DNA of 64,000 nt from Paucihalobacter ruber (lineage in GTDB: Bacteria > Bacteroidota > Bacteroidia > Flavobacteriales > Flavobacteriaceae): NCBI RefSeq assembly GCF_006494535.1, contig NZ_VHIQ01000001.1, forward strand, positions 436,736 through 500,735, written 5' to 3'. Within the stretch, counting starts at the first letter, position 1. Every line of letters starts with the position of its first letter. Below are positions 1 through 64,000 of this stretch, in pieces. The position numbers were made by a program, and so were the translations under genes. Under the pieces are notes generated by a model, which was not told the DNA's origin, did no database searches, and saw nothing but the letters and a program-made list of their open reading frames with translations.

Positions 1-252
1 ATCAACCGGTTGGCCCAAAGCGGCATAATGCTGATAACCGGCATTAAACATACCAAATAATAAACATGGTACTAAAGCTAAAATTACGGTATTCATAGTG
101 CGCTTTAAATCATCGGCGGCTTTTATGTGTGTACCGTTATGTGTAGTCTCATTAGGCAAATATAAAAATGTGTGTAATGCATTAAATGCAGGTGCCATTT
201 TTGTGCCTCTGTATTTTTCTTTTAATGTGTGTAATTTTTCTTTTAATGCCAT
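1..252 (-). CDS. nqrB: NqrB, Na+-translocating NADH:quinone reductase subunit B (N-terminal part)
   Basis: The reverse strand encodes 84 codons from an ATG at 250-252 with no stop before the window edge, so the gene is truncated at its 3' end here. The protein starts MALKEKLHTLKEKYRGTKM and continues through a conserved stretch with LPNETTHNGTHIKAADDLKR before a first membrane helix (TVILALVPCLLFGMF). This is the typical N terminus of NqrB, the membrane subunit that carries covalent FMN and takes part in sodium pumping. It lies 37 nt downstream of nqrA in the same direction, as in normal nqrABCDEF operons. The rest of the operon should lie left of the window. Confidence 0.9.
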   Translation of the reverse strand, partial: MALKEKLHTLKEKYRGTKMAPAFNALHTFLYLPNETTHNGTHIKAADDLKRTMNTVILALVPCLLFGMFNAGYQHYAALGQPVD

Positions 253-289
253 TTTCTGTTTTTTTTCATTTTTGTTATTAAATGAATAC

Positions 290-1645
290 TTATCCTATTT
301 CTTTCATCATTAAATCTAAACCGTCACGTATAATTTTTTGATGTGGTTGTTTAGAAACACAAATGAATTCGGTAAGGGCGAAATCTTCGGGAGCTACTTC
401 ATACATACCAAGCACTTCCATTTCGTCCAGATCCTTATACATACAGGCTTTCAAAATTTGCATTGGAAATATATCTAAAGGAAACACTTCCTCATAATTT
501 CCGGTAGTTACAAAAGCTCTGTGTTCACCGTTGGTATTGGTATTTAAATCAAACTCTTTATTTGGAAACATCCACGAAAATGTGAAGGCTCTTGATACCG
601 ATATTTTATCAAAAACAGGTTTGTTCCATCCAAAAAATTCGTAATCGTCTCCTTCAGGAATTATAGTAATAACATTGCTGTAATAATCTAAATTTCCGTC
701 TGGTTTTACTTGCTTTCCTGATAGCACATTTCCTGAAATAATACGGTCATTACCATCTTTCTTCACACCGTGGTCATATATAATCGTGGCAATTTCAGCA
801 CCAATAACAGTTCTGAAGTATCTTGGTTTTTCTACCGAAGAACCCACAAGTGCCACAATACGCTCGGCATTAAATTTTCCGGTTAACAGCAGTTCTCCAA
901 TAATAACGAGATCTTGAGGGTTAACAGTCCAAACAACTTCGCCTTTGTTAACAGGGTCAATTTTATTGATTAATGTACCAACATTTCCGGCAGGATGAGG
1001 ACCTGAAACATTGTAAACAGTAATGTCTTTTAGGTTTTTTAGAGGAGAATTGCCGTCCTTGGCAACTCCCAAATGCACCTTACCAGATGTTAATTTTGAT
1101 AAGGCCGTTAGTGCTGCCTGAAGCTCACGCTCCTTTCCTTGTAATACAAAATCTAAATCAGCCGAAAGTGGTGCAGTATTGACGCCACTAACAAAAATAG
1201 CTTTTGGCTGTTTGTTTGGATTGGCAATAATGTCGTACGGACGCTGTTTGATAAAAGGCCAGCAACCCGATTCTAAAAGTCTACTCTTGATGTCTTCAGC
1301 CGAGGCCTTATCAACATCAATAGACGAGAATTCATGATAAGTTTGTGTTTTATCGGCCTGAATCTTCAGGTTCAAAATACGCCTTTTTTCACCGCGCTCA
1401 ATGGTTACAAGCGTTCCTGAAACAGGTGAGGCGATTTTAACGTCTTCATTAGACTTGTCAAAATATAAAGGATCACCGGCTTTAACCGTATCACCTTCTC
1501 TTTTTAATAGTTTTGGAATCACCCCGTGAAAATCTTCCGGTCTCACATTTACGAAGTTGCTGGTAACTGCGTTTTCTAGCACTTTTTCAGCTTTCCCCTT
1601 CAAATTTATATTAAGACCTTTTCGAATACGAATGTCGTTTGACAT
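290..1645 (-). CDS. nqrA: NqrA, Na+-translocating NADH:quinone reductase subunit A
   Basis: A 451-aa protein, normal length for NqrA, a cytoplasmic-face subunit of the respiratory sodium pump that oxidises NADH and reduces quinone. The N terminus (SNDIRIRKGLNINLKGKAEK) and the following barrel-sandwich region (GDTVKAGDPLYFDK, SPVSGTLVTIERGEKR) match the RnfC/NqrA fold. An upstream in-frame ATG at 1684 would add 13 hydrophobic residues; I chose the ATG at 1645 because homologs begin MSxDIRIxKGL and because the -7 box at 1682-1689 would otherwise lie in coding sequence. First gene of an operon with nqrB. Na+-NQR is common in marine flavobacteria and fits a salt-adapted organism. Confidence 0.95.
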   Translation of the reverse strand: MSNDIRIRKGLNINLKGKAEKVLENAVTSNFVNVRPEDFHGVIPKLLKREGDTVKAGDPLYFDKSNEDVKIASPVSGTLVTIERGEKRRILNLKIQADKTQTYHEFSSIDVDKASAEDIKSRLLESGCWPFIKQRPYDIIANPNKQPKAIFVSGVNTAPLSADLDFVLQGKERELQAALTALSKLTSGKVHLGVAKDGNSPLKNLKDITVYNVSGPHPAGNVGTLINKIDPVNKGEVVWTVNPQDLVIIGELLLTGKFNAERIVALVGSSVEKPRYFRTVIGAEIATIIYDHGVKKDGNDRIISGNVLSGKQVKPDGNLDYYSNVITIIPEGDDYEFFGWNKPVFDKISVSRAFTFSWMFPNKEFDLNTNTNGEHRAFVTTGNYEEVFPLDIFPMQILKACMYKDLDEMEVLGMYEVAPEDFALTEFICVSKQPHQKIIRDGLDLMMKEIG

Positions 1646-1681
1646 AGTTAATAGGTTGAAATTTATTAAGAAAAATCGGTG

Positions 1682-1689
1682 CAAAAATA
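1682..1689 (-). promoter_or_regulatory. Putative -7 box of the nqr operon
   Basis: The reverse strand reads TATTTTTG, a perfect match to the Bacteroidota -7 consensus TAnnTTTG, 36 nt upstream of the nqrA ATG. No good TTG -33 element is seen at the expected spacing, so this is a motif-only call. Confidence 0.45.
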
Positions 1690-1761
1690 CGAATTTAAAA
1701 AGCAGTTAAAAGAAAATTTTACAAATATTTTTGACGATTTTAACAGCTTTTAGATTGGCCT

Positions 1762-1769
1762 TATTTTTG
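1762..1769 (+). promoter_or_regulatory. Putative -7 box of the T9SS plug gene
   Basis: TATTTTTG matches the TAnnTTTG consensus 30 nt before the ATG at 1800. A weaker TATCTTTA follows at about 1771. The nearest upstream TTG is about 28 nt away, longer than usual. With the nqr box it makes this a divergent promoter region. Confidence 0.4.
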
Positions 1770-1799
1770 CTTATCTTTACCTTGTTTTAAACTTATCAA

Positions 1800-3053
1800 A
1801 TGCTTAACTTTATTAAACAAACTGCACTTTTATGGTTATTGCCCATAGTTGTATGGTCTCAAATAAAAGAGGTGAATCCGCCCGAATACATCAAAACCAT
1901 CACCTTTAAAAGCAGAAATTCCGATCAGGGAGAACTGCCGATTCTCCGTCTTGGGGAAACTTTTTACCTTGAATTTGACGTGCTTAAAAACAACGAACCC
2001 GATTTTTATTACACTATAGAACACTATAATTACGACTGGACCAAATCTAATTTGGTCAAGGCCGAATATCTCAGAGGATTTGATAATTTTAGACTGGTAG
2101 ATTATGTAAATTCATTCAATACTTATGAAATATATTCTCATTACCGGCTTACCTTACCCAATCAGCAAACAAGAGGACTTTTAGTTTCTGGTAATTACCT
2201 GCTGTCAATTTATGACGATTATGGCGACTTGATGTTTACCAGAAAATTTATGATTATAGAAGATCTGTCAAGCGTGGGAGTATCTATTAAAAGATATCGA
2301 GATGTCACTCAAATAGATGAAAAACAGTCGGTAGATATTGCTATTTCACCCTTTAATCTAAATTTTAATAATCCGCTTGAAACAGTTAAAGTACTAATCA
2401 TTCAAAACAACAATCTCAATACAGCCCTTTACAATATCAAACCACAGTATGTGCTGGGTAACGAACTTATTTACAGATATAATACCGAAACAGGTTTTTG
2501 GGGCGGCAACGAATACCTCTTTTTTGAAAACCGCGATGTAAGAGCCGCCAACATAGGGGTTCAATTTATAGATTTACTGGATATCTATCACGGTTATTTA
2601 TTCACCAATGTGATACGCAAAGATTTACCATATACCTATAATCCAGATATTAACGGCAGGTTTGTAGTTACCGTTATTGACAGAGAAGACCCAAGTGTTG
2701 AAGCAGACTATGTTAATATTCACTTTTCGCTAAATCATCCGGAGTTAACTGACGGCAGTAACATCTTTGTTTACGGCAATTACAACAACTTTGCAACAGA
2801 TCAGAGCAATGTGATGTATTTTAATCCTAATAAACAAGTTTACGAAGCTGTTATAAAACTAAAACAAGGCTTTTACAACTACAAATATGTAATCGTTGAC
2901 GCCAATGGGCAATTAAACGAAGGTGCTATTAGTGGTAATTTTTGGCAAACAGAAAACAATTATAAAGTACTTGTTTATTACAGAGATTTAGGCGCACGAT
3001 ACGACAGACTTATAGGTTTTGGTGAAGGTACTTCGGTAAATATTACTAATTAA
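1800..3053 (+). CDS. Type IX secretion system plug protein (DUF5103 family)
   Basis: A 417-aa protein with a cleavable signal peptide (MLNFIKQTALLWLLPIVVWS, cut before Gln21). The body is beta-rich and aromatic, with features of the DUF5103 family such as YTIEHYNYDW and GFWGGNEYLFFENRDVR, and a C-terminal region resembling an early-set or CBM48-like fold (IFVYGNYNNF, then GFYNYKYV). The family was renamed after a protein seen plugging the periplasmic end of the SprA translocon, where it is thought to keep the 36-strand pore closed when no cargo is present. It stands alone behind its own putative promoter. The family call is firm; the plug role is taken from the family. Confidence 0.8.
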   Translation: MLNFIKQTALLWLLPIVVWSQIKEVNPPEYIKTITFKSRNSDQGELPILRLGETFYLEFDVLKNNEPDFYYTIEHYNYDWTKSNLVKAEYLRGFDNFRLVDYVNSFNTYEIYSHYRLTLPNQQTRGLLVSGNYLLSIYDDYGDLMFTRKFMIIEDLSSVGVSIKRYRDVTQIDEKQSVDIAISPFNLNFNNPLETVKVLIIQNNNLNTALYNIKPQYVLGNELIYRYNTETGFWGGNEYLFFENRDVRAANIGVQFIDLLDIYHGYLFTNVIRKDLPYTYNPDINGRFVVTVIDREDPSVEADYVNIHFSLNHPELTDGSNIFVYGNYNNFATDQSNVMYFNPNKQVYEAVIKLKQGFYNYKYVIVDANGQLNEGAISGNFWQTENNYKVLVYYRDLGARYDRLIGFGEGTSVNITN

Positions 3054-3209
3054 CAATTACAAGAACACTATAAATTCGACGATTTTTAAAGATTTCAAGC
3101 AATTTTTAACGATTACCGGGAAATCTTTGTTAAAATATTCATTAATTAGTCTGCACCACTTCAACTACTCAAAAAATTTACATAAATTAGCTGCTGTATT
3201 TACATATTA

Positions 3210-3599
3210 ATGATGATTCAACAAGTAACAAGCGGTATAAAAATCATGGTAGAAACCACTTTTGAGGGTACTTTCTACAAAAATTACAAAGTGCATTTTG
3301 CATTTGGTTATCGTGTCACTATTGAAAATCAAAGTAAGGACACCGTTCAATTAAATTCTCGTTATTGGAAAATTTACGATGCTCTCAATAATATTGAAAC
3401 TGTTGAAGGCGAAGGTGTTATAGGTAAAAAACCTGTATTGCAACCAGGTGAATCTCACACTTACAATTCCGGTTGTTTACTCACCAGTCCTTTTGGAGCC
3501 ATGCAAGGCCATTATAATATGGTGAATTTTGCTAATAGTGCAAAGTTCAAGGTTTTTATTCCTTCGTTTAAACTTTGCGCACCTTTTGCCCTCAATTAA
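3210..3599 (+). CDS. apaG: ApaG domain protein (Co2+/Mg2+ efflux-associated)
   Basis: A 129-aa single-domain protein that matches ApaG along its whole length: TFEGTFYKNYKVHFAFGYRV, then ENQSKDTVQL, GEGVIGKKPVLQPGE and YNSGCLLTSPFGAMQGHY. ApaG is a small fibronectin-III-like cytoplasmic protein linked genetically to cobalt and magnesium resistance in enterobacteria; its molecular activity is unsettled. Two ATG codons are adjacent (3210 and 3213) and either could be used. It is flanked by about 150-nt gaps on both sides and is probably transcribed alone. Family call certain, function weak. Confidence 0.9.
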   Translation: MMIQQVTSGIKIMVETTFEGTFYKNYKVHFAFGYRVTIENQSKDTVQLNSRYWKIYDALNNIETVEGEGVIGKKPVLQPGESHTYNSGCLLTSPFGAMQGHYNMVNFANSAKFKVFIPSFKLCAPFALN

Positions 3600-3771
3600 T
3601 TTAAAGTTATTAGCTTTTCCTATTCCTTTATTCTTATTGTATTTTTTCGTGAACATTTGATCAACAATGCGAAATGCGTGGTTGGATTTAATACTATTGT
3701 ATCTTTAAAAACACATAAAAATTGTACCTTTACCGTGCAAAATAATTTTTTACAAAAACATCAAAAACATT

Positions 3772-5397
3772 ATGGGAAAAGGATTTTTTAACGTGCCAAT
3801 CGCATTCAATGAACCGGTAAAATCTTACGCACCCGGAACACCCGAAAGAGATTTGGTTTTAAAAACTTACCAAGAGATGTACAACTCTCAAATAGAGGTA
3901 CCAATGTACATTAACGGACAACATATCAATACCGGAAAAACAGCCACCATGTCGCCACCGCACAATCACCAGCATGTGGTTGGAACCTATCATCTGGCTG
4001 AAAAACATCATATAGAAACTGCCATTAAAACAGCACTCGAAGCAAGAAAACAATGGGCCAACCTACCATGGGAACAGCGTGCTGCCATATTTTTAAAAGC
4101 GGCAGAATTGGTTGCCGGTCCCTACCGTGCCAAAATTAACGCAGCTACCATGATTGCTCAATCCAAAACCATTCACCAGGCCGAAATTGATGCAGCCTGT
4201 GAGTTTGTTGACTTCTTGCGTTTTAATGTGCAATTCATGACAGATATTTATCAAGATCAGCCCGAGAGCACAAATGAAGCATGGAACCGCGTTGAATACA
4301 GACCTCTTGAAGGATTTACTTATGCAGTTACGCCATTCAATTTTACAGCCATAGCAGGCAATTTACCGTCTTGTATGGCCCTCATGGGTAATGTGGTTGT
4401 TTGGAAACCAAGCGACAGCCAGATCTACTCTGCAAAAGTAATCATGGATGTTTTTGAAGAAGCCGGTGTACCACCTGGCGTTATTAACGTGGTATTTGGA
4501 GATCCAGTGATGATTACCAACACCATTTTATCAAGTCCCGATTTTTCAGGATTACACTTTACAGGTTCTACTTTTGTCTTTAAAGAATTATGGAAACAAA
4601 TTGGAACTAACATTCACAATTACAAAACCTACCCAAGAATTGTTGGAGAAACCGGTGGTAAAGATTTTATAGTGGCCCACCATTCTGCCAATCCTAAGCA
4701 AGTAGCAACCGCCATTATTAGAGGCGCTTTTGAATTTCAGGGTCAAAAATGTAGTGCAGCATCAAGAGCCTATATACCAAAAGGTTTATGGCCTGAGGTG
4801 AAACAGCAAATATTAGCCGATTTAAAATCGATTAAAATGGGCACTCCCGAAGATATGAATAACTTCTTTACCGCAGTTATCCACGAAGGCTCGTTCGATA
4901 AATTAGCCGGATTTATAGACCGCGCTAAAGAAGATAAGGATGTTGAGGTCATTGCAGGCGGTAATTACAACAAATCCAAAGGATATTTTATTGAACCAAC
5001 GGTATTGCTCACCACAAATCCGAAATACGTTACCATGTGTGAAGAACTTTTTGGACCGGTCATCACCATTTATGTTTATGAAGATGAAGCTTATGAAGAA
5101 ACACTCAAGCTAGTTGACGAAACCAGCGCCTATGCGCTGACGGGTGCAATATTGGCCACCGACAGATATGCCGTAGAAACCGCCACAAAAGCCTTACAGA
5201 ATGCTGCCGGTAATTTTTACATCAACGACAAACCAACAGGTGCCGTTGTTGGTCAGCAACCTTTTGGTGGCGCAAGAGCCTCAGGCACAAACGACAAAGC
5301 CGGCAGTGCCCAAAACTTGTTAAGATGGGTGTCTCCACGACTCATTAAAGAAACGTTTGTAACGCCAACAGATTACAGATATCCGTTTTTAGGATAA
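3772..5397 (+). CDS. pruA: L-glutamate gamma-semialdehyde dehydrogenase (delta-1-pyrroline-5-carboxylate dehydrogenase)
   Basis: A 541-aa aldehyde dehydrogenase of the stand-alone P5C dehydrogenase type (mitochondrial ALDH4A1-like), not the PutA fusion. It oxidises glutamate semialdehyde, in equilibrium with P5C, to glutamate with NAD+, the last step of proline catabolism. Visible motifs are the nucleotide-binding AVTPFNFTAIAGNLP, the GETGGKD glutamate loop, and the catalytic cysteine loop FQGQKCSAASR with Cys327. The C-terminal PTGAVVGQQPFGGARASGT is typical of this subfamily. It has no proline dehydrogenase neighbour and is followed by a strong terminator, so it is a single transcription unit. 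It acts opposite to the proCBA operon at 28.8-31.6 kb. Confidence 0.96.
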   Translation: MGKGFFNVPIAFNEPVKSYAPGTPERDLVLKTYQEMYNSQIEVPMYINGQHINTGKTATMSPPHNHQHVVGTYHLAEKHHIETAIKTALEARKQWANLPWEQRAAIFLKAAELVAGPYRAKINAATMIAQSKTIHQAEIDAACEFVDFLRFNVQFMTDIYQDQPESTNEAWNRVEYRPLEGFTYAVTPFNFTAIAGNLPSCMALMGNVVVWKPSDSQIYSAKVIMDVFEEAGVPPGVINVVFGDPVMITNTILSSPDFSGLHFTGSTFVFKELWKQIGTNIHNYKTYPRIVGETGGKDFIVAHHSANPKQVATAIIRGAFEFQGQKCSAASRAYIPKGLWPEVKQQILADLKSIKMGTPEDMNNFFTAVIHEGSFDKLAGFIDRAKEDKDVEVIAGGNYNKSKGYFIEPTVLLTTNPKYVTMCEELFGPVITIYVYEDEAYEETLKLVDETSAYALTGAILATDRYAVETATKALQNAAGNFYINDKPTGAVVGQQPFGGARASGTNDKAGSAQNLLRWVSPRLIKETFVTPTDYRYPFLG

Positions 5398-5421
5398 TTC
5401 AAATAATTTGAAATAAACATC

Positions 5422-5460
5422 AAAATCCTCTAAATTATGTTTTTAGAGGATTTTTTTTTT
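5422..5460 (+). terminator. Rho-independent terminator of pruA
   Basis: A 13-bp perfect stem (5422-5434 with 5442-5454, core ATCCTCTAAA) closes a 7-nt loop and runs into an unbroken T tract to 5460. It lies 25 nt after the pruA stop. Confidence 0.85.
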
Positions 5461-5517
5461 ACTTCAAACTGGAATGTTTCATTATCTTTAAGCCTCTATT
5501 AATCAATATTCTTACTT

Positions 5518-7905
5518 ATGTTTAAAAATTACTTCTGGGGAATTCTATGTTTAAGTTTCTCAATTCAGGCGCAAACCGGCGGATTTGAGCTGGATCCACA
5601 GTTTGACACCTCTCAAATGTCAACCAAAATACTAGCCAATTCAAGCTTAAGTCAAGCCAAGCTATTAGATTTAGAAAACCAACATTTTACAACTTTCAGG
5701 TTTATTCAAGCCTGGCAGGAATTAGGCAGCTTAGATTTTGAAAACAGATTTCTAACGCCAAAAGATTTGATGGCGGTTAGAAAAAATTACATTCTTGATG
5801 ATATCATTCCCATTGGTGTAATGATTTCTGAATTTGATTACATCAAACCAACAGCTTTTAATGAACGAGATGTTTATTTAGACAATCAACTACTCAAAAA
5901 ACGCCCGGGTACGGCCAATGTTTTTGAGACCGCCCAAATTGCAGCCGCTGCACCACTTTCTGAAAGACACAAGGGTTTTTTAACGCATTTCATTTTAGAT
6001 CCGAAATATATCATTAACACCACCAATAGTGATATTACCGCGATTGAAATTGACTTTAATGATTCAGAAGGCTTCAAAATGGTAGATTTGAATAACGTTA
6101 TTTCTGTTCCGTATCAATCAGAGGGTGTTAAACAATTGCAATTCAGAATTACTTTAAGCAATGGTGACATTTTCAATACCACTTCAGAAATCAACATAAG
6201 GCCGGCTCATACCGATGTTTACAATTCGGGCTTAAACCGTAGCAGTAACCAAATTCTGCCCATTACGGCTACAAATATTGTTGACCTTTCTCAGTACGGT
6301 GAAACTACAAGTGATGCAGGACAAGGCGAATACGAAATTTTTATGGATACTACAGATGGAATTTTAGATAAACCAATCATTGTTGTAGACGGCTTTGACC
6401 CCGGAGACACCAGAGATATTCCCGGTATTTATAACCTGTTGAATTATGTTGATCCAATAAACGGCCCTCAAAACCTAGCCGACTTTGTTCGGAGCGAAGG
6501 TTTTGATGTAGTTATTTTAAATGCACCGCAATACGTATCTAATGGAAGTCCTATTGATGGTGGCGGTGATTATATTGAACGAAATGCCATGGTTTTGGTT
6601 GAATTGATTGAAACCATTAACAGTCAAAAAGTAGGCAGTGAAGAACTGGTCATTATTGGACCAAGTATGGGTGGGTTAATCTCAAGATATGCCCTTAACT
6701 ATATGGAAAACAATAACCTTGACCACCAGACCAGATTATGGCTATCTTTTGATTCGCCTCATTTGGGAGCCAATGTACCAATTGGGTTTCAACATCAGTT
6801 TAACTTTCTGGCATTTGGTTTAGATTTAGGCGGTGTGTTTGGCAATCAAAATGTAGTTGAATTACAACCACTTGTAGAAGATTTATTAAAATCGAATGCT
6901 GCAAGACAATTGTTGGTTGACCATTTTGAGTCTCATCTGGCATCTGGCAGTAATGTAAATTTTGACCCGGCCTTATTAAATCCCGATGCGCATCCATTTC
7001 GAGATATTTTTGTCAATAATATTAATGGCTTAACCCCTTCAGGATATCCTGAAAATACGAGAAATGTGAGTGTCATTAACGGTTCTGGCATTGGTAATCC
7101 TTACTTTGCAATAGGCAATTCAGGACCAACAGTTACCAATGGCTATACGGTTATAAACAACTCATTTAATGTGGCGCTTTTAACAAATTTAAACATTTTC
7201 ATAAGGTTTACTCCGGCTGCAGGTGTTACACAACAAGTAAGCGCTACCTCTATAGTGAGTTTTGGTAGCACAATTGTGTCGTCCTCTGCCAGTTCTCAAT
7301 CTTTTTCATTTACAGACGGGGTAGATGCTGCTCCAGGAGGATTGTTTGATTTATCGGGTTTAACCGAAGGCACCGGTGGTGGTACTGCAGACGACTTTTT
7401 GGCAGCTATTCAAATTGATAAGTTTAGTTTTATCCCTTCGGTAAGTGCACTGGGAATGACCGTTACCAATAATGAAATAGACTGGTTCCACAACATCGAC
7501 TTAGGAACACCTTCCGGCAGAGCAGTCTTAAACGAAACCCCTTTTGTAAACTGGTTTTTACCAGCCGATAATGAGCCTCACCTGCAGTTAACCCAAGCCA
7601 ATGTAGCTTTCGCCATAGAAGAAATTATACCTTCAACCTTGTCTAATCAAGATTTAGTGACCAATCTGTTTAAATTAGCCCATAATCCGATAAGTCAACA
7701 TTTGATTTTCACTAGTAATTCAACTTATGAGAATGCTAAGATTGTTATAGCAGATATGGCGGGTAAAGTGGTGCTGCAATTAAATAACGTGGCTATTGAA
7801 AACAACACTGCATTTCCAATCAACATTAATAATGGTATATATATTTTAAGAGTAGAAAATAGCAGCGGACTTAACCATATCCAAAAAGTAGTGGTTAATC
7901 AATAG
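5518..7905 (+). CDS. Secreted alpha/beta-hydrolase-like protein with T9SS C-terminal sorting domain
   Basis: A 795-aa secreted protein. An N-terminal signal peptide (FKNYFWGILCLSFSIQAQ) is followed by a flavobacterial domain of unknown function. From about residue 285 comes an alpha/beta-hydrolase core: PIIVVDGFDPGDTRD, then the nucleophile elbow GPSMGG with Ser383, then SFDSPHLGANVP, as in PGAP1-like lipases and esterases. The last 80 residues (AHNPISQHLIF, IVIADMAGKVV, GIYILRVENSSG) form a type A T9SS sorting domain, so it should cross the outer membrane through the T9SS and be surface-attached or released. The substrate is unknown; the fold suggests ester hydrolysis. Terminators on both sides make it monocistronic. 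Confidence 0.85.
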   Translation: MFKNYFWGILCLSFSIQAQTGGFELDPQFDTSQMSTKILANSSLSQAKLLDLENQHFTTFRFIQAWQELGSLDFENRFLTPKDLMAVRKNYILDDIIPIGVMISEFDYIKPTAFNERDVYLDNQLLKKRPGTANVFETAQIAAAAPLSERHKGFLTHFILDPKYIINTTNSDITAIEIDFNDSEGFKMVDLNNVISVPYQSEGVKQLQFRITLSNGDIFNTTSEINIRPAHTDVYNSGLNRSSNQILPITATNIVDLSQYGETTSDAGQGEYEIFMDTTDGILDKPIIVVDGFDPGDTRDIPGIYNLLNYVDPINGPQNLADFVRSEGFDVVILNAPQYVSNGSPIDGGGDYIERNAMVLVELIETINSQKVGSEELVIIGPSMGGLISRYALNYMENNNLDHQTRLWLSFDSPHLGANVPIGFQHQFNFLAFGLDLGGVFGNQNVVELQPLVEDLLKSNAARQLLVDHFESHLASGSNVNFDPALLNPDAHPFRDIFVNNINGLTPSGYPENTRNVSVINGSGIGNPYFAIGNSGPTVTNGYTVINNSFNVALLTNLNIFIRFTPAAGVTQQVSATSIVSFGSTIVSSSASSQSFSFTDGVDAAPGGLFDLSGLTEGTGGGTADDFLAAIQIDKFSFIPSVSALGMTVTNNEIDWFHNIDLGTPSGRAVLNETPFVNWFLPADNEPHLQLTQANVAFAIEEIIPSTLSNQDLVTNLFKLAHNPISQHLIFTSNSTYENAKIVIADMAGKVVLQLNNVAIENNTAFPININNGIYILRVENSSGLNHIQKVVVNQ

Positions 7906-7924
7906 AATTTATCAACTAATCAAT

Positions 7925-7954
7925 TAAAGGCTGAAGCGTAACTTTCAGCCTTTA
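7925..7954. terminator. Shared terminator between the secreted hydrolase and rsmG
   Basis: Stem AAAGGCTGAA (7926-7935) pairs with TTCAGCCTTT (7944-7953), extended by one T-A pair, with an 8-nt loop. The two genes converge here, and the right arm overlaps the last codons of rsmG. T-rich sequence follows on the plus strand only; A/T-rich sequence borders the other side, so a bidirectional role is plausible. Confidence 0.6.
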
Positions 7955-8574
7955 TATTTTACAGGCAGGTGCACTACCTTTTTAGTTTCAAAAAAGCTTT
8001 CCTCAAAATAGCTGCTTAAATTGTAGATGGTCGCTTGAGGAAAAGACTGTAATTCTTCCGTTAAGTCACCGCCTTTTAGGTATAAAATACCGTTTTTTAA
8101 AGAATTGATTTGCTTCTTTTTAACCTTGTTTTTAACCCAATTTACAAATTGCGGCATGGTGGTTACGGCTCTACTAACTATAAAATCGAAGTCTCCCTTT
8201 ACGGTTTCAGCGCGACCGTGAACGGCTTGTACATTATTAAGTTGAAGTTCTTTCGCTACTGCCTCAACAACTTTTATTTTTTTACCAATACTATCTACCA
8301 AAACAAATTTCACCTCAGGAAACATAATGGCCAATGGTATTCCCGGGAAACCACCTCCGGTTCCTACATCTAAAACAGTACTCCCCGATGTAAAACTCAT
8401 CACTTTTGCAATGCCCAGAGAGTGTAATACGTGTTTGGTATACAATTCATCAATATCTTTTCTTGATATAACGTTAATTTTAGTATTCCAATCTGTATAC
8501 AAATTTTCTAGTCTTCCATATTTATCTAGCTGATCTTCAGTAAACATGTCAAAATATTTTGTGATAATCTCCAT
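7945..8574 (-). CDS. rsmG: 16S rRNA (guanine(527)-N7)-methyltransferase RsmG
   Basis: A 209-aa protein of normal RsmG length. The SAM-binding loop is VLDVGTGGGFPGIPLA (GTGGG at residues 71-75), followed by the acidic strand FVLVDSIGKKIKVVE and by FDFIVSRAVTTMPQFVNW, all characteristic of the GidB/RsmG family. It methylates G527 in the 530 loop of 16S rRNA; loss gives low-level streptomycin resistance in other bacteria. It is convergent with the upstream secreted hydrolase and divergent from the desaturase, so it is probably its own transcription unit. Confidence 0.96.
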   Translation of the reverse strand: MEIITKYFDMFTEDQLDKYGRLENLYTDWNTKINVISRKDIDELYTKHVLHSLGIAKVMSFTSGSTVLDVGTGGGFPGIPLAIMFPEVKFVLVDSIGKKIKVVEAVAKELQLNNVQAVHGRAETVKGDFDFIVSRAVTTMPQFVNWVKNKVKKKQINSLKNGILYLKGGDLTEELQSFPQATIYNLSSYFEESFFETKKVVHLPVKYKG

Positions 8575-8657
8575 AATTCTTTATATTTCGCTAAGGTATG
8601 CAATTTTTAAAATTCCTTTTTTGTGAATTCGCTAACAGCATAAAAACATATATTAAG

Positions 8658-8665
8658 TATCTTTG
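8658..8665 (+). promoter_or_regulatory. Putative -7 box of the fatty acid desaturase gene
   Basis: TATCTTTG is a perfect TAnnTTTG match 45 nt before the ATG at 8711. A TTG at 8621-8623 is too far upstream to be its -33 partner. Confidence 0.45.
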
Positions 8666-8710
8666 TTTAAAAATAACAACAGCTATCTTGCGTTTAGCTA
8701 AAAAACAACT

Positions 8711-9814
8711 ATGAATAACAACACCTTATCATTTTCAAGAGCAGACTCTGCTCAATTTTTCAAGACCCTTAACAAACGTGTTAACAACTACTTTAGAGAG
8801 AATAACTTAAAGCGTACCGGAAACTGGCAACTTTGGGTGAAAACCATCGTTATGTTCAGTTTATTTTTAGCACCCTATTTTTTAATACTCACCATTGATA
8901 TGCCTGGTTGGGCGCAACTACTCCTTACCATTTTAATGGGTATAGGGATGGCCGGCGTTGGTATGAACGTTATGCACGACGGCAACCATGGTTCATTTTC
9001 AAATAAAGAATGGGTTAACCGATTAATGGGTAGCAGTATTTACATTTTAGCCGGAAATGTTTACAACTGGCAAGTTCAACATAATGTGTTGCACCACACC
9101 TATACCAATATTCACGGGCATGACGAAGATCTCGATGCAGGACGCATTTTAAGATTCTCAAAGCACGCCGAGTGGAAATGGTACCACAGATTTCAACATT
9201 ACTATTCTGTTTTACTATACGGTTTATTAACCATTAACTGGGCTATTACAACCGATTGGCAACAAATGACACGTTACATGAAGCGCAAATTATCTTACGG
9301 TAAAATGCCCGATCCGGTTGCTAACTGGAGTAAATTGGTGATTTCAAAGATTATTTACGTTAGTGTTTGGATTGTTCTACCATTACTTATTTTAGACCTT
9401 GCCTGGTGGAAAATCTTGTTAGGCTTTTTTATCATGCATTATACGGCCGGATTAATTCTAAGTATTGTTTTCCAGTTGGCACATGTGATGGATGAAGCCG
9501 AAATGCCTGTACCGGAAGAAGATGGTACTATGAAAAACACTTGGGCCATTCATCAATTAATGACCACGGTAAATTTTTCAACTAAAAACAAAATTGTAAA
9601 CTGGTTTACCGGTGGACTGAACCATCAAGTTGAACATCATATTTTCCCGAACATTAGTCACGTTCATTATACCAAAATCTCAAAAATCGTTAAAGAAACG
9701 GCCAAAGAGTTTAACTTACCTTACAAAGAGTACAAAACAACCCGTAAGGCTATTTGGGCGCATTTTAAATTTTTGAGAGAGATGGGAATGAAACCGTCAT
9801 TACAACAGGCATAA
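8711..9814 (+). CDS. Membrane fatty acid desaturase (acyl-CoA/acyl-lipid type)
   Basis: A 367-aa integral membrane di-iron desaturase. The three histidine boxes are all present: HDGNH at 89-93, HNVLHH at 124-129 and HQVEHH at 305-310. The HxVEHH form of the last box is typical of front-end and linoleoyl-type desaturases as well as many bacteroidete enzymes. Hydrophobic segments at about 50-95 and 215-260 place it in the inner membrane. It introduces a double bond into fatty acyl chains and probably tunes membrane fluidity; regiospecificity cannot be read from sequence. It is 16 nt upstream of the aminotransferase gene and may be co-transcribed with it. Confidence 0.88.
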   Translation: MNNNTLSFSRADSAQFFKTLNKRVNNYFRENNLKRTGNWQLWVKTIVMFSLFLAPYFLILTIDMPGWAQLLLTILMGIGMAGVGMNVMHDGNHGSFSNKEWVNRLMGSSIYILAGNVYNWQVQHNVLHHTYTNIHGHDEDLDAGRILRFSKHAEWKWYHRFQHYYSVLLYGLLTINWAITTDWQQMTRYMKRKLSYGKMPDPVANWSKLVISKIIYVSVWIVLPLLILDLAWWKILLGFFIMHYTAGLILSIVFQLAHVMDEAEMPVPEEDGTMKNTWAIHQLMTTVNFSTKNKIVNWFTGGLNHQVEHHIFPNISHVHYTKISKIVKETAKEFNLPYKEYKTTRKAIWAHFKFLREMGMKPSLQQA

Positions 9815-9830
9815 TTTTATTCTAAAATCC

Positions 9831-11015
9831 ATGAATCAATTATCAGACAGAATCAATAATCTGTCAACTTCGGCAACATTGGCAATGGCTGCCAAGGCCA
9901 GAGAACTGCGTCAACAAGGTAAAGATATTATAGGTTTAAGTTTGGGTGAACCCGACTTTAATACGCCCGATTTTGTTAAAGATGCAGCTATTCAAGCCAT
10001 TCATGACAATTATAACGCCTACTCTCCGGTAGATGGTTATCAAGAATTGAAAGAAGCCATCATTCACAAATTTAAACGCGACAATAATTTAGATTACAAA
10101 TTGTCGCAAATAGTGGTTTCAACAGGTGCCAAACAATCTTTGGCGAACGTAGCGCAAGTGATGCTCAACCCCGGCGATGAAGTTATTTTACCTTGTCCTT
10201 ACTGGGTGAGCTATGCCGATATGGTACAACTGGCCGATGGCGTTCCCGTAGAAGTGCAAACCTCTATCGATAACGACTTTAAAATGACTCCAGCCGAACT
10301 TGAAGCTGCCATAACGCCTAAAACAAAGATGTTGTGGTATAGCTCACCGTGCAACCCCAGTGGCTCTGTTTACAGTAAAGAAGAGTTAAGAGGTCTGGCC
10401 GATGTGCTTCAAAAATATCCGAACATTATTGTTGTTTCTGATGAAATATACGAACATATCAATTTTGTTGGTGATCACGCAAGCATGGCTCAATTTCCAG
10501 ACATGTACAGCCGTACCGTAACTGTTAACGGCGTGTCTAAAGCTTTTGCCATGACCGGTTGGCGAATTGGTTATATCGGCGCACCCGAATGGATTGCGAA
10601 AGCCTGTAACAAAATGCAAGGGCAAGTCACCAGCGGCGCTAATTGTATAGCTCAAAGAGCAGTTATTACAGCCTTAAACGAACCGCCATCGCGAATTCAA
10701 TACATGGTAGATGAGTTTAAAAACAGAAGAAAACTGATACTTGACTTAATCAACGATATCCCCGGCTTTAAATCAAATGAACCCGAAGGAGCCTTTTATG
10801 TGTTTCCTGACATTTCTTACTACTTTGGTAAAACTTTAAAAGGGAAACTTATTGAAAACGCCAGCGACTTTGCACTGTTTTTACTAGAAGAGGCCTTGGT
10901 AGCAACCGTTACCGGTGAAGCCTTTGGAAATAAAAACTGCATTAGAATATCTTATGCCGCATCTCAGGAAGAGATTGCAGAAGCTATGAAACGTATCAAG
11001 GCTGCTGTTAGCTAA
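9831..11015 (+). CDS. aspC: PLP-dependent class I aminotransferase (aspartate aminotransferase type)
   Basis: A 394-aa fold-type I aminotransferase of subgroup I-gamma. Visible motifs are LGEPDFNTPDFV, the nucleotide-like loop VSTGAKQSLANV, NPSGSVYSKEEL, VSDEIYEHINF and the PLP-binding lysine in VSKAFAMTGWRIGY (Lys237), with the C-terminal arginine in NCIRISYAAS. It transfers an amino group between aspartate, or related amino acids, and 2-oxoglutarate. The exact donor is uncertain because aspartate, tyrosine and prephenate enzymes of this clade look alike. It follows the desaturase by 16 nt; its 3' end overlaps a convergent small ORF by 8 nt. Confidence 0.85.
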   Translation: MNQLSDRINNLSTSATLAMAAKARELRQQGKDIIGLSLGEPDFNTPDFVKDAAIQAIHDNYNAYSPVDGYQELKEAIIHKFKRDNNLDYKLSQIVVSTGAKQSLANVAQVMLNPGDEVILPCPYWVSYADMVQLADGVPVEVQTSIDNDFKMTPAELEAAITPKTKMLWYSSPCNPSGSVYSKEELRGLADVLQKYPNIIVVSDEIYEHINFVGDHASMAQFPDMYSRTVTVNGVSKAFAMTGWRIGYIGAPEWIAKACNKMQGQVTSGANCIAQRAVITALNEPPSRIQYMVDEFKNRRKLILDLINDIPGFKSNEPEGAFYVFPDISYYFGKTLKGKLIENASDFALFLLEEALVATVTGEAFGNKNCIRISYAASQEEIAEAMKRIKAAVS

Positions 11016-11301
11016 GTAAGAGATAAAAAAACATAACAAGTACCACCGAATACAACACAGTTGCAACATTTGTTTGCAACTGTTTTCTTTTATGTTCAAT
11101 TTGAAGTTGCACTAATGGGTTTTGAATTTCATTAGGTGTGTCTGACACAAAATTTGTTTGGTTTTTGGTTTTATTCAAGGCAGAACTGATGGCCCCACTA
11201 AACCTTTTTCTTTTATTTAAAAGATTTGAATTATTATTCACCGAAGTTGCCACATGTTGTACAGCTGCAAAACTCATTTTAAAATCATTTAACTTTATCA
11301 T
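11008..11301 (-). CDS. Small hypothetical protein with C-terminal membrane anchor
   Basis: A 97-aa protein that I do not recognise. The N-terminal three quarters is polar and basic (NLLNKRKRFSGAISSALNKTK), a linker follows (NPLVQLQIEHKRKQLQTN), and the end is one hydrophobic helix (VATVLYSVVLVMFFYLLL), giving a tail-anchored topology with the bulk probably cytoplasmic. An internal ATG at 11277 gives an 89-aa version starting MSFAAVQHVAT and may be the real start. It overlaps the 3' end of the aminotransferase gene by 8 nt. The clear domain-plus-helix organisation argues for a real gene; coding bias was not measured. Confidence 0.5.
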   Translation of the reverse strand: MIKLNDFKMSFAAVQHVATSVNNNSNLLNKRKRFSGAISSALNKTKNQTNFVSDTPNEIQNPLVQLQIEHKRKQLQTNVATVLYSVVLVMFFYLLLS

Positions 11302-11354
11302 TAGAAGACAAAGACTTTAAAATGTTACAGTTTGACAGAAAATAATGTTGCGAC

Positions 11355-12848
11355 TTACTGCCTTCTCCAGAAATACGGCGTAAGAATAATTAGTACTGTA
11401 AACAGTTCCAGTCTTCCGACCAGCATTAAAAAAGCCGACCAAATTTTTGCTAAATCTGGCAGAGCCGCATAATTGTTAACCGGACCAAAATTACCCAAAG
11501 CGGGACCAACATTACCTAAACTTGAGGCCGATAAACCAATGGCCGATTCAAAATCGATGTTGAAAAATGAAAACACCAAAGCTCCGGTAATAAATAATAG
11601 CATATAAAGAATAAAAAAGCCCAGAATATTAAAAACAATATCGCCTGAGATTGACTTATTATTGTATCTCAAAGGCAATACCGCACTTGGATGTAAAGCA
11701 CGTTTGAATTCTAAAAACCCATTCTTAATAAGTACCAAATGTCTGATAACCTTTACACCACCCGATGTGCTTCCTGCAGAGCCACCTAAAAACATCAGCC
11801 CAAAGAAAAACACCGTTAAAAATGGCGTCCACATGGTATAATCTGCGCTTACAAAACCGGTTGTGGTAACAATGGCCAAAACCTGAAACAGACCATGTCT
11901 AAATGCACTTTCTGCTTCACCCAACACCATTGGGTGATTAATCGATGATTTTGAAACATCAGCATAAAAGTAAATTACCAGTGATGCTATAATTGTAAAA
12001 ACAGCTATAAATTTAAAGTAGAGTCTAAACTCTTCATCTTTGATAATTTTTTGAACCTTCCCTTTAAAAGCAAAGTAACTCAACACAAAATTGGTGCCTG
12101 CTAAAAACATAAACACCATAATGATATATTGTATCAGCGGTGCGTGGTTCCAATGCGCCAGACTGTCGTTTTTCGTTGAAAATCCACCTGTTGAAAGTGT
12201 AGACAAGGCGTGATTAATAGCGTCAAAAAACGACATGCCTGCCAATTTCAACAAAAGTGTTTCTATAGCTGTATAAGCGAAGTAAATTAACCACAAACGT
12301 TTGGCTGTATCAGTAATTCTGGGGTGTAATTTATCGTTATTAGGTCCGGGTGCCTCGGCTGCAAATAACTGCATCCCGCCAATACCTAACAGTGGTAATA
12401 TGGCAACAGCCATTACAATAATTCCCATACCGCCAATCCAATGGGTAAGGCTGCGCCAGAACAATACACTTTCAGGCAAACTTTCAATATCATTTAATAT
12501 GGATGCTCCTGTGGTAGTGTACCCCGAAATTGCCTCAAAAAAAGCATCGGTAAAACTGCCCATAGAATTGGTAAGTAAATAGGGTAAAGTTCCCGAAAAA
12601 CCCATAATAAGCCAGCCAAAGCAAACCACCAGATACCCTTCTCTTTTATTGAGTTCTTTACGGTGATCTCTGGTTCTAACCATCGTCATGATACCGATTA
12701 ATGTCACCGTAAATCCTGCTAAAAACATCTCAAATGCCACACCGTCATCATATACCAAACTCACTATGGTAGACAGCATCATAAATGCGCCATTAAAAAC
12801 CAAAAGCAACCCAAAAAAATGGAATATGATTTTATAATTAATGCGCAT
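11355..12848 (-). CDS. trkH: Trk-type potassium uptake membrane subunit TrkH
   Basis: A 497-aa polytopic protein of the TrkH/KtrB superfamily. It carries the four selectivity-filter repeats of the family, visible as SGYTTTGASIL, ALSTLSTGGFSTK, VTTTGFVSADY and SSLGNVGPALG, plus the gating-loop signature GGSAGSTSGGVKVIRH. It forms the potassium channel of the Trk uptake system in the inner membrane and is gated by the nucleotide-binding TrkA ring. Its start lies 8 nt after the stop of trkA, so the pair is translated from one message. Confidence 0.95.
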   Translation of the reverse strand: MRINYKIIFHFFGLLLVFNGAFMMLSTIVSLVYDDGVAFEMFLAGFTVTLIGIMTMVRTRDHRKELNKREGYLVVCFGWLIMGFSGTLPYLLTNSMGSFTDAFFEAISGYTTTGASILNDIESLPESVLFWRSLTHWIGGMGIIVMAVAILPLLGIGGMQLFAAEAPGPNNDKLHPRITDTAKRLWLIYFAYTAIETLLLKLAGMSFFDAINHALSTLSTGGFSTKNDSLAHWNHAPLIQYIIMVFMFLAGTNFVLSYFAFKGKVQKIIKDEEFRLYFKFIAVFTIIASLVIYFYADVSKSSINHPMVLGEAESAFRHGLFQVLAIVTTTGFVSADYTMWTPFLTVFFFGLMFLGGSAGSTSGGVKVIRHLVLIKNGFLEFKRALHPSAVLPLRYNNKSISGDIVFNILGFFILYMLLFITGALVFSFFNIDFESAIGLSASSLGNVGPALGNFGPVNNYAALPDLAKIWSAFLMLVGRLELFTVLIILTPYFWRRQ

Positions 12849-12856
12849 GGTTAATC

Positions 12857-14206
12857 TTAATTAAAATAGCCTTCTACTTTGGCCAAAGATTGTGGCAGTG
12901 AGCAAACCACCACCCGGTCTTCAGGAATAATTCTAAAAGTCACGTCGGGAATGATGCCTTCACCATTTCTAATAATACCACCTATAATGGCCGATTTAGG
13001 AAAATCTAAATCTTTAATCTGTTTGTTACAAATTTTCGAGCTAGGCTTCACTACAAATTCCAGTAACTCCGCATTCATATTGGCCAGTTTGGTCATGGCA
13101 ATGACCTCGCCTTTTCTAATGTATCTAAAAATATTATTGGCAGCTAATAGTTTTTTATTGATTAATGTATCTATTCCAATAGATTGAGATAATTGGTAGT
13201 AGTCCATATTTTCAACCAAAGCTATGGTTTTTCGCACACCCTTTGATTTGGCCAGCAGGCAAGACATGATATTGGTTTCGGAGTTTCCGGTAACCGCAAT
13301 AAAGGCATCGGTATCTGCTATATTTTCTTCTTCAAGAATTTCAACATTTCTACCATCGGCGCATAAAATAAGCACTTTCGGCAGTAAATCGGCCAAATCT
13401 GTGGCACATGCTCTATTGCTTTCGAGAAGTTTCACTCTGAATTTACCTTCAGAAAGGTCTCGCGCCGTTTTGATTCCAATTTTACTACCACCCAAAATCA
13501 TGACATCCTTTATTTCAGATTTTCCTCTGCCCGAAAGTTCAAACAACTCCTGATCGCCACCTTTAGACGTAATAAAAACAACTTTATCACCTTCCTTAAA
13601 AACAGTATCACCGCGCGGAATAATGGTATACTGCGTTCCAAAACGCTGAATGGCAATGGGTACAAAATGTAAATCATCGTACATGGCCGCAGCTTCTTTA
13701 ACAGTTTTATCTACAAAGGTAGCAGTTCTTGAAAGTCTTAATCCCAACATGGTTAAAGCACCTTCATCAAACTCGTAGGTATCATTAAAACCGTATTGGT
13801 TAAGCAATAATTCTATTTCGCCTGCGGCAAGCGACTCTGGTGAAATTAACTCGTCTATCCCAAACTTGGTGAAATCAACTTCGGTTTGCTGATCTATAAA
13901 CTCGGTGTTGGAAATCCTGGCAATCGTACGTGCAGCACCTAACTGCTTGGCTAATGCGCAAGCTGTAATATTGGTGGTTTCTGAAGAAGTTACGGCAATA
14001 AACAGTTTTGACGCTTCTACTCTGGCATCTTTTAAGATTTGAAGCGACGTGGCGTCACCTCGCATGGTTTTAATATCTAAATGTTCTGCCGCGTAGGTTA
14101 AACATTCCTTGTTAGAATCTATAAGTGTGATTTCTTGAGACTCGTAAGAGAGTAATTTAGCCAAGTGAAACCCTACTTCTCCGGCTCCGGCGATGATTAT
14201 TTTCAT
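12857..14206 (-). CDS. trkA: Trk system potassium transporter regulatory subunit TrkA
   Basis: A 449-aa cytoplasmic protein with two tandem RCK units. The first Rossmann domain opens with IIIAGAGEVGFHLAKLL and the second, near residue 231, with VMILGGSKIGIKTARDL; each is followed by a TrkA_C domain (TFVDKTVKEAA and SSKICNKQIKDLDFP). NAD(H) and ATP/ADP binding to these domains gates TrkH. Length and tandem layout match the enterobacterial TrkA type. It is first in the trkA-trkH operon and divergent from ubiE across a 129-nt gap. Confidence 0.95.
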   Translation of the reverse strand: MKIIIAGAGEVGFHLAKLLSYESQEITLIDSNKECLTYAAEHLDIKTMRGDATSLQILKDARVEASKLFIAVTSSETTNITACALAKQLGAARTIARISNTEFIDQQTEVDFTKFGIDELISPESLAAGEIELLLNQYGFNDTYEFDEGALTMLGLRLSRTATFVDKTVKEAAAMYDDLHFVPIAIQRFGTQYTIIPRGDTVFKEGDKVVFITSKGGDQELFELSGRGKSEIKDVMILGGSKIGIKTARDLSEGKFRVKLLESNRACATDLADLLPKVLILCADGRNVEILEEENIADTDAFIAVTGNSETNIMSCLLAKSKGVRKTIALVENMDYYQLSQSIGIDTLINKKLLAANNIFRYIRKGEVIAMTKLANMNAELLEFVVKPSSKICNKQIKDLDFPKSAIIGGIIRNGEGIIPDVTFRIIPEDRVVVCSLPQSLAKVEGYFN

Positions 14207-14314
14207 CTAAAAATATTAGTAAAACAAATGCAAATATACCATCTATTTCAATATGAGATTATAAATTGACCTTAAATAACGCCAAGAACCACTTTAAAGG
14301 CAGTTATTGATTAT

Positions 14315-14322
14315 TATATTTG
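14315..14322 (+). promoter_or_regulatory. Putative -7 box of ubiE-porT
   Basis: TATATTTG matches the TAnnTTTG consensus, only 13 nt before the ubiE ATG. If used, the transcript would have a very short leader. No -33 TTG at correct spacing. Confidence 0.4.
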
Positions 14323-14335
14323 CAAAAAAATTGCA

Positions 14336-15067
14336 ATGGCCAATAATGTAAATCCATATAAAGACAGCGACCTTAATAAAAAAGCTCAGGTAGCACAAAT
14401 GTTTGATAATATCTCGGGAGAATACGACGGTCTCAACCGTGTGATTAGCTTTGGCACCGATATCAAATGGCGAAACGAAGTGGTGGATTTGGTGGCCGCT
14501 ACCAATCCTCAAAATATTCTGGATATCGCTACCGGCACCGGCGATTTGGCCATAAGCCTCACAGCATCGGCAGCTACCGAAATTATCGGACTTGACATTA
14601 GCGAAGGTATGCTGGAGGTTGGTAGAAAGAAAATTTTAAAAAAACAATTAGATGGTATTATCAGTATGGTGGTTGGAGATTCTGAAGATTTGCCATTTAA
14701 AAACAGCAGCTTCGATGCCATTACAGTAGCTTTTGGAATTAGAAATTTTGAAAATCTTGAGAAAGGTCTGTCAGAAATTTTTAGAGTTTTAAAACCCGGT
14801 GGTATTTTTGTAATACTGGAGACATCTGTGCCAACAAAATTCCCATTTAAACAGGGTTATAAATTTTATTCAAAAATTATCCTGCCAAATATTGGTAAAC
14901 TGTTTTCAAAAGATAAATTTGCTTATAAATATTTAAGCGAATCGGCGTCAGTTTTTCCCTTTGGTGAAGCCTTAAACAATATTTTGAGAAATGTTGGGTT
15001 TATAGAAGTTGAAAACAGACCAAAAACATTTGGTGTTGCTACCATCTATACAGCATCAAAAAAATAA
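14336..15067 (+). CDS. ubiE: Demethylmenaquinone methyltransferase UbiE/MenG
   Basis: A 243-aa SAM-dependent methyltransferase. The family signature is clear: [20 protein letters not shown], the SAM loop [15 protein letters not shown] (residues 61-75), the acidic end of strand 2 in [17 protein letters not shown], and [15 protein letters not shown]. It methylates demethylmenaquinone to menaquinone, the last step of menaquinone synthesis; Bacteroidota use menaquinone only, so MenG is the better functional name. The gene is followed after 15-30 nt by porT, an arrangement I know from other flavobacteria. Confidence 0.95.
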
Positions 15068-15097
15068 CGTTGATTCGCAATTATGCCGCCTAAACAT

Positions 15098-15811
15098 ATG
15101 AAATATATTCTTTACATTGTTTGTTTTTTAGCCTTGGGTCACTCGGCCAATGCCCAGCTTTTTAGCAAAGAACGCATCAAAAATCAGGAAAATTTTGACA
15201 AACAAATACTTACATGGGGGTTTTATCTGGGTTTTAACAGTTTTGATTACAAATTTGAATACGAACAGGATTTACCCGATATTTTAGTTGAAAGAACCGG
15301 TGGTTTTAATGTAGGATTGATTTCAGATTTACGCATTAACGACTATATTAATCTTCGTTTCGAGCCGGGGTTGATCATCACACAGCGAAATTTGCAATAT
15401 GATCCCGTCTACTTCCAGGGTCTTGATTTTAATGATAACGACTTACTTCGAGAGGTTAAATCAACTTATATTTATTTTCCCTTACTGGTAAAATTCTCAA
15501 CCAAACGCATTAATAATTTCAAACCGTTTGTTACAGCCGGACTGGCAACAGCACTCAATCTTTCCAGTAACGAAAAAAACCCTGAAGATAACAGCGCTAA
15601 CGAATTTAGAACTACCCAAAACAACTATTTCTACGAATTGAGTTTTGGAATCGATTTTTACCTCTACTGGTTTAAATTTACACCTTCTATTAAAGGGATT
15701 TTCGCAATTAACGACGAATTAATCAGAGATGCAGATCCTAACAGCCCTTGGACTGGCAACATTCAAACCATGCAAACCCGTGGTGTTTTTATTAACTTTA
15801 CCTTTCAATAA
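15098..15811 (+). CDS. porT: PorT/SprT family type IX secretion outer-membrane protein
   Basis: A 237-aa (242 from the earlier ATG at 15083) outer-membrane beta-barrel protein. I prefer the ATG at 15098 because it begins a clean signal peptide, MKYILYIVCFLALGHSANA, cut before Gln. Alternating strands end in aromatic residues, and the protein finishes in Phe (GVFINFTFQ), as usual for barrels. PorT/SprT was among the first proteins shown to be required for gingipain secretion and gliding, and its place directly after ubiE supports this over a generic outer-membrane protein of the same Pfam family. Its 3' end overlaps the convergent rRNA methyltransferase gene by 7 nt. Confidence 0.8.
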   Translation: MKYILYIVCFLALGHSANAQLFSKERIKNQENFDKQILTWGFYLGFNSFDYKFEYEQDLPDILVERTGGFNVGLISDLRINDYINLRFEPGLIITQRNLQYDPVYFQGLDFNDNDLLREVKSTYIYFPLLVKFSTKRINNFKPFVTAGLATALNLSSNEKNPEDNSANEFRTTQNNYFYELSFGIDFYLYWFKFTPSIKGIFAINDELIRDADPNSPWTGNIQTMQTRGVFINFTFQ

Positions 15812-16530
15812 ACAGAACGCCTGAATTCGTTTAAAATAATGGCCGTTGCGGTGGCAACGTTTAAACTTTCAACCGGCTTATCAGACCCGAACTGCGGAAT
15901 GCAGACTTTTTCTTGTACAAGTTGCTCTATATGTTCAGAAATTCCCTGACCTTCGTTGCCCATAATAACTAAAGCGTTTTCTGGTAATGTTTGCTTGTAA
16001 ATTACTTCGCCATCCATAAAAGCACCAAACACTTTCCCATTGTATTGTTTAATAAATTCAGCTAAATCAAGGTAATGAACCTGTACCCTAGTCAACGAGC
16101 CCATACTGGCCTGAACTACTTTTTCGTTATAACAATCTACTGTATTTTCAGAACAAATTAAATGCGCTACTCCAAACCAATCACATAACCTAATAATTGT
16201 TCCCAAATTACCCGGATCGCTCACATCATCTAATGCCAAAAGAAGTCCGTTTTCTTTAAATTTTTCAGGTAAAGGAATTTCAACCAAGGCCAGCACTACA
16301 TTTGGCGTTTTTAAAAAACTAATTTGAGACATTTGCTTTGTTGAAATCAAAAACCCTCCCAATTTGTCGGCAATATTGGCATCTACTGTATAAATTTCTT
16401 TAATAAGGTAATTGGAATGTGAAAATTCCTCAATGCTTTTTAGACCTTCAACAACAAATAATCTATGGCTTTGCCTCGATTTTTTTTGTTTTAGAGATCT
16501 AATTAATTTTATTTGATTATGAGATAACAT
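15805..16530 (-). CDS. TrmH/SpoU family RNA 2'-O-methyltransferase
   Basis: A 241-aa SPOUT-class enzyme. An N-terminal substrate-binding domain (KQKKSRQSHRLFVVEGLKSI) precedes the three SpoU motifs: LALDDVSDPGNLGTIIRLCD, then VIMGNEGQGIS, then ESLNVATATAIILNEFRR. The enzyme forms a trefoil knot and methylates the 2'-OH of an RNA ribose. The layout resembles 23S rRNA methyltransferases of the RlmB/TsnR/AviRb group, but the target nucleotide cannot be assigned. It diverges from tamL, and flavobacterial genomes often keep these two genes back to back. Confidence 0.88.
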   Translation of the reverse strand: MLSHNQIKLIRSLKQKKSRQSHRLFVVEGLKSIEEFSHSNYLIKEIYTVDANIADKLGGFLISTKQMSQISFLKTPNVVLALVEIPLPEKFKENGLLLALDDVSDPGNLGTIIRLCDWFGVAHLICSENTVDCYNEKVVQASMGSLTRVQVHYLDLAEFIKQYNGKVFGAFMDGEVIYKQTLPENALVIMGNEGQGISEHIEQLVQEKVCIPQFGSDKPVESLNVATATAIILNEFRRSVY

Positions 16531-16642
16531 TAAAATGTAGTTACTTTTGTTTTAATCGAATTGTTCAATTTACAAATTAAGTGTTTTTTGGACTAATTAT
16601 TGTTTGAACATAAATCTATTAAATTACAAAACCATCATTTGC

Positions 16643-19180
16643 TTGAACCGGGCATTTAATAAATTCAATTCTTGTATCATTTTGCTACTCGTGGCATGGC
16701 TTTTTGCATCGTGTGATGCCACCAAACGAGTAAAGGCAGACGAGTTTTTATTAACCAAAACCGGTATCAATATCGACGGAAAGAAAACCAACAGTGAAAC
16801 GCTCAATAGCTTTATCACTCAAAAAGAAAATGCCCGTTTTCTTGGAGTACCCATTAAACTTCATTTTTATAATTTAGCACATCCCAACTTAGACTCTGTT
16901 TTAAACGAACGCATTTACAATAACCCAAAAAAAGTAGCCAGAAAAACTAAATTACTCTCAAGAAAACAATTAGATAAACAAGTTGCCAGCCGCTTAGCAT
17001 TTAATAAATGGATAAAAAATACTGGGGAAGCTCCGGTAATAGTTAACGAAGCACGGGCAGAAAGAACTACCAATACCCTTAGACGTTATTATTTCAGTAA
17101 AGGTTGGTTTAATGCCAAAAGTACCTACGATTTAGTAAAAAACGACGACCAAACAGCCCAAATCTCTTATAATGTTGAACGTGGACAACCTTGGCTATTG
17201 GACACTATTAAACTAAAAATAGGAACCCCTGCAATAGACTCGCTTTATCGCGATAATATTCAAAATGCTGCCATTCAACTTGGTCAACAATACGACGAAA
17301 ACAACTTTACTGCCGAGCGCAAACGCATCAGCGAAATGGTGAGAAATGCGGGGTATTACAATTTTGGACAAGAGTATGTATCCTTTGAAATAGATACATT
17401 AGAACAAAAAGGACGCGTGCTTACTGAACTTCAAATTCAAAATCGCAGTATTGAAGGGATACACGGGACAGAGCGTAGACAATTTAAAAAATATACCATT
17501 AAAGAAGTTAATATTTTTACCGACTTTGGATTTGAAACAAAAGACTCGCAAATTACAGACAGTGTAAGTTATAACGGTTACAATCTATACAGCATCAGCA
17601 AACTGGCATACAGACCAAAAGCCATTACCGATGCCATCATTATAGCCAAAGGTAATTTATTTAGTGATACCGATAGAGCCAATACCAACCGCTACATCAG
17701 TCAGTTACGAACTTTTAGGTACCCGAGTATAGAATATATTGAAAATGAGACTGACAGCACATTAATTACCAATGTTTATTTATCTCCCAGAAAAAAATAC
17801 GACTTGGGTTTTAGTTTTGATGTGTTACAAAGTAACATCCAAACTATTGGATTTGCATTTAGTACGGGTCTGGTTATACGAAACGTATTTAGAGGTGCCG
17901 AAACACTGGATATTTCAGGAATTGGGAGTATTGGTTCTTCTCGAGAGGCAGGTATTAGCAATAGTCAGTTTTTCAATATTAATGAATTTGGCGCCAATGT
18001 AAAACTTACCATTCCCCGCATATTTTTCCCAATAAAAACCGAGAAAATTATTCCAAAATTTATGTCGCCTACTACCCGAATAAACTTATCGGTAACAGGA
18101 CAAACCAACATAGGTTTAGACAAACAAACGCTTTCGGGTATTTTGGGTTATAATTGGTTTCCTAAGCAAGGCATCACCAACACCCTCGATTTATTCAACA
18201 TTCAATATGTGCGCAACCTTAACCCTACCAATTATTTTGATGTATATTCCAATGCATTCAACAATTTAAATACTATTGCACAAGATATTAACTATGTAAA
18301 TCCCGGAGATGAGTTGAGCAAACCCGATGGTGCCAACCTATTCATTGATGATGTATTGAACAACAATACCTCACTAAATCCTTCAGACCCAGAGTATATT
18401 GAAGTGAGTAATATAGAGCAACGCCGGGTGCGTCTTACCGAGAACAACTTAATAGTTGGTACCAGCTTTTTATATGTAAAAGATAAGCGCACCAATTTAT
18501 TCGACAATAATTTCTCAATTTTTAAAATGCGACTAGAATCTGCCGGTTTTATGCTCTCAAACCTTTCTACAATACTTAATACTAAAACCTCAGCCGATGG
18601 TAGAGAAGAATTGTTTGGTGTTAACTATTCGCAATACATTAAAACAGAATTCGACTATATCAAATACTTTGGTCTAAGTAGCAAACATACCTTGGCATTT
18701 AGAAGTTATTTTGGCATCGCAGTACCTTACGGTAATGCCGAAAACATTCCCTTTGCACGAAGTTTCTTCGCTGGCGGACCTAACGATAACCGTGCTTGGA
18801 CCGCCTACAACTTAGGTCCGGGAAGCACTGCATCAACTAACGAGTTTAACGAAGCCAACCTGAAAATTCACCTAAGCACAGAATACCGTTTTCCATTAAC
18901 AGGAAGTTTCTTAGGCGCTTTTTTTATCGATGCCGGCAACATTTGGAACGTTTTAGATGACATCGATGATCCTAAAGCCACTTTTACAGGTTTCAATTCT
19001 CTTAAAGATATCGCCGTAGGTACAGGTTTTGGATTGAGATACGACTTCAACTTTTTTATACTTAGAGGCGATATTGGATTTAAAACCTATGATCCCTCAC
19101 AACCCGACAATAATCGCTGGTTTACAAACTACAATTTTGCCAATGCCGTTTATAATATAGGTATCAACTATCCATTTTGA
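16643..19180 (+). CDS. tamL: BamA/TamA family outer-membrane protein, lipidated TamL type
   Basis: An 846-aa (859 codons from 16604 if the upstream TTG is used) Omp85-family protein. The N terminus is a lipoprotein signal, LLLVAWLFASC, so the mature protein is lipidated; this feature defines TamL of Bacteroidota, in contrast to TamA. POTRA-like segments follow (about 150-330, e.g. TLRRYYFSKGWFNAKSTYDL), then a C-terminal 16-strand barrel with FFAGGPNDNRAWTAYNLGPG, the conserved barrel loop, and a terminal Phe. No ATG exists before the lipobox: the possible starts are TTG at 16604 or 16643. I chose 16643 because it puts the lipidated Cys at residue 24. Role: insertion or transport across the outer membrane, client unknown. 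Confidence 0.85.
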   Translation: MNRAFNKFNSCIILLLVAWLFASCDATKRVKADEFLLTKTGINIDGKKTNSETLNSFITQKENARFLGVPIKLHFYNLAHPNLDSVLNERIYNNPKKVARKTKLLSRKQLDKQVASRLAFNKWIKNTGEAPVIVNEARAERTTNTLRRYYFSKGWFNAKSTYDLVKNDDQTAQISYNVERGQPWLLDTIKLKIGTPAIDSLYRDNIQNAAIQLGQQYDENNFTAERKRISEMVRNAGYYNFGQEYVSFEIDTLEQKGRVLTELQIQNRSIEGIHGTERRQFKKYTIKEVNIFTDFGFETKDSQITDSVSYNGYNLYSISKLAYRPKAITDAIIIAKGNLFSDTDRANTNRYISQLRTFRYPSIEYIENETDSTLITNVYLSPRKKYDLGFSFDVLQSNIQTIGFAFSTGLVIRNVFRGAETLDISGIGSIGSSREAGISNSQFFNINEFGANVKLTIPRIFFPIKTEKIIPKFMSPTTRINLSVTGQTNIGLDKQTLSGILGYNWFPKQGITNTLDLFNIQYVRNLNPTNYFDVYSNAFNNLNTIAQDINYVNPGDELSKPDGANLFIDDVLNNNTSLNPSDPEYIEVSNIEQRRVRLTENNLIVGTSFLYVKDKRTNLFDNNFSIFKMRLESAGFMLSNLSTILNTKTSADGREELFGVNYSQYIKTEFDYIKYFGLSSKHTLAFRSYFGIAVPYGNAENIPFARSFFAGGPNDNRAWTAYNLGPGSTASTNEFNEANLKIHLSTEYRFPLTGSFLGAFFIDAGNIWNVLDDIDDPKATFTGFNSLKDIAVGTGFGLRYDFNFFILRGDIGFKTYDPSQPDNNRWFTNYNFANAVYNIGINYPF

Positions 19181-19237
19181 TGCGGTATTGCCAATTTTAA
19201 AGTTCTGTTTTTTCGTGGCAGTTAGCCATATTTTCTT

Positions 19238-19245
19238 TACTTTTG
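19238..19245 (+). promoter_or_regulatory. Putative -7 box of fba-accD
   Basis: TACTTTTG matches TAnnTTTG 31 nt before the fba ATG. A T-rich run (TTTTTT) sits about 28 nt upstream in place of a clear TTG. Confidence 0.4.
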
Positions 19246-19276
19246 AAGTCAATTTTCTAACTTAAAAAGAATTACA

Positions 19277-20344
19277 ATGAGTCATAACATCAAACCGGGC
19301 GTAGCCACAGGAAAAGAAGTACAAGCCATATTTAACCTTGCTAAAGAAAAAGGCTTTGCACTGCCTGCCGTAAACGTCATTGGTTCAAATACCATTAATG
19401 GCGTTTTAGAAACTGCTGCTGCTTTAAATGCACCCGTCATTATTCAGTTTTCAAATGGAGGCGCGCAATTTAATGCAGGAAAAGGTTTAAGTAACGAAAA
19501 TCAACGCGCGGCTATTGCAGGTTCAATCGCCGGTGCCAAACATGTTCACCAGCTGGCCGAAGCTTACGGTGTTCCTGTGATACTTCATACAGACCACTGC
19601 GCTAAAAAATTACTGCCTTGGATTGATGGTTTATTAGACGCCAGTGAGCAACATTTTGCTGAAACAGGCAAATCACTTTACAGTTCTCATATGATTGACT
19701 TATCTGAAGAACCGCTTGAAGAAAACATCGCTATTTGTAAAGAATATCTAAAACGTATGAGTAAAATGGGTATGACCTTAGAAATAGAATTGGGTGTTAC
19801 CGGCGGAGAAGAAGATGGCGTAGACAACACCGATGTGGACGATTCTAAGCTTTACACCCAACCTGCAGAAGTTGCATATGCTTACGAAGAACTAATTAAA
19901 GTAAGTCCGCAATTTACCATCGCTGCCGCTTTTGGGAATGTTCACGGCGTTTATAAACCGGGTAATGTGAAGCTAACGCCTAAAATTCTTAAAAATTCAC
20001 AAGATTATATATCACAAAAATTTGGATTACCTCATAACAGTCTTGATTTTGTATTTCACGGTGGTTCTGGTTCTACCGTTGAGGAAATAAGAGAAGCCAT
20101 TGGCTACGGAGTCATCAAAATGAACATCGATACCGATATGCAATACGCTTTTATGAGTGGTATTAGAGATTATATGAGCGAAAAAAACGCTTACTTGCAG
20201 TCTCAAATTGGCAATCCAGATGGAGAAGACGTGCCAAACAAAAAGTATTACGATCCCCGCGTTTGGCTTAGAAAAGGAGAAGATGCCTTTATCGCCAGGC
20301 TAAAGAAGGCTTTTGAAGATCTTAATAACGTAAACACACTGTAA
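19277..20344 (+). CDS. fba: Class II fructose-bisphosphate aldolase
   Basis: A 355-aa zinc-dependent aldolase of the E. coli FbaA type (class IIA). The catalytic aspartate and first zinc histidine are in VILHTDHCAKKLLPW (Asp106, His107), further zinc and phosphate-binding residues in FGNVHGVYKPGNVKL and FHGGSGSTVEEI. It cleaves fructose 1,6-bisphosphate to dihydroxyacetone phosphate and glyceraldehyde 3-phosphate in glycolysis and works backwards in gluconeogenesis. accD starts 43 nt downstream in the same direction, so the two are probably co-transcribed, joining sugar breakdown to malonyl-CoA supply. Confidence 0.96.
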   Translation: MSHNIKPGVATGKEVQAIFNLAKEKGFALPAVNVIGSNTINGVLETAAALNAPVIIQFSNGGAQFNAGKGLSNENQRAAIAGSIAGAKHVHQLAEAYGVPVILHTDHCAKKLLPWIDGLLDASEQHFAETGKSLYSSHMIDLSEEPLEENIAICKEYLKRMSKMGMTLEIELGVTGGEEDGVDNTDVDDSKLYTQPAEVAYAYEELIKVSPQFTIAAAFGNVHGVYKPGNVKLTPKILKNSQDYISQKFGLPHNSLDFVFHGGSGSTVEEIREAIGYGVIKMNIDTDMQYAFMSGIRDYMSEKNAYLQSQIGNPDGEDVPNKKYYDPRVWLRKGEDAFIARLKKAFEDLNNVNTL

Positions 20345-20387
20345 TATTTTTATTTTAATCATACATCAACTAGCTAACCGATAAACT

Positions 20388-21245
20388 ATGGCATGGTTTA
20401 AAAGAAAAACTAAAGGTATTACTACCGCAACCGAAGAGAAAAAAGACACCCCAAAAGGCCTGTGGTATAAATCTCCTACCGGCAAAATAATTGATACTGA
20501 AGAATTAGAAAGAAATTTTTACGTGTCACCGGAAGATGGTTACCACGTTAGAATTGGCAGTAAGGAATATTTTGAAATCCTTTTCGACGACAATAAATTT
20601 AAAGAACTCGACGCCAATCTTAGCTCTAAAGATCCGCTAAATTTTGAGGATACTCAAAAATATTCAGAGCGTTTAAAGGCTGCTGAAAAGAAAACACAAC
20701 TAAAAGATGCCGTGCGCTGCGCGGTTGGAAAATCAAAAGGTAAAGATCTGGTCATCGCTTGCATGGACTTCGCCTTTATTGGCGGTTCTATGGGGAGTGT
20801 TGTTGGCGAAAAAATTGCCCGTGCCGCAGATTATTCTCTAAAGAAAAAGATCCCTTTTTTGATTATCAGTAAATCGGGAGGCGCCAGAATGATGGAAGCA
20901 GCGCTATCCTTGATGCAATTGGCGAAAACCTCAGTAAAATTAGCGCAGCTGGCCGATGCTAAAATACCTTACATTTCACTATGTACCGATCCAACCACCG
21001 GAGGTACCACTGCATCATTTGCCATGTTAGGCGATATTAATATTGCAGAACCCGGCGCGCTCATTGGCTTTGCAGGGCCGCGTGTGGTAAGAGACACCAC
21101 CGGTAAAGAATTGCCCGAAGGTTTTCAAACCAGTGAGTTTTTATTAGAACACGGTTTTCTGGATTTTATCACACAGCGTAAAGATTTAAAAGATAAAATT
21201 AATTTATATTTAGATTTAATTACAAATCAACCCATTAGAGCGTAA
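20388..21245 (+). CDS. accD: Acetyl-CoA carboxylase carboxyltransferase subunit beta
   Basis: A 285-aa carboxyltransferase subunit with the crotonase-like core intact: [56 protein letters not shown] and the acyl-CoA loop [15 protein letters not shown]. With AccA it moves carboxyl from biotin to acetyl-CoA, the committed step of fatty acid synthesis. The N terminus, which in E. coli carries a four-cysteine zinc ribbon, aligns here as [20 protein letters not shown] and [12 protein letters not shown] but has no cysteine at all before residue 110. The fold region is kept while the metal site is gone. It is followed by a terminator. Confidence 0.95.
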
Positions 21246-21318
21246 ATTACGATATCTGCAACCAATGAGTTTGAGTTAAAAGTAGAATAATTGTAATCTG
21301 TAAATAATTAAAAAAAAA

Positions 21319-21342
21319 CGTCTTTGTTCAAGACGGTTTTTT
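21319..21342 (+). terminator. Terminator of accD
   Basis: CGTCTT (21319-21324) pairs with AAGACG (21330-21335) around a TGTTC loop; an A run before it pairs with the T run after it past one bulged G, and TTTTTT follows. Confidence 0.7.
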
Positions 21343-21362
21343 AATTTCAAACCTTTAAGTCT

Positions 21363-22955
21363 CTATAAAATATAATCAGTACTGATAAAATTAGAACTCT
21401 TTTTATTTAACAATTCTTGTAAAATTGAATTATTGTAGGGTGTGTCTTTCGAAGCTACAAAAGTTCTGATAGAAAAAGAACGCAAGGCATCATAAACGCT
21501 TAAAGTAGCCACAGCAGAATCTTTTCTACCCGTAAACGGATAAACATCAGGACCTCTTTGGCAGGAGCTGTTTAAGTTAACCCTGCATACCAAATTTACC
21601 AAAGTGTCAATAAGTGGCGATAAGGTGTTGATGTCGCTGCCAAAAACACTTACCTGCTGACCGTAGTTTGACTCGGCCATATCGTCCAAAGGCTCTTGAA
21701 TATTTTTAAATGCGATGATTGGTATCACCGGCCCAAATTGTTCCTCTTCATAAACTCTCATACTTTTGGTAACAGGATACAACACTGCCGGAAACACATA
21801 GTTTTCTGTAGTTTTTCCACCATTTTTATTGATAATTGCAGCACCCTTTTCCTTAGCATCCTCAATCAACTCTATAATATAAGCCGGTTTACCAGGCTCG
21901 GGTAATGGCGTTAATTCAACTCCGTCATCCCACGGATTACCAAATCGAAGCGCGTCGATTTTAGCAGAAAAACGCTTGTTAAATTCTTCCACAATACTCT
22001 CATGAACGTATAAAACTTTAAGAGCAGTGCAACGTTGACCGTTAAACGAGGTGGTCCCCAAAACACATTCCTTAATGGCCAAATCTAAATCTGCATCGGG
22101 TAAAACAATGGCCGGGTTGTTAGCTTCCAGACCCAAAACCAATCGCAACCTGTTCTTATTTGGATGGTTAGCCTGAATGGCATTGGCCGATTTGCTATTA
22201 CCAATCAAAGCCAATATATCGATTTTTCCTGTTTTCATGATAGGAGTTGCTAAAGTTCGGCCTCGACCAAAAATAATATTAACCACTCCGGGAGGAAAAC
22301 TGTTTTTAAAGGCCTCCATTAAGGGCGACAACAATAAAACACCGTGTTTTGCCGGTTTAAAAATAGTAGTATTACCCATAATTAGCGCAGGAATTAATAA
22401 GGTAAAAGTCTCATTAAGTGGATAATTATAAGGTCCCAAACACAATACAACACCTAAAGGTCCTCGCCTAATATGTGCGTAAACACCTGAATTCTTTTCA
22501 AATTTGGCCGCATCACGATTCATCTGCTTGTACTCTTCGATGGTGTCGTAAATGTAATCCACGGTTCGGTCAAATTCTTTTTCTGAATCCGGCAGGTTTT
22601 TACCAATTTCCCACATCAGTAATTTAACAACTGCTTCTCGCTTGGTTTTCATTTGAGCAACAAATTTTTCCATGGCTTCAATTCTGCTCTCTACCCTCAT
22701 GGTTGGCCATAAACCCTGACCTCTGTTATAGGCCCTTTCGGCAGACAGTAAAGCTTCCAAAGCCTCGTTCTCTCCCAATTCTGGCACCGTACCCAGTAAG
22801 GTTGGTTTGTATATTTCGGTTGATGAAATAGTAGAAAAAACCTCGGTTTGTTGACCCTGCCACTCCTTTAACTCTCCATCAACAAGGTAGCTGTTTTGAT
22901 GTACTAAATGTTCTATTTGATATGCTTTGGGAATGGGTTTGAACTTCTGTTCCAT
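21363..22955 (-). CDS. gapN: NADP-dependent glyceraldehyde-3-phosphate dehydrogenase-like aldehyde dehydrogenase
   Basis: A 530-aa aldehyde dehydrogenase superfamily protein. The catalytic cysteine is Cys309 in [10 protein letters not shown], a loop typical of GapN enzymes; the catalytic glutamate lies in LGLEANNP, and the cofactor-binding motif is [20 protein letters not shown]. GapN oxidises glyceraldehyde 3-phosphate straight to 3-phosphoglycerate with NADP+ and no phosphate, giving NADPH without ATP. It is longer than typical GapN (about 480) with extensions at both ends, a form seen in bacteroidetes. Proximity to fba on the opposite strand fits a role in triose metabolism. Another aldehyde substrate cannot be excluded. 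Confidence 0.75.
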
Positions 22956-23126
22956 AGTCTAATTTTTTATCAAAGTAACAAAAAATAAAATCAATTTTGT
23001 TTATTTTATGGAATAAAAGATTAAACATTTTATTTAGGACTCACAGTCTAAAATGATCAGCAAATACAGCAGAAACCCATTATTTAGCCTAAGACTTTTA
23101 AAATGAATTAACTTACCTTATAAAAA

Positions 23127-23150
23127 CAAACCAGCCAATTACATGGCTGG
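23127..23150 (-). terminator. Terminator of the 280-aa lipoprotein gene
   Basis: Inverted repeat CCAGCCA (23131-23137) with TGGCTGG (23144-23150), 6-nt loop. On the reverse strand it is followed by TTTGTTTTTA, as expected for a transcript coming from the lipoprotein gene at 23185. Confidence 0.7.
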
Positions 23151-23184
23151 CCTGTTGCATTCGTTATAATGATTAAACTTCTTT

Positions 23185-24027
23185 TTAATCAAGGTTTATT
23201 GGTATTTCAACGCCATTATTAAATGTAAACGTAGCCAGTGCATCGCAATCGCCATCGCCATAGTCTAATACACCCGCAAAATTAGTACGAGTTACTTCAA
23301 CAGCACCACTAACAAAATACAAACAACCTATTTCACGTCTCAAGGCCTCAATCACCTCATAATTGTGCTCATTACCATTTACAAAACTGGCATTCCAAAA
23401 TCCGGTTATTAAAAACACATTGTCATTAAAAGTTCCGCTACCAAAACCTTCTATCCATTCTCTTACCTTTTCACCGCTTCGAGAAGCTTGTAAGCCATTG
23501 GGCCAGGTAACGGTAACATCTAAACTATGGGTAAATTGCGGATTCCCATTTTCATTAAAACGCTCTCTTAATATGGTGCGTGTTGCTGCAACATTCTTGT
23601 TGTTAAAATAGAAATCAACCAAATTGTAGTTGATTAACATTTGCATGGCTTCGGGATTACGGGTATAGGATATTTCTATTTGACCTCTAATCAAATTACC
23701 ATTTACCAAACATCCTTCGGTACCAAAATCAATGTTAACTTCTACCGAATTTTGTTCAACTACCGCTGTAATTACCACACATTCAGGTAAATTATTATTA
23801 TAACTTGATCTACCTAATACGCCACGCTCTTGTTCCTCGAAGGCATTAACCACCAAATCTCCCAAGGCCACATCCATAGCATCCATCTCTGCAGCGCGCG
23901 ACATTTCCGTTACATCATCAACACTGTTGTTCTCAACAATTAATTCTTCATCGCTACACGCATTGAAAACTAATACGTTCAATACCAATAGTGGTATTAA
24001 TAAGTTTTTAAAATGATTTGTTTTCAT
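23185..24027 (-). CDS. Hypothetical lipoprotein
   Basis: A 280-aa protein with a type II signal peptide ending in the lipobox VFNAC (Cys24), followed by an acidic linker SDEELIVENN. In flavobacteria such a charged patch after the cysteine can act as a surface-export signal. The rest is beta-rich and cysteine-poor, with alternating strands such as GQIEISYTRNP, THSLDVTVTWPNGLQ and SGAVEVTRTNFAGVLDYGDG. I recognise it as the kind of conserved lipoprotein seen in this family but know no function. It is a single gene with its own terminator, divergent from rpsO. Confidence 0.75.
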   Translation of the reverse strand: MKTNHFKNLLIPLLVLNVLVFNACSDEELIVENNSVDDVTEMSRAAEMDAMDVALGDLVVNAFEEQERGVLGRSSYNNNLPECVVITAVVEQNSVEVNIDFGTEGCLVNGNLIRGQIEISYTRNPEAMQMLINYNLVDFYFNNKNVAATRTILRERFNENGNPQFTHSLDVTVTWPNGLQASRSGEKVREWIEGFGSGTFNDNVFLITGFWNASFVNGNEHNYEVIEALRREIGCLYFVSGAVEVTRTNFAGVLDYGDGDCDALATFTFNNGVEIPINLD

Positions 24028-24140
24028 AAAATGATTTTTTGAGTTTGGTATTAAGACGATTTTAACATCAAAAGGTTTAATACCAGTTATCGAAAAATGT
24101 TTATTTTATACAAAAATTACATTTAAATCATTTTAAATAG

Positions 24141-24148
24141 TATCTTTG
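24141..24148 (+). promoter_or_regulatory. Putative -7 box of rpsO
   Basis: TATCTTTG followed by CACCC is a perfect TAnnTTTG match, 55 nt before the rpsO ATG. Confidence 0.5.
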
Positions 24149-24203
24149 CACCCTTGAAAGAAAGCCTTTCATTATACATAACAATCATTTAAATAATATT
24201 AGC

Positions 24204-24473
24204 ATGTATTTGACTAAAGAAGCTAAAGAAGAGATTTTTGCAAAACACGGTGGTGCCAAAAACAATACCGGTAGTGCAGAAGGACAAATTGCGTTGTTCA
24301 CGCACCGCATCAATCACCTAACCGAACACTTAAAAAGAAACCGTCAGGATTTCAATACTGAGCGTTCTTTGGTAAAATTGGTAGGTAAGCGTCGTGCCAT
24401 CTTAGATTATCTAATGAAAAAAGATATTTTGAGATATCGTGCCATCGTAAAAGAATTAGGTTTAAGAAAATAA
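24204..24473 (+). CDS. rpsO: 30S ribosomal protein S15 (uS15)
   Basis: An 89-aa protein, the exact usual length of S15. The core NNTGSAEGQIALFTHRINHL, the rRNA-contacting HLKRNRQDFNTERSLVKLVGK and RRAILDYLMKKD are diagnostic. S15 binds the 16S rRNA three-way junction early in 30S assembly. The gene precedes pnp, the classic rpsO-pnp order, with an intervening terminator as in E. coli, so pnp is probably made by readthrough or from a second promoter. Confidence 0.98.
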   Translation: MYLTKEAKEEIFAKHGGAKNNTGSAEGQIALFTHRINHLTEHLKRNRQDFNTERSLVKLVGKRRAILDYLMKKDILRYRAIVKELGLRK

Positions 24474-24481
24474 ATCGAAAC

Positions 24482-24511
24482 AAGCCACGCCCAAAAAGTG
24501 TGGCTTTTTTT
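24482..24511 (+). terminator. Terminator between rpsO and pnp
   Basis: AAGCCAC (24482-24488) pairs with GTGGCTT (24500-24506) and a T run follows to 24511. It lies 8 nt past the rpsO stop and may attenuate pnp expression. Confidence 0.75.
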
Positions 24512-24521
24512 ATATAACATC

Positions 24522-24537
24522 ACTCTTGCGAAAGAGT
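24522..24537 (+). promoter_or_regulatory. Hairpin with GNRA-type loop in the pnp leader
   Basis: ACTCTT-GCGA-AAGAGT forms a perfect 6-bp stem capped by a GCGA tetraloop, about 155 nt before pnp. In E. coli the pnp leader hairpin is processed by RNase III and mediates autorepression by PNPase. An analogous role here is inference; the remaining leader (to 24690) has only a weak TGCGC/GCGCA pair near 24655-24670. Confidence 0.35.
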
Positions 24538-24690
24538 TTAAAATATCGCAAACAAGAAGCTATTCAAGGTTTTCACTGGTCTGGTTACAACTACTACTAC
24601 ACAACACAACCATTTCGCATTGAAAAGCGAAGTCCATTGTTTAACATTGTTAGTGCGCAATAAAGCGCATCAACACGAAGTAAAATTTTT

Positions 24691-26946
24691 ATGATTCCAA
24701 AAACATTTAAAGAGGTCATAGACCTTGGTGACGGTAGAGAGATTTCTATCGAAACCGGAAAATTAGCAAAACAGGCGCACGGTTCTGTGGTTGTTCAAAT
24801 GGGTGATGCCATGCTGCTTTGTACAGTTGTATCGTCTTACAACCCAACAACGGCAGATTTCTTTCCGTTAACAGTTGACTACCGCGAAAAATTTGCGGCA
24901 GCCGGTCGCTATCCCGGCGGATTCTTTAAAAGAGAAGCCAGACCCAGCGATGGTGAAGTACTCACCATGCGTATTGTAGACCGTGTATTAAGACCCTTGT
25001 TCCCTTCAGACTACAGGTTTGAAACGCAGGTCATGATTCAATTAATGTCTCACGATAAAGACGTTATGCCCGATGCATTGGCAGGTTTAGCCGCTTCTAC
25101 AGCCATTCAGTTATCAGACATCCCTTTTGAGTGTCCTATTTCCGAAGTACGCGTAGGTAGAATCAACGGCGAATTTATCCTGAATCCCAGTCAGGCGCAA
25201 TTAGACCAATCCGATATCGATATGATTATTGGTGCTTCTGAAGATTCAGTGATGATGGTGGAAGGTGAACTGAAAGAAATTTCGGAAGAAGATATGGTAG
25301 AAGCCATTAGATTCGCACACGAAGCCATTAAAATACAATGTAGAGCTCAGATAAAGCTAGCCGAAGCCTTTGGTAAAAAACCATCTAGAGAATATGAAGC
25401 TGCTCCAACCGATGACGCAATAGCGGCCAAAGTTAAAGAACTGGCCTACGACAAAATTTACGCCATTGCCAAAGGCGGTCACAGCAAAAGAGAACGCAGC
25501 GAAGCCTTTTCATCTATAAAAGATGAAGTAATGGCAGCGTTTTCTGAAGAAGAATTAGAAGAAAAAGGTGCGCTTATTAAAAACTATTTTTACAAAGTAG
25601 AAAAAGAAGCCGTAAGAGAATTGACCCTGGCCGAAGGATTGCGTTTAGATGGCCGTACCACTACCGAAATCAGACCCATTTGGTGTGAGGTAGATTACTT
25701 ACCATCGGTTCACGGTTCTTCAATTTTCACAAGAGGAGAAACCCAGGCACTGGCAACAGTAACTTTAGGAACCTCAAGAGAAGCCAATATGATAGACATG
25801 CCGTCTTATCAGGGTGAAGAAAAATTCTACTTACATTATAATTTCCCACCATTTTGTACGGGTGAGGCCTATCCAATACGCGGCACATCAAGACGCGAAA
25901 TTGGTCACGGTAACCTGGCGCAACGCGCTTTAAAAAATATGATTCCGGCCGATTGCCCTTATACCGTGCGTATTGTTTCTGAAGTGTTAGAATCTAACGG
26001 TTCATCATCAATGGCAACTGTTTGTTCGGGTACCATGGCATTAATGGATGCGGGTATTCAAATGGTTAAACCGGTATCTGGTATAGCTATGGGATTGATC
26101 TCAGATGGTGAACGCTTTGCGGTACTGTCTGATATTTTAGGCGATGAAGATCATTTAGGTGATATGGACTTTAAAGTCACCGGAACTGCCGATGGTATCA
26201 CAGCTTGTCAAATGGATATTAAAGTAAAAGGCATGCCTTACGATATTTTAATCAAAGCCTTAAAACAAGCACGTGACGGACGTTTACATATTCTTGAAAA
26301 ACTAACCGATACCATTGCACAACCAAACGCTGATGTGAAACCTCATGCACCTAAAATAGTCACTACAACTATTCCAAATAGCTTTATTGGCGCCTTAATC
26401 GGACCCGGTGGTAAAGTAATTCAAGAATTACAAAAAGCAACTGAAACCACTATTGTAATCAATGAAGATCCGGTAACCGGAGAAGGCATTGTTGAAATAT
26501 TAGGTACCAATCAAAATGGTATTGATGCAGTCTTGGCTAAGATTGAATCTTTGATGTTCAAGCCTGAAGTTGGCGGTACATACGAAGTAAAAGTGATTAA
26601 AATGCTCGACTTTGGTGCTGTGGTTGAATACACTCAGGCACCGGGTAATGAAGTATTGTTACACGTATCTGAACTGGCTTGGGAACGCACCGAAAACGTA
26701 AGCGATGTGGTGAATTTAGGTGATGTATTTGAAGTAAAATACTTCGGTTCAGACCCAAAAACACGCAAAGAAAAAGTGTCGCGCAAAGCCTTATTGCCAA
26801 AACCGGAAGGTTACGTAGCAAGACCACCAAGAGACGATCGTGGTGGCAGTCGCGATAACCGCGGAAGAGACAATCGCGGTGGTGGTAATCGCGATAACCG
26901 TCGTGATGACAGAAGACCTCGTGATAATAACAGAGACAGAGATTAA
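24691..26946 (+). CDS. pnp: Polyribonucleotide nucleotidyltransferase (PNPase)
   Basis: A 751-aa phosphorolytic 3'-5' exoribonuclease. In order: first RNase PH domain (from about 10, with [20 protein letters not shown]), a helical linker, second RNase PH domain (from about 310, [14 protein letters not shown] and the active-site region [19 protein letters not shown]), KH domain (about 555-610, [15 protein letters not shown]) and S1 domain (about 620-690). It ends in a tail of some 40 residues made almost only of Arg, Gly, Asp and Asn, longer and more RG-rich than in most PNPases and likely to bind RNA or scaffold a degradosome. Followed by a strong terminator. Confidence 0.97.
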
Positions 26947-26962
26947 TCTCTAAATTTCTAAA

Positions 26963-27036
26963 CAGCTTAAAGCCCAATAATGAAAATTATTGGGCTTTTT
27001 TGTTGCATTAAATATAACAAGCCCTTTCAGTGTTCG
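26963..27036 (+). repeat. 74-bp direct repeat, left copy (contains the pnp terminator)
   Basis: The 74 nt from CAGCTTAAAGCCC to CAGTGTTCG recur at 28322-28395 in the same orientation with only two substitutions (26976 A to G, 27022 C to T). The pair brackets the RAYT gene and five of its seven neighbouring repeat copies. Identity stops abruptly at 27036, inside a CCCTTTCAGGG-type palindrome (27020-27052). Confidence 0.9.
26969..27001 (+). terminator. Terminator of pnp
   Basis: A 13-bp perfect stem (26969-26981 with 26986-26998, core AGCCCAATAAT) closed by a GAAA tetraloop and followed by T residues. A near copy is found at 28328-28360. Confidence 0.9.
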
Positions 27037-27085
27037 AAACCCTAAAAGGGCTCTATGCCCAATTTGTCACCGAGAGTCACCCAAT

Positions 27086-27470
27086 CTGGCGCTCCCGCTT
27101 TAGGCGCGCAGGCGTCTGTGACGAGTGCCCTTTTAGTATTAAGACAAGATTATGTAGTTTGGAGTTCTGAGTTATTTAGCTTTAGATATTCCATTAATCC
27201 GGCTGTTTGAAACAAATATCAATCAAAGTAAACAACACAGGCGAGCCCACCGACACCGTTAAGAACTAGTGCGCTATATAGGTGTTATTAGTACCCAATC
27301 TGGCGCTCCCGCCACAGGCGCGCAGGCGTCTGCGACGAGTGCCCTTTTATGTGGCGTTTGCAACGCCTAGAGATTACCGCATAAAAAGCAATTAAAAACA
27401 AATCTGGCTCTCCCGCTACAGGCGCGCAGGCGTCTGTGACGAGTGCCCATTTATGAAGCGTTTGCAACGC
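27086..27470 (+). repeat. REP-like cluster A, left part (3 copies)
   Basis: Copies at 27086-27130, 27300-27366 and 27404-27470, all plus orientation and all long form. Each starts CTGGCGCTC or close to it, then has the GC-rich insert, then GTCTGTGACGAGTGCC, and the last two end with the GCGTT-TGC-AACGC hairpin. The first copy lacks this second hairpin. The 531-nt gap from pnp to the RAYT holds nothing else coding; a degenerate 39-nt sequence at 27237-27275 resembles one at 33986-34024. Confidence 0.85.
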
Positions 27471-27477
27471 TAAAAGA

Positions 27478-28032
27478 TCACCATAGTGGCTGAATCATAA
27501 CATTACTCAATATATCATTACCATCCTCATAGTGTCTATAACTACTATTAATATAATCTCGCTCATGAAAAACAATTTCCGCCTCAACAGGATTATAATG
27601 AATATAATTAATACGCTGTTCTATCTTGAGAAAATTATCTAAAATCACCGGATGAAATCCGTCTTTCCATAATTTATAATTAGTTGCTCTCCCTGATCTA
27701 TGTGCCTCAAAACTAAATTTTTTCAATAACCAAACACGTCTGCTCTCCGGACGTTCATGAATCGCTTTAACGAGTCGTTTTGATGTATACTTCTTAAAAT
27801 CTCTGATAATGTTTTGTAATTCATCACCGGTTGAAGTCACAATGAGATGAATATGACTAGTCATATAAACATAAGCATGCACAACCAGCCCTTTCTCCTT
27901 AATACAATAATTAAGTGATTCATCTAAAATATTACAATAAACAGGTCTTATGAATAAATCTACCCAATCAACAACTGTTATCGTGATAAAAGTAGGAATG
28001 GAACTGTCAATGACTTTATATTTTTCAGACAT
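27478..28032 (-). CDS. REP-associated tyrosine transposase (RAYT, Y1/IS200-like superfamily)
   Basis: A 184-aa single-domain HUH nuclease. The metal-binding motif is His60-Ile-His62 in YMTSHIHLIV, the catalytic tyrosine is Tyr143 in INYIHYNPVEAEIV, and the family block LWKDGFHPVIL lies between them. TITVVDWVDLF near the N terminus is typical of bacteroidete members. The ATG at 28032 was chosen over the ATG at 28065 because homologs begin MSEKYK. The reading frame is intact. The gene has no terminal repeats of an insertion sequence; instead it is embedded in REP-like hairpin repeats, with one ending 8 nt from its stop. This fits a domesticated RAYT that acts on those repeats rather than on its own ends. 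Confidence 0.88.
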   Translation of the reverse strand: MSEKYKVIDSSIPTFITITVVDWVDLFIRPVYCNILDESLNYCIKEKGLVVHAYVYMTSHIHLIVTSTGDELQNIIRDFKKYTSKRLVKAIHERPESRRVWLLKKFSFEAHRSGRATNYKLWKDGFHPVILDNFLKIEQRINYIHYNPVEAEIVFHERDYINSSYRHYEDGNDILSNVMIQPLW

Positions 28033-28103
28033 TGATTTTATTTTAAAACAATTGATCAAGTGCAATTTAATGAAAAAATTAATTGATTTTTATAATATTC
28101 TGT

Positions 28104-28549
28104 AGCTCCCGCCGCAGGCGCGCAGGCGTCGCTCTCTGGCGCTCGTCTGCGACGAGTGCCTATTTCCACCCATACCCGTTTGTAACGAGTACCTTCTTAG
28201 ACGATAAATCTTTCATGCGGTATTGGCAGTGCTAAAAGGTTAATAAAATAGTCGCGTTACAAACGCTTTCGTTTTTCCTAAAAATGTAACTGGTACTCGT
28301 CTCAGACGAGCACCAGTCAAGCAGCTTAAAGCCCGATAATGAAAATTATTGGGCTTTTTTGTTGCATTAAATATAACAAGTCCTTTCAGTGTTCGGTAGA
28401 CATCTAGCGCTCGTCTGCGACGAGTGCTCTGCGACGAGTGCTCATCTAATTGAGCGTTTGCAACGCAAACAATACCAATCTGGCGCTCCCGACGTAGGCG
28501 CGCAGGCGTCTATGACGGGAGTGCCCGTTTAAATTGGTGTTTGCAACGC
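28104..28549. repeat. REP-like cluster A, right part (4 copies, one inverted)
   Basis: Copies: 28104-28160 (a long-form left half joined to a complete short form at 28136-28160, with a divergent second hairpin), 28254-28317 in minus orientation, 28404-28466 (short form, with GCGACGAGTGCTC duplicated) and 28480-28549 (long form). The inverted copy is an almost perfect 29-nt palindrome at 28289-28317. The 28033-28764 gap contains these copies, the right 74-bp direct repeat and about 200 nt of unremarkable sequence before proC. Confidence 0.85.
28322..28395 (+). repeat. 74-bp direct repeat, right copy (duplicated pnp terminator)
   Basis: Second copy of 26963-27036, 1359 nt downstream, 72 of 74 identical. 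It carries a working-looking copy of the pnp terminator (stem with one G-T wobble, GAAA loop, T run) although no gene ends here. Confidence 0.9.
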
Positions 28550-28764
28550 AAAAAGATTTCAACTTCCCAATTTGTCACCGACAGCCTGTCAGTTCAAAAA
28601 CTTTCAGATTTTACAATATCTTAAGAATGCTGCCTGTAAGTTTAGAACTTCATAATAATCACACCCAATCGTTTTATATATCACAATTCCTAAAATCTCT
28701 TTTGTTTTTGGGCACCATCGCACAGTCCTTGCAGCATTGATAGCGTAATAAAACAATTTAAATA

Positions 28765-29571
28765 ATGAAAATTTTAGTCATTGGTGCCGGAAACATGGGT
28801 TTAACCTATGCCGAAGGCATGACAACCTCAGCACTGCTGGGTAAGAAAAAACTCAAAATATACGACACCGATCCAAAAAAAATCACCAAACTAAAAGAAG
28901 AAGGCATTTTTGATGTCTATAACAATTTAAACGATTGTTTACCTTTTTCCGATATTGTATTCATTGCCGTTAAACCCTATCATTGCGACTCTTTGTTCAG
29001 CGAAATGAAGCCTTTAATCAAGCAAGAACAAATATTTGTATCATTAATGGCCGGGGTTACCATTCAATCCATCCAGGATGGTTTAGATGCTAAAAAGGTG
29101 GTGAGAGCCATGCCAAATTTACCGGCCAAGGTAGGTAAAGGTGTTACCTCCTACACGGCATCGAAGGAGGTTTCAAAAGTAGAATTAATGAGCATTCGCC
29201 ATTTTCTGGATAGCACGGGAACGTCTATTCATGTAGAAACAGAAACTTTTATTGATGCCTCTACCGGTATTTCGGGAAGCGGACCGGCTTATGTTTTTTA
29301 CTTCATGCAATCTATGCTTGAGGCAGCACTTAAAATGGGATTTTCAGATTACGATTCCAAAGTTTTGGTTAGTAACACTTTTGAGGGTGCCATTGAGCTC
29401 TTTAACCAATCAAATCTATCGCCCGAAGGCTGGATAGACAAGGTAGCCTCCAAGGGTGGCACAACACAAGCCGCCATAGATTCAATGGAAGACAATAATG
29501 TAAAAGAGCTTATAAAAGATGCTGCCTATGCGGCATTCGACAGAGCTGTAGAACTAGGTAAAGAGAAATAA
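28765..29571 (+). CDS. proC: Pyrroline-5-carboxylate reductase
   Basis: A 268-aa reductase. The N-terminal Rossmann motif is ILVIGAGNMG, followed by VIFIAVKPYHCDS-like sequence (SDIVFIAVKPYHCDSL), MAGVTIQSIQ, VRAMPNLPAKVGKG and the dimer-domain signature STGISGSGPAYVFYFMQSM. It reduces P5C to proline with NAD(P)H, the last step of proline synthesis. It is the first gene of proC-proB-proA, with a single nucleotide before proB, so the whole glutamate-to-proline route is made from one message. Confidence 0.96.
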   Translation: MKILVIGAGNMGLTYAEGMTTSALLGKKKLKIYDTDPKKITKLKEEGIFDVYNNLNDCLPFSDIVFIAVKPYHCDSLFSEMKPLIKQEQIFVSLMAGVTIQSIQDGLDAKKVVRAMPNLPAKVGKGVTSYTASKEVSKVELMSIRHFLDSTGTSIHVETETFIDASTGISGSGPAYVFYFMQSMLEAALKMGFSDYDSKVLVSNTFEGAIELFNQSNLSPEGWIDKVASKGGTTQAAIDSMEDNNVKELIKDAAYAAFDRAVELGKEK

Positions 29572-29572
29572 C

Positions 29573-30352
29573 ATGAGCGATAACATCAAACGAATTGTAG
29601 TAAAAGTAGGCACCAACGTACTAACCAACAAAGACAACCGAATTCTCGGACCTGTTCTAAAAGAATTGGTGAGACAAATTGCCGTTTTGTACGAAAGAGA
29701 TATTATGGTCATATTGGTATCTTCAGGATCGGCCATTGCCGGCATTGAAATATTGGGAAATACCCATATTAAAGATAAGTCCATACGCCGCCAGGTATAT
29801 TCTTCAGTTGGGCAACCAAGAATCATGAGACGATATTATACGCTCTTTCAGGATTACGGTATGCGATGCGGACAGGTATTGGCTACCAAGCGCGATTTCG
29901 ACCCCGGTAAATACAGAGAAAATATGATTAACTGTTATGAAGGCTTACTGTCGGAAGGTGTGATTCCTATTGCCAATGAAGACGATACTGTATCTTTAAC
30001 CACGTCGATGTTTTCAGATAACGACGAGCTTGCCAGTCTGATAGCAGAGTTGGTGAATGCTGACCGATTCATCATACTTTCAGATACCGATGGCTTATAC
30101 AATGGCCATCCCGACAATGAAGATTCAGAAAAATTAAACGTGGTGACTATTAACCAAAAAGTGGAACACTATGTACAGTCGTCTTATAAAAAAGAAGGCG
30201 AAGGACGTGGCGGTATGGCTTCTAAACTTAGAATAGCTAAAGGAACGGCTAAAAAGAATATACCAACCTACATTGCCAATGGTAAAAAACACAATGTTAT
30301 TGTAGATATTATTGACAATAAACCCATTGGCACCAAATTTATTAATGCATAA
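29573..30352 (+). CDS. proB: Glutamate 5-kinase (without PUA domain)
   Basis: A 259-aa amino acid kinase family protein. Motifs: IVVKVGTNVLTN, VILVSSGSAIAGIE, PIANEDDTVSLTT, and ILSDTDGLYNGHPDNED, then EGRGGMASKLRIAK. It phosphorylates glutamate to gamma-glutamyl phosphate. E. coli ProB has 367 residues with a C-terminal PUA domain; here the protein stops after the kinase domain, a short form known from several phyla. Feedback inhibition by proline takes place in the kinase domain, so it may be kept. Middle gene of the proCBA operon. Confidence 0.93.
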   Translation: MSDNIKRIVVKVGTNVLTNKDNRILGPVLKELVRQIAVLYERDIMVILVSSGSAIAGIEILGNTHIKDKSIRRQVYSSVGQPRIMRRYYTLFQDYGMRCGQVLATKRDFDPGKYRENMINCYEGLLSEGVIPIANEDDTVSLTTSMFSDNDELASLIAELVNADRFIILSDTDGLYNGHPDNEDSEKLNVVTINQKVEHYVQSSYKKEGEGRGGMASKLRIAKGTAKKNIPTYIANGKKHNVIVDIIDNKPIGTKFINA

Positions 30353-30362
30353 AATAACAAGA

Positions 30363-31562
30363 ATGAAACTATTAGATACAGAGATAAAAAACAAAGTACT
30401 AAAATCGATGGCTCAAATCCTTCACAAGAATCGCGAAGCCATAATAAAAGCCAATAAAAAAGATATCGCAGCTTTTACGGGAGAAGATCAGGCCTTATTA
30501 GACCGATTGATTATTAACAACAAAAAGGTAGACGAGATGATAGCTGCTGTTGAAGCCGTAAGCCTTCAGGAAGACCCGGTAGGTTCAGAATTGTCTAATA
30601 TCACCTTACCAAATGGATTAAAAGTTGTAAATACCACAGCGCCTTTTGGCACCATTTTAATTATCTACGAATCCAGACCCGATGTTACCATCGAAGCAGC
30701 GGTATTGGCATTTAAAGCCAATAATAAAATTCTACTGAAAGGTGGAAAAGAGGCTTATCACTCCAATGTATATTTAGAGCAATGCTGGCATGAGGCGCTT
30801 GAGTTAAACGGTCTCGATAAAGACTGGATTAAATTACTGCAGTTAGATCGCGAAGCCACTCGCGAATTCTTAAAGAACCCTCATGAACCGCTCGATTTAA
30901 TTGTACCGCGTGGTGGTGAAGCACTCATTAATTTTGTAAAAACGCATGCCAACTGCGCCGTTTTGGTGAGTGGCAGGGGCAATAACTTTTTATATGTGTC
31001 AGAGCATGCCGATTGGGGAAAAGCGGTCAACGTGATTATCAACGCGAAAACCGATAAAATATCGGGTTGTAACGCATTAGACAAGGTACTGATCAATAAA
31101 AATATTCCTGAGTATCACACCAAACTCAAAATGTTATATCAAAAACTAAAACAACACCGGGTAGACGTGTTGGCAGATGAACCGATATCTAAAGTTATCC
31201 CGGAGGCATCAATGATTTCAAATGAACACATCTGGCATGAAGAATTTTTAGCCCTTAAGATTTTATTGGGTGAAGTCAATAATTTAGAGGAAGCCATTAG
31301 TACCATTAACACTTATTCAGGAAAGCACTCGGCGGCTATCATTACCGAAGACAACTTTGAGGCAAGGCAGTTCATGCAGCTTGTAGATAGCGCAGCAGTA
31401 TATCATAATGCTTCTACCCGCTTTACCGATGGCGGACAAATGGGCGTAGGTGCAGAATTGGCGATAAGCACCGATAAATTACACCATCGCGGACCCTTAG
31501 GGCTCAAACAATTGGTTACCAATAAATATTATGTATATGGTGATGGGCAGATAAGAGTGTAG
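30363..31562 (+). CDS. proA: Glutamate-5-semialdehyde dehydrogenase (gamma-glutamyl phosphate reductase)
   Basis: A 399-aa member of the aldehyde dehydrogenase superfamily. The catalytic cysteine is Cys236 in TDKISGCNALDK; LIIYESRPDVTIEAAVLAFK, LIVPRGGEALINFV and the C-terminal TRFTDGGQMGVGAELAISTD are diagnostic of ProA. It reduces gamma-glutamyl phosphate to glutamate semialdehyde with NADPH. The frame is open upstream to 30312 inside proB, but the ATG at 30363, 10 nt after the proB stop, gives the standard N terminus. Last gene of the operon; a REP-like cluster begins 48 nt downstream. Confidence 0.96.
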   Translation: MKLLDTEIKNKVLKSMAQILHKNREAIIKANKKDIAAFTGEDQALLDRLIINNKKVDEMIAAVEAVSLQEDPVGSELSNITLPNGLKVVNTTAPFGTILIIYESRPDVTIEAAVLAFKANNKILLKGGKEAYHSNVYLEQCWHEALELNGLDKDWIKLLQLDREATREFLKNPHEPLDLIVPRGGEALINFVKTHANCAVLVSGRGNNFLYVSEHADWGKAVNVIINAKTDKISGCNALDKVLINKNIPEYHTKLKMLYQKLKQHRVDVLADEPISKVIPEASMISNEHIWHEEFLALKILLGEVNNLEEAISTINTYSGKHSAAIITEDNFEARQFMQLVDSAAVYHNASTRFTDGGQMGVGAELAISTDKLHHRGPLGLKQLVTNKYYVYGDGQIRV

Positions 31563-31610
31563 AAACAATTTAAAATCAATTTTGTTATTTTTCCGATTTA
31601 AAAATCAAAC

Positions 31611-32217
31611 CTGGCGCTCCCGCCACAGGCGCTCAGGCGTCTGTGACAAGTGCCCATTTACAACAGCGTTTGCAACGCGGCCAACAAACTCTGGCGCTCC
31701 CGCCACAGGCGCGCAGGCCTCTGCGACGAGTGCCTACTACCCTATACGTGCGTTTGCAACGCTATTAATTTCAATTTTCAATTCTCAAACCTGGCGCTTG
31801 TCTCCGACGAGTGCCCGTTTAAAAATGCGTTTGTAACGCAGAAAATCAAACTCAAACTTGGCGCTCCCGCCACAGGCGCACAGGCCGCTAACTCTGGCGC
31901 TCCCGCCACAGGCGCGCAGGCGTCTGTGACAAGTGCCCATTTATGCGGCGTTTGCAACGCTAAAAGATCACCATAGTGGCTGAATCATAACATTACCAAT
32001 CTGGCGCTCCCGCCACAGGCGCGCAGGCCTCTGTGACGAGTGCCTACTATCCTATACGCCCGTTTAAAAATGCGTTTATAACGCAGAAAATCAAACTTAC
32101 TCAAACCTGGCGCTTGTCTCCGACGAGTGCCCGTTTAAAAATGCGTTTGTAACGCAGAAAATCAAACTCAAACCTAGCGCTCCCGCCACAGGCGCGCAGG
32201 CCTCTGCGACGAGTGCC
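31611..32217 (+). repeat. REP-like cluster B (8 copies)
   Basis: Copies at 31611-31678, 31691-31762, 31791-31839, 31857-31886 (only the left half), 31894-31960, 32001-32084, 32107-32155 and 32174-32217, all plus orientation. Those at 31791 and 32107 are the short form with the variant GGCGCTTGTCTCCGACGAG. The block 31691-31860 recurs, rearranged, at 32001-32172, so the cluster grew partly by local duplication. It fills the 701-nt gap between proA and the 124-aa gene; apparent ORFs inside are by-products of the GC-rich repeats. Confidence 0.85.
31968..31996 (-). pseudogene. Duplicated 3' tip of the RAYT gene attached to a REP-like copy
   Basis: These 29 nt repeat 27478-27506 exactly, i.e. the last codons of the RAYT (NVMIQPLW) and its stop, on the same strand. 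The identity continues on the other side through ATCTTTTA-like spacer into the neighbouring repeat copy, so 31894-31996 matches 27404-27506 with only a few substitutions. The match ends inside the RAYT coding region. Confidence 0.85.
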
Positions 32218-32263
32218 TGCCTAAATTTTCAATTCTCAAAAAAAATGCTTATCTTAAGCCATT

Positions 32264-32638
32264 ATGATACAATCAGATAAAACCAAGTACACAGACATTC
32301 TCAACAACTCAATTAATTACCTGCAACAATTGGGTTTTGAAGACATTAAAGCCGACGCAGACGGCTATGAGACCCCTAAATCCTATTCAAAACTGAATAG
32401 CGATATTGTTGTAATCCCTGATATTGTAGCTCAAAAAGAAGGCAGGAAACACATTTTTGAACTCAGCTTAAAATCTGATGAACCAAAGCTGCTCAAATCC
32501 AAATGGTTGTTTTTAGACACGCTTAGTAAAATGAAGTCTTATCGTTTCGGACTCATCACCACGCGCGGACATATCAAGTTCACCAACGACATGATGAACG
32601 ATCTCAATCTTGAAGGTCCGAAACTTATCAAGATTTAA
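32264..32638 (+). CDS. Hypothetical protein, possible PD-(D/E)xK-like fold
   Basis: A 124-aa soluble protein with no signal peptide or membrane helix. I do not recognise a named family. The centre reads DIVVIPDIVAQKEGRKHIFE then LSLK: a PD pair followed 12 residues later by a strand with Glu, and a Lys two residues displaced from the usual ExK. This resembles a degenerate nuclease-like core, flanked by an N-terminal helix (YTDILNNSINYLQQLGF) and a C-terminal beta-alpha unit (YRFGLITTRGHIKFTNDMM). It sits alone between REP cluster B and rpoD. The nuclease-fold idea is weak; catalytic activity seems unlikely from the motif as it stands. Confidence 0.7.
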   Translation: MIQSDKTKYTDILNNSINYLQQLGFEDIKADADGYETPKSYSKLNSDIVVIPDIVAQKEGRKHIFELSLKSDEPKLLKSKWLFLDTLSKMKSYRFGLITTRGHIKFTNDMMNDLNLEGPKLIKI

Positions 32639-32798
32639 ATTGTTAACGCTCCTATTGGTCAAACTTCCCTGCAGAGGTCAATAATAATCACAACTCTTAG
32701 AAATTAAATATCAATTACTTATTTAAATCATTGAGACGTTAATTCATATTTTTAAGTTTTTTTGTAACAAAAATTTTACTTCTTACGTATAATTACAA

Positions 32799-32814
32799 GG
32801 TACAGCGTTGTACC
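32799..32814 (+). promoter_or_regulatory. Palindrome just upstream of rpoD
   Basis: GGTACA-GCGT-TGTACC is a perfect 6-bp inverted repeat with a 4-nt centre, ending 20 nt before the rpoD ATG. It could be an operator or a hairpin in the leader near the ribosome site. No TAnnTTTG box is visible nearby. Confidence 0.4.
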
Positions 32815-32834
32815 CTCTAATTTAACGTTACTAA

Positions 32835-33698
32835 ATGAGACAGCTTAAAATTACCAAACAGGTTACCAATCGTGAAACCGCCTCGTTAGACAAATACCTT
32901 CAGGAAATTGGCAAAGTAGATCTAATCACTGCCGATGAAGAAGTAGAATTAGCGCAGCGTATCAAGGCAGGAGACCAGGCCGCTTTAGAAAAACTTACCA
33001 AGGCTAACTTGCGCTTCGTGGTATCGGTAGCCAAGCAATATCAAAACCAGGGATTAACCCTTCCCGATTTAATCAACGAAGGCAACTTAGGTTTGATTAA
33101 AGCAGCGCAGCGTTTTGATGAGACCCGTGGTTTTAAATTCATTTCTTATGCCGTATGGTGGATTCGCCAGTCTATTCTTCAAGCTTTAGCCGAACAATCG
33201 CGTATTGTACGTTTGCCGCTTAACAAAATAGGCTCTATCAACAAAATCAATAAAACTTTTGCCTTTTTAGAGCAAAGCCATGAGCGTCCGCCAAGTGCTG
33301 AAGAAATTGCCAAAGAATTAGACATGACCATTAACGATGTTAAGGAGTCTATGAAAAATTCAGGCCGTCACGTCAGTATGGATGCACCGTTGGTAGAAGG
33401 AGAAGATTCTAACCTATATGATGTATTGAATAGCGGTGAATCGCCCAACCCCGATAAAGAATTATTACACGAATCATTACGCACCGAGATTGAGCGCGCT
33501 TTAGAAACACTAACGCCTCGCGAAGCTGACGTGATAAGATTGTATTTCGGTTTGGGCAACCAGCACCCAATGACCTTAGAAGAAATTGGCGAAACCTTCG
33601 ATTTAACCCGCGAACGCGTGCGCCAAATCAAAGAAAAAGCCATCAGACGCTTAAAACACACCTCAAGAAGTAAGATCTTAAAAACATACTTAGGATAA
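32835..33698 (+). CDS. rpoD: Primary sigma factor RpoD (sigma-70/SigA)
   Basis: A 287-aa sigma factor of the bacteroidete primary type. It has region 1.2 ([20 protein letters not shown]), region 2 ([36 protein letters not shown]), region 3 ([17 protein letters not shown]) and region 4 ([31 protein letters not shown]). The N-terminal region 1.1 and the long non-conserved insert of E. coli RpoD are missing, as is normal in this phylum, whose sigma recognises TTG / TAnnTTTG promoters like those marked in this window. It is monocistronic, with a palindrome before it and a terminator after. Confidence 0.97.
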
Positions 33699-33774
33699 TC
33701 CTAAAAATGGTAATGACGGTTTTAGATTCCTGCTTCCGCAGGAATTAAGACTGTTCGTTTTTTGATTGATGAAA

Positions 33775-33810
33775 GAACCCACGGCTGATTACCGTGGGTT
33801 CATTTTTTTA
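33775..33810 (+). terminator. Terminator of rpoD
   Basis: GAACCCACGG (33775-33784) pairs perfectly with CCGTGGGTTC (33792-33801) around a 7-nt loop, followed by ATTTTTTTA. An earlier hairpin ATTCCTGC-TTCC-GCAGGAAT at 33726-33745 has no T run and is probably an intergenic repeat. Confidence 0.85.
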
Positions 33811-33847
33811 CAAAACGCTATTGGATCTTTAAAGGTTTACAATCAGA

Positions 33848-33920
33848 GAAGTATTAAGTATTAAGACTTAAGTATTAAGACTTCATGACTTAAGGCTTTA
33901 TGATTTAAGACTCAAACATC
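33848..33920 (+). repeat. Degenerate heptamer tract (AGTATTA/AGACTTA type)
   Basis: The sequence can be read as consecutive seven-base words: AGTATTA, AGTATTA, AGACTTA, AGTATTA, AGACTTC, then looser versions to AAGACTC. It is the reverse complement of the words in the array at 41232-41697. No reading frame is supported. Confidence 0.7.
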
Positions 33921-34085
33921 AAACCTGAATACAGTACGCCAAAGAATTGGCAAAACAACAATAAAGCCACTAAAAATTATATAATACAGGCAAACCCACT
34001 GACCCTATGCAGAACTAGTGAGCTTACAAAACAGAGTTGATCGTTACAATCTAGAAGTAATAATAATTAGAATAAATATTGATAA

Positions 34086-34180
34086 ACTTGCGTAAGAAAA
34101 AAGCGAGCGGTGCGCAGCAAGTTCCTCATAGGGTCTTGATTTTTTTTGGTTCGTTTTTTTTATCAAGAAAAAAAATGAAC
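34086..34180 (+). other. AT-rich hairpin sequence in the rpoD-rpe gap
   Basis: A block with GCGAGCGGTGCGCAGCAAG and then a hairpin TCTTGAT (34134-34140) with ATCAAGA (34162-34168) around a T-rich loop. I recall closely similar sequence as a dispersed intergenic element in flavobacteria, but only one copy is in this window. The open frame over it has no coding support. Confidence 0.35.
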
Positions 34181-34200
34181 AAGTACGATTTATACTTTAT

Positions 34201-34457
34201 CTGGCGCTCCCGCCACAGGCGCGCAGGCGTCTGTGACGAGTGCCCAATTAAAAAAGCGTTTACAACGCAAAAACTCACCAACCCAAAACCTCCTTTAAAA
34301 TAAAGTCATTCCGAGGGAGGCACGACCGCGGGAACCTCTCCGGTGTAGTTCATATCTCCTGACTTGTCCGCTTCCTCTGGCGCTCGTCTGTGACGAGTGC
34401 CCATTTAAATAAGCGTTTGTAACGCCAAACAATCCAAAACACCCACAACAGCAAAAT
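34201..34457 (+). repeat. Segmental duplication, left copy
   Basis: About 257 nt spanning one long-form REP-like copy, the 69-bp repeat and one short-form copy recur at 34786-35046 in the same orientation. Most of it is identical; differences cluster in the hairpins (e.g. CTCGTCTGTGACG versus CTTGTCTTCGACG plus a 4-nt insertion). Confidence 0.9.
34282..34350 (+). repeat. 69-bp repeat, copy 1
   Basis: Runs from CCCAAAACCTCCTTTAAAAT through TCATTCCGAGGGAGGCACG to CCGGTGTAGTT. Identical to 34867-34935 and one substitution away from 43562-43630. It contains a GGGAGG ... CCTCTCC imperfect inverted repeat. Confidence 0.9.
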
Positions 34458-34552
34458 CCTCTAGTGCTCGTCTGTGACGAGTGCCCTATTTTCGGTGCGT
34501 TTGCAACGCAAACAATGAAACAATAGCAAAACCCAAAGGGAACTATTAATTT

Positions 34553-34585
34553 AGCCCTTTCAGGGTTTAAATCCCTGAAAGGGCT
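34553..34585. repeat. 13-bp perfect palindrome (CCCTTTCAGGG type)
   Basis: AGCCCTTTCAGGG (34553-34565) is the exact complement of CCCTGAAAGGGCT (34573-34585), 7-nt loop. A divergent version of the same 33-nt element is at 27020-27052 after pnp, and its first half is at 28379-28391. No T run, so not an obvious terminator. Confidence 0.75.
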
Positions 34586-34785
34586 TTACACCCCAACCCA
34601 ACTCTGAAGTTCCGGCCGCAGGTACGCCGTTTTTTGCAACTAGTGCCACTAACTCTGGCGCTCCCGCCAAAGGCGCGCAGGCGTTTGCAACGAGTGCCCA
34701 TTCCCAATTCTGAACCTTCCCCACAAGTGCACCCAAATCTTCAACAAGTGCCTCGGCTCAGAATCAAATACTCACCAACCCTCCT

Positions 34786-35046
34786 CTGGTGCTCCCACCA
34801 CAGGCGCGCAGGCGTCTGTGACGAGTGCCCAATTAAAAAAGCGTTTACAACGCAAAAACTCACCAACCCAAAACCTCCTTTAAAATAAAGTCATTCCGAG
34901 GGAGGCACGACCGCGGGAACCTCTCCGGTGTAGTTCATATCTCCTGACTTGTCCGCTTCCTCTGGCGCTTGTCTTCGACGAGTGCCTACCCATTTAAATA
35001 AGCGTTTGTAACGCCAAACAATCCAAAACACCCACAACAACAAAAT
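34786..35046 (+). repeat. Segmental duplication, right copy
   Basis: Partner of 34201-34457 at an offset of 585 nt (589 after the 4-nt insertion). It ends about 15 nt before the rpe -7 box. Confidence 0.9.
34867..34935 (+). repeat. 69-bp repeat, copy 2
   Basis: Second copy of the sequence at 34282-34350, inside the segmental duplication. Confidence 0.9.
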
Positions 35047-35061
35047 CTAAAAAACATTACC

Positions 35062-35069
35062 TATTTTTG
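35062..35069 (+). promoter_or_regulatory. Putative -7 box of rpe
   Basis: TATTTTTG followed by CACC, 27 nt before the rpe ATG, matches TAnnTTTG exactly. Confidence 0.5.
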
Positions 35070-35096
35070 CACCAAACATAAAAATCAATCTTTATC

Positions 35097-35765
35097 ATGT
35101 CTTCCACCATCATTGCACCATCTATGTTAGCCGCCGATTTTGCCAACCTTCAAAGAGACATTGAAATGGTAAATGCCAGTGAAGCCGATTGGTTTCATAT
35201 TGATATCATGGACGGTGTGTTTGTACCCAACATTTCATTTGGTATGCCGGTATTGGAAGCCATGGCGCGTCATACCAAAAAGCCACTGGATGTGCACCTG
35301 ATGATCGTAGACCCCGACCGTTATATTCAAACTTTTGCCGATTTAGGCAGTGCCATACTGACTGTGCATTACGAAGCCTGTACGCATTTGCATCGCACCT
35401 TACAAGCCATAAAAGCTGCCGGTATGAAGGCTGGTGTAGCCCTTAATCCACACACGTCGGTAGCCTTACTTGAAGATGTGATTAACGATATTGATTTGGT
35501 GTGTGTAATGAGTGTGAATCCGGGCTTTGGCGGACAAAGCTTTATAGAAAACACCTATCAAAAGGTGGCGCAATTAAAGGCACTTATTCATAAAAAACAA
35601 GCCGCCACCCTCATTGAGATAGATGGCGGCGTGACTTCAAATAACGCACAACAACTGGTAAAAGCAGGTGCAGATGTGTTGGTTGCCGGAAGCTTTGTTT
35701 TTAAAAGCCCTACACCCGTAGCTACCATAGCCGGTTTAAAACAACTGGCCGGCAGCGCGCTATAA
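35097..35765 (+). CDS. rpe: Ribulose-phosphate 3-epimerase
   Basis: A 222-aa TIM-barrel enzyme. Motifs: IAPSMLAADFANL, the metal-binding FHIDIMDGVFVPNISFG, LDVHLMIVDPDRYI, VMSVNPGFGGQSFI and IEIDGGVTSNNA. It interconverts ribulose 5-phosphate and xylulose 5-phosphate in the pentose phosphate pathway. Start and length agree with the family. It overlaps the convergent CBS-domain gene by 6 nt at the 3' end, leaving no room for a terminator. Confidence 0.97.
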   Translation: MSSTIIAPSMLAADFANLQRDIEMVNASEADWFHIDIMDGVFVPNISFGMPVLEAMARHTKKPLDVHLMIVDPDRYIQTFADLGSAILTVHYEACTHLHRTLQAIKAAGMKAGVALNPHTSVALLEDVINDIDLVCVMSVNPGFGGQSFIENTYQKVAQLKALIHKKQAATLIEIDGGVTSNNAQQLVKAGADVLVAGSFVFKSPTPVATIAGLKQLAGSAL

Positions 35766-36179
35766 AAATTTTATCATATAGTTAATCAAATCGGTGGTGG
35801 TGATGATACCAACCAGTTTACCTTCATCAACAACCGGTAAAGCATGAAATTCTTTTTTGGCCAATAACTGCGCTACTTCCCTAATAGGCGTATCAGAAGA
35901 TACGCTTACCAGATTTTTAGCCATTACCTGCTCAATGGTAAACATATTGTAAACCACAGTATCTACCTCATCTTCGTCTTCATTAAAGGCATCGGCAAAA
36001 CTAATGCGCAATAAATCGGTGTAACTCAACATGCCAATAATGCTGTCTTCATGTACCACAGGAATATGTCTTATTTTGTGCTTTTTAAAGAGCATTTCAG
36101 CAGTTTCCAAATCATCCTTGCGGTTAAGCGCAATGATTTTCTTGGTCATTATATCGGCAATTGGGATATTAATCATCAT
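35760..36179 (-). CDS. CBS-domain pair protein
   Basis: A 139-aa protein made only of two CBS domains (about 8-65 and 78-135), with IADIMTKKIIALN, HKIRHIPVVHEDSIIGMLSY and EFHALPVVDEGKLVGIITTT. Such pairs fold into a Bateman module that binds adenosine nucleotides and usually acts as an energy sensor; the partner protein is unknown. An acidic stretch (FNEDEDEVD) joins the domains. ATG ATG begins the ORF and either could be used. It is a stand-alone gene convergent with rpe. Confidence 0.85.
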   Translation of the reverse strand: MMINIPIADIMTKKIIALNRKDDLETAEMLFKKHKIRHIPVVHEDSIIGMLSYTDLLRISFADAFNEDEDEVDTVVYNMFTIEQVMAKNLVSVSSDTPIREVAQLLAKKEFHALPVVDEGKLVGIITTTDLINYMIKFL

Positions 36180-36276
36180 AACTTCCGGATTTAAAATTAT
36201 GATTAAATTTAATCTATTTAAGTGATTTCGATTATGACTAAAATCATGTGAGAGGTGGGAATTTTGTTTAATTGGG

Positions 36277-36358
36277 AACAGAGAGAAGAGAACAGAGAAC
36301 AGAGAGCAGAGAGAAGACCTGTCTGCCGACAGGCAGGGAGAAGAGAGAAGAGAGAAGA
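36277..36358 (+). repeat. Heptamer tracts (AGMAGAG) interrupted by a CCTGTC palindrome
   Basis: Six consecutive seven-base words at 36277-36318 (AACAGAG, AGAAGAG, AACAGAG, AACAGAG, AGCAGAG, AGAAGAC) and three GAGAAGA words at 36338-36358. Between them is CCTGTC-TGCC-GACAGG with CAGG attached (36318-36337), a form also found at 52412-52434. The 36180-36618 gap between the CBS gene and wzc holds only such sequence. Confidence 0.7.
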
Positions 36359-36452
36359 GAATGCTGTGCGTATTAGGTATACGAAGTACGAATTTAGAGA
36401 AGCTTGATCCTCTTATTTAAAAACGGTCGGCTGTAATCAAAATTAGTCTATG

Positions 36453-36572
36453 ATTTGGAATTTGGGTATGATAGTTATCGCGATTGGAATTTGAAATTTG
36501 GTGCTTGGCCCCAACACCTATCGGTATTGGAATTTGGATTTTAGAATTTGAATTTATAACCAACTACTCACA
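36453..36572 (+). repeat. Heptamer-like tract (GGAATTT type)
   Basis: Scattered seven-base words GGAATTT, GAAATTT, GGATTTT and AGAATTT, followed by a CAACTCA/ACTCAAA tract to about 36607. The same GGAATTT words appear three times in tandem at 41428-41448. Confidence 0.5.
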
Positions 36573-36618
36573 ACTCAGATACTCACAACTCAAAAACTCA
36601 AAAACTCACCTATCAAAA

Positions 36619-38943
36619 CTACCCCTTCGATCCATAACCATAGTCATAACCATAGTTATAGCCGTAGCCATAGCCTCTGCCAACGGGCACACCATTCAAG
36701 ACATAGGCCATGTTTTTCAACTTACCGGACTCATATAAATCTTTTGAAAAGTTGATGAGTTGTTTTTCTGAATAGTTGGCACGCACTACATAAAGTGTCA
36801 CGTCTGCTAAATGAGACACCAAAAGTGTATCGGTCACTAAGATGGTAGGTGCCGTGTCTACAATAATATAATCGTATAACAACTTAGCCTCCTCAATCAA
36901 CATCTCAAATCTGCCATTGGTTAATAAACTGGCAGGGTTAGGCGGAATGCTTCCCGATATTAAGGTATCGTGTTTGGGGTGGCGATCAAAAGCTTTGATT
37001 ACCATAGATTTCCAATCGGTGCCGTACTCGTGTAAATAGTTGGTAAGTCCTTTTTGATTTTTATCAATCCCTATTAATGAATGCAGTTGCGGATTTCTTA
37101 AATCGCCCCCAATCAGCAAGACTTTTTTATTAATGCTTGAAAGAGCGAGTGATAGATTGATACTGACATGACTTTTACCTTCTCCCTTAATACTTGAGGT
37201 AGAAAATATCACACGACCCATTGGTGTTTGCTGTACCGGTAAAATGTAACTTACATTCGAACTCAAAATTCTAAAAGCCTCTGCCTGTGAAGACCGGTCT
37301 TCAGGATCGCTAAAAATAGCCTGGGCTTCTTTAACCTTGGGCATTTCGGCTAGAACAGGTATTTTGTTGGTATATTGTAAAACATCGTTCCTGTTTTTAA
37401 CCTTTGTATCTAACAGCATAAATATATACAAGCCCGCAAAAGGAATCAGCAAGCCTGCAATAATGCCCATCATGTAAGTATTGCGACGGTTTGGAGATAT
37501 GGGCATTCCTCCCGAAAGCGCGTATTCAACAACTTTAATAGAAGGCTCGGTAATGGCCAGATTAATGGCGGCTTCTTCGCGTTTTTGCAATAAAAATAAA
37601 TAGAGCGTTTGCTTTATTTCCTGCTGACGCATAATGGCGCGCAACATTTTTTCCTTGGCCGGCAACCCGTAAACCTGCGACACAAACTGCTGATTGCGTC
37701 GTTCCATTTGTTGTTTGGAAACTTTTAACTGATTTAAATAAACCCCAATAGAAGACAACATATTTTCTTTGAGATCCTTTAAGGCATCGTTATAAAGTTT
37801 GATGGACGGATTATTCTCACCACCACTTTGGGCAAATTTATCTCGTTCCAGTACTTGCGTATTATACTCGGCTATCAATGCGTTAACATCACCACTGCTC
37901 AATCCAATATTAGACGGCAACAAAGTAGACTCATCCCCAGTTTCCAGAGTTTCCTTCAGCATATTGGCCAAAATAATCTGGTTTTCTAAAACAAATAACT
38001 CTTCCTCTGTGGTGGTGCGTTGCGAAATACCCAGTGCTGCATCGGTTTCTAAGGTAATAAGATTGTTGCTTTGTTTGTAATCTTTGATGCTCGACTCTAT
38101 GGAATCCAACTCGTTAGCCAGCAATAAAAAGCGCTCGTCAATAAAACTTATCGTGCGTCGGGAGATTTCCTGGCGATCGTAAATACCGTCTTCGTTAAAC
38201 ACCTCGATCAGGGTGTTGAGAATTTTTTCAGATTTCGCGCGGCTCTGTCCGTTATAACTCAGTTGCAGTAAATCACTTCCCTTTCCTAGCACACTAATAT
38301 TAACACGACCTTTAAGACCTGTGGTGAGCGGCATTACCGGAGAAAATCTAATCAGGTAGGTACGCCCCTCAATTTGAGGCATCAATTGCGGAATACCTTG
38401 TAATTCAAAAGGTAAATTATGCTTTTTATCAAATGTGCTAAAGCCTTCAAACGATTGTACCGCACTTTCACCGCGCGTCACATCAAAACCGGCGTTAGTA
38501 ACTTTGATGGTGTAGGTAGCCCAGTTAACACTGTCGTTAGAAATTTTCTTAATCACCGTAAAAGGCAATCGGTCTAACTCGGTAGTGAGGATGTTACCTT
38601 CCTCATAAAACTGCATGGTTAAATCCAATCTTTTAACCACCTGCTCAATAATGCGATAAGACTTTAAAATTTCAATTTCATTCTCAAGATTAATATTCGA
38701 TCGGCTAAACACAAAAGCAGCCGATGGCAACTCCAAACCTTTGGTCTTATTAAGAATTTTTATTTTGGCAGTACTGTTGTAAACCTTAGGAGTATAACGG
38801 AGATTTAAATAAGCCCAAACCAACCCTAAAAAAAGACCTAATGCAAACCAATACCAAAAGCGCAAATACTTGTAGGCTTCATTTTTAATTTGCTGCCCCT
38901 GCTCAATGGTATGCACGTTTCGGCTAGATGGTTCTGTTTGCAT
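36619..38943 (-). CDS. wzc: Polysaccharide biosynthesis tyrosine autokinase (Wzc-type)
   Basis: A 774-aa fused polysaccharide co-polymerase and BY-kinase. A Wzz domain lies between two membrane helices (about 28-48, FWYWFALGLFLGLVWAY; about 490-512), with coiled-coil periplasmic sequence in between. The C-terminal cytoplasmic kinase has Walker A GEGKS near 585, the A' motif as VLLIGGDLRNP and Walker B YIIVDTAP. The first Asp of the A' motif (DxD) is Gly. The protein ends in a tyrosine cluster, GYGYGYNYGYDYGYGSKG, the autophosphorylation tail. It controls polymer length and export with Wza, whose gene lies one nucleotide upstream in the operon. Confidence 0.93.
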   Translation of the reverse strand: MQTEPSSRNVHTIEQGQQIKNEAYKYLRFWYWFALGLFLGLVWAYLNLRYTPKVYNSTAKIKILNKTKGLELPSAAFVFSRSNINLENEIEILKSYRIIEQVVKRLDLTMQFYEEGNILTTELDRLPFTVIKKISNDSVNWATYTIKVTNAGFDVTRGESAVQSFEGFSTFDKKHNLPFELQGIPQLMPQIEGRTYLIRFSPVMPLTTGLKGRVNISVLGKGSDLLQLSYNGQSRAKSEKILNTLIEVFNEDGIYDRQEISRRTISFIDERFLLLANELDSIESSIKDYKQSNNLITLETDAALGISQRTTTEEELFVLENQIILANMLKETLETGDESTLLPSNIGLSSGDVNALIAEYNTQVLERDKFAQSGGENNPSIKLYNDALKDLKENMLSSIGVYLNQLKVSKQQMERRNQQFVSQVYGLPAKEKMLRAIMRQQEIKQTLYLFLLQKREEAAINLAITEPSIKVVEYALSGGMPISPNRRNTYMMGIIAGLLIPFAGLYIFMLLDTKVKNRNDVLQYTNKIPVLAEMPKVKEAQAIFSDPEDRSSQAEAFRILSSNVSYILPVQQTPMGRVIFSTSSIKGEGKSHVSINLSLALSSINKKVLLIGGDLRNPQLHSLIGIDKNQKGLTNYLHEYGTDWKSMVIKAFDRHPKHDTLISGSIPPNPASLLTNGRFEMLIEEAKLLYDYIIVDTAPTILVTDTLLVSHLADVTLYVVRANYSEKQLINFSKDLYESGKLKNMAYVLNGVPVGRGYGYGYNYGYDYGYGSKG

Positions 38944-38944
38944 A

Positions 38945-39703
38945 CTAACGTGTTAAGAGAATAATTGTACTTAATGTAATCGAAAAAAGACCTATTAAGG
39001 CTACAGGATTAGTAATAAAGCCGGCACTTTTCACTCTGGGTTCATTTTGATTCACCACAATCACATCGTTGGGTTTGATATAGTTAAATTCGCCGTCAAG
39101 ATATGCCGTGTTGGTAAGGTCAATTCTGGTAATACGGCGCACCCCTTCCAGTTCACGTATCAACATAATATCATCTCTGCGACCATTAATGGTTAAGTCG
39201 CCTGCATAACCCAAGGCCTGTAATAAATTAATATTTTGCTCGGTAAACACGTACGTGCCCGGACCGTTTACTTCGCCTAAAACAGTAAACTTGGCATTCA
39301 ATAAACGCACATTTACACCGGGTTCTTTAAGATGACCACCATCCTCAAGGAGTTTCCTTAAATCTTCTCCCAATGCCATGGTAGTTTTACCCGCCACAGA
39401 AATGGTACCCAATACCGGAAAGTTAATGGTTAAATTCTCACTTACCAGGTAACCTCCCAGGTTCATCATTTGCGGGTTCATGGCTCCGCCCTGAGCCATT
39501 TGCAGATTATAGGGTTCAGCCATTTCAGGTAGGGCCGCGCTTACCTGAATGCTTAAAACATCATTGGGCTGAATAATAGAATTGGTATATTTAATTTCGG
39601 TGTCGGGATACGCATCTGCGTCTTGCATATACCAAACATCTTTTTTTGACGCGCAACTGTTAAGTAATATACCCAACACAAAAATCCACAATAATCTAAT
39701 CAT
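38945..39703 (-). CDS. wza: Polysaccharide export outer-membrane lipoprotein (Wza-type)
   Basis: A 252-aa lipoprotein: signal ending in LLNSC (lipidated Cys17), then the polysaccharide export domain (IQPNDVLSIQVSAALPE and LVSENLTINFPVLGTISVAG), then an SLBB domain (FTVLGEVNGPGTYVFTEQNI). A hydrophobic C-terminal helix (VALIGLFSITLSTIILL) forms the outer-membrane part, as in Wza. It is shorter than E. coli Wza (379 aa), as usual in bacteroidetes. Its gene abuts wzc; together they form the export channel and its motor. Confidence 0.93.
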   Translation of the reverse strand: MIRLLWIFVLGILLNSCASKKDVWYMQDADAYPDTEIKYTNSIIQPNDVLSIQVSAALPEMAEPYNLQMAQGGAMNPQMMNLGGYLVSENLTINFPVLGTISVAGKTTMALGEDLRKLLEDGGHLKEPGVNVRLLNAKFTVLGEVNGPGTYVFTEQNINLLQALGYAGDLTINGRRDDIMLIRELEGVRRITRIDLTNTAYLDGEFNYIKPNDVIVVNQNEPRVKSAGFITNPVALIGLFSITLSTIILLTR

Positions 39704-39776
39704 CTCTAAATTTAAGATTTCATAGCAAATATAAGTGCAATAACTGTATTAACAAAGGATATAGGTAGCGCTTTAT

Positions 39777-40892
39777 TTATAAGAAATTTTGAAAGGCGGC
39801 AATACCCTTTCGTTTAAACTCCACAATAACAAAGGGAGCCGTATATAAAAAGCTGCCAAATCCTATAAGCAGCAGTAACTGCCAGTGAATATCAAGGCTG
39901 CGCCCATACCAGACACTAGCCACCAGTAGTATGTTTAAACCAACTATCATGGCTGTAGTACTTTTATGCGAAAACCCCATTTCCAGAAATCGATGATGAA
40001 TATGGTTTTTATCGGCTATGAACGGACTTTTCTTATGAACAAAAATTCTGATAATAAAAATTCGCATGGTATCCAGTAACGGGAAAAACAAAATACCCAA
40101 CACAAAAATAGGTGAAGAGTTATAAAACAGTGACGCACCTTGTTCAGAGGCATTAATAAATCTAACGGCCATTACAGCCAGTATAAATCCGAGAATCATA
40201 GAGCCGGTGTCGCCCAGAAACATTTTTTTACGTCGTGAAAAGTTCAGAAACAAAAAGGGAATAATCGCACCACAAACTGCGCCACCCAACACTACCATAC
40301 TTACATTGTCATGATAAGAAAATAACCAGGCAAAGGCTATCACGGCCATTAATGCTAAGGACCCTGCCAAACCATCAATACCATCAATTAAATTAAAGGC
40401 GTTAATCACCAGTACATATACAAACAGCGTAAAAACTACCGATAAAGCATAGGGCATAATGGTAACACCAAACAAGCCGTGTAATCCCATAATGCGGGTA
40501 TCGGTAAATATAATAAGCAGCACTGCCGCCAGTAGCTGTCCGATAAATTTCTTACGGGGCGATAACACTAAAATGTCGTCTTTCAAGCCTAAAAAAAACA
40601 AGATGGTTATCCCGCCAAGAATCAAGAATAAGCTTTTGGTATCCAGCACACCCCCAATCATGGTGATCGCCACTACAATACTCAAATAAATTCCCACACC
40701 GCCAAGATTAGGCACACGCACATGGTGTACGCTGCGTTCTTCCGGAGTATCCATCAGGTTTTTGGCCTCAGCCACGTTTTTAATAGCAGGGAAAGTTATA
40801 ACTCCCGTTATAGCAGCAACAACAGCGGCGAACAAAAAAAGCCAGCCTATATAAAGTTGCGGCTCAAAATTCTGTAATAAATCTTGAATCAT
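39777..40892 (-). CDS. MraY/WecA-family undecaprenyl-phosphate sugar-1-phosphate transferase
   Basis: A 371-aa membrane protein with about ten helices. Diagnostic cytoplasmic motifs are NLGGVGIYLS, NAFNLIDGIDGLAGSLALM, MFLGDTGSMILGF and KNHIHHRFLEMGFSHK, the last being the His-rich WecA signature. It moves a sugar 1-phosphate, in WecA GlcNAc-1-P, onto undecaprenyl phosphate and so starts the repeat unit. Position beside wza-wzc supports this as the initiating enzyme of the polysaccharide locus. A weak -7 candidate (CATCTTTG on the reverse strand, 40929-40936) suggests its own promoter with wza and wzc behind it. Confidence 0.9.
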   Translation of the reverse strand: MIQDLLQNFEPQLYIGWLFLFAAVVAAITGVITFPAIKNVAEAKNLMDTPEERSVHHVRVPNLGGVGIYLSIVVAITMIGGVLDTKSLFLILGGITILFFLGLKDDILVLSPRKKFIGQLLAAVLLIIFTDTRIMGLHGLFGVTIMPYALSVVFTLFVYVLVINAFNLIDGIDGLAGSLALMAVIAFAWLFSYHDNVSMVVLGGAVCGAIIPFLFLNFSRRKKMFLGDTGSMILGFILAVMAVRFINASEQGASLFYNSSPIFVLGILFFPLLDTMRIFIIRIFVHKKSPFIADKNHIHHRFLEMGFSHKSTTAMIVGLNILLVASVWYGRSLDIHWQLLLLIGFGSFLYTAPFVIVEFKRKGIAAFQNFL

Positions 40893-41155
40893 AATACTTT
40901 AATTAATTTAAGCTTTTAGGGAGGTATACAAAGATGATGCATTGTAAGTTAACTTATTATATAAAAATTGTTAAATTATTAACATTTTCGATAAACGGCA
41001 TAAATAATCTTTAATCCATTGGTTTTTACAGTATACAAATGCTTACCCTTAACTGCAAAAACGATAAGCCTGAGACGTGAACTTCCCTGAATAGAGTTGA
41101 CCGTTTTTAATATTAATTTTTCAAATTTTTGTTAAGTAGGTTTTACACCCCTAAA

Positions 41156-41171
41156 GTCCCCTCAAGGGGAC
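41156..41171. repeat. GTCCCC-TCAA-GGGGAC hairpin element
   Basis: Perfect 6-bp inverted repeat preceded by ACCCCTAAA. I know this type of sequence as dispersed in bacteroidete intergenic DNA. The surrounding 40893-41231 has no other feature that I can support. Confidence 0.5.
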
Positions 41172-41231
41172 AATTAGTTCTATGTATTGACCATAATTTT
41201 CAACCTATATCAGCCACGTACAATCAGGGAC

Positions 41232-41697
41232 GTACAAACTTCTAACTTCTAACCTCTAACTTCTAACCTCTAACATCTAACCTCGTAAATCTTAAATCTT
41301 GTAGTCTTAATACTTAATACTTGATACTTAATACTCTGAACTTAACATCTAACCTCGTAAATCTTAAATCTTCTAGTCTTAAGTCTTAATACTTAATACT
41401 TAAATCTTAAGTCCAGCTATAAAGTTTGGAATTTGGAATTTGGAATTTAAAAATTTAACATCTAACCTCATAAATCTTAAATCTTATAGACTTAATACTT
41501 GATACTTAATACTCTGAACTTAACATCTAACCTCGTAAATCTTAAATCTTATAGTCTTAATACTTAATACTTGATACTTAATACTCTGAACTTAACATCT
41601 AACCTCGTAAATCTTAAATCTTCTAGTCTTAAGTCTTAATACTTAATACTTAATACTTGATACTTAATACTTAACACTTAATACTCCAGTCTTAAAA
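41232..41697 (+). repeat. Heptamer-built tandem array (five larger units)
   Basis: Starts with words ACTTCTA, ACCTCTA, ACATCTA, then five larger units each beginning TAACATCTAACCTC, at 41271, 41343, 41456, 41521 and 41593. Unit lengths are 72, 113, 65, 72 and about 105 nt. Inside, words such as ACTTAAT, ACTTGAT, AATCTTA and AGTCTTA repeat in steps of seven. The second unit contains GGAATTT three times. The array stops right at the stop codon of the glycosyltransferase at 41698. It lacks any supported ORF. Confidence 0.85.
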
Positions 41698-42450
41698 CTA
41701 CCCAAAAAACTGCGGTATCTTAGAAAGATTCTTCATAAAAAGGGTATACCAGGGTATCGGCAGTCTGTGCCTCTTTAAGGCGCGGAAATCTTCTTTAGAC
41801 TTTTGAAGAATGTTCTGAATACTGCGGTTACTAACGCCGCCAACACGCATTTTTACAATGGTTAAAGGAAGGTAATGAAATTGCAGGTGTGGGTGTTTAA
41901 AAATTCGCAACACCAGCTCATAATCGGCGGCAATACGGAAGGAAGTGTCAAAAACACCGTAGGTGTGGTACAGTGAAGTTTTAAGGAATAAGGTGGGGTG
42001 TGCCGGCATCCAGCCTCTTTTAAGCAATTTCGTTTTAAAGGATTTGCTCCGCCAATTCCTAATTACTTTTGTAGTATCTTGGGCATTCACGTAATATAGA
42101 TCGCCATATACCCCATCGCAGTTGTTGGCTTTAAAGGCAGCAGCTATTTGCGCGATGGTATCGGGATGCGCCAGCATATCGTCTGCATGCACAAAGCCGA
42201 GTATGTCACCGGTGGCCATGGCAATACCTTTGTTAAGTGCGTCGTAAATACCCTGGTCGGGTTCTGAGATATAGCGAATATGGGGATGATCTTTTTGATA
42301 AGATTTTACAATCTCTATGGTGTCGTCTTTTGAGGCGCCGTCCACAATTAGGTGTTCAATATTGGGGTAGGTTTGTGATATAACCGACTCGAGCGCAGAC
42401 CCGATGGTTTTAGATGAATTGTAGGTGGCGGTAATAATAGAAATTTTCAT
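41698..42450 (-). CDS. Family 2 glycosyltransferase (WcaA-like)
   Basis: A 250-aa GT-A fold glycosyltransferase. It opens with KISIITATYNSSKTIGSALE and has HLIVDGASKDDT, the DxD-like metal motif in GFVHADDML near residue 91, and the acceptor-side RIAADYELVLRIF. It adds one sugar to the lipid-linked repeat unit in the cytoplasm; donor and acceptor cannot be predicted. No membrane helix. Separated from wecA by the heptamer array and from the acetyltransferase gene by a hairpin repeat, so it is isolated by repeats on both sides. Confidence 0.88.
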   Translation of the reverse strand: MKISIITATYNSSKTIGSALESVISQTYPNIEHLIVDGASKDDTIEIVKSYQKDHPHIRYISEPDQGIYDALNKGIAMATGDILGFVHADDMLAHPDTIAQIAAAFKANNCDGVYGDLYYVNAQDTTKVIRNWRSKSFKTKLLKRGWMPAHPTLFLKTSLYHTYGVFDTSFRIAADYELVLRIFKHPHLQFHYLPLTIVKMRVGGVSNRSIQNILQKSKEDFRALKRHRLPIPWYTLFMKNLSKIPQFFG

Positions 42451-42497
42451 TTTATAATCACGTATTATACTGATTTGTGCTGTTGTTCTATTTTTTT

Positions 42498-42620
42498 ACC
42501 ACAGATTTACACGGATAAAAACTCTACCAATCTGTGTGAATCTGCGTTATCTGTGGTGAACTTTTTTTAACACGGATTTCACGGATTTACACTGATAGAA
42601 ACTCATTAATCTGTGCGAAT
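42498..42620. repeat. Nested inverted repeats of the ATCTGTGTGAATCTG type
   Basis: ACCACAGAT (42498-42506) is the exact complement of ATCTGTGGT (42549-42557); inside, ACACGGAT pairs with ATCTGTGT except for one wobble. A second unit follows at 42571-42620 (CACGGATTT twice, then AATCTGTGCGAATCC). This belongs to a kind of repeat seen in intergenic DNA of many bacteria. Confidence 0.75.
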
Positions 42621-42683
42621 CCACTTAATACGTAGTGCTATTTTTTCAACAGATATAATTGCTTACATCCAATTAAGATGATT

Positions 42684-43232
42684 TTATTCTTTAAACACCC
42701 GATCTTTCTTGAATACTGCGGGGTTACCTGTATAAATTTTATAAGGTTCTAAATTTTTTGTAGCAATGGAGCCAATGGTTAAGATGGCGTGAGAACCTAC
42801 GGTTACACCCGGCGCCACACAACTTTTCGCACCTATCCAACTGCCTTCCTTCAAAATAATGGGCGCTATCATCAAATCAAAGGTAGATGTTTTATAGTTA
42901 TGATTACCACATTGCAATAATGCACCCTGCGATATACAAACGTTGTCTTCTAAAATCACTTGGTCTAAGTTATCAATCCATACCTTTTCGCCTATCCAGC
43001 AATGGTTACCTATACTGAGTTTCCATGGATATTTGATTTTAACATGAGGCTTAATCACCACGCCCACCCCCAACTGCGCGCCAAATACCCGCAACCAAAA
43101 GCGTTTAAGACCATTCCAAATGGCCAGTGAATGCTCAAAAAACAGGGCGCTCACCACCAACCACAGCAACCGTTTTATAAACGATCCGGGTTGATACCAG
43201 CTGTTGTCAAAACTAGATAGGTCTGTTTTCAA
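42684..43232 (-). CDS. wcaF: WcaF-family colanic-acid-type acetyltransferase
   Basis: A 182-aa left-handed beta-helix (hexapeptide) acyltransferase. The WcaF N terminus (SSFDNSWYQPGSFIKRLLWL) precedes a membrane-like segment, then hexapeptide turns (IGNHCWIGEKVWIDN, LEDNVCISQGALLQCGNHNY, IGAKSCVAPGVTVGSHAIL) and the closing IYTGNPAVF. It probably O-acetylates a sugar of the repeat unit with acetyl-CoA. The gene is bordered by repeat sequence on both sides, so it may be a separately inserted module of the locus. Confidence 0.85.
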   Translation of the reverse strand: MKTDLSSFDNSWYQPGSFIKRLLWLVVSALFFEHSLAIWNGLKRFWLRVFGAQLGVGVVIKPHVKIKYPWKLSIGNHCWIGEKVWIDNLDQVILEDNVCISQGALLQCGNHNYKTSTFDLMIAPIILKEGSWIGAKSCVAPGVTVGSHAILTIGSIATKNLEPYKIYTGNPAVFKKDRVFKE

Positions 43233-43380
43233 TTAGGTGAATTTTAATTTTCGAGGCGAATATCGTGTTTCCATTTATAATCAGCAATATATTTTTATTT
43301 TTATTCTTGTAAAAATCAGATTATCAAATATATTCACAGAAACACCAACTAAATGGACCAAACCACCACTGTCGTGGGGT

Positions 43381-43480
43381 CACGGCTTCGTTAGAGACAA
43401 GCAACTCAACTATAAATCCCTCGCAATGACGCAAAAGGCGCAAAGACATTACTTTGTGTGCTCCGTGACTCTGTGGTTAA
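43381..43480 (+). repeat. Intergenic repeat-like sequence (CTCGCAATGACG and GCAAAG types)
   Basis: Contains GGCTTCGTTAGAGACAAGC, CCCTCGCAATGACG and the inverted pair GCGCAAAG / CTTTGTGTGC followed by CTCTGTGGTTAA. These resemble two dispersed repeat types known to me from bacteroidetes, but neither recurs in this window. The 43233-43655 gap holds this, an ACTCACC/AACTCAA tract and the third 69-bp repeat. Confidence 0.4.
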
Positions 43481-43561
43481 TATTTTGGATATTATATATT
43501 AAAAGTTAGATATTAGAAGTAACAATAACTACCAACACTCACCAACTCAAAAACTCACCCA

Positions 43562-43630
43562 CCCAAAACCTCCTTTAAAATAAAGTCATTCCGAGGGAGG
43601 CACGACCGCGGGAACCTCCCCGGTGTAGTT
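43562..43630 (+). repeat. 69-bp repeat, copy 3 (inside the polysaccharide locus)
   Basis: Matches 34282-34350 and 34867-34935 with one substitution (43618, C for T, giving GGGAGG ... CCTCCC a perfect inverted pair). It is about 8.7 kb from its relatives and ends 25 nt before the stop codon of the next glycosyltransferase gene. Confidence 0.9.
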
Positions 43631-43655
43631 GATGTCTTTCACAACTGAAAAATCC

Positions 43656-44801
43656 TCATAACGCCTCAAACAACCCCCTATTCGCCACTAACACCGATGT
43701 ATCTTCCGCAACCCCTTTTGCAAAATTATAGGCCTTGGCCGACCAAATCTCATAATCTGCTGCAGACATAAGCAACGCAACCTCAAAAGCCCTGACCACC
43801 GCCGCTGTATCCCGTATGGGTACATCCCAGCCAATCTGCTGTTGTTCTAATTGGCGCCAGGGCGTTTGATCACTAATAATCACCGGACAACCCGCCGCAA
43901 AGGCTTCAAAAATGGCATGTCCGAAATTCTCACCTTCCGACAGGAGCACCATAAAATGGTAGTCTTGTAATACCGCCGGTACCGCGTCACCCGGTAACAC
44001 ACCTTGATACTGCACTTTGATGTGGGCCGGTAACTGCTGTATCACCGCCTCGCACTGCTGCCAGTAAGCAGAGTCGTAAATAGGACCGTACAAATCCAGT
44101 AACAGCGGTTGCTGCACTTGCTGCAAGGCCTGCAGCATGATGAGCGTACCTTTCTCTTTGGCAATACGGGCCATATTGGCCATTTTAACCGGCGCAGCAC
44201 TCACCTTGGTTTTAGGTTGATATGGCTGGATAGGTCTGGGTAAATTAGGCGCTATTTTTATAGGAGTATCAGCCCCGAGTACTTGTTTAATATACTGTGC
44301 TTCATCGCCATTGGTAGCGTGAAAGGTCACGCCCTTATAAAGTTGAAGGACCCTGGCCAATGTTAAAAACACCTTTTTTCTAAAACCCTTTACAGAAAAT
44401 GCCTGCGGATTCAACATCCCCCGTGCCGAGACCACCACCGGCTTTCCGGTACGCTTTAATAACCAAACGGGTAAAATGGAAAAATACCAGCTGTAGATGC
44501 CGTTTACCAGCGCCACATCAAAGGGCGTTTCGCTGATGAGGGTTTTGAGATGCTTAGGGCTAATGTTGTCGCTCGACAGGTAATATACCTGTGTATGATT
44601 GTTCAGTTGGTTCCAACTGTTAGACACCACGGTTGCGTAGGGCTCGGTAGTACCAAAATCGGTGTCGCGGGTAATGATGTAAAACTCAAAACCATCGTGT
44701 AATTGCGCAATCAGGTTGGCATAAGAGCGCAAGGGGCCACCCGAAGCCGTACCGGGCAAAAACCAATCGATAACAATCAGTACTTTTTGTGGTCTCATCA
44801 C
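43656..44801 (-). CDS. GT4-family (GT-B fold) glycosyltransferase
   Basis: A 381-aa protein of the group 1 glycosyltransferase family. The N-terminal domain has LIVIDWFLPGTASGGPLRSY, the C-terminal nucleotide-sugar domain MANMARIAKEKGTLIMLQAL and the retaining-GT EX7E motif in LSEGENFGHAIFEAFAAGCP. It is cytoplasmic or loosely membrane-bound and adds one sugar to the repeat unit. It overlaps the upstream gene by 4 nt (ATGA), so the pair is translationally coupled. This gene and its upstream neighbour are clearly more GC-rich than genes further right, which suggests a different origin. Confidence 0.87.
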   Translation of the reverse strand: MMRPQKVLIVIDWFLPGTASGGPLRSYANLIAQLHDGFEFYIITRDTDFGTTEPYATVVSNSWNQLNNHTQVYYLSSDNISPKHLKTLISETPFDVALVNGIYSWYFSILPVWLLKRTGKPVVVSARGMLNPQAFSVKGFRKKVFLTLARVLQLYKGVTFHATNGDEAQYIKQVLGADTPIKIAPNLPRPIQPYQPKTKVSAAPVKMANMARIAKEKGTLIMLQALQQVQQPLLLDLYGPIYDSAYWQQCEAVIQQLPAHIKVQYQGVLPGDAVPAVLQDYHFMVLLSEGENFGHAIFEAFAAGCPVIISDQTPWRQLEQQQIGWDVPIRDTAAVVRAFEVALLMSAADYEIWSAKAYNFAKGVAEDTSVLVANRGLFEAL

Positions 44802-45787
44802 GCTGTCATTTCATGGTATAAGTCCATATATTGGGCCGCGATGCGTTCTAAAGAAAATCGCTTCACATTCTCAAATCCTTTTTCAATGAGCCCTGCTCTG
44901 TAATCGGTATCTGCAATGATCTGCTCCAAACCGGCCCTGATTGCACCCACATCATAAGGATCTACCAAACAAGCCGAACTGCCTGCCACTTCTTTCATGG
45001 CGCCCAGGTTAGAAGTGAGCACGGGTCTACCCGTCGCCTGTGCTTCTATAATGGGCATCCCAAAACCTTCGTAGGTAGAAGGAAAACACAACACGTCGCA
45101 GTCGGCATAGGCTTTTACAATCGCTTCCCTACTCAAAGACACACTGTTGGTGTAGGCAATGCCCAATTGATGTAACAAGTCTTGTTGAACTGTTGTTAGT
45201 TTCCCAACAATATGTAGCGTACATGGTAAGCCTGCCACACTGTTAAATACGGCTTCCAGATTTTTATTGGGCTTGGTGCCCATGCACAGCACCGTGGGAT
45301 TTAGTGTATTAAAATCCTTGGCCACCGGTTTAAATTCGCTGCCAACCGGATTGTGAATCACCCGTATTTTATGGGCTTCTCCCGGTACTAGGGCTGCCAA
45401 TTCTCCTTGGCTAAATTCCGAAATCACCGTCATCAACTTCACGCGCTTTGCCGGCCATTGAAACCACAGCAGCTTCATTAGCCAACGTTTTAAAGCACCA
45501 CCCTGCAAGGCACTTTGCACATCGTGTACAGTTAAAACAGCGTTACCGGCCAGTTTAAGGGCCATATAATTCACATCGCCGGTAATATGATAGATGTGGT
45601 TGTTCGATAATTGAACCGATCTTAGGTTACTGAGTAAACTTGAGATAGAAGCGCCACTTTTAGGCAACGTTATTTTTTCGACCTCACAAGTTTTGGCAAC
45701 TTCAGCACTAATGGTTTCAAACAGCGCTTCTATACTGTGATATTGCGGTAGTTTGTGCCTAAAAATATAAGCAATGCGCTTATTCAT
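44798..45787 (-). CDS. GT4-family glycosyltransferase
   Basis: A 329-aa group 1 glycosyltransferase. The frame is open to 45844, but the ATG at 45787 gives the sensible N terminus MNKRIAYIFRHKLPQYHSIE and overlaps the stop of the Wzy-like gene by 8 nt. The EX7E motif is in PSTYEGFGMPIIEAQATGRP and the donor-binding strand in VLCMGTKPNKNLEAVFNSV. It resembles mannosyltransferase-type GT4 proteins, though the sugar cannot be assigned. Codon-overlap with both neighbours places it firmly in one operon with 43656-44801 and 45780-47051. Confidence 0.87.
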   Translation of the reverse strand: MNKRIAYIFRHKLPQYHSIEALFETISAEVAKTCEVEKITLPKSGASISSLLSNLRSVQLSNNHIYHITGDVNYMALKLAGNAVLTVHDVQSALQGGALKRWLMKLLWFQWPAKRVKLMTVISEFSQGELAALVPGEAHKIRVIHNPVGSEFKPVAKDFNTLNPTVLCMGTKPNKNLEAVFNSVAGLPCTLHIVGKLTTVQQDLLHQLGIAYTNSVSLSREAIVKAYADCDVLCFPSTYEGFGMPIIEAQATGRPVLTSNLGAMKEVAGSSACLVDPYDVGAIRAGLEQIIADTDYRAGLIEKGFENVKRFSLERIAAQYMDLYHEMTA

Positions 45788-47051
45788 ATGTATAATTCCA
45801 GTGTAAAAACCTTTTGGCCGCCCAGAAAAACAAAAACACCACAATGGTGGCTTTCACAAGGTGGTTGAGCACTACCACCAGCTCTGTTTCTGCCTTCACC
45901 ACCTGCAAAAATATGATGGGTAAAAAGGCCAGCAGCAGTAAATTTTTTTGTGTCTTCTTATATAAAAACACCCAGTACCGCGCCACAAAAAAGCCCCAGA
46001 TGCCCATAAACAAGATACCGCCAACTATTTTATAATTACCATAGGCTTCTCCTATAATGCTAATCCCCATAGAAGTACCTTCGCCCAGTTGTAATCCGGT
46101 AAATTTCGTGAAATTCTCTCTCCCCCCCGCTTGTTTTTTATCGGGATTTAAAAATCTCGGTAAGAGCGAGGCAAAAACCGCTTCTTTAATGGTTTCACCG
46201 TCTAAATAGGCAACCCTTCTGGGTATTTCGTCCATAATGGCACTAATAATCCAGCCCTGGTTCAATCGCACGTTGTTCTCGTCACCACTCAGTTCTTCTT
46301 CCTTAGAGCCGCTAAAAAAAATAGCATCCACAAACAAACCTGCAAATAATTCCAGCTTGTTACCGCCATAACCGGCCCATACTTGAGACCGATAAGCTGC
46401 CTTGATGGTTTGCAGGGTAGAAAGCGAAAACAAACCTATGAGTATGGTAATGTAAATTTGTTTTAAAGAAGGTTTGAACTTGATAGCCCAGAACATATAA
46501 AAGAACACACTCCACAGCACTAAATCATGGAACATCGCGTTGCTCAAAGCGCTCGCGAACAGGTACAACAAAGAGAAGTAAAAGACTTTCTTGAGCTTGG
46601 GGTCTTCCGAAAAGAATAAGATAATAGCCCCCGCAAACTTAAAATTGACCACAATAAACGCAAAAAAGCCCAATGTACCGGGCAGCCTGCTTGAGATCAA
46701 ATCAAAAAATACCCCAATTACAAAAATAGTAAGTCCATATTTTTTGTAGTGTTTTAAGTTGGCAATCGGGATGTTCCATCTACTAGAACTGCCCACCCCG
46801 AGAAACAAAGCTGCAACAAAAACAGCGTAAGCAGGCACCACATAACTCATGTAAACTGTTTCGGGTACGTACATGTAGTATTTCCAGTGATAACTCGGCA
46901 GGTAATACTCAATCAACGGACCTACAATCCACTGCAAACCGGCAATGAGAAGCATTAACTCCAACAAGGGTATGGATTTCCCCAAACGTCTTGTAAAGCT
47001 AATAAAAACAAAAAGGGTTATTAAAACCCCTATAATGCTCCAAATTTCCAT
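45780..47051 (-). CDS. Polytopic membrane protein, probable polysaccharide polymerase (Wzy-like)
   Basis: A 423-aa hydrophobic protein with about ten predicted membrane helices and one long periplasmic loop around residues 230-320 (GNKLELFAGLFVDAIFFSGS, MDEIPRRVAYLDGET, KQAGGRENFTKFTG). That topology is typical of O-antigen/capsule polymerases (Wzy), which join repeat units at the periplasmic face. Wzy proteins share little sequence, so the call rests on topology and on its place between glycosyltransferase genes. It is the only Wzy candidate in the window. Translation is coupled to the next gene. Confidence 0.65.
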   Translation of the reverse strand: MEIWSIIGVLITLFVFISFTRRLGKSIPLLELMLLIAGLQWIVGPLIEYYLPSYHWKYYMYVPETVYMSYVVPAYAVFVAALFLGVGSSSRWNIPIANLKHYKKYGLTIFVIGVFFDLISSRLPGTLGFFAFIVVNFKFAGAIILFFSEDPKLKKVFYFSLLYLFASALSNAMFHDLVLWSVFFYMFWAIKFKPSLKQIYITILIGLFSLSTLQTIKAAYRSQVWAGYGGNKLELFAGLFVDAIFFSGSKEEELSGDENNVRLNQGWIISAIMDEIPRRVAYLDGETIKEAVFASLLPRFLNPDKKQAGGRENFTKFTGLQLGEGTSMGISIIGEAYGNYKIVGGILFMGIWGFFVARYWVFLYKKTQKNLLLLAFLPIIFLQVVKAETELVVVLNHLVKATIVVFLFFWAAKRFLHWNYTYE

Positions 47052-47137
47052 TCTAAAGGGTAAAAGTTTTTTTAATTTTAAAAACTAACACTACAATTTA
47101 CATTTTAAGTAAAGGATGAATTCACAAATCTACACCT

Positions 47138-48247
47138 TTAATCTAAAATGATTCGATTTATTAATTTCTTATAGGCACCTTCTGCCGTGTAATTATTGTT
47201 TTGTGGAATTTCAAACTGATTTAAGGACATTAGAAAATCAATGGTTGGCAATCTCAAAAAGCTGACTGATTGAACAACATCAGAATTGTATGGTTTTATG
47301 CCGAGCATTACTTCGGGATATATTACTTTTAAACCGCATGCCAAATACTCGAAGAGTTTGTTGGGAGCATTGTAGACGTAATTTGGCGTATTACCTTTAT
47401 AAAGAATGAGTCCAATGTTATAGTCCCTTAGCACCGATGGCAAATTATTGTAATCAATTCCTTCTTCAAAGAATTTAATATTTGGTGAATTGAGTCCCTT
47501 AAGATAAACCAAAGTATCTGTATGTAAATTGTAGGAATAAATATCGAAGGTCACACGTCCATTTTGCAGTTCTACCCATTCGCAATATTCCTTAATATAG
47601 GTGTCTTTTATTGATAAAGCACCAACATATACTGTTTTAATAATACCATTTACAGCAGGTTCTTTTTCTCTGTTTTTATACCACCAACTTTCCGGGGGAT
47701 AATTTGGCATAATGTGTAATTGATGGTCTTTTAAAGACGGGTGGTCTTTTTGAAATAATTGCAGTCGATCCGTATTGGTTTGTGAAATCCATTCTGCTAC
47801 AGGATAAAGATAACGCTTCTCTAACTGGTGATAATACTTTACCAGAATCATACCTTTGCTATAGTTGTCAGGCGACTCATACTCGTGATAATGTATAAAA
47901 TAACGCTTTTGTTTTCCGAAGATTAAGTAGTACAAATAAACCGGAAAAGCGGAATAACTTTCATAGTATAAAACAACATCAGGTCTATAGATTAATAATC
48001 CAAAAAAACACTGAAAATTAAACCATAGATATTTTAACAACCGCACCAATACGAGCTCTTTTAATCCAGGAAATGGACTTCTTGCTATAGCATCAATTTT
48101 TGAATGTTTATAGTTGGAGCGTTTTTTGGGGTTTTTTGTTGACCAAACCTTAATACGAACCGGATGGTTCACCAAACAATTAAGTAAATTAGTAACCGGC
48201 GGATAAAACTCCAAGGGCATGTAATGGATTATGGCAACGTTTTTCAA
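47138..48247 (-). CDS. GT-B glycosyltransferase, group 1-like
   Basis: A 369-aa protein with a two-domain GT-B outline. The N-terminal half has VAIIHYMPLEFYPPVTNLLN and FIHYHEYESPDNYSKGM; the C-terminal half has TVYVGALSIKDTYIKEY and the donor-site region PNYVYNAPNKLFEYLACGLK followed by VIYPEV, in which the expected EX7E is relaxed. No signal peptide. It overlaps the start of the following unit by 4 nt with the gene at 48244. A sugar transferase of the polysaccharide locus; donor unknown. Confidence 0.8.
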   Translation of the reverse strand: MKNVAIIHYMPLEFYPPVTNLLNCLVNHPVRIKVWSTKNPKKRSNYKHSKIDAIARSPFPGLKELVLVRLLKYLWFNFQCFFGLLIYRPDVVLYYESYSAFPVYLYYLIFGKQKRYFIHYHEYESPDNYSKGMILVKYYHQLEKRYLYPVAEWISQTNTDRLQLFQKDHPSLKDHQLHIMPNYPPESWWYKNREKEPAVNGIIKTVYVGALSIKDTYIKEYCEWVELQNGRVTFDIYSYNLHTDTLVYLKGLNSPNIKFFEEGIDYNNLPSVLRDYNIGLILYKGNTPNYVYNAPNKLFEYLACGLKVIYPEVMLGIKPYNSDVVQSVSFLRLPTIDFLMSLNQFEIPQNNNYTAEGAYKKLINRIILD

Positions 48248-49260
48248 TCTAACAATGTTTGTAATAGTTTTGAAAATATGGATGCATAGTCATAGCCTTG
48301 TTGATAGACCACAGCGCTTCCCTTTTTAGTTAGTTCCTCTAAAGCGTTATCGTTATGCATAAAAAACTTAACTTGGGACACCAATTCGTCGGGGTTACTG
48401 TAAAATATAACCTCATCATCCTTAAAGAACAACTGGGTTTCTGTATTACGTTCTGTTAGGAGTGCAGTGCCGCAGGCCGGTATTTCAAAAGTTCGGGTGG
48501 TATGCAATTCAGCAACCCATTTACTGATGGCTCCCCAAGCTATTTTACCCTTTTGAATGGCGCGCACATATTGATCGCCATACACCCCTTCTCCCAAATA
48601 ATTCAAAAGCGGATTAGTCTGATGTCGCTTCGCAAAAGTCTGCCATTTGATGCCAGCTAAAGTTATTTTGACTTGGTGCTTTAATAAAAGTTCCAGTATG
48701 GCCTCGCGCTCCCTTTCATGATGCCCTATAAAAACAAAACCATCCTTTTCGGAGAAGGGTTCTTTCGATGGTTGATGTAACTGCCTGTCAAAACCCTGAG
48801 TAGCATATAAAACTTTGTTAGTTGTACAGGCTTTTCTATAAGCATCTAGCTCATAAGATTTGGTGGTAATAACAAAATCATAATTTGGCAATGATTTAAA
48901 AAAAAGTGGAGATTGGTGAAAAGTAAAGGCGGGATCTGGGGTAAAATGTATCAATTTTGGAGTCTTAGTTCTTAAAATTCTTGTGGTTTTAGAACTTATA
49001 TACACACCTTTGTCAACCCAAATCATATCATAAGTATCAGTGCCTAGAAGCCCTAAGATATAATTGTTTACTCGCTTTATCAAGGGGCCTTTTTTGTACC
49101 TAAAGCCTAAAGAACGAAAGAATTTAGGTGTTTTGTAAAATGGAACATGGATGTCAATCACACTAAAAATAGCCGGTTGCAACTGCTGTTTTAAAGTATC
49201 AGCACGCATTTTAGAAGTGGTACCTTCGGTGTATTGACCTATATATAAAAACCTTTCCAA
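48244..49260 (-). CDS. CgeB-like GT-B glycosyltransferase
   Basis: A 338-aa protein resembling the CgeB/spore-maturation type of glycosyltransferase. Visible are MIWVDKGVYISSKT, LIHFTPDPAFTFHQSPLFF, FVFIGHHEREREAILELL and the C-terminal donor-binding block TRTFEIPACGTALLTERNTE followed by FKDDEVIFYSNPDEL. The Glyco_trans_1_2 domain covers the last third. It is cytoplasmic. The stop overlaps the start of the downstream gene by 4 nt. The start is the ATG at 49260; the gap to the upstream gene is only 24 nt. Confidence 0.82.
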   Translation of the reverse strand: MERFLYIGQYTEGTTSKMRADTLKQQLQPAIFSVIDIHVPFYKTPKFFRSLGFRYKKGPLIKRVNNYILGLLGTDTYDMIWVDKGVYISSKTTRILRTKTPKLIHFTPDPAFTFHQSPLFFKSLPNYDFVITTKSYELDAYRKACTTNKVLYATQGFDRQLHQPSKEPFSEKDGFVFIGHHEREREAILELLLKHQVKITLAGIKWQTFAKRHQTNPLLNYLGEGVYGDQYVRAIQKGKIAWGAISKWVAELHTTRTFEIPACGTALLTERNTETQLFFKDDEVIFYSNPDELVSQVKFFMHNDNALEELTKKGSAVVYQQGYDYASIFSKLLQTLLD

Positions 49261-49284
49261 TCCCTCGACTTAAGTTTAGATAGA

Positions 49285-50349
49285 CTAATTAAAATAACTT
49301 TCAATTTTACTTATATATTTTTTTATATCTAACTTGTTATCAAATAAGTATTGTTTTTCTGTTATTTCCTTTTTGCATTTCTCAATATTTTCATGAATTT
49401 CTAATACCCGTCTACACATTTCTTTAGGCCAAGAAACTGTTTTTTCAACCAAATGCTTTTCAAATCCAAAAATTTGAGCCTGCTCAGCTATACCCCCTGA
49501 ATTAAAACCAATAACTGGGGTTATTCTAGACATAGCGTCAAAATATATTCTAGGAAATGGTTCATATGGATTAAAATGGATAGCTATATCAAAAGTCTCA
49601 AAAAGTTCATCCTTATCTTTGATAAATCCTTTAAAAGAAACACTGACATTTGATAAAGATTCTACAGTTCTATTAAATATTTGAACATCAGTATTTTCTT
49701 TATCAACATCACCATAAAAATAACATTCCAACTTTTTTGAAATATGCCGATCCCAATAATCTAAAAATTCACCTGCAAATGATACCCCTTTTGCCGAAGT
49801 CACCCTCCCAATTACACCTATCCTAACAATATCCTTTAATGGCATTACGCTTAATTGATTATAGTTTTTTATATAATAGTCATGTACCGTTTCAATTTTA
49901 GAGGAGTTAATTTTTGGATTTTGTTTCATTATTTCGCAACGAATAAAATGTGAAACCGTTATTAATCGCATATTAGTTGTTATAAAGTTTTTTATGCGAT
50001 TAGCCTTGGTGTCCTCAACTAATCTAATATGCACTATAAATGTTTTTCTCGGAAAACATCTAGCTAAAATTTTAAGATATCTGATATGACCGCCTTCATT
50101 ACAATAAACGGTTTTATAGTCTTTGAAAAATAACAGTAAAAAAATTTGAAAATATAACCATTTAACGCTTTTAAATGATGTAATACTATGTTTTAGATTA
50201 CTTTGTCTTAAAATTGATATATAATTTTTGTTTCGACTCACAAATACTTTAAATACCTTTTCGGTATATATCAAATGTTCATGAAGGATTTGCTCACTGC
50301 CGTAATATCCACCTGAAGGACTAATAATAATAGTTTTTATATGACTCAT
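49285..50349 (-). CDS. GT4-family glycosyltransferase (AT-rich gene)
   Basis: A 354-aa group 1 glycosyltransferase. Features: IIISPSGGYYGSEQILHEHL (donor/acceptor loop with GGYYGSE), VRIGVIGRVTSAKGVSFAGE, and FNPYEPFPRIYFDAMSRITP, where the EX7E motif ends in Asp. The coding sequence is much more AT-rich than the genes at 43.6-45.8 kb, with many runs of A and T, suggesting a separate acquisition. Flanked by gaps of 24 and 53 nt. Confidence 0.83.
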   Translation of the reverse strand: MSHIKTIIISPSGGYYGSEQILHEHLIYTEKVFKVFVSRNKNYISILRQSNLKHSITSFKSVKWLYFQIFLLLFFKDYKTVYCNEGGHIRYLKILARCFPRKTFIVHIRLVEDTKANRIKNFITTNMRLITVSHFIRCEIMKQNPKINSSKIETVHDYYIKNYNQLSVMPLKDIVRIGVIGRVTSAKGVSFAGEFLDYWDRHISKKLECYFYGDVDKENTDVQIFNRTVESLSNVSVSFKGFIKDKDELFETFDIAIHFNPYEPFPRIYFDAMSRITPVIGFNSGGIAEQAQIFGFEKHLVEKTVSWPKEMCRRVLEIHENIEKCKKEITEKQYLFDNKLDIKKYISKIESYFN

Positions 50350-50402
50350 TATTTTAATTTAATTGACTGAATTTCCAAAAGTAACTAATTAGCCAAATAA
50401 AA

Positions 50403-51470
50403 TTAGTTTTCATCAATTTGTTTAATAATTTCCTGTAACTTCATTTGAATAACAGAAACATCATTTATTTTTTCATAGAGTTTTCTTGCTGCCTTTCTTC
50501 TTAAATGATAGGATTCTTCAGTTTCTGTGTAGGCCGTCTGTATGCATTGACTAAGTTGGTTGCTATCATTAGCGTTAAACAATAAACCTGATTTAGAATT
50601 TTGATATACTTCAGGAATAGAGCCAACCTTTGAGGCTATTATAGGTATCGATTTCCCACAAGCTTCAATTAAAGATAACGGATATCCCTCGTGTTTTGAT
50701 GGAAGCACCACAAAGTCGGCATTATTGTAGAGTTCTTCAATCTCAGTTTTTTCTAAAAAGCCGTGAAATTGAACATTTTCTAAACCACTGGCCAATTGTT
50801 TAATTTTTTCAACATTACCTCTACCACAAACATCGAGCTTTATATTTACGTGGTTTTTTATCATTCTTAAAGCCTCAAACAAACAATCAAAACCTTTATC
50901 CCGATCCATTCTTCCCACATAAAGTAAACTTCCGGTTCGGTTTTTAGTATTAGGCCGTACTGCTTGCCATTCGGTCCAAAATGGAAGTATTGCTATGGAT
51001 CCCTTATAAGAGTAGTTGGTAACAATATTGTGTTTTATTGTTTGTGAAGGTGCCAACATTAGGTGGGCATATTGCAGTTTTGGTATAATACCTTTTTGCA
51101 CAAAGCGGTTACCCTTGTCGGCTTCAGTAGTTTCCCAGACAATTATTTTCAGCCGGTTTAAAAAGGTAAGTGCCAGTTTAACCTCATAGGTTAATCCAAC
51201 GCAGTGAACAAATTTTGGTTTACCAATAATAGAAAAAAATAAAAGTCTAATAATTAGACTTAATTGTGGAAGCTTCCAACGATGGCCATAATTAATTATT
51301 GGGCCATGAATCTTTATATTTTTCTGCTCTATGCCTACTTCGCAGGAGGTTGCAAAAACCGAGATATTAAACCCCAGGTTACTATAGGCCTCTGCCAATA
51401 ACTTGGTGGCTTTGTCAGCACCACCGGCAACTCCAACAGCTGAAGATAAAATATAGATAGATTTACTCAC
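50403..51470 (-). CDS. GT4-family glycosyltransferase
   Basis: A 355-aa group 1 glycosyltransferase. N-terminal glycine loop in YILSSAVGVAGGADKATKLL, C-terminal donor domain GSLLYVGRMDRDKGFDCLFE and the full EX7E motif in LPSKHEGYPLSLIEACGKSI followed by PIIASKVGSIPEV. The overlap of 8 nt with the upstream SDR gene indicates coupled translation. Sugar specificity unknown; motifs are closest to mannosyl/galactosyl GT4 enzymes. Confidence 0.87.
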   Translation of the reverse strand: MSKSIYILSSAVGVAGGADKATKLLAEAYSNLGFNISVFATSCEVGIEQKNIKIHGPIINYGHRWKLPQLSLIIRLLFFSIIGKPKFVHCVGLTYEVKLALTFLNRLKIIVWETTEADKGNRFVQKGIIPKLQYAHLMLAPSQTIKHNIVTNYSYKGSIAILPFWTEWQAVRPNTKNRTGSLLYVGRMDRDKGFDCLFEALRMIKNHVNIKLDVCGRGNVEKIKQLASGLENVQFHGFLEKTEIEELYNNADFVVLPSKHEGYPLSLIEACGKSIPIIASKVGSIPEVYQNSKSGLLFNANDSNQLSQCIQTAYTETEESYHLRRKAARKLYEKINDVSVIQMKLQEIIKQIDEN

Positions 51471-52380
51471 TATTTAACAAATGATTCCACATCCAAGTTA
51501 ATGTATCGTTTAAACTAAATGATGGTTCCCACCGAAGATCATTTTTTGCCTTTGAAACATCTGCTATTTGATGCGGCACTAAAGACTTTTTATCGCTGTC
51601 AAAATGATATTGAAAATCATACAACTTATCTGGACATGTCGCTATTATTTGATTGATTAAATGCGTTCCCTGAGTTTTTATGCCAGATCCTATATGGTAT
51701 AATTCTCCTGCCTTACCGTGCAGGATACTTAAATCAATGGCGCTGCACAAGTCTCTCTTATCTAAATAATCTCTGTAAGATGATAAATCACCAAACTGAA
51801 TAGCTTGGCTATCTTTACTTATCAGCGTTTCGTGAAATAGCTTGATAGCTCTCCCTGCGAGCAGAGAATCTGGCATACCTACTCCTAAAATATTAAATAG
51901 CCTAAGTCTTATAACCTCTATATTGTGTTTTAAATAATATTGATGTGCTAATTCAGATTGCATTAGCTTTGTTAAACCGTAATAATCAACGGGATTACAC
52001 TTGTCATTCTCTGAACTCGGGTTTTTAATAGGAAGACCAATTTCAGCAGATGAGCCAATAATGATAATTTTTACCGGTTTATTAATTTTTAAAACCGCAT
52101 TTAATAAATTTTCGGTGGCTTTAACGTTACTCAAAAACAAGTTTTCCAGCGCCCCAAATCTACTCGATGCCAAATGAATAATTACATCGGGGGCAAATGC
52201 CGCTATCTCTTCACTTAAACGCTCGTCTGTTAATTCGATGATTTTTTCATTGATGTCGTAACGATCCAGACCTTTACTTCTTGAAAGTCCCAAAATGTTA
52301 GAGGCACTTTCCTTCTCAAGCAGGTGTTTGATATAGGTTTGACCTATAAATCCATTATGACCGGTAATTAAATATTTCAT
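51463..52380 (-). CDS. NAD(P)-dependent sugar-nucleotide reductase/epimerase (SDR)
   Basis: A 305-aa extended short-chain dehydrogenase. Cofactor loop GHNGFIGQTY (7-16), catalytic Ser in IIIGSSAEIG and the Tyr134-x3-Lys138 pair in YYGLTK. The overall look (VIIHLASSRFG, YLDKRDLCSAI, ADVSKAKNDLRWEPSFSL) recalls GDP-6-deoxy-4-keto-mannose reductases such as Rmd. Together with the nucleotidyltransferase and the 4,6-dehydratase just upstream it would complete a 6-deoxy sugar nucleotide. That role is an inference from the gene set. Confidence 0.8.
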   Translation of the reverse strand: MKYLITGHNGFIGQTYIKHLLEKESASNILGLSRSKGLDRYDINEKIIELTDERLSEEIAAFAPDVIIHLASSRFGALENLFLSNVKATENLLNAVLKINKPVKIIIIGSSAEIGLPIKNPSSENDKCNPVDYYGLTKLMQSELAHQYYLKHNIEVIRLRLFNILGVGMPDSLLAGRAIKLFHETLISKDSQAIQFGDLSSYRDYLDKRDLCSAIDLSILHGKAGELYHIGSGIKTQGTHLINQIIATCPDKLYDFQYHFDSDKKSLVPHQIADVSKAKNDLRWEPSFSLNDTLTWMWNHLLNSE

Positions 52381-52411
52381 CAGTTTATATCTATTGTTTT
52401 TAAGTGGTCAG

Positions 52412-52434
52412 ACCTGCCTTGCCGGCAGGCAGGT
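52412..52434. repeat. CCTGCC palindrome (same type as 36318-36337)
   Basis: CCTGCC-TTGCC-GGCAGG followed by CAGGT. Both copies share the stem, the TGCC loop core and the attached CAGG. It sits in the 108-nt gap between the SDR and nucleotidyltransferase genes and is GC-rich against its surroundings. Confidence 0.6.
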
Positions 52435-52488
52435 GGAACGCGCTAAGATAATCATACTCCTGTATGTCAATATTTTTACATGGTCGTT

Positions 52489-53211
52489 TCATAAATCGGT
52501 ATTGGGTAAAAATAGATTCTTGTGCTTTTCAAACGCTTCTGTTGCGTTGTGAAAATCCTCTATCCTTCCAATGTCTAACCATTTGGCGTTATTATCATAT
52601 CCCATAACACTATAACCTTTATTAACAAGGTCCATGGCCAGGGTTGGGAAATCCAGATATTCACCCTTTTTAATAAACTCAAGTGCTTTAGGATTGTAGA
52701 TATAAATACCCATACTTACATTGTAGTTCATCACCGGCTTTTCTAAGTAACCAATAACATTATTGGTGTCATTTAATTCAAGTACCCCAAGATCAATCTT
52801 AACTTCTTTTTTATGCATGGCTATGGTAAGCATGTTGTTGTGGTCACGATGATATTTGATAATATCGGTATAATCGAGCGTTGTTAAAACATCGCCATTC
52901 ATCACTAAAAAAGAATCATCCATACCTTCTAACCAAGCCAAAGAGCCGGCAGTACCTGTTGGTGTTTCCTCACCTATATAATTAATTTTGATTTTATTGG
53001 TAATCGAAGGTCTTTGGATAAAATAGGCCTTTATTAATTCTGATAAATAGCCAACCATTAAAGTGACTTCTTTAAAATTATGATGAATCAATTGACGAAT
53101 AATGATTTCCAAAATTGGGTAATCACCAACCGGCACCAATGGTTTTGGCAAAACTGTTGTATATGGGGCTAAACGTGTTCCTTTTCCTCCTGCTAAAATT
53201 ACTGCTTTCAT
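52489..53211 (-). CDS. Sugar-1-phosphate nucleotidyltransferase
   Basis: A 240-aa nucleotidyltransferase of the RmlA/GMP-pyrophosphorylase type. It begins with the signature VILAGGKGTRLAPYTTVLPK followed by PLVPVG and has FLVMNGDVLTTLDY with the metal-binding Asp, GVLELNDTNNVIGYLEKP and WLDIGRIEDFHNA. It forms an NDP-sugar from NTP and sugar 1-phosphate. It lacks any C-terminal acyltransferase or isomerase domain. It is 17 nt downstream of the 4,6-dehydratase gene, and the two probably act in sequence. The nucleotide (GDP, dTDP or CDP) is not predictable with confidence. Confidence 0.85.
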   Translation of the reverse strand: MKAVILAGGKGTRLAPYTTVLPKPLVPVGDYPILEIIIRQLIHHNFKEVTLMVGYLSELIKAYFIQRPSITNKIKINYIGEETPTGTAGSLAWLEGMDDSFLVMNGDVLTTLDYTDIIKYHRDHNNMLTIAMHKKEVKIDLGVLELNDTNNVIGYLEKPVMNYNVSMGIYIYNPKALEFIKKGEYLDFPTLAMDLVNKGYSVMGYDNNAKWLDIGRIEDFHNATEAFEKHKNLFLPNTDL

Positions 53212-53228
53212 GTATGCTTTGTTTTAAA

Positions 53229-54215
53229 CTATTTGTTGTAAATATCTGCCTTGTATTTACTTAAATTATTTTTATCTGAAAACCAATCAATTGTTTTTAA
53301 CAGGCCTTCATCAAGGGTTGTACCCGGTTTCCAGTTGGTATGTTGAAATAATTTTGTGTTATCCCCTAACAAACGATAAACCTCACTTTTCTCGGGTCTT
53401 AATCTTTCGGCATCACTTATGATGTTACCTTCAACACCTGTTAACTTAAACAATTTATTGGCAAGATCTTCAATAGACACCTCGTTATTAGTAGCAATAT
53501 TAACTTCTTCACCAATTAAGGTTTCTTGTTTAAATATTTCAATAAAGCCTTTAGCAGTATCCTTCACATACACCAAATCTCTGGTGGGATATAAGGCTCC
53601 TAACTTAACTTCTTTAAGGCCTGATAATAACTGTGTAATGATTGTTGGTATCACCGCTCTTGCAGATTGACGCGGACCATAAGTATTAAATGGTCTTACG
53701 ATGGTGACCGGCAAATTAAAGCTTCTAAAAAAAGAGTCTGCTATAGCATCAGCGCCAATTTTAGTGGCAGAATAGGGCGATTGTCCTTGTCTTGGGTGCG
53801 TTTCATTAATGGGTACCTGCAAGGCAGTTCCATAAACTTCAGATGTAGAAGTTACCAGTACTCGTTTGATGTTTAATTCCCTAGCCGCTTGCAGTATATT
53901 TAAGGTGCCATTGATATTAGTTTCCACGTAACTTTGCGGTGAATAATAGCTATAAGGTATGGCAATTAAGGCAGCTAAATGAAAGGTAGCGTCGCACCCT
54001 GTTACCGCCTCTTTTACACCGAAGGGATCACGTACATCTCCGGTAAAAATTTCAATATTGTCAAGAACATCACTTGGCAAGGTATCGAGCCACCCCCAGC
54101 TGTTAAAAGAATTGTAATAAACAAAGGCTTTTACCTTATAGCCTTGTAATACCAATTCTTCTACAAGATGGCTACCAATAAAACCGTCTGCGCCGGTTAC
54201 TAAAATTTTTTCCAT
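53229..54215 (-). CDS. NDP-sugar 4,6-dehydratase (LegB/GMD-like SDR)
   Basis: A 328-aa extended SDR. NAD loop GADGFIGSHL (8-17); active-site triad Thr124-Ser125-Glu126 in TSTSEVYG with Tyr148 and Lys152 in YSATK; substrate region RPFNTYGPRQSARAVIPTI and LVYVKDTAKGFIEI. The T-S-E version, rather than T-D-E of RmlB, is shared by GDP-mannose 4,6-dehydratases and LegB of legionaminic acid synthesis, and the sequence resembles LegB most. No LegC aminotransferase lies nearby, so a 6-deoxyhexose product made with the neighbouring reductase is as likely. It overlaps the upstream GT2 gene by 16 nt. Confidence 0.82.
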   Translation of the reverse strand: MEKILVTGADGFIGSHLVEELVLQGYKVKAFVYYNSFNSWGWLDTLPSDVLDNIEIFTGDVRDPFGVKEAVTGCDATFHLAALIAIPYSYYSPQSYVETNINGTLNILQAARELNIKRVLVTSTSEVYGTALQVPINETHPRQGQSPYSATKIGADAIADSFFRSFNLPVTIVRPFNTYGPRQSARAVIPTIITQLLSGLKEVKLGALYPTRDLVYVKDTAKGFIEIFKQETLIGEEVNIATNNEVSIEDLANKLFKLTGVEGNIISDAERLRPEKSEVYRLLGDNTKLFQHTNWKPGTTLDEGLLKTIDWFSDKNNLSKYKADIYNK

Positions 54216-55090
54216 GTTTGTGGTTTAAGTATGGTTAATAAATCAAGCCAATTAAGTTCACAGGTTTTATAGAGCTTAATGGCATTCTTTAGCTGTCGTC
54301 TTTTTAAAAGTTCTGCAAAAAAGAGACGCACTTTGTGTGTTTTATATCTTTTTATAGACTGTTCTTTTTCAGGCTTTGTCAACGGTACGTCTTCATTTCT
54401 CATTAATTCCCAAAAGAGCTGATGATTAAGTTTAATGTAACCGTCAATTGATTGCCCTAGTTGAAATTCTTGTTCCTCATGCTGACGCCACCAAATTAAA
54501 GCAGGTTGAAATACTACTATGGGGCCTTTCAAACTAAATTTCATCCACATCTCTGTGTCACCAATATAGCGCCGTCCTGAAAAGCCTCCCAATTCAAAAA
54601 AGGCTTCTCGCTTAAAAATAGTTCCGGTGGGTCCGCTTTGAAAAAAACTATTCCCAAAAAAATGTTCCTGAAAAGCCGCTCTGCTATTGACTAAAAAAGG
54701 ATAAGGTTGATGGCACTCACGAACGTTGTATTGCGTTCCAAAATCTGCATCAGGAAACTGCTCCATGGCAGCTATCATTACCTCAAGGCTGTGCGGATAG
54801 ATCAAATCATCAGCATCCAGATATTTAAGGTATGTACCTTTAGCGTAAGCTGCAGCCTGATTGCGATTGGGGTAATCGCCTAAATTGGTTTCGTTGACAT
54901 AGACCTGTATACGCTCATCTCGGGCGGCATACCCTTGGGCAATAGCCACTGAATTATCCTTAGATTGGTCATCAACAATAATCAGTTCCCAATCCTGAAA
55001 ACTGGAAGCCAACACGCTTTCTATGCAAGCCGCTAGATATTTTTCGCGGTTGTAAACCGTAGTCAAAATAGATACTATAGGTAAACTCAT
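54200..55090 (-). CDS. Family 2 glycosyltransferase
   Basis: A 296-aa GT-A fold enzyme. The N terminus is PIVSILTTVYNREKYLAACI, followed by ELIIVDDQSKDNSVAIAQGY and the metal motif in LKYLDADDLIYPHS. The acceptor side has GPTGTIFKREAFFELGGFSG then RRYIGDTEMWMKFSLK. The C terminus is basic (KRYKTHKVRLFFAELLKRRQ). It adds one sugar in the cytoplasm. Its stop overlaps the start of the 4,6-dehydratase by 16 nt; the upstream gene ends 15 nt before it. Confidence 0.88.
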   Translation of the reverse strand: MSLPIVSILTTVYNREKYLAACIESVLASSFQDWELIIVDDQSKDNSVAIAQGYAARDERIQVYVNETNLGDYPNRNQAAAYAKGTYLKYLDADDLIYPHSLEVMIAAMEQFPDADFGTQYNVRECHQPYPFLVNSRAAFQEHFFGNSFFQSGPTGTIFKREAFFELGGFSGRRYIGDTEMWMKFSLKGPIVVFQPALIWWRQHEEQEFQLGQSIDGYIKLNHQLFWELMRNEDVPLTKPEKEQSIKRYKTHKVRLFFAELLKRRQLKNAIKLYKTCELNWLDLLTILKPQTWKKF

Positions 55091-55105
55091 CTTAAAATAC
55101 AGACC

Positions 55106-56344
55106 TTAAGGAAAAGTAGTTTTTTCATTTTTATTTAATTTCATTAATTCATCAACTAACTTCTTTACAATAACAGGCCACAAATATTTTTTTTGTATTA
55201 AGTCTAAGGCATTTTGTTGAATGTCATAAATAGATTTGGTTTCAAAACTTGAGGTAATCGTATCAGAAAATTGTTCAACAGTGTCTGCTATTAGAATATC
55301 ATTGTTATGAGTGTATTCAATTCCATCAGCGCCAATAGTAGTACTCACAACGGGCACCCCAAAACTCATGGCTTCCAAAATTTTGAGACGTGTGCCACTT
55401 CCTTCTAAAAGAGGCGCAATAGCTATAGTGCTTTTTTGATAATAGAGCGCCACATCTTCAACTTCGCCAATAAATTCTATTTGGGGATCTTGTTTTAAAG
55501 GTATATAATCTTCGTGATGGCCATTCCTACCAATCACCGTGAGCTTTATATGCTTTATTTTTGTTTTTAGGACAGGCCATATGTTGTTAAAAAACCACAA
55601 CAAGCCATTTTTATTAGGTTCGTAATCCAAAGAGCCACAAAACAACAAATGAGGTTTTGAAAAATCTTTATGTTTTAAGTCAATTTGTCTTTCTTCTGTA
55701 CCGTTGGGAACGACTATTCCATTAATTTTTTGATTGTTTAACAGCACTAGTCCTACCACATCTTGTTGACTACAAGCCAAAAAATAATCGGCATAGGCAT
55801 ATATTAAGCTTTCCTGTTGTTTGATATGATTGAATCTTTTTTGGTTGGCAGGATTGTCAAGATGATGGTTTTGTGCAAATAAGAGGTGGTCTATATTATG
55901 CTGATCTATAATACGCAATGCCTTGGGAAAGTGTTTTTTGATGAGCTTACCCAGCTGCATGCTCGATAAATGCTCCATTAGCACCACGTCAAACTCTTGG
56001 GTTTTAGTAAGTTTTTTAATTAAAGGATAAAAGGCCAAAACTGCTGCTTCTGCAGGCCCTTTTAAAGAACGCTGGTACCATCGGTATTGTAAAGCCTGTT
56101 CGATTTTTGAAACCAAATCTTTTTGGCGTTTAATATTATAAACCGGATTTAAAACTTCAATACCTAAAAAATGTGCATCTGTAATGGTGGTTTTATCCTG
56201 ATAAGTTAAGAGTGTCACCTCATAGTATTTAGACAATTCTACACACAAATGGTAACAGCGAAGCGCCCCACCATTTCTCGGTGGTACAAATTGGTCATAA
56301 GGAATGATATGTAATAATTTTGGTTTAGAACTACTTTCTAACAT
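55106..56344 (-). CDS. GT4-family glycosyltransferase
   Basis: A 412-aa group 1 glycosyltransferase. KLLHIIPYDQFVPPRNGGAL is the N-terminal glycine-loop region, IRIIDQHNIDH-like sequence (RIIDQHNIDHLLFA) the inner domain, and LLFCGSLDYEPNKNGLLWFF plus LLEGSGTRLKILEAMSFGVP (EX7E type) the donor domain. The layout recalls the Stp1/HreP-like sugar transferases of this family. It is the first intact gene after a 912-nt gap that holds a decayed GT2 gene, so it may have its own promoter; no TAnnTTTG box is evident. Confidence 0.86.
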   Translation of the reverse strand: MLESSSKPKLLHIIPYDQFVPPRNGGALRCYHLCVELSKYYEVTLLTYQDKTTITDAHFLGIEVLNPVYNIKRQKDLVSKIEQALQYRWYQRSLKGPAEAAVLAFYPLIKKLTKTQEFDVVLMEHLSSMQLGKLIKKHFPKALRIIDQHNIDHLLFAQNHHLDNPANQKRFNHIKQQESLIYAYADYFLACSQQDVVGLVLLNNQKINGIVVPNGTEERQIDLKHKDFSKPHLLFCGSLDYEPNKNGLLWFFNNIWPVLKTKIKHIKLTVIGRNGHHEDYIPLKQDPQIEFIGEVEDVALYYQKSTIAIAPLLEGSGTRLKILEAMSFGVPVVSTTIGADGIEYTHNNDILIADTVEQFSDTITSSFETKSIYDIQQNALDLIQKKYLWPVIVKKLVDELMKLNKNEKTTFP

Positions 56345-56390
56345 ACTTTAAAATCTTAAACAGTGGACGCGTTAAAGCATTTCCGAATCT

Positions 56391-57192
56391 TCAGTTTCCG
56401 GAAGCATTTAAAATGTAAATTTTCGCACTTTCTAAAAACATATTAAAATCATTGTTCATTGTTGTTTCAATAAAATCCTTTAGTTGGTGTTTTGGATTGA
56501 AAGGATTTAAATAATAAGCAGCCTTTATAGATACCTTTGACAGGCTTTTAGGATCAGCAGTAAAGTTGCTTGTAATTATATTAAAATTCCGCAACACTTG
56601 TCAAACCCAATAATAGCTACGGTTTTTAAGTGCAACGAGCACATTAAACACCCAGTCTTCGCAGCGAAATAATAATCATCGGGAAACATATTCTCATCAT
56701 CAAATCGAATATTTCGCTTATAAAGTAAGGGCTGGATAGGATAGGCTACACCATTGCCGCTGCCTCATAAAAGTTGTTTTAACGGTTTTTGTATTATAGC
56801 TTTAATTTTATAGTAGTTATAAGTTTTTTATTTCATAAAAATATTGATGGTCATATATATTGAAACTTCAATATGTTTATTGAAACCCTTAATCTGTTGT
56901 TCTATTTTTTCAGTTAAAAAGTATCAACACCATCTTAAAAGTTAATGTTATTTTCTTTAGCTAGGACAAAACTTGTGTAACGGGCTTTGAATACTAATGT
57001 ATTGACTTAATAGAAGCAGTAAAAACGCTTATCCTCATATGTAAAATATTTTATGACAGTTGCACTATCATCTGTTGAACTATAATAAACGATAATGCAT
57101 TTTCGATTACTGAAAGTTTGGTTTTTGATGGTTTTTAACGTTTAAGCAATATAATCGTGTTAGTTAAAGTAAGCAAATAATTATAGAGACTT
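56391..57192 (-). pseudogene. Decayed family 2 glycosyltransferase gene
   Basis: Reading the reverse strand across this gap gives GT2 sequence broken by stops and frameshifts. At 57150-56914: HDYIA-stop-TLKTIKNQTF, then CIIVYYSSTDDSATVIKYF (compare CIIVDDGSTD), stop, ARYTSFVLAKENNINF, stop, DGVDTF (compare NFLDGDD). At 56910-56853 in another frame: KIEQQIKGFNKHIEVSIY. At about 56740-56600: YKRNIRFDDENMFPDDYYF. The final 68-codon open piece (56391-56597, GTG start) reads as the C terminus. Original length was probably about 260 residues. The true 5' end may reach about 57200. Confidence 0.75.
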
Positions 57193-57256
57193 GGCTTGAT
57201 TTATTTATTTAAAAAAATGTGTCTTGAAGAAAAAGAGTTTACTTCTAAGTTTGTAT

Positions 57257-58273
57257 TTAATTAAGGTTTAAGTTTACTTTAAGTTTTTTGACCGCTCTCT
57301 TAACAACATTAAAGTATACTTTTCTCCAGATTCTTGGCCATAATGGGAATCCAAGTCTACCTGCAGTGTACATGGCCTTAAATATTCTACCAACTTCAAT
57401 CCATACTCTCCCGCATATCAAGTCACTTAGAAATAAAACAAAAAAACCTGTTATATAGTTATCCAACACCTTTATCTCCAAACCTCTGAAAAATCCTGAT
57501 TTAACAGCAAATCCCCTAAGTCTCAACATATCTGTAAACATCCACGAAGACATTTTTATTTTTCCGTTTTCAGTATCATTTGTTCTTGAAAGTCCATCTC
57601 CTCGTACCCTTATGCGACAAAGTGTATCTGGATTGATATAAAACTTTGTTTTTTTTGAAAGTTGGAGCACAAACCACCAGTCCTCGTAACATTTAAGCAA
57701 CTCATGAAACCCATTAGTCATAAGAAACACTTCTTTTCTAACACAAAGCGACTGGGTGGGAATAAAATTTCCGCCACTGAGAAGTTGTTCAGAAATATCT
57801 TGCAATCCTATACAGGGGAATCCATAATGAGGCATTTTGCCAAGCTCCTTTACTCCATCAAATATAATTCCACCAGCACAATACGCTCCCATTTCTTGTC
57901 CATATTCCTCAAAATATTTATAAATATTAGAAATGTGGTCAGGAAGCCATAGATCATCACTATCCAAAAAAGCCAGAAATTGACCATTCGCAATCCTGCA
58001 TCCATAATTTCGACAGCTTCCCGCTCCCTTAGGTGAACTGGAAGGCCGCTTAACAGCTTTACCCGCCAAAGCATAATTCTTTAACAGATCTCCAGCCAAT
58101 TCAAAAGTTCCGTCAGTTGAACCAATATCCTTTCCATCTTCAGCTTCCTCTTCTATAATAATTACTTCTAGATCCTTAAAATTTTGTTTAGCAATGCTTT
58201 TTATTGCCTCTTCAAGATATATAGTGGAGTTATAAACTGGCATTATTACTGAAAATATTGGACTTTTATTCAT
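57257..58273 (-). CDS. Family 2 glycosyltransferase
   Basis: A 338-aa GT-A enzyme. N terminus PIFSVIMPVYNSTIYLEEAI; the usual VDDGSTDGT strand is expanded to IIIEEEAEDGKDIGSTDGTF, i.e. the first acidic pair is replaced by a run of Glu with an eight-residue insertion. The metal motif is FLAFLDSDDLWLPD and the acceptor side has LLKCYEDWWFVLQLSK. The C terminus has a hydrophobic stretch (NYITGFFVLFLSDLICG) and a basic end (RIWRKVYFNVVKRAVKKLKV), suggesting membrane association. It lies between the two decayed GT2 genes. Confidence 0.86.
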   Translation of the reverse strand: MNKSPIFSVIMPVYNSTIYLEEAIKSIAKQNFKDLEVIIIEEEAEDGKDIGSTDGTFELAGDLLKNYALAGKAVKRPSSSPKGAGSCRNYGCRIANGQFLAFLDSDDLWLPDHISNIYKYFEEYGQEMGAYCAGGIIFDGVKELGKMPHYGFPCIGLQDISEQLLSGGNFIPTQSLCVRKEVFLMTNGFHELLKCYEDWWFVLQLSKKTKFYINPDTLCRIRVRGDGLSRTNDTENGKIKMSSWMFTDMLRLRGFAVKSGFFRGLEIKVLDNYITGFFVLFLSDLICGRVWIEVGRIFKAMYTAGRLGFPLWPRIWRKVYFNVVKRAVKKLKVNLNLN

Positions 58274-58358
58274 TTACAATATATTTTAAATTAATATTGG
58301 CTATGTTCATTAAATATTTCGTTTACAACTTTACCACACAAAAATTGTTAGCTAAAAG

Positions 58359-58555
58359 TTATGGCTGCTCTGTTTTTTTATGTAAAAAGGCGTCATAACC
58401 AAATAAGGAATTAATATTTTCTCCAGTTACTAAAGCACTAGTATCTGTTGCACCGTCCACCACAATACACTACCACTTATAATAGGTATATGTTTTAATG
58501 CTTTCTATTGTATCAGCAATATAATAGCTTGATTATAACAAGTGACAATAATGGA
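58359..58555 (-). pseudogene. Truncated and decayed family 2 glycosyltransferase gene
   Basis: On the reverse strand a GT2 N terminus begins at 58555, just after the stop of the upstream gene: VISIIVTCYNQ, a one-base frameshift, then YYIADTIESIKTYTYYKW, an in-frame TAG where GAG would give the usual W-E-C-I-V, then CIVVDGATDTS. After that the sequence (ENINSLFGYDAFLHKKTEQP) no longer looks like GT2 and stops at 58359. So only about 45 residues of the enzyme remain, possibly fused to the end of another gene. Confidence 0.7.
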
Positions 58556-58557
58556 GA

Positions 58558-59526
58558 TTACAGAGTTCGGCATTTTTGATTTTTTGAAGATTTCGCACGT
58601 TTATACCAATAGTTTATACTACGTTTTGGTCCAATGACCAGTCGCAACACTTTTATTTTGGGAGTATTCCATTCAGGAAAATCTTTATAAAGTTTATAAG
58701 CTTTATGTAGGTAGTGCATGGCGTCATTACTTTGGTTATTGTTTAAGTCCATAGCGTGCCAAAACAAGAAATGTGCTGTTGTTTTCTTCAAGTTGGCAGA
58801 GAAAATACCTAATCTATTAAATTCTTCTATCCACTTATCGTAAAATGCCAAAGCGCTTAAAGCACCACTACTACTTACAATACGTTCCCCCTGATGTTCG
58901 CGCCATAAGCCAGTAACTCGTGGTAAATAACCAAAATTTCCTCCTGCTAAAACGCCTCTTAAAAAATAGTCTATTTCTTGATTGCGTTTTAATGAGATAT
59001 CCCACAACCCAATCTTTAAAATCATAGAACGACGAAATAAAAAACTCAAGGTATGAATTACACGTCTGCCATAAAATTGACTTAGCATATCATCCCATTT
59101 TTCGCCCTTAATCAAATCATAATTATCAACTGTACCATGGTGCCAGTCACCATAAACGCCATCACACTCGATATGCTCCTTTAAAAAGGACACTTGAATT
59201 TGGAGTTTTTCAGGGTATAATAGGTCATCAGAGTCTAGAAACTGGATAAATTCACCCTTAGCATTTTTTATACCCTTATTTCTTGCTGAAGGTGCTCCAG
59301 CATTATCTTGTAAGAATAAATTAATGGAAAAGTTATCTGAATCTAATTTTATTTGTAATTCCTGTATAATTACTACGCTATCATCAGTCGAACCATCATC
59401 AACTATAACACATTCTATAGGTCTATACGTTTGTTCATGTACAGACATTATAGCATTAGAAATTAATTCTTGTCTATTGTAAACAGGAATGATAATAGAT
59501 ACTAAATTAGATTTTTTTGGAAGCAT
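58558..59526 (-). CDS. Family 2 glycosyltransferase
   Basis: A 322-aa GT-A enzyme. N terminus NLVSIIIPVYNRQELISNAI, nucleotide strand CVIVDDGSTDDSVVIIQEL, metal motif GEFIQFLDSDDLLYPEKLQI, acceptor side GLWDISLKRNQEIDYFLRGV. The C-terminal helical part (AHFLFWHAMDLNNNQSNDAM, YLHKAYKLYKDFPEW) is typical of GT2 members in polysaccharide loci. Cytoplasmic or peripheral to the inner membrane. Gap of 29 nt to the upstream gene; the decayed GT2 follows directly after its stop. Confidence 0.88.
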   Translation of the reverse strand: MLPKKSNLVSIIIPVYNRQELISNAIMSVHEQTYRPIECVIVDDGSTDDSVVIIQELQIKLDSDNFSINLFLQDNAGAPSARNKGIKNAKGEFIQFLDSDDLLYPEKLQIQVSFLKEHIECDGVYGDWHHGTVDNYDLIKGEKWDDMLSQFYGRRVIHTLSFLFRRSMILKIGLWDISLKRNQEIDYFLRGVLAGGNFGYLPRVTGLWREHQGERIVSSSGALSALAFYDKWIEEFNRLGIFSANLKKTTAHFLFWHAMDLNNNQSNDAMHYLHKAYKLYKDFPEWNTPKIKVLRLVIGPKRSINYWYKRAKSSKNQKCRTL

Positions 59527-59555
59527 TGCTATTAAATCATCATTAACTAAAGTGA

Positions 59556-60641
59556 TTAACGACCCGTTCTTAGCTTAGTTTCTTTCATCACATTAATATA
59601 TTCACTCGCAATCATTGGAACGTTCCATTCCTTTATGGCAAGCTCCTTATTCTTTTCTCCATGTTTCTGTCTAGCCAAAGAAACTGCATTTTCAATAGCT
59701 ACTTTTAAACTTTGTTCATCAACTATATCAAAAGTAGGATTATCTGTCTCATTTAATATTTCACCGATATCTGCTCCATTGTATCCGACAACCACCAAAC
59801 CAAAGGTACACCCCAAGGTAATGTTCCCAGAGTTCAATTCTGAAGTCCTAGGAATAAACAGGAAATCTGCGGCATTTAAATACCAGTGCGCATCCTCATC
59901 TTCAATAAATCCTAAATCTATTCTTCTTTTGGGATTTAGAGTTGCTAGCCATTTTTCAAATTTCCACACCCATTCGCGAAGTCTTATATAACCAATTTTT
60001 CGTCTGTTAATTTTCCATTTTGGTGCTAACAAGACTTTATTATTACTAGGAATATAGTTAAACGCTTTATTAATTAATTCTTTTTCGTGCTCTTTAATAA
60101 GACCAAACACTATCATTACCGTGGCATCGGGATTAATATTCAAGTGTTGTCTCGCTGATGCTTTATTTGAGTTATTGGGCATTGAGGCGTAGTTGTGATG
60201 TGGAATCACCACATGGGTAATGCCTTTATGTTCAGGATACCAGGCCTTAAACTGCTCTACACTATAGTTGGCAAAATGAACAACTGTATCACAATATGAA
60301 GTTACCATACGATATAACTTTAAAACATCTTCATCATTTCTTGAATGAGGGTATTGGATATGTCTTGTGTAAACAATAGTGGAGTTTTCTTTCCAATATT
60401 GTAAACACTCCTCAATTTTAGAATACATTTTTGCTGGCAACGGATCTGTACCCCAGGTCCACTTTTGGACTTCATAAGATAAAAAATCTGGCCAATGGAG
60501 GTGTATGATATCGTACTCATTTTCACATTTCCAGAATTCTTCATAATCCCAGATAACCTCGGCATGTTGTTCCAAACCTAATTTAAGGTCTTCCATAAAC
60601 AGATTACCTTGCAAAATAAAATTAGCAAATAAAATTTTCAT
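59556..60641 (-). CDS. GT-B glycosyltransferase
   Basis: A 361-aa protein with GT-B outline. N-terminal KILFANFILQGNLFMEDLKL and DIIHLHWPDFLSYEVQKW; the middle has IVYTRHIQYPHSRNDED and VVIPHHNYASM, often seen in GT70/GumK-like and GT4-like enzymes; the donor domain has VMIVFGLIKEHEKELINKAF and FLFIPRTSELNSGNITLGCT. The classic EX7E is replaced by SELNSGNITLG. It adds a sugar to the repeat unit, specificity unknown. It starts 3 nt after the stop of the epimerase gene, tightly within one operon. Confidence 0.8.
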   Translation of the reverse strand: MKILFANFILQGNLFMEDLKLGLEQHAEVIWDYEEFWKCENEYDIIHLHWPDFLSYEVQKWTWGTDPLPAKMYSKIEECLQYWKENSTIVYTRHIQYPHSRNDEDVLKLYRMVTSYCDTVVHFANYSVEQFKAWYPEHKGITHVVIPHHNYASMPNNSNKASARQHLNINPDATVMIVFGLIKEHEKELINKAFNYIPSNNKVLLAPKWKINRRKIGYIRLREWVWKFEKWLATLNPKRRIDLGFIEDEDAHWYLNAADFLFIPRTSELNSGNITLGCTFGLVVVGYNGADIGEILNETDNPTFDIVDEQSLKVAIENAVSLARQKHGEKNKELAIKEWNVPMIASEYINVMKETKLRTGR

Positions 60642-60644
60642 ATA

Positions 60645-61709
60645 TTATTCAGGTTTCAAATTCCCCTCCGCAATCTCGCGAGCCATCACGGCATCATACA
60701 CCCGTTTCATGCCTTCACGTATGGATATCTTTGGTTCCCAACCCAAATTGTCTTTTACCCAGGTCATATCGCAATAACGGCTGTGTACCCCAACCGGTTT
60801 ATCCAGCAGCGGTTTGATCTCTGGCTGATAGCCTGCGAACTCACAAAAAATTTCAATCAAATCCCTAAACGAGGTTAAAACACCCTGTCCGATATTAATG
60901 GCACTACCATCATGAATCTTCTCCATGGCCACCTCAACACAGTCCAATACGTCATCTATATGCACAAAATCGCGACCCTGATGCCCACTACCCCACACTT
61001 CAAAAGGTGCTTCTTTAAATACCGCACGTCTGGCAATGGCAGGCGTGGGATAGGAATAATCCTGATCTTCGCCATAACCTGAAAACGGACGGATACAGGT
61101 AATACTCACCCCATAGTGCTTAGCGGTAATCTGCGCCAAAAACTCACCGGTAAGCTTGGTCCAGCCATAGGTCATATCGGGCTGCCCCATGTGGTTAAAA
61201 TCAATATCGCTTTCTTTGAGCTGTATGGCGTTGCTTTCGGTTTGAAGATTGACCGGGTAGGCTGCACTCGAGCTTGGATACAACACCCGCTCCGGTTTGT
61301 GACGGCTGATCCAGTAAAAAAACTCGGCATCGATAGACAAATCTAAAGCCACTTGAATGGGGTCCCCGTCAATCATAGCGCGTCCGCCTACAATGGCCGC
61401 AAAATGGTACACATCCGCAAAGCGCTCAATGTCCAGCCCCAACTCCTTTTTAAGATACTCCGGTTGATGTACGAGCTTTTGCAAGGTAACTCTAAAGTCT
61501 TCTTCAATAAAGCACAGGCGCTCGTCTTCGCCATAGATGTTCATATTGCCTTGACTTTTTTGAAAGGGATGGTTCAGCCAGGTATTGGGATGCTTACCAA
61601 CCGCTAAATTATCTATAAATACAATACGATCGTTAGTGTTGTTATAAAGACGATTTACCATATTGCGCCCTACAAAACCGCAACCGCCCGAAATTAAATG
61701 TGTTTTCAT
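60645..61709 (-). CDS. NAD-dependent epimerase/dehydratase (GDP-mannose 3,5-epimerase-like)
   Basis: A 354-aa extended SDR. NAD loop ISGGCGFVGRNM, catalytic Ser in LYPSSSAAYP and Tyr181/Lys185 in MTYGWTKLTGEF. The residues around them (VYHFAAIVGGRAMIDGDP, RPFSGYGEDQDYSYPTPAI, QGRDFVHIDDVLDCVEVAM) recall GDP-mannose 3',5'-epimerase and related enzymes acting on GDP-hexoses. It probably supplies an unusual GDP-sugar to the locus. UDP-sugar substrates remain possible. 17-nt gap to the upstream gene. Confidence 0.78.
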   Translation of the reverse strand: MKTHLISGGCGFVGRNMVNRLYNNTNDRIVFIDNLAVGKHPNTWLNHPFQKSQGNMNIYGEDERLCFIEEDFRVTLQKLVHQPEYLKKELGLDIERFADVYHFAAIVGGRAMIDGDPIQVALDLSIDAEFFYWISRHKPERVLYPSSSAAYPVNLQTESNAIQLKESDIDFNHMGQPDMTYGWTKLTGEFLAQITAKHYGVSITCIRPFSGYGEDQDYSYPTPAIARRAVFKEAPFEVWGSGHQGRDFVHIDDVLDCVEVAMEKIHDGSAINIGQGVLTSFRDLIEIFCEFAGYQPEIKPLLDKPVGVHSRYCDMTWVKDNLGWEPKISIREGMKRVYDAVMAREIAEGNLKPE

Positions 61710-61726
61710 GTTTTTATATTAAGTTC

Positions 61727-62869
61727 TTAATGTGCTTTTCTTGCTGAGACTATTAAATCATCAAGCACACTGATATGTCTATTGATATTATAATTAGTTT
61801 GCATATGCTGCCTTCCGGCTTGTCCCATCTGTTGGCATAAGGCTTTGTCGTTATACAATTTTACCATAGCCTCGCTCATGGCCTTTACATCATACTCATC
61901 TACTAACAACCCTGTTTGCTCATGTATCACGGCTTGTGGTATCCCGGCATGTCTGGTAGAGACCACCGGCAAGGCCGCTGCACTCGCTTCTAAAATGGTA
62001 TTTGGAGTGCCTTCGGCATCGCCGTAAGAGGGTTGCACAGAATGTTGCACAAACATACAAGCGTCATTAAAATAAGGCATCAACTGATTGTGGTTGATAC
62101 CCCCGGTAAAAGTAACCCGGTCTTCAATATGCCATGCTTTGGCAATGGATTTACATGCCTCTAATAATTCGCCGGTACCCACCATAATTAAACGGGCCTC
62201 GGCACATTTTGGCATGGCATCTTTAAAAGCCTGCAACGTTAATTGGGGTGCTTTAATATCTGTAAAACGCCCAATATTTAATATGGTAGAACCATAACTG
62301 GATTGTACCTCATAAAAAAAAGCTTGCGGTCCATAAGGGTTATAGACAATCTTATCTTCGGGGCAGCCTAATGACAATAGTTTATCGGTCATGAAATGCG
62401 AGACGCTCACAATCTTGTAAGCATAGGCAAACATGGCTTTGTAATTAGATTTGACTTCATCGGTTAACAGAGGATCTCTGTGGGCATCATGCCCGTGGAA
62501 ATGGACTACCAGAGGTATCTCCAAACTTTTGGCAAAAGGTGTGATGGCCGCTCCCTGGAACCCAAATTCTGCTAAAATTACATTGACTTGGTGGGCTTTA
62601 AAAAAGCCTGCTAAGGCATCTAGTTTACCATTAAACGATTGCTGCCATAAGGTGACTTTTTTATGGTAAAGCCATTGGGGTAATAGTTTTTTTAGCTTTT
62701 GCAACCATGGGTGTTTGCTGTAAAACAGACCAATGGAACGGTTGTTATATTGTAAATCGTGCGTTGGTCCATGTATCAACACTTTATCCCCTTTCATCAG
62801 CTCAGCGTGAGCCCTGATAAAGGAACCGCTAAAATTACTGGTGCCGGCTTGTATGATGCAAATTTTCAT
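61727..62869 (-). CDS. GT4-family glycosyltransferase
   Basis: A 380-aa group 1 glycosyltransferase. KICIIQAGTSNFSGSFIRAH at the start, LVVHFHGHDAHRDPLLTDEV in the N-terminal domain, ILNIGRFTDIKAPQLTLQAF and DAEGTPNTILEASAAALPVV (EX7E) in the C-terminal domain. SHFMTDKLLSLGCPEDKIVY followed by NPYG is typical of colanic-acid WcaL/AmsK-type galactosyltransferases, which is the nearest functional guess. Its ATG directly abuts the stop of the sulfotransferase gene. Confidence 0.87.
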   Translation of the reverse strand: MKICIIQAGTSNFSGSFIRAHAELMKGDKVLIHGPTHDLQYNNRSIGLFYSKHPWLQKLKKLLPQWLYHKKVTLWQQSFNGKLDALAGFFKAHQVNVILAEFGFQGAAITPFAKSLEIPLVVHFHGHDAHRDPLLTDEVKSNYKAMFAYAYKIVSVSHFMTDKLLSLGCPEDKIVYNPYGPQAFFYEVQSSYGSTILNIGRFTDIKAPQLTLQAFKDAMPKCAEARLIMVGTGELLEACKSIAKAWHIEDRVTFTGGINHNQLMPYFNDACMFVQHSVQPSYGDAEGTPNTILEASAAALPVVSTRHAGIPQAVIHEQTGLLVDEYDVKAMSEAMVKLYNDKALCQQMGQAGRQHMQTNYNINRHISVLDDLIVSARKAH

Positions 62870-63580
62870 TTATTTTAAAAATGAAAGGATTTTTCGGAAT
62901 GATAAAACCACAAACCTTACTGGTTTACTGTTCAATATTGTATTAAAAATTCTTTTTAAAACTGAAAAGTATTTTTTAACAAAATATTCAAAAACATAAT
63001 AATAATACTCATAGAAACTTAATTTAGTTGATTCATCTAAATCTTCAAACTTATAATTATATATTTTTAAATCTTTATTGTATAAGTACTTCACAATTGC
63101 TTTTGTCCTTTTGTCATAAAAACTTTGATAAGGTTTTTCAGTATTTGATTTTTCAATGTGGGGTAGCTGCAAATTAAGGTTGAGTTTATTGCATACGATA
63201 GAAAAATCTTCATTTAATCTTTCAAATCTACAAACATAATCTAAAGTTTCATCTATAATATCATGGTAAAATGGGCTTTGAACCTCATGCCTAGCAGGTT
63301 TAAAATTTATTACAAAATCATAAAGTTTTTCAGTGTTTTTTGGATAATAAAAACCTCTTTTCCAGCATGATACTAGTCGACTATATGGGTTACGAACGAC
63401 AGAAAATTTAAAATAATCCTCCCAAATTTCAATACCTATTAATTGTTTTGTTTCACTTGCCTTTAAATGCTTTTCAGAATAATCATTATAACTCATTTCT
63501 ATGTTAAAAGCTCCCTCAATGCTAGTACCGCCGGTTCGAGGTATGTGTATAAGTATGCATTTATTTTTATGATCTATCAT
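62870..63580 (-). CDS. Sulfotransferase family 2 protein
   Basis: A 236-aa protein of the Sulfotransfer_2 type. The 5'-phosphosulfate-binding loop is HIPRTGGTS (residues 12-20), and the 3'-phosphate-binding motif is in FKFSVVRNPYSRLVSCWKRG. C-terminal sequence is basic and AT-rich in coding (KKYFSVLKRIFNTILNSKPV). It would move sulfate from PAPS onto a sugar hydroxyl, either on the lipid-linked unit or a precursor. Its zero-nt junction with the next glycosyltransferase gene supports a role in the same pathway. Some family members act on other acceptors, so sulfation of this polymer is an inference. Confidence 0.82.
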   Translation of the reverse strand: MIDHKNKCILIHIPRTGGTSIEGAFNIEMSYNDYSEKHLKASETKQLIGIEIWEDYFKFSVVRNPYSRLVSCWKRGFYYPKNTEKLYDFVINFKPARHEVQSPFYHDIIDETLDYVCRFERLNEDFSIVCNKLNLNLQLPHIEKSNTEKPYQSFYDKRTKAIVKYLYNKDLKIYNYKFEDLDESTKLSFYEYYYYVFEYFVKKYFSVLKRIFNTILNSKPVRFVVLSFRKILSFLK

Positions 63581-63589
63581 AACCTGAAA

Positions 63590-64000
63590 TTACATTGATT
63601 TGTTTTGATTTAAAATTTTATATAAACGATGCTTTAGCAAGCCTAGACGTAGCTTAAGTAGATTAACTAAATCAATTATTGGCCTTCTTTTGTCTGCACG
63701 TGCTAAATCAGGATGCACGCTTGGCAATTTTAATAACTTTGGTACGGATACAATATTCAATTTTTTAGATTTAAAACTTGACAAGTAATTAAACCAATGC
63801 TCATGACATAGAGTCATAGTAAAATTCTCTGAAATGTATTGTTTTGCATTTTTAGACATGGTATGCCATAAAGTGTGATCAGCCTGAAGTGTTTTAATGG
63901 CATTTAAAAAATCATCGTTGCGGTCATTAACTACAAAGCCTGTTACGCCTTGTTTGATTTGTTCCGATATACCGCTTTTCATTTGCAAACATACCGGTAC
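63590..64000 (-). CDS. GT4-family glycosyltransferase (C-terminal part, cut by the window edge)
   Basis: The frame stays open to the last base, reading VPVCLQMKSGISEQIKQGVT followed by GFVVND. This is the loop after the EX7E motif of GT4 enzymes (PV...GGIPE.V..GVTGFLV). Then come the usual helix (DDFLNAIKTLQADHTLWHTM) and the FTMTLCHEHWFNYL region near the C terminus, with a basic tail. 137 codons are present; the N-terminal two thirds lie right of the window. The internal TTG at 63988 is not a start. It ends 10 nt before the sulfotransferase gene. Confidence 0.82.
   Translation of the reverse strand, partial: VPVCLQMKSGISEQIKQGVTGFVVNDRNDDFLNAIKTLQADHTLWHTMSKNAKQYISENFTMTLCHEHWFNYLSSFKSKKLNIVSVPKLLKLPSVHPDLARADKRRPIIDLVNLLKLRLGLLKHRLYKILNQNKSM

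Follow-up and report, generated by a model that had tools for sequence, protein, structure and literature searches.

A RAYT gene set within a dense cluster of GC-rich hairpin repeats in a flavobacterial genome raises the question of whether gene and repeats belong together, as RAYTs and REP sequences do in a REPtron, and whether such units are settled or still mobile. The window, by which we mean the whole stretch of DNA analysed (64,000 nucleotides of Paucihalobacter ruber), is part of contig C1 of a 3.5-Mb genome (G000). With a probability of roughly 0.7, we read the locus as a Bacteroidota-type REPtron, composed of a subclass 2.6-like TnpAREP and its cognate REPs, with hairpins that bound mobile units in relatives and with derivatives that are local in the window. 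This explanation is strongest on the pairing and on the copies that run from hairpin to hairpin, and weakest on the cleavage site and on pasting at a replication fork.

The RAYT is a Y1/HUH protein of 184 aa encoded on the minus strand (ATG at 28032, stop at 27478). It matches Pfam Y1_Tnp (E 2e-5, 25.2 bits, cut-off 23), and its best family by far is NCBIfam REP_Tyr_transpos (E 6e-22), where its 78.1 bits stay just under the cut-off of 80, which the close relatives L004 and L132 exceed with 80.6 and 84.5 bits; the IS200 model gives 22 bits, below its cut-off of 55. His60, His62 and Tyr143 are invariant in an alignment of 10 sequences, and in an alignment of 76 sequences His62 and Tyr143 are invariant and His60 is present in at least 90%, while the SS motif after the core (S163 S164) and W122 are invariant in the RAYT and its relatives. 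The open reading frame, the Y1_Tnp match and the alignments confirm what the earlier note had described from the letters alone, an intact Y1/HUH RAYT with these two histidines and this tyrosine. An AlphaFold model of the protein (mean pLDDT 91.5) has as its top Foldseek match 4er8, the Escherichia coli RAYT bound to a REP hairpin (E 1.8e-7), with the ISDra2 and IS608 transposases ranked behind it. A profile of the family also finds 4er8 first (E 2.9e-9); the profile was required, as the single protein sequence had no match in the PDB. A search of viral contigs found no relatives of the RAYT.

Subclass 2.6 of TnpAREP, which corresponds to RAYT group 5, has been described from Bacteroidetes and has atypical flanking structures (Quentin et al. 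2018, PMC6006769). As in the accessible part of that description, the window RAYT has a Bacteroidetes host, a HuH-Tyr distance of 83 counted from His60 (published median 82), a Tyr motif of the YIHxNP type, an SS motif after the core, a conserved W, and flanking structures that are without GT[AG]G and have copies elsewhere in the genome (PMC6006769). It departs from the published motifs in having SHIH where the paper gives NH[LIV]H, and YIHYNP where it gives YIH[QN]NP (PMC6006769); its own relatives carry S or N at the first motif site and Y, N, Q or L in YIHxNP. Judged by its motifs, the protein would be subclass 2.6-like (group 5), and the suggestion of a new RAYT lineage, made in the earlier note, is not supported, since these motifs fit a subclass of Bacteroidetes published in 2018 (PMC6006769).

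Two types of hairpin coexist around the gene (Table 1), a short type with a stem of 10 bp and a triloop, and a long type with two stacked stems. By manual reading, the array holds 12 long and 8 short units, plus truncated pieces near 28103 and 31858, in agreement with the 21 two-hairpin copies within 8 kb counted earlier. A covariance model was built from 18 unit copies; the window supplied 14 of these, which therefore match by construction. The model gives 19 strong matches at 27086-35016 (E < 1e-5), 18 on the plus strand and one on the minus. Four further matches in the array are weaker and either overlap others or are degraded (28290, 31748, 32070 and 32174), and the rest of the window has a single weak match (position 5316, E 0.035). 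DNA folding of seven copies gave z scores of -5.4 to -2.5 in six and -0.96 in the seventh. The short units start with CT, carry GGCGC...GTGCC around a variable top and mostly continue with a GCGTTTGYAACGC hairpin. A GTAG or GTGG foot is absent from all 19 window units read. In the unit at 28480, both stacked stems of the long type fold end to end, which suggests that the long type goes back to a longer stem, now damaged in most copies; the same fold disfavours a plain insertion as the source of the 19-nt difference between the short and long types. A block of about 260 nt with two units is duplicated at 98% identity (34200-34458 and 34785-35047, including a 202-nt segment), and each copy starts at the CT foot of a unit.

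Table 1. Positions of the RAYT gene and the hairpin units in the window
Feature	Positions	Strand	Basis
Long-type REP unit, second hairpin degraded	27086..27142	+	covariance model E 1.5e-7
Long-type two-hairpin REP unit	27300..27368	+	fold, covariance model
Long-type unit immediately 3' of RAYT stop codon	27404..27472	+	fold, covariance model
RAYT (TnpAREP-like Y1/HUH protein, 184 aa)	27478..28032	-	ORF, family models, profile search, AlphaFold/Foldseek
Short-type unit upstream of RAYT, joined to truncated long piece near 28103	28136..28189	+	covariance model, reading
Short-type unit, sole strong minus-strand copy	28252..28316	-	covariance model
Short-type unit	28404..28468	+	covariance model
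Long-type unit, two stacked stems paired throughout	28480..28551	+	fold, covariance model
Long-type unit	31611..31680	+	covariance model
Long-type unit	31691..31764	+	covariance model
Short-type unit	31791..31841	+	fold, covariance model
Long-type unit running on into copy of RAYT gene's last 29 nt (source 27404-27506)	31894..31996	+	repeat family D5, 94%
Long-type unit	32001..32086	+	covariance model
Short-type unit	32107..32157	+	covariance model
Long-type unit without second hairpin	32174..32237	+	covariance model E 0.0012
Long-type unit	34201..34270	+	fold, covariance model
Short-type unit, top covariance-model match	34377..34427	+	fold, covariance model
Short-type unit	34461..34511	+	covariance model
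Long-type unit, degraded	34655..34714	+	covariance model E 1.6e-6
Long-type unit, duplicate of 34201 and surroundings	34786..34855	+	repeat family D6 (98%), covariance model
Short-type unit	34962..35016	+	covariance model

The whole genome holds at least 28 matches to the covariance model, 19 of them in this locus, a count that is a lower bound because 84 of 1427 first-look candidates were scored, under strict filters. The other nine are distributed over C13, C14 and C1:508-520 kb, those on C1 being at least 37 kb distant; the claim that the repeats occur nowhere else thus holds within the window, where only the weak match at 5316 lies outside the array, and fails for the genome. The exact 10-mer core has 14 of its 16 genome matches inside the locus, all on the plus strand. 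Three C13 copies and two C1 copies have the whole unit in common, and no RAYT was found near them in the surrounding 9-kb and 8-kb stretches. The genus-mate G001 carries a RAYT that is 77% identical to that of the window and sits in the same place, between pnp and proC, and its gap after proA likewise holds an array with a stem sequence of its own. A shared place with differing sequence is as expected if an array is renewed together with its RAYT. Immediately 3' of proA, the genus-mate also has a tandem run of half-hairpins that begins from CT (L032, 6580-6700).

To assess the association between RAYT genes and hairpins across the Bacteroidota, we assembled 123 RAYT loci, consisting of the best 80 of 337 named ones (all Bacteroidota by title), 42 loci from the genome search (partial matches and one second copy excluded) and the window, of which 111 were kept and 12 removed because they had stops, were redundant or had flanks that were too short. 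At 98 of these 111 loci, the best 80 of 337 included, a GC-rich hairpin is found no more than 400 nt from the RAYT, as against 2-7 loci in five shuffles, and 13 loci have no such hairpin; a second scan counted 96 hairpin loci, the two scans having read the downstream flank on opposite strands. In a control with distal regions, hairpins were found at 9/58 loci compared with 48/58 near the RAYT, but the distal regions are probably partly coding DNA, and the shuffles are the better control. The two flanks of a locus have at least 14 nt in common at 76/111 loci (11/330 for mismatched pairs), and at 59/111 loci they do so in inverted orientation.

When the hairpins were oriented by the loop alone, with the foot not consulted and 15 of 96 hairpins dropped for loops that could not be oriented, 75 of the 81 chosen hairpins had a T at position 11 counted from the loop, and 51/81 had a C before it. 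Over all oriented hairpins, the T at the foot is present in 166/191, compared with 4/23 in shuffled sequence, and the full CT in only 110/191. Wobble pairs are lopsided (43 G.T versus 2 T.G), and the commonest loops, TGC or TGT, account for 43/96. The hairpins of Bacteroidota hence share a plan, with a 5' CT foot, a 10-bp stem and mostly a TGY loop. A search with the basal motif CTRGCGC ... GTG, which covered 120 loci (3 of the 123 were dropped), returned 84 matches, and 81 of these pair in the apical region, which the motif leaves unspecified, and show 37 different apices; the pattern in reverse matched nothing in the 120 loci. Since the apical pairing lies outside the search motif, the changes are compensatory, and the way in which hairpins were picked does not produce them. 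The distances between RAYTs and between stems are correlated (Mantel rho 0.342, a value that 0 of 999 permutations reach), and this correlation is partly plain common descent. Taken as a whole, the RAYT-REP pairing is well supported.

One could suppose that the repeats spread by recombination or slippage, with the RAYT as a bystander, and the 202-nt duplication at 34200 and 34785 (98%) and the tandem half-hairpin run of the genus-mate are what this supposition would lead one to expect. We consider it very unlikely, as the flank position is constant across the RAYT loci of the phylum, the stem changes in step with the RAYT, foot and loop are specific in orientation, and copies of the unit occur on other contigs.

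The distribution of the repeats points to a pairing as well. Among 99 relatives, of which 21 have a RAYT match (genomes with only a fragment being counted among them), the window's own stem occurs in 9/21 genomes with a RAYT and in 7/78 without one (p 8e-4). Paired CTRGCGC hairpins occur in 10/21 and 4/78, respectively (p 1.4e-5), in a tally that used 26 of 88 match rows, at least one per genome and in addition all rows of the genomes called unpaired. Equal frequency in genomes lacking a RAYT, which the earlier note had regarded as the outcome that would speak against a pair, was not found in either comparison, and its proposal that RAYT and repeats form a pair has gained from these counts, from the same flank positions in relatives and from the stem that tracks RAYT distance. 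There are notable exceptions: G024, in which no RAYT match was found, has seven CTRGCGC matches, of which five are paired, and G034 has 26 such matches dispersed over many contigs with a RAYT fragment only, copies that possibly represent an orphan REP family. The hairpins might instead be signals at the level of RNA or chromosome (terminators, elements of RNA stability, DNA-binding sites) that have nothing to do with the transposase; they are intergenic, and REPs have been given such roles elsewhere, according to the accessible part of one account (PMC3733652). This is extremely doubtful, given that an Rfam scan of the locus returned no family, that the copies read have no T-run behind the stem, that foot and loop are asymmetric, that the stems beside RAYTs are lineage-specific and that the repeats are less frequent where there is no RAYT.

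If the hairpins are cognate to the RAYT, they may also mark the ends of a mobile unit, and the relatives offer a way to look at this. RAYT regions were compared within 20 genomes, namely 19 with at least two long RAYT matches among the matches listed, and G000, which has fragments only; G127, G384, G434 and G435, for example, with further partial or unlisted matches, lie outside the comparison, and alignments shorter than 250 nt or 350 nt were left out. Among the matches listed, the RAYT copies of 14 of the 19 multi-copy genomes are at least 85% identical in DNA, and those of the other five (G001, G123, G196, G287 and G341) are dissimilar. In eight genomes (G011, G133, G162 with two families, G166, G289, G366, G385 and G420), again among the matches listed, the homology runs from hairpin to hairpin over about 665-920 nt and the flanks are unrelated. 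Within the same matches, whole RAYT genes of relatives, bounded on both sides by a hairpin, are present in copies that are 87-100% identical, and G162 has three RAYT copies with 99.6-100% identity. Many of the elements end in CCCC(N)GCT-hairpin and hairpin-AGC(N)GGGG. In G037, G251, G295, G297 and G335, one end of the homology is at a hairpin or within about 30 nt of it; in G177 the homology covers the gene only, without hairpins. Families on a single contig are on the same strand in 11/11 cases among the matches listed (p 0.001), nine of them about 1.3-3.1 kb apart. Eight proteins from multi-copy genomes were scored, and seven exceed the NCBI RAYT cut-off, with L039 short of it by 0.2 bits; the IS200 model gives the same eight 22-35 bits, none over its cut-off. 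In G037, two different adjacent RAYT genes (L033, L034) have been duplicated jointly, as 1.4 kb with about 98% identity on two contigs.

Near-identical copies bounded by hairpins in unrelated flanks indicate that in these relatives, as distinct from the window RAYT, the hairpins are the ends of a mobile unit. As far as can be read from such copies with fixed ends, the RAYT relatives in the eight genomes behave in an IS-like manner, and the full-length RAYT of the window is single-copy. No exact empty site was recovered. A protein spanning the joined flanks in G162 was considered as proof of one and set aside: its homologs match well on one side of the junction only, which proves nothing. In the window's own genome, the statement that the RAYT is single-copy stands for the full-length, window-type gene, and has to be qualified for a second RAYT type, pieces of which lie at two contig ends (L050 on C7 and L051 on C3). 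On both contigs the second type starts with an identical CCCCGCT-hairpin, and the DNA ahead of it differs. The C7 copy splits a gene whose reading frame is uninterrupted for 512-546 aa in four other genomes, and a search of the own assembly did not recover the right half of this gene. These pieces may be read as this genome's own hint of mobility. The L051 copy is broken by two small inserts.

The same observations bear on a more conservative reading, in which the locus is an ordinary REPtron, with a domesticated, immobile RAYT that spreads REPs in trans and with copies in relatives that arose by gene duplication or conversion. RAYTs have been published as single-copy genes incapable of self-mobilisation (PMC3116915), class 2 is presented without evidence of mobility in the accessible part of its description (PMC6006769), and the window RAYT is itself single-copy and in the same place in the genus-mate. 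We nevertheless hold this reading to be unlikely, because it does not sit well with homology confined to hairpin-to-hairpin units of about 665-920 nt within unrelated flanks, nor with the three nearly identical copies in G162.

With the pairing and the mobile relatives taken together, the preferred REPtron reading can be compared with known systems. Like canonical REPs and REPINs of RAYT groups 2 and 3, the locus has a 5'-footed hairpin beside a Y1 gene and lineage-specific repeats (PMC3116915, PMC8266576), and inverted hairpins flank many of the RAYT genes (the 59/111 loci above); unlike them, the window units are on the same strand and clustered by the RAYT, whereas the canonical units are described in these sources as dispersed inverted pairs with a GTAG foot (PMC3116915, PMC8266576). 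With IS200/IS605 elements it shares the HUH Y1 fold, hairpins at the ends and mobile relatives, but the NCBI model scores the proteins as RAYT, with IS200 far under its cut-off, and in the mobile relatives the hairpins at the two ends are inverted copies of each other, their outer ends being CCCC(N)GCT and AGC(N)GGGG. The accessible part of the subclass 2.6 paper reports weak or atypical structures and, for class 2, few and poorly conserved copies (PMC6006769), in contrast to the common CT-foot, 10-bp plan and the near-identical copies described here. A literature search of article texts without supplements, mostly outside subscription journals, returned no description of the CT-foot plan, which is not proof of absence, and no report of whole-element RAYT mobility, class 2 included; the sequence words of the hairpins retrieved only works unrelated by title. 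What appears to be new is the IS-like behaviour of RAYT relatives and the shared hairpin plan, subclass 2.6 itself being known. Both the shared foot and stem plan and the whole, near-identical elements of the relatives had escaped the earlier note.

How such a unit might work can be sketched as follows. The REP unit consists of a CT foot on the 5' side, a stem that is 10 bp long or lengthened and a loop that usually begins with T, to which the close clade adds a second hairpin, a 5-bp TGY one, about 10-27 nt downstream. The RAYT may bind the folded single strand and use Tyr143 to cut it at the CT foot or next to it, and the cut piece might then be inserted at a replication fork into single-stranded DNA close by, on the same strand. 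In the window, the RAYT would have stayed put while hairpin-only derivatives spread locally and with a strand bias. Known RAYTs cleave REP single strands at CT dinucleotides (PMC8266576), and by analogy the fixed CT foot of the Bacteroidota hairpins may be the site of the cut or a guide to it. In one case, the duplicate of the RAYT end that follows the 31894 unit breaks off behind the C of a CT (27506 compared with 31996), the outcome to be expected from a one-ended event with a cut at C^T. Local same-strand RAYT copies, along with the repeats of the window, suggest pasting at the same fork, and jumps of a few kb onto the same strand are expected if the piece enters single-stranded DNA at one fork. 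The GC skew of the window's plus strand is negative in 7/8 blocks; if leading strands are G-rich and the CT-foot strand is the substrate, this does not fit the simplest IS608-like version on the lagging strand. Across loci, the RAYT sense strand is G-rich at 38/60 (p 0.05), a figure confounded by gene strand bias.

We lean, by a little, towards a wider interpretation, in which subclass 2.6 RAYTs would be still-autonomous transposons with REP-hairpin ends, a living form of the ancestor predicted for REPINs and domesticated RAYTs, that jump by a few kb on the same strand, with the window representing the next stage, a fixed RAYT amid hairpin-only derivatives. Near-identical hairpin-ended RAYT elements in one phylum open the origin proposed for REPs and REPINs to direct testing, with mobile, fixed and derivative stages that can be compared in living species. 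The plan of CT foot, 10-bp stem and TGY loop provides a defined substrate for assays of binding and cleavage, and a search pattern for REPs that surveys based on GTAG would miss. The results suggest that in Bacteroidota RAYTs, usually thought of as settled residents, can still jump with their hairpin ends.

Two further repeats were observed at the locus. A 77-nt stretch right after pnp, which has a terminator-like hairpin (26960-27036), recurs beyond the RAYT at 28319-28395 with 96% identity, so that direct repeats frame the RAYT island. Both ends of the array also carry a palindromic repeat of another kind (AGCCCTTTCAG...), at 27019-27052 and 34553-34586.
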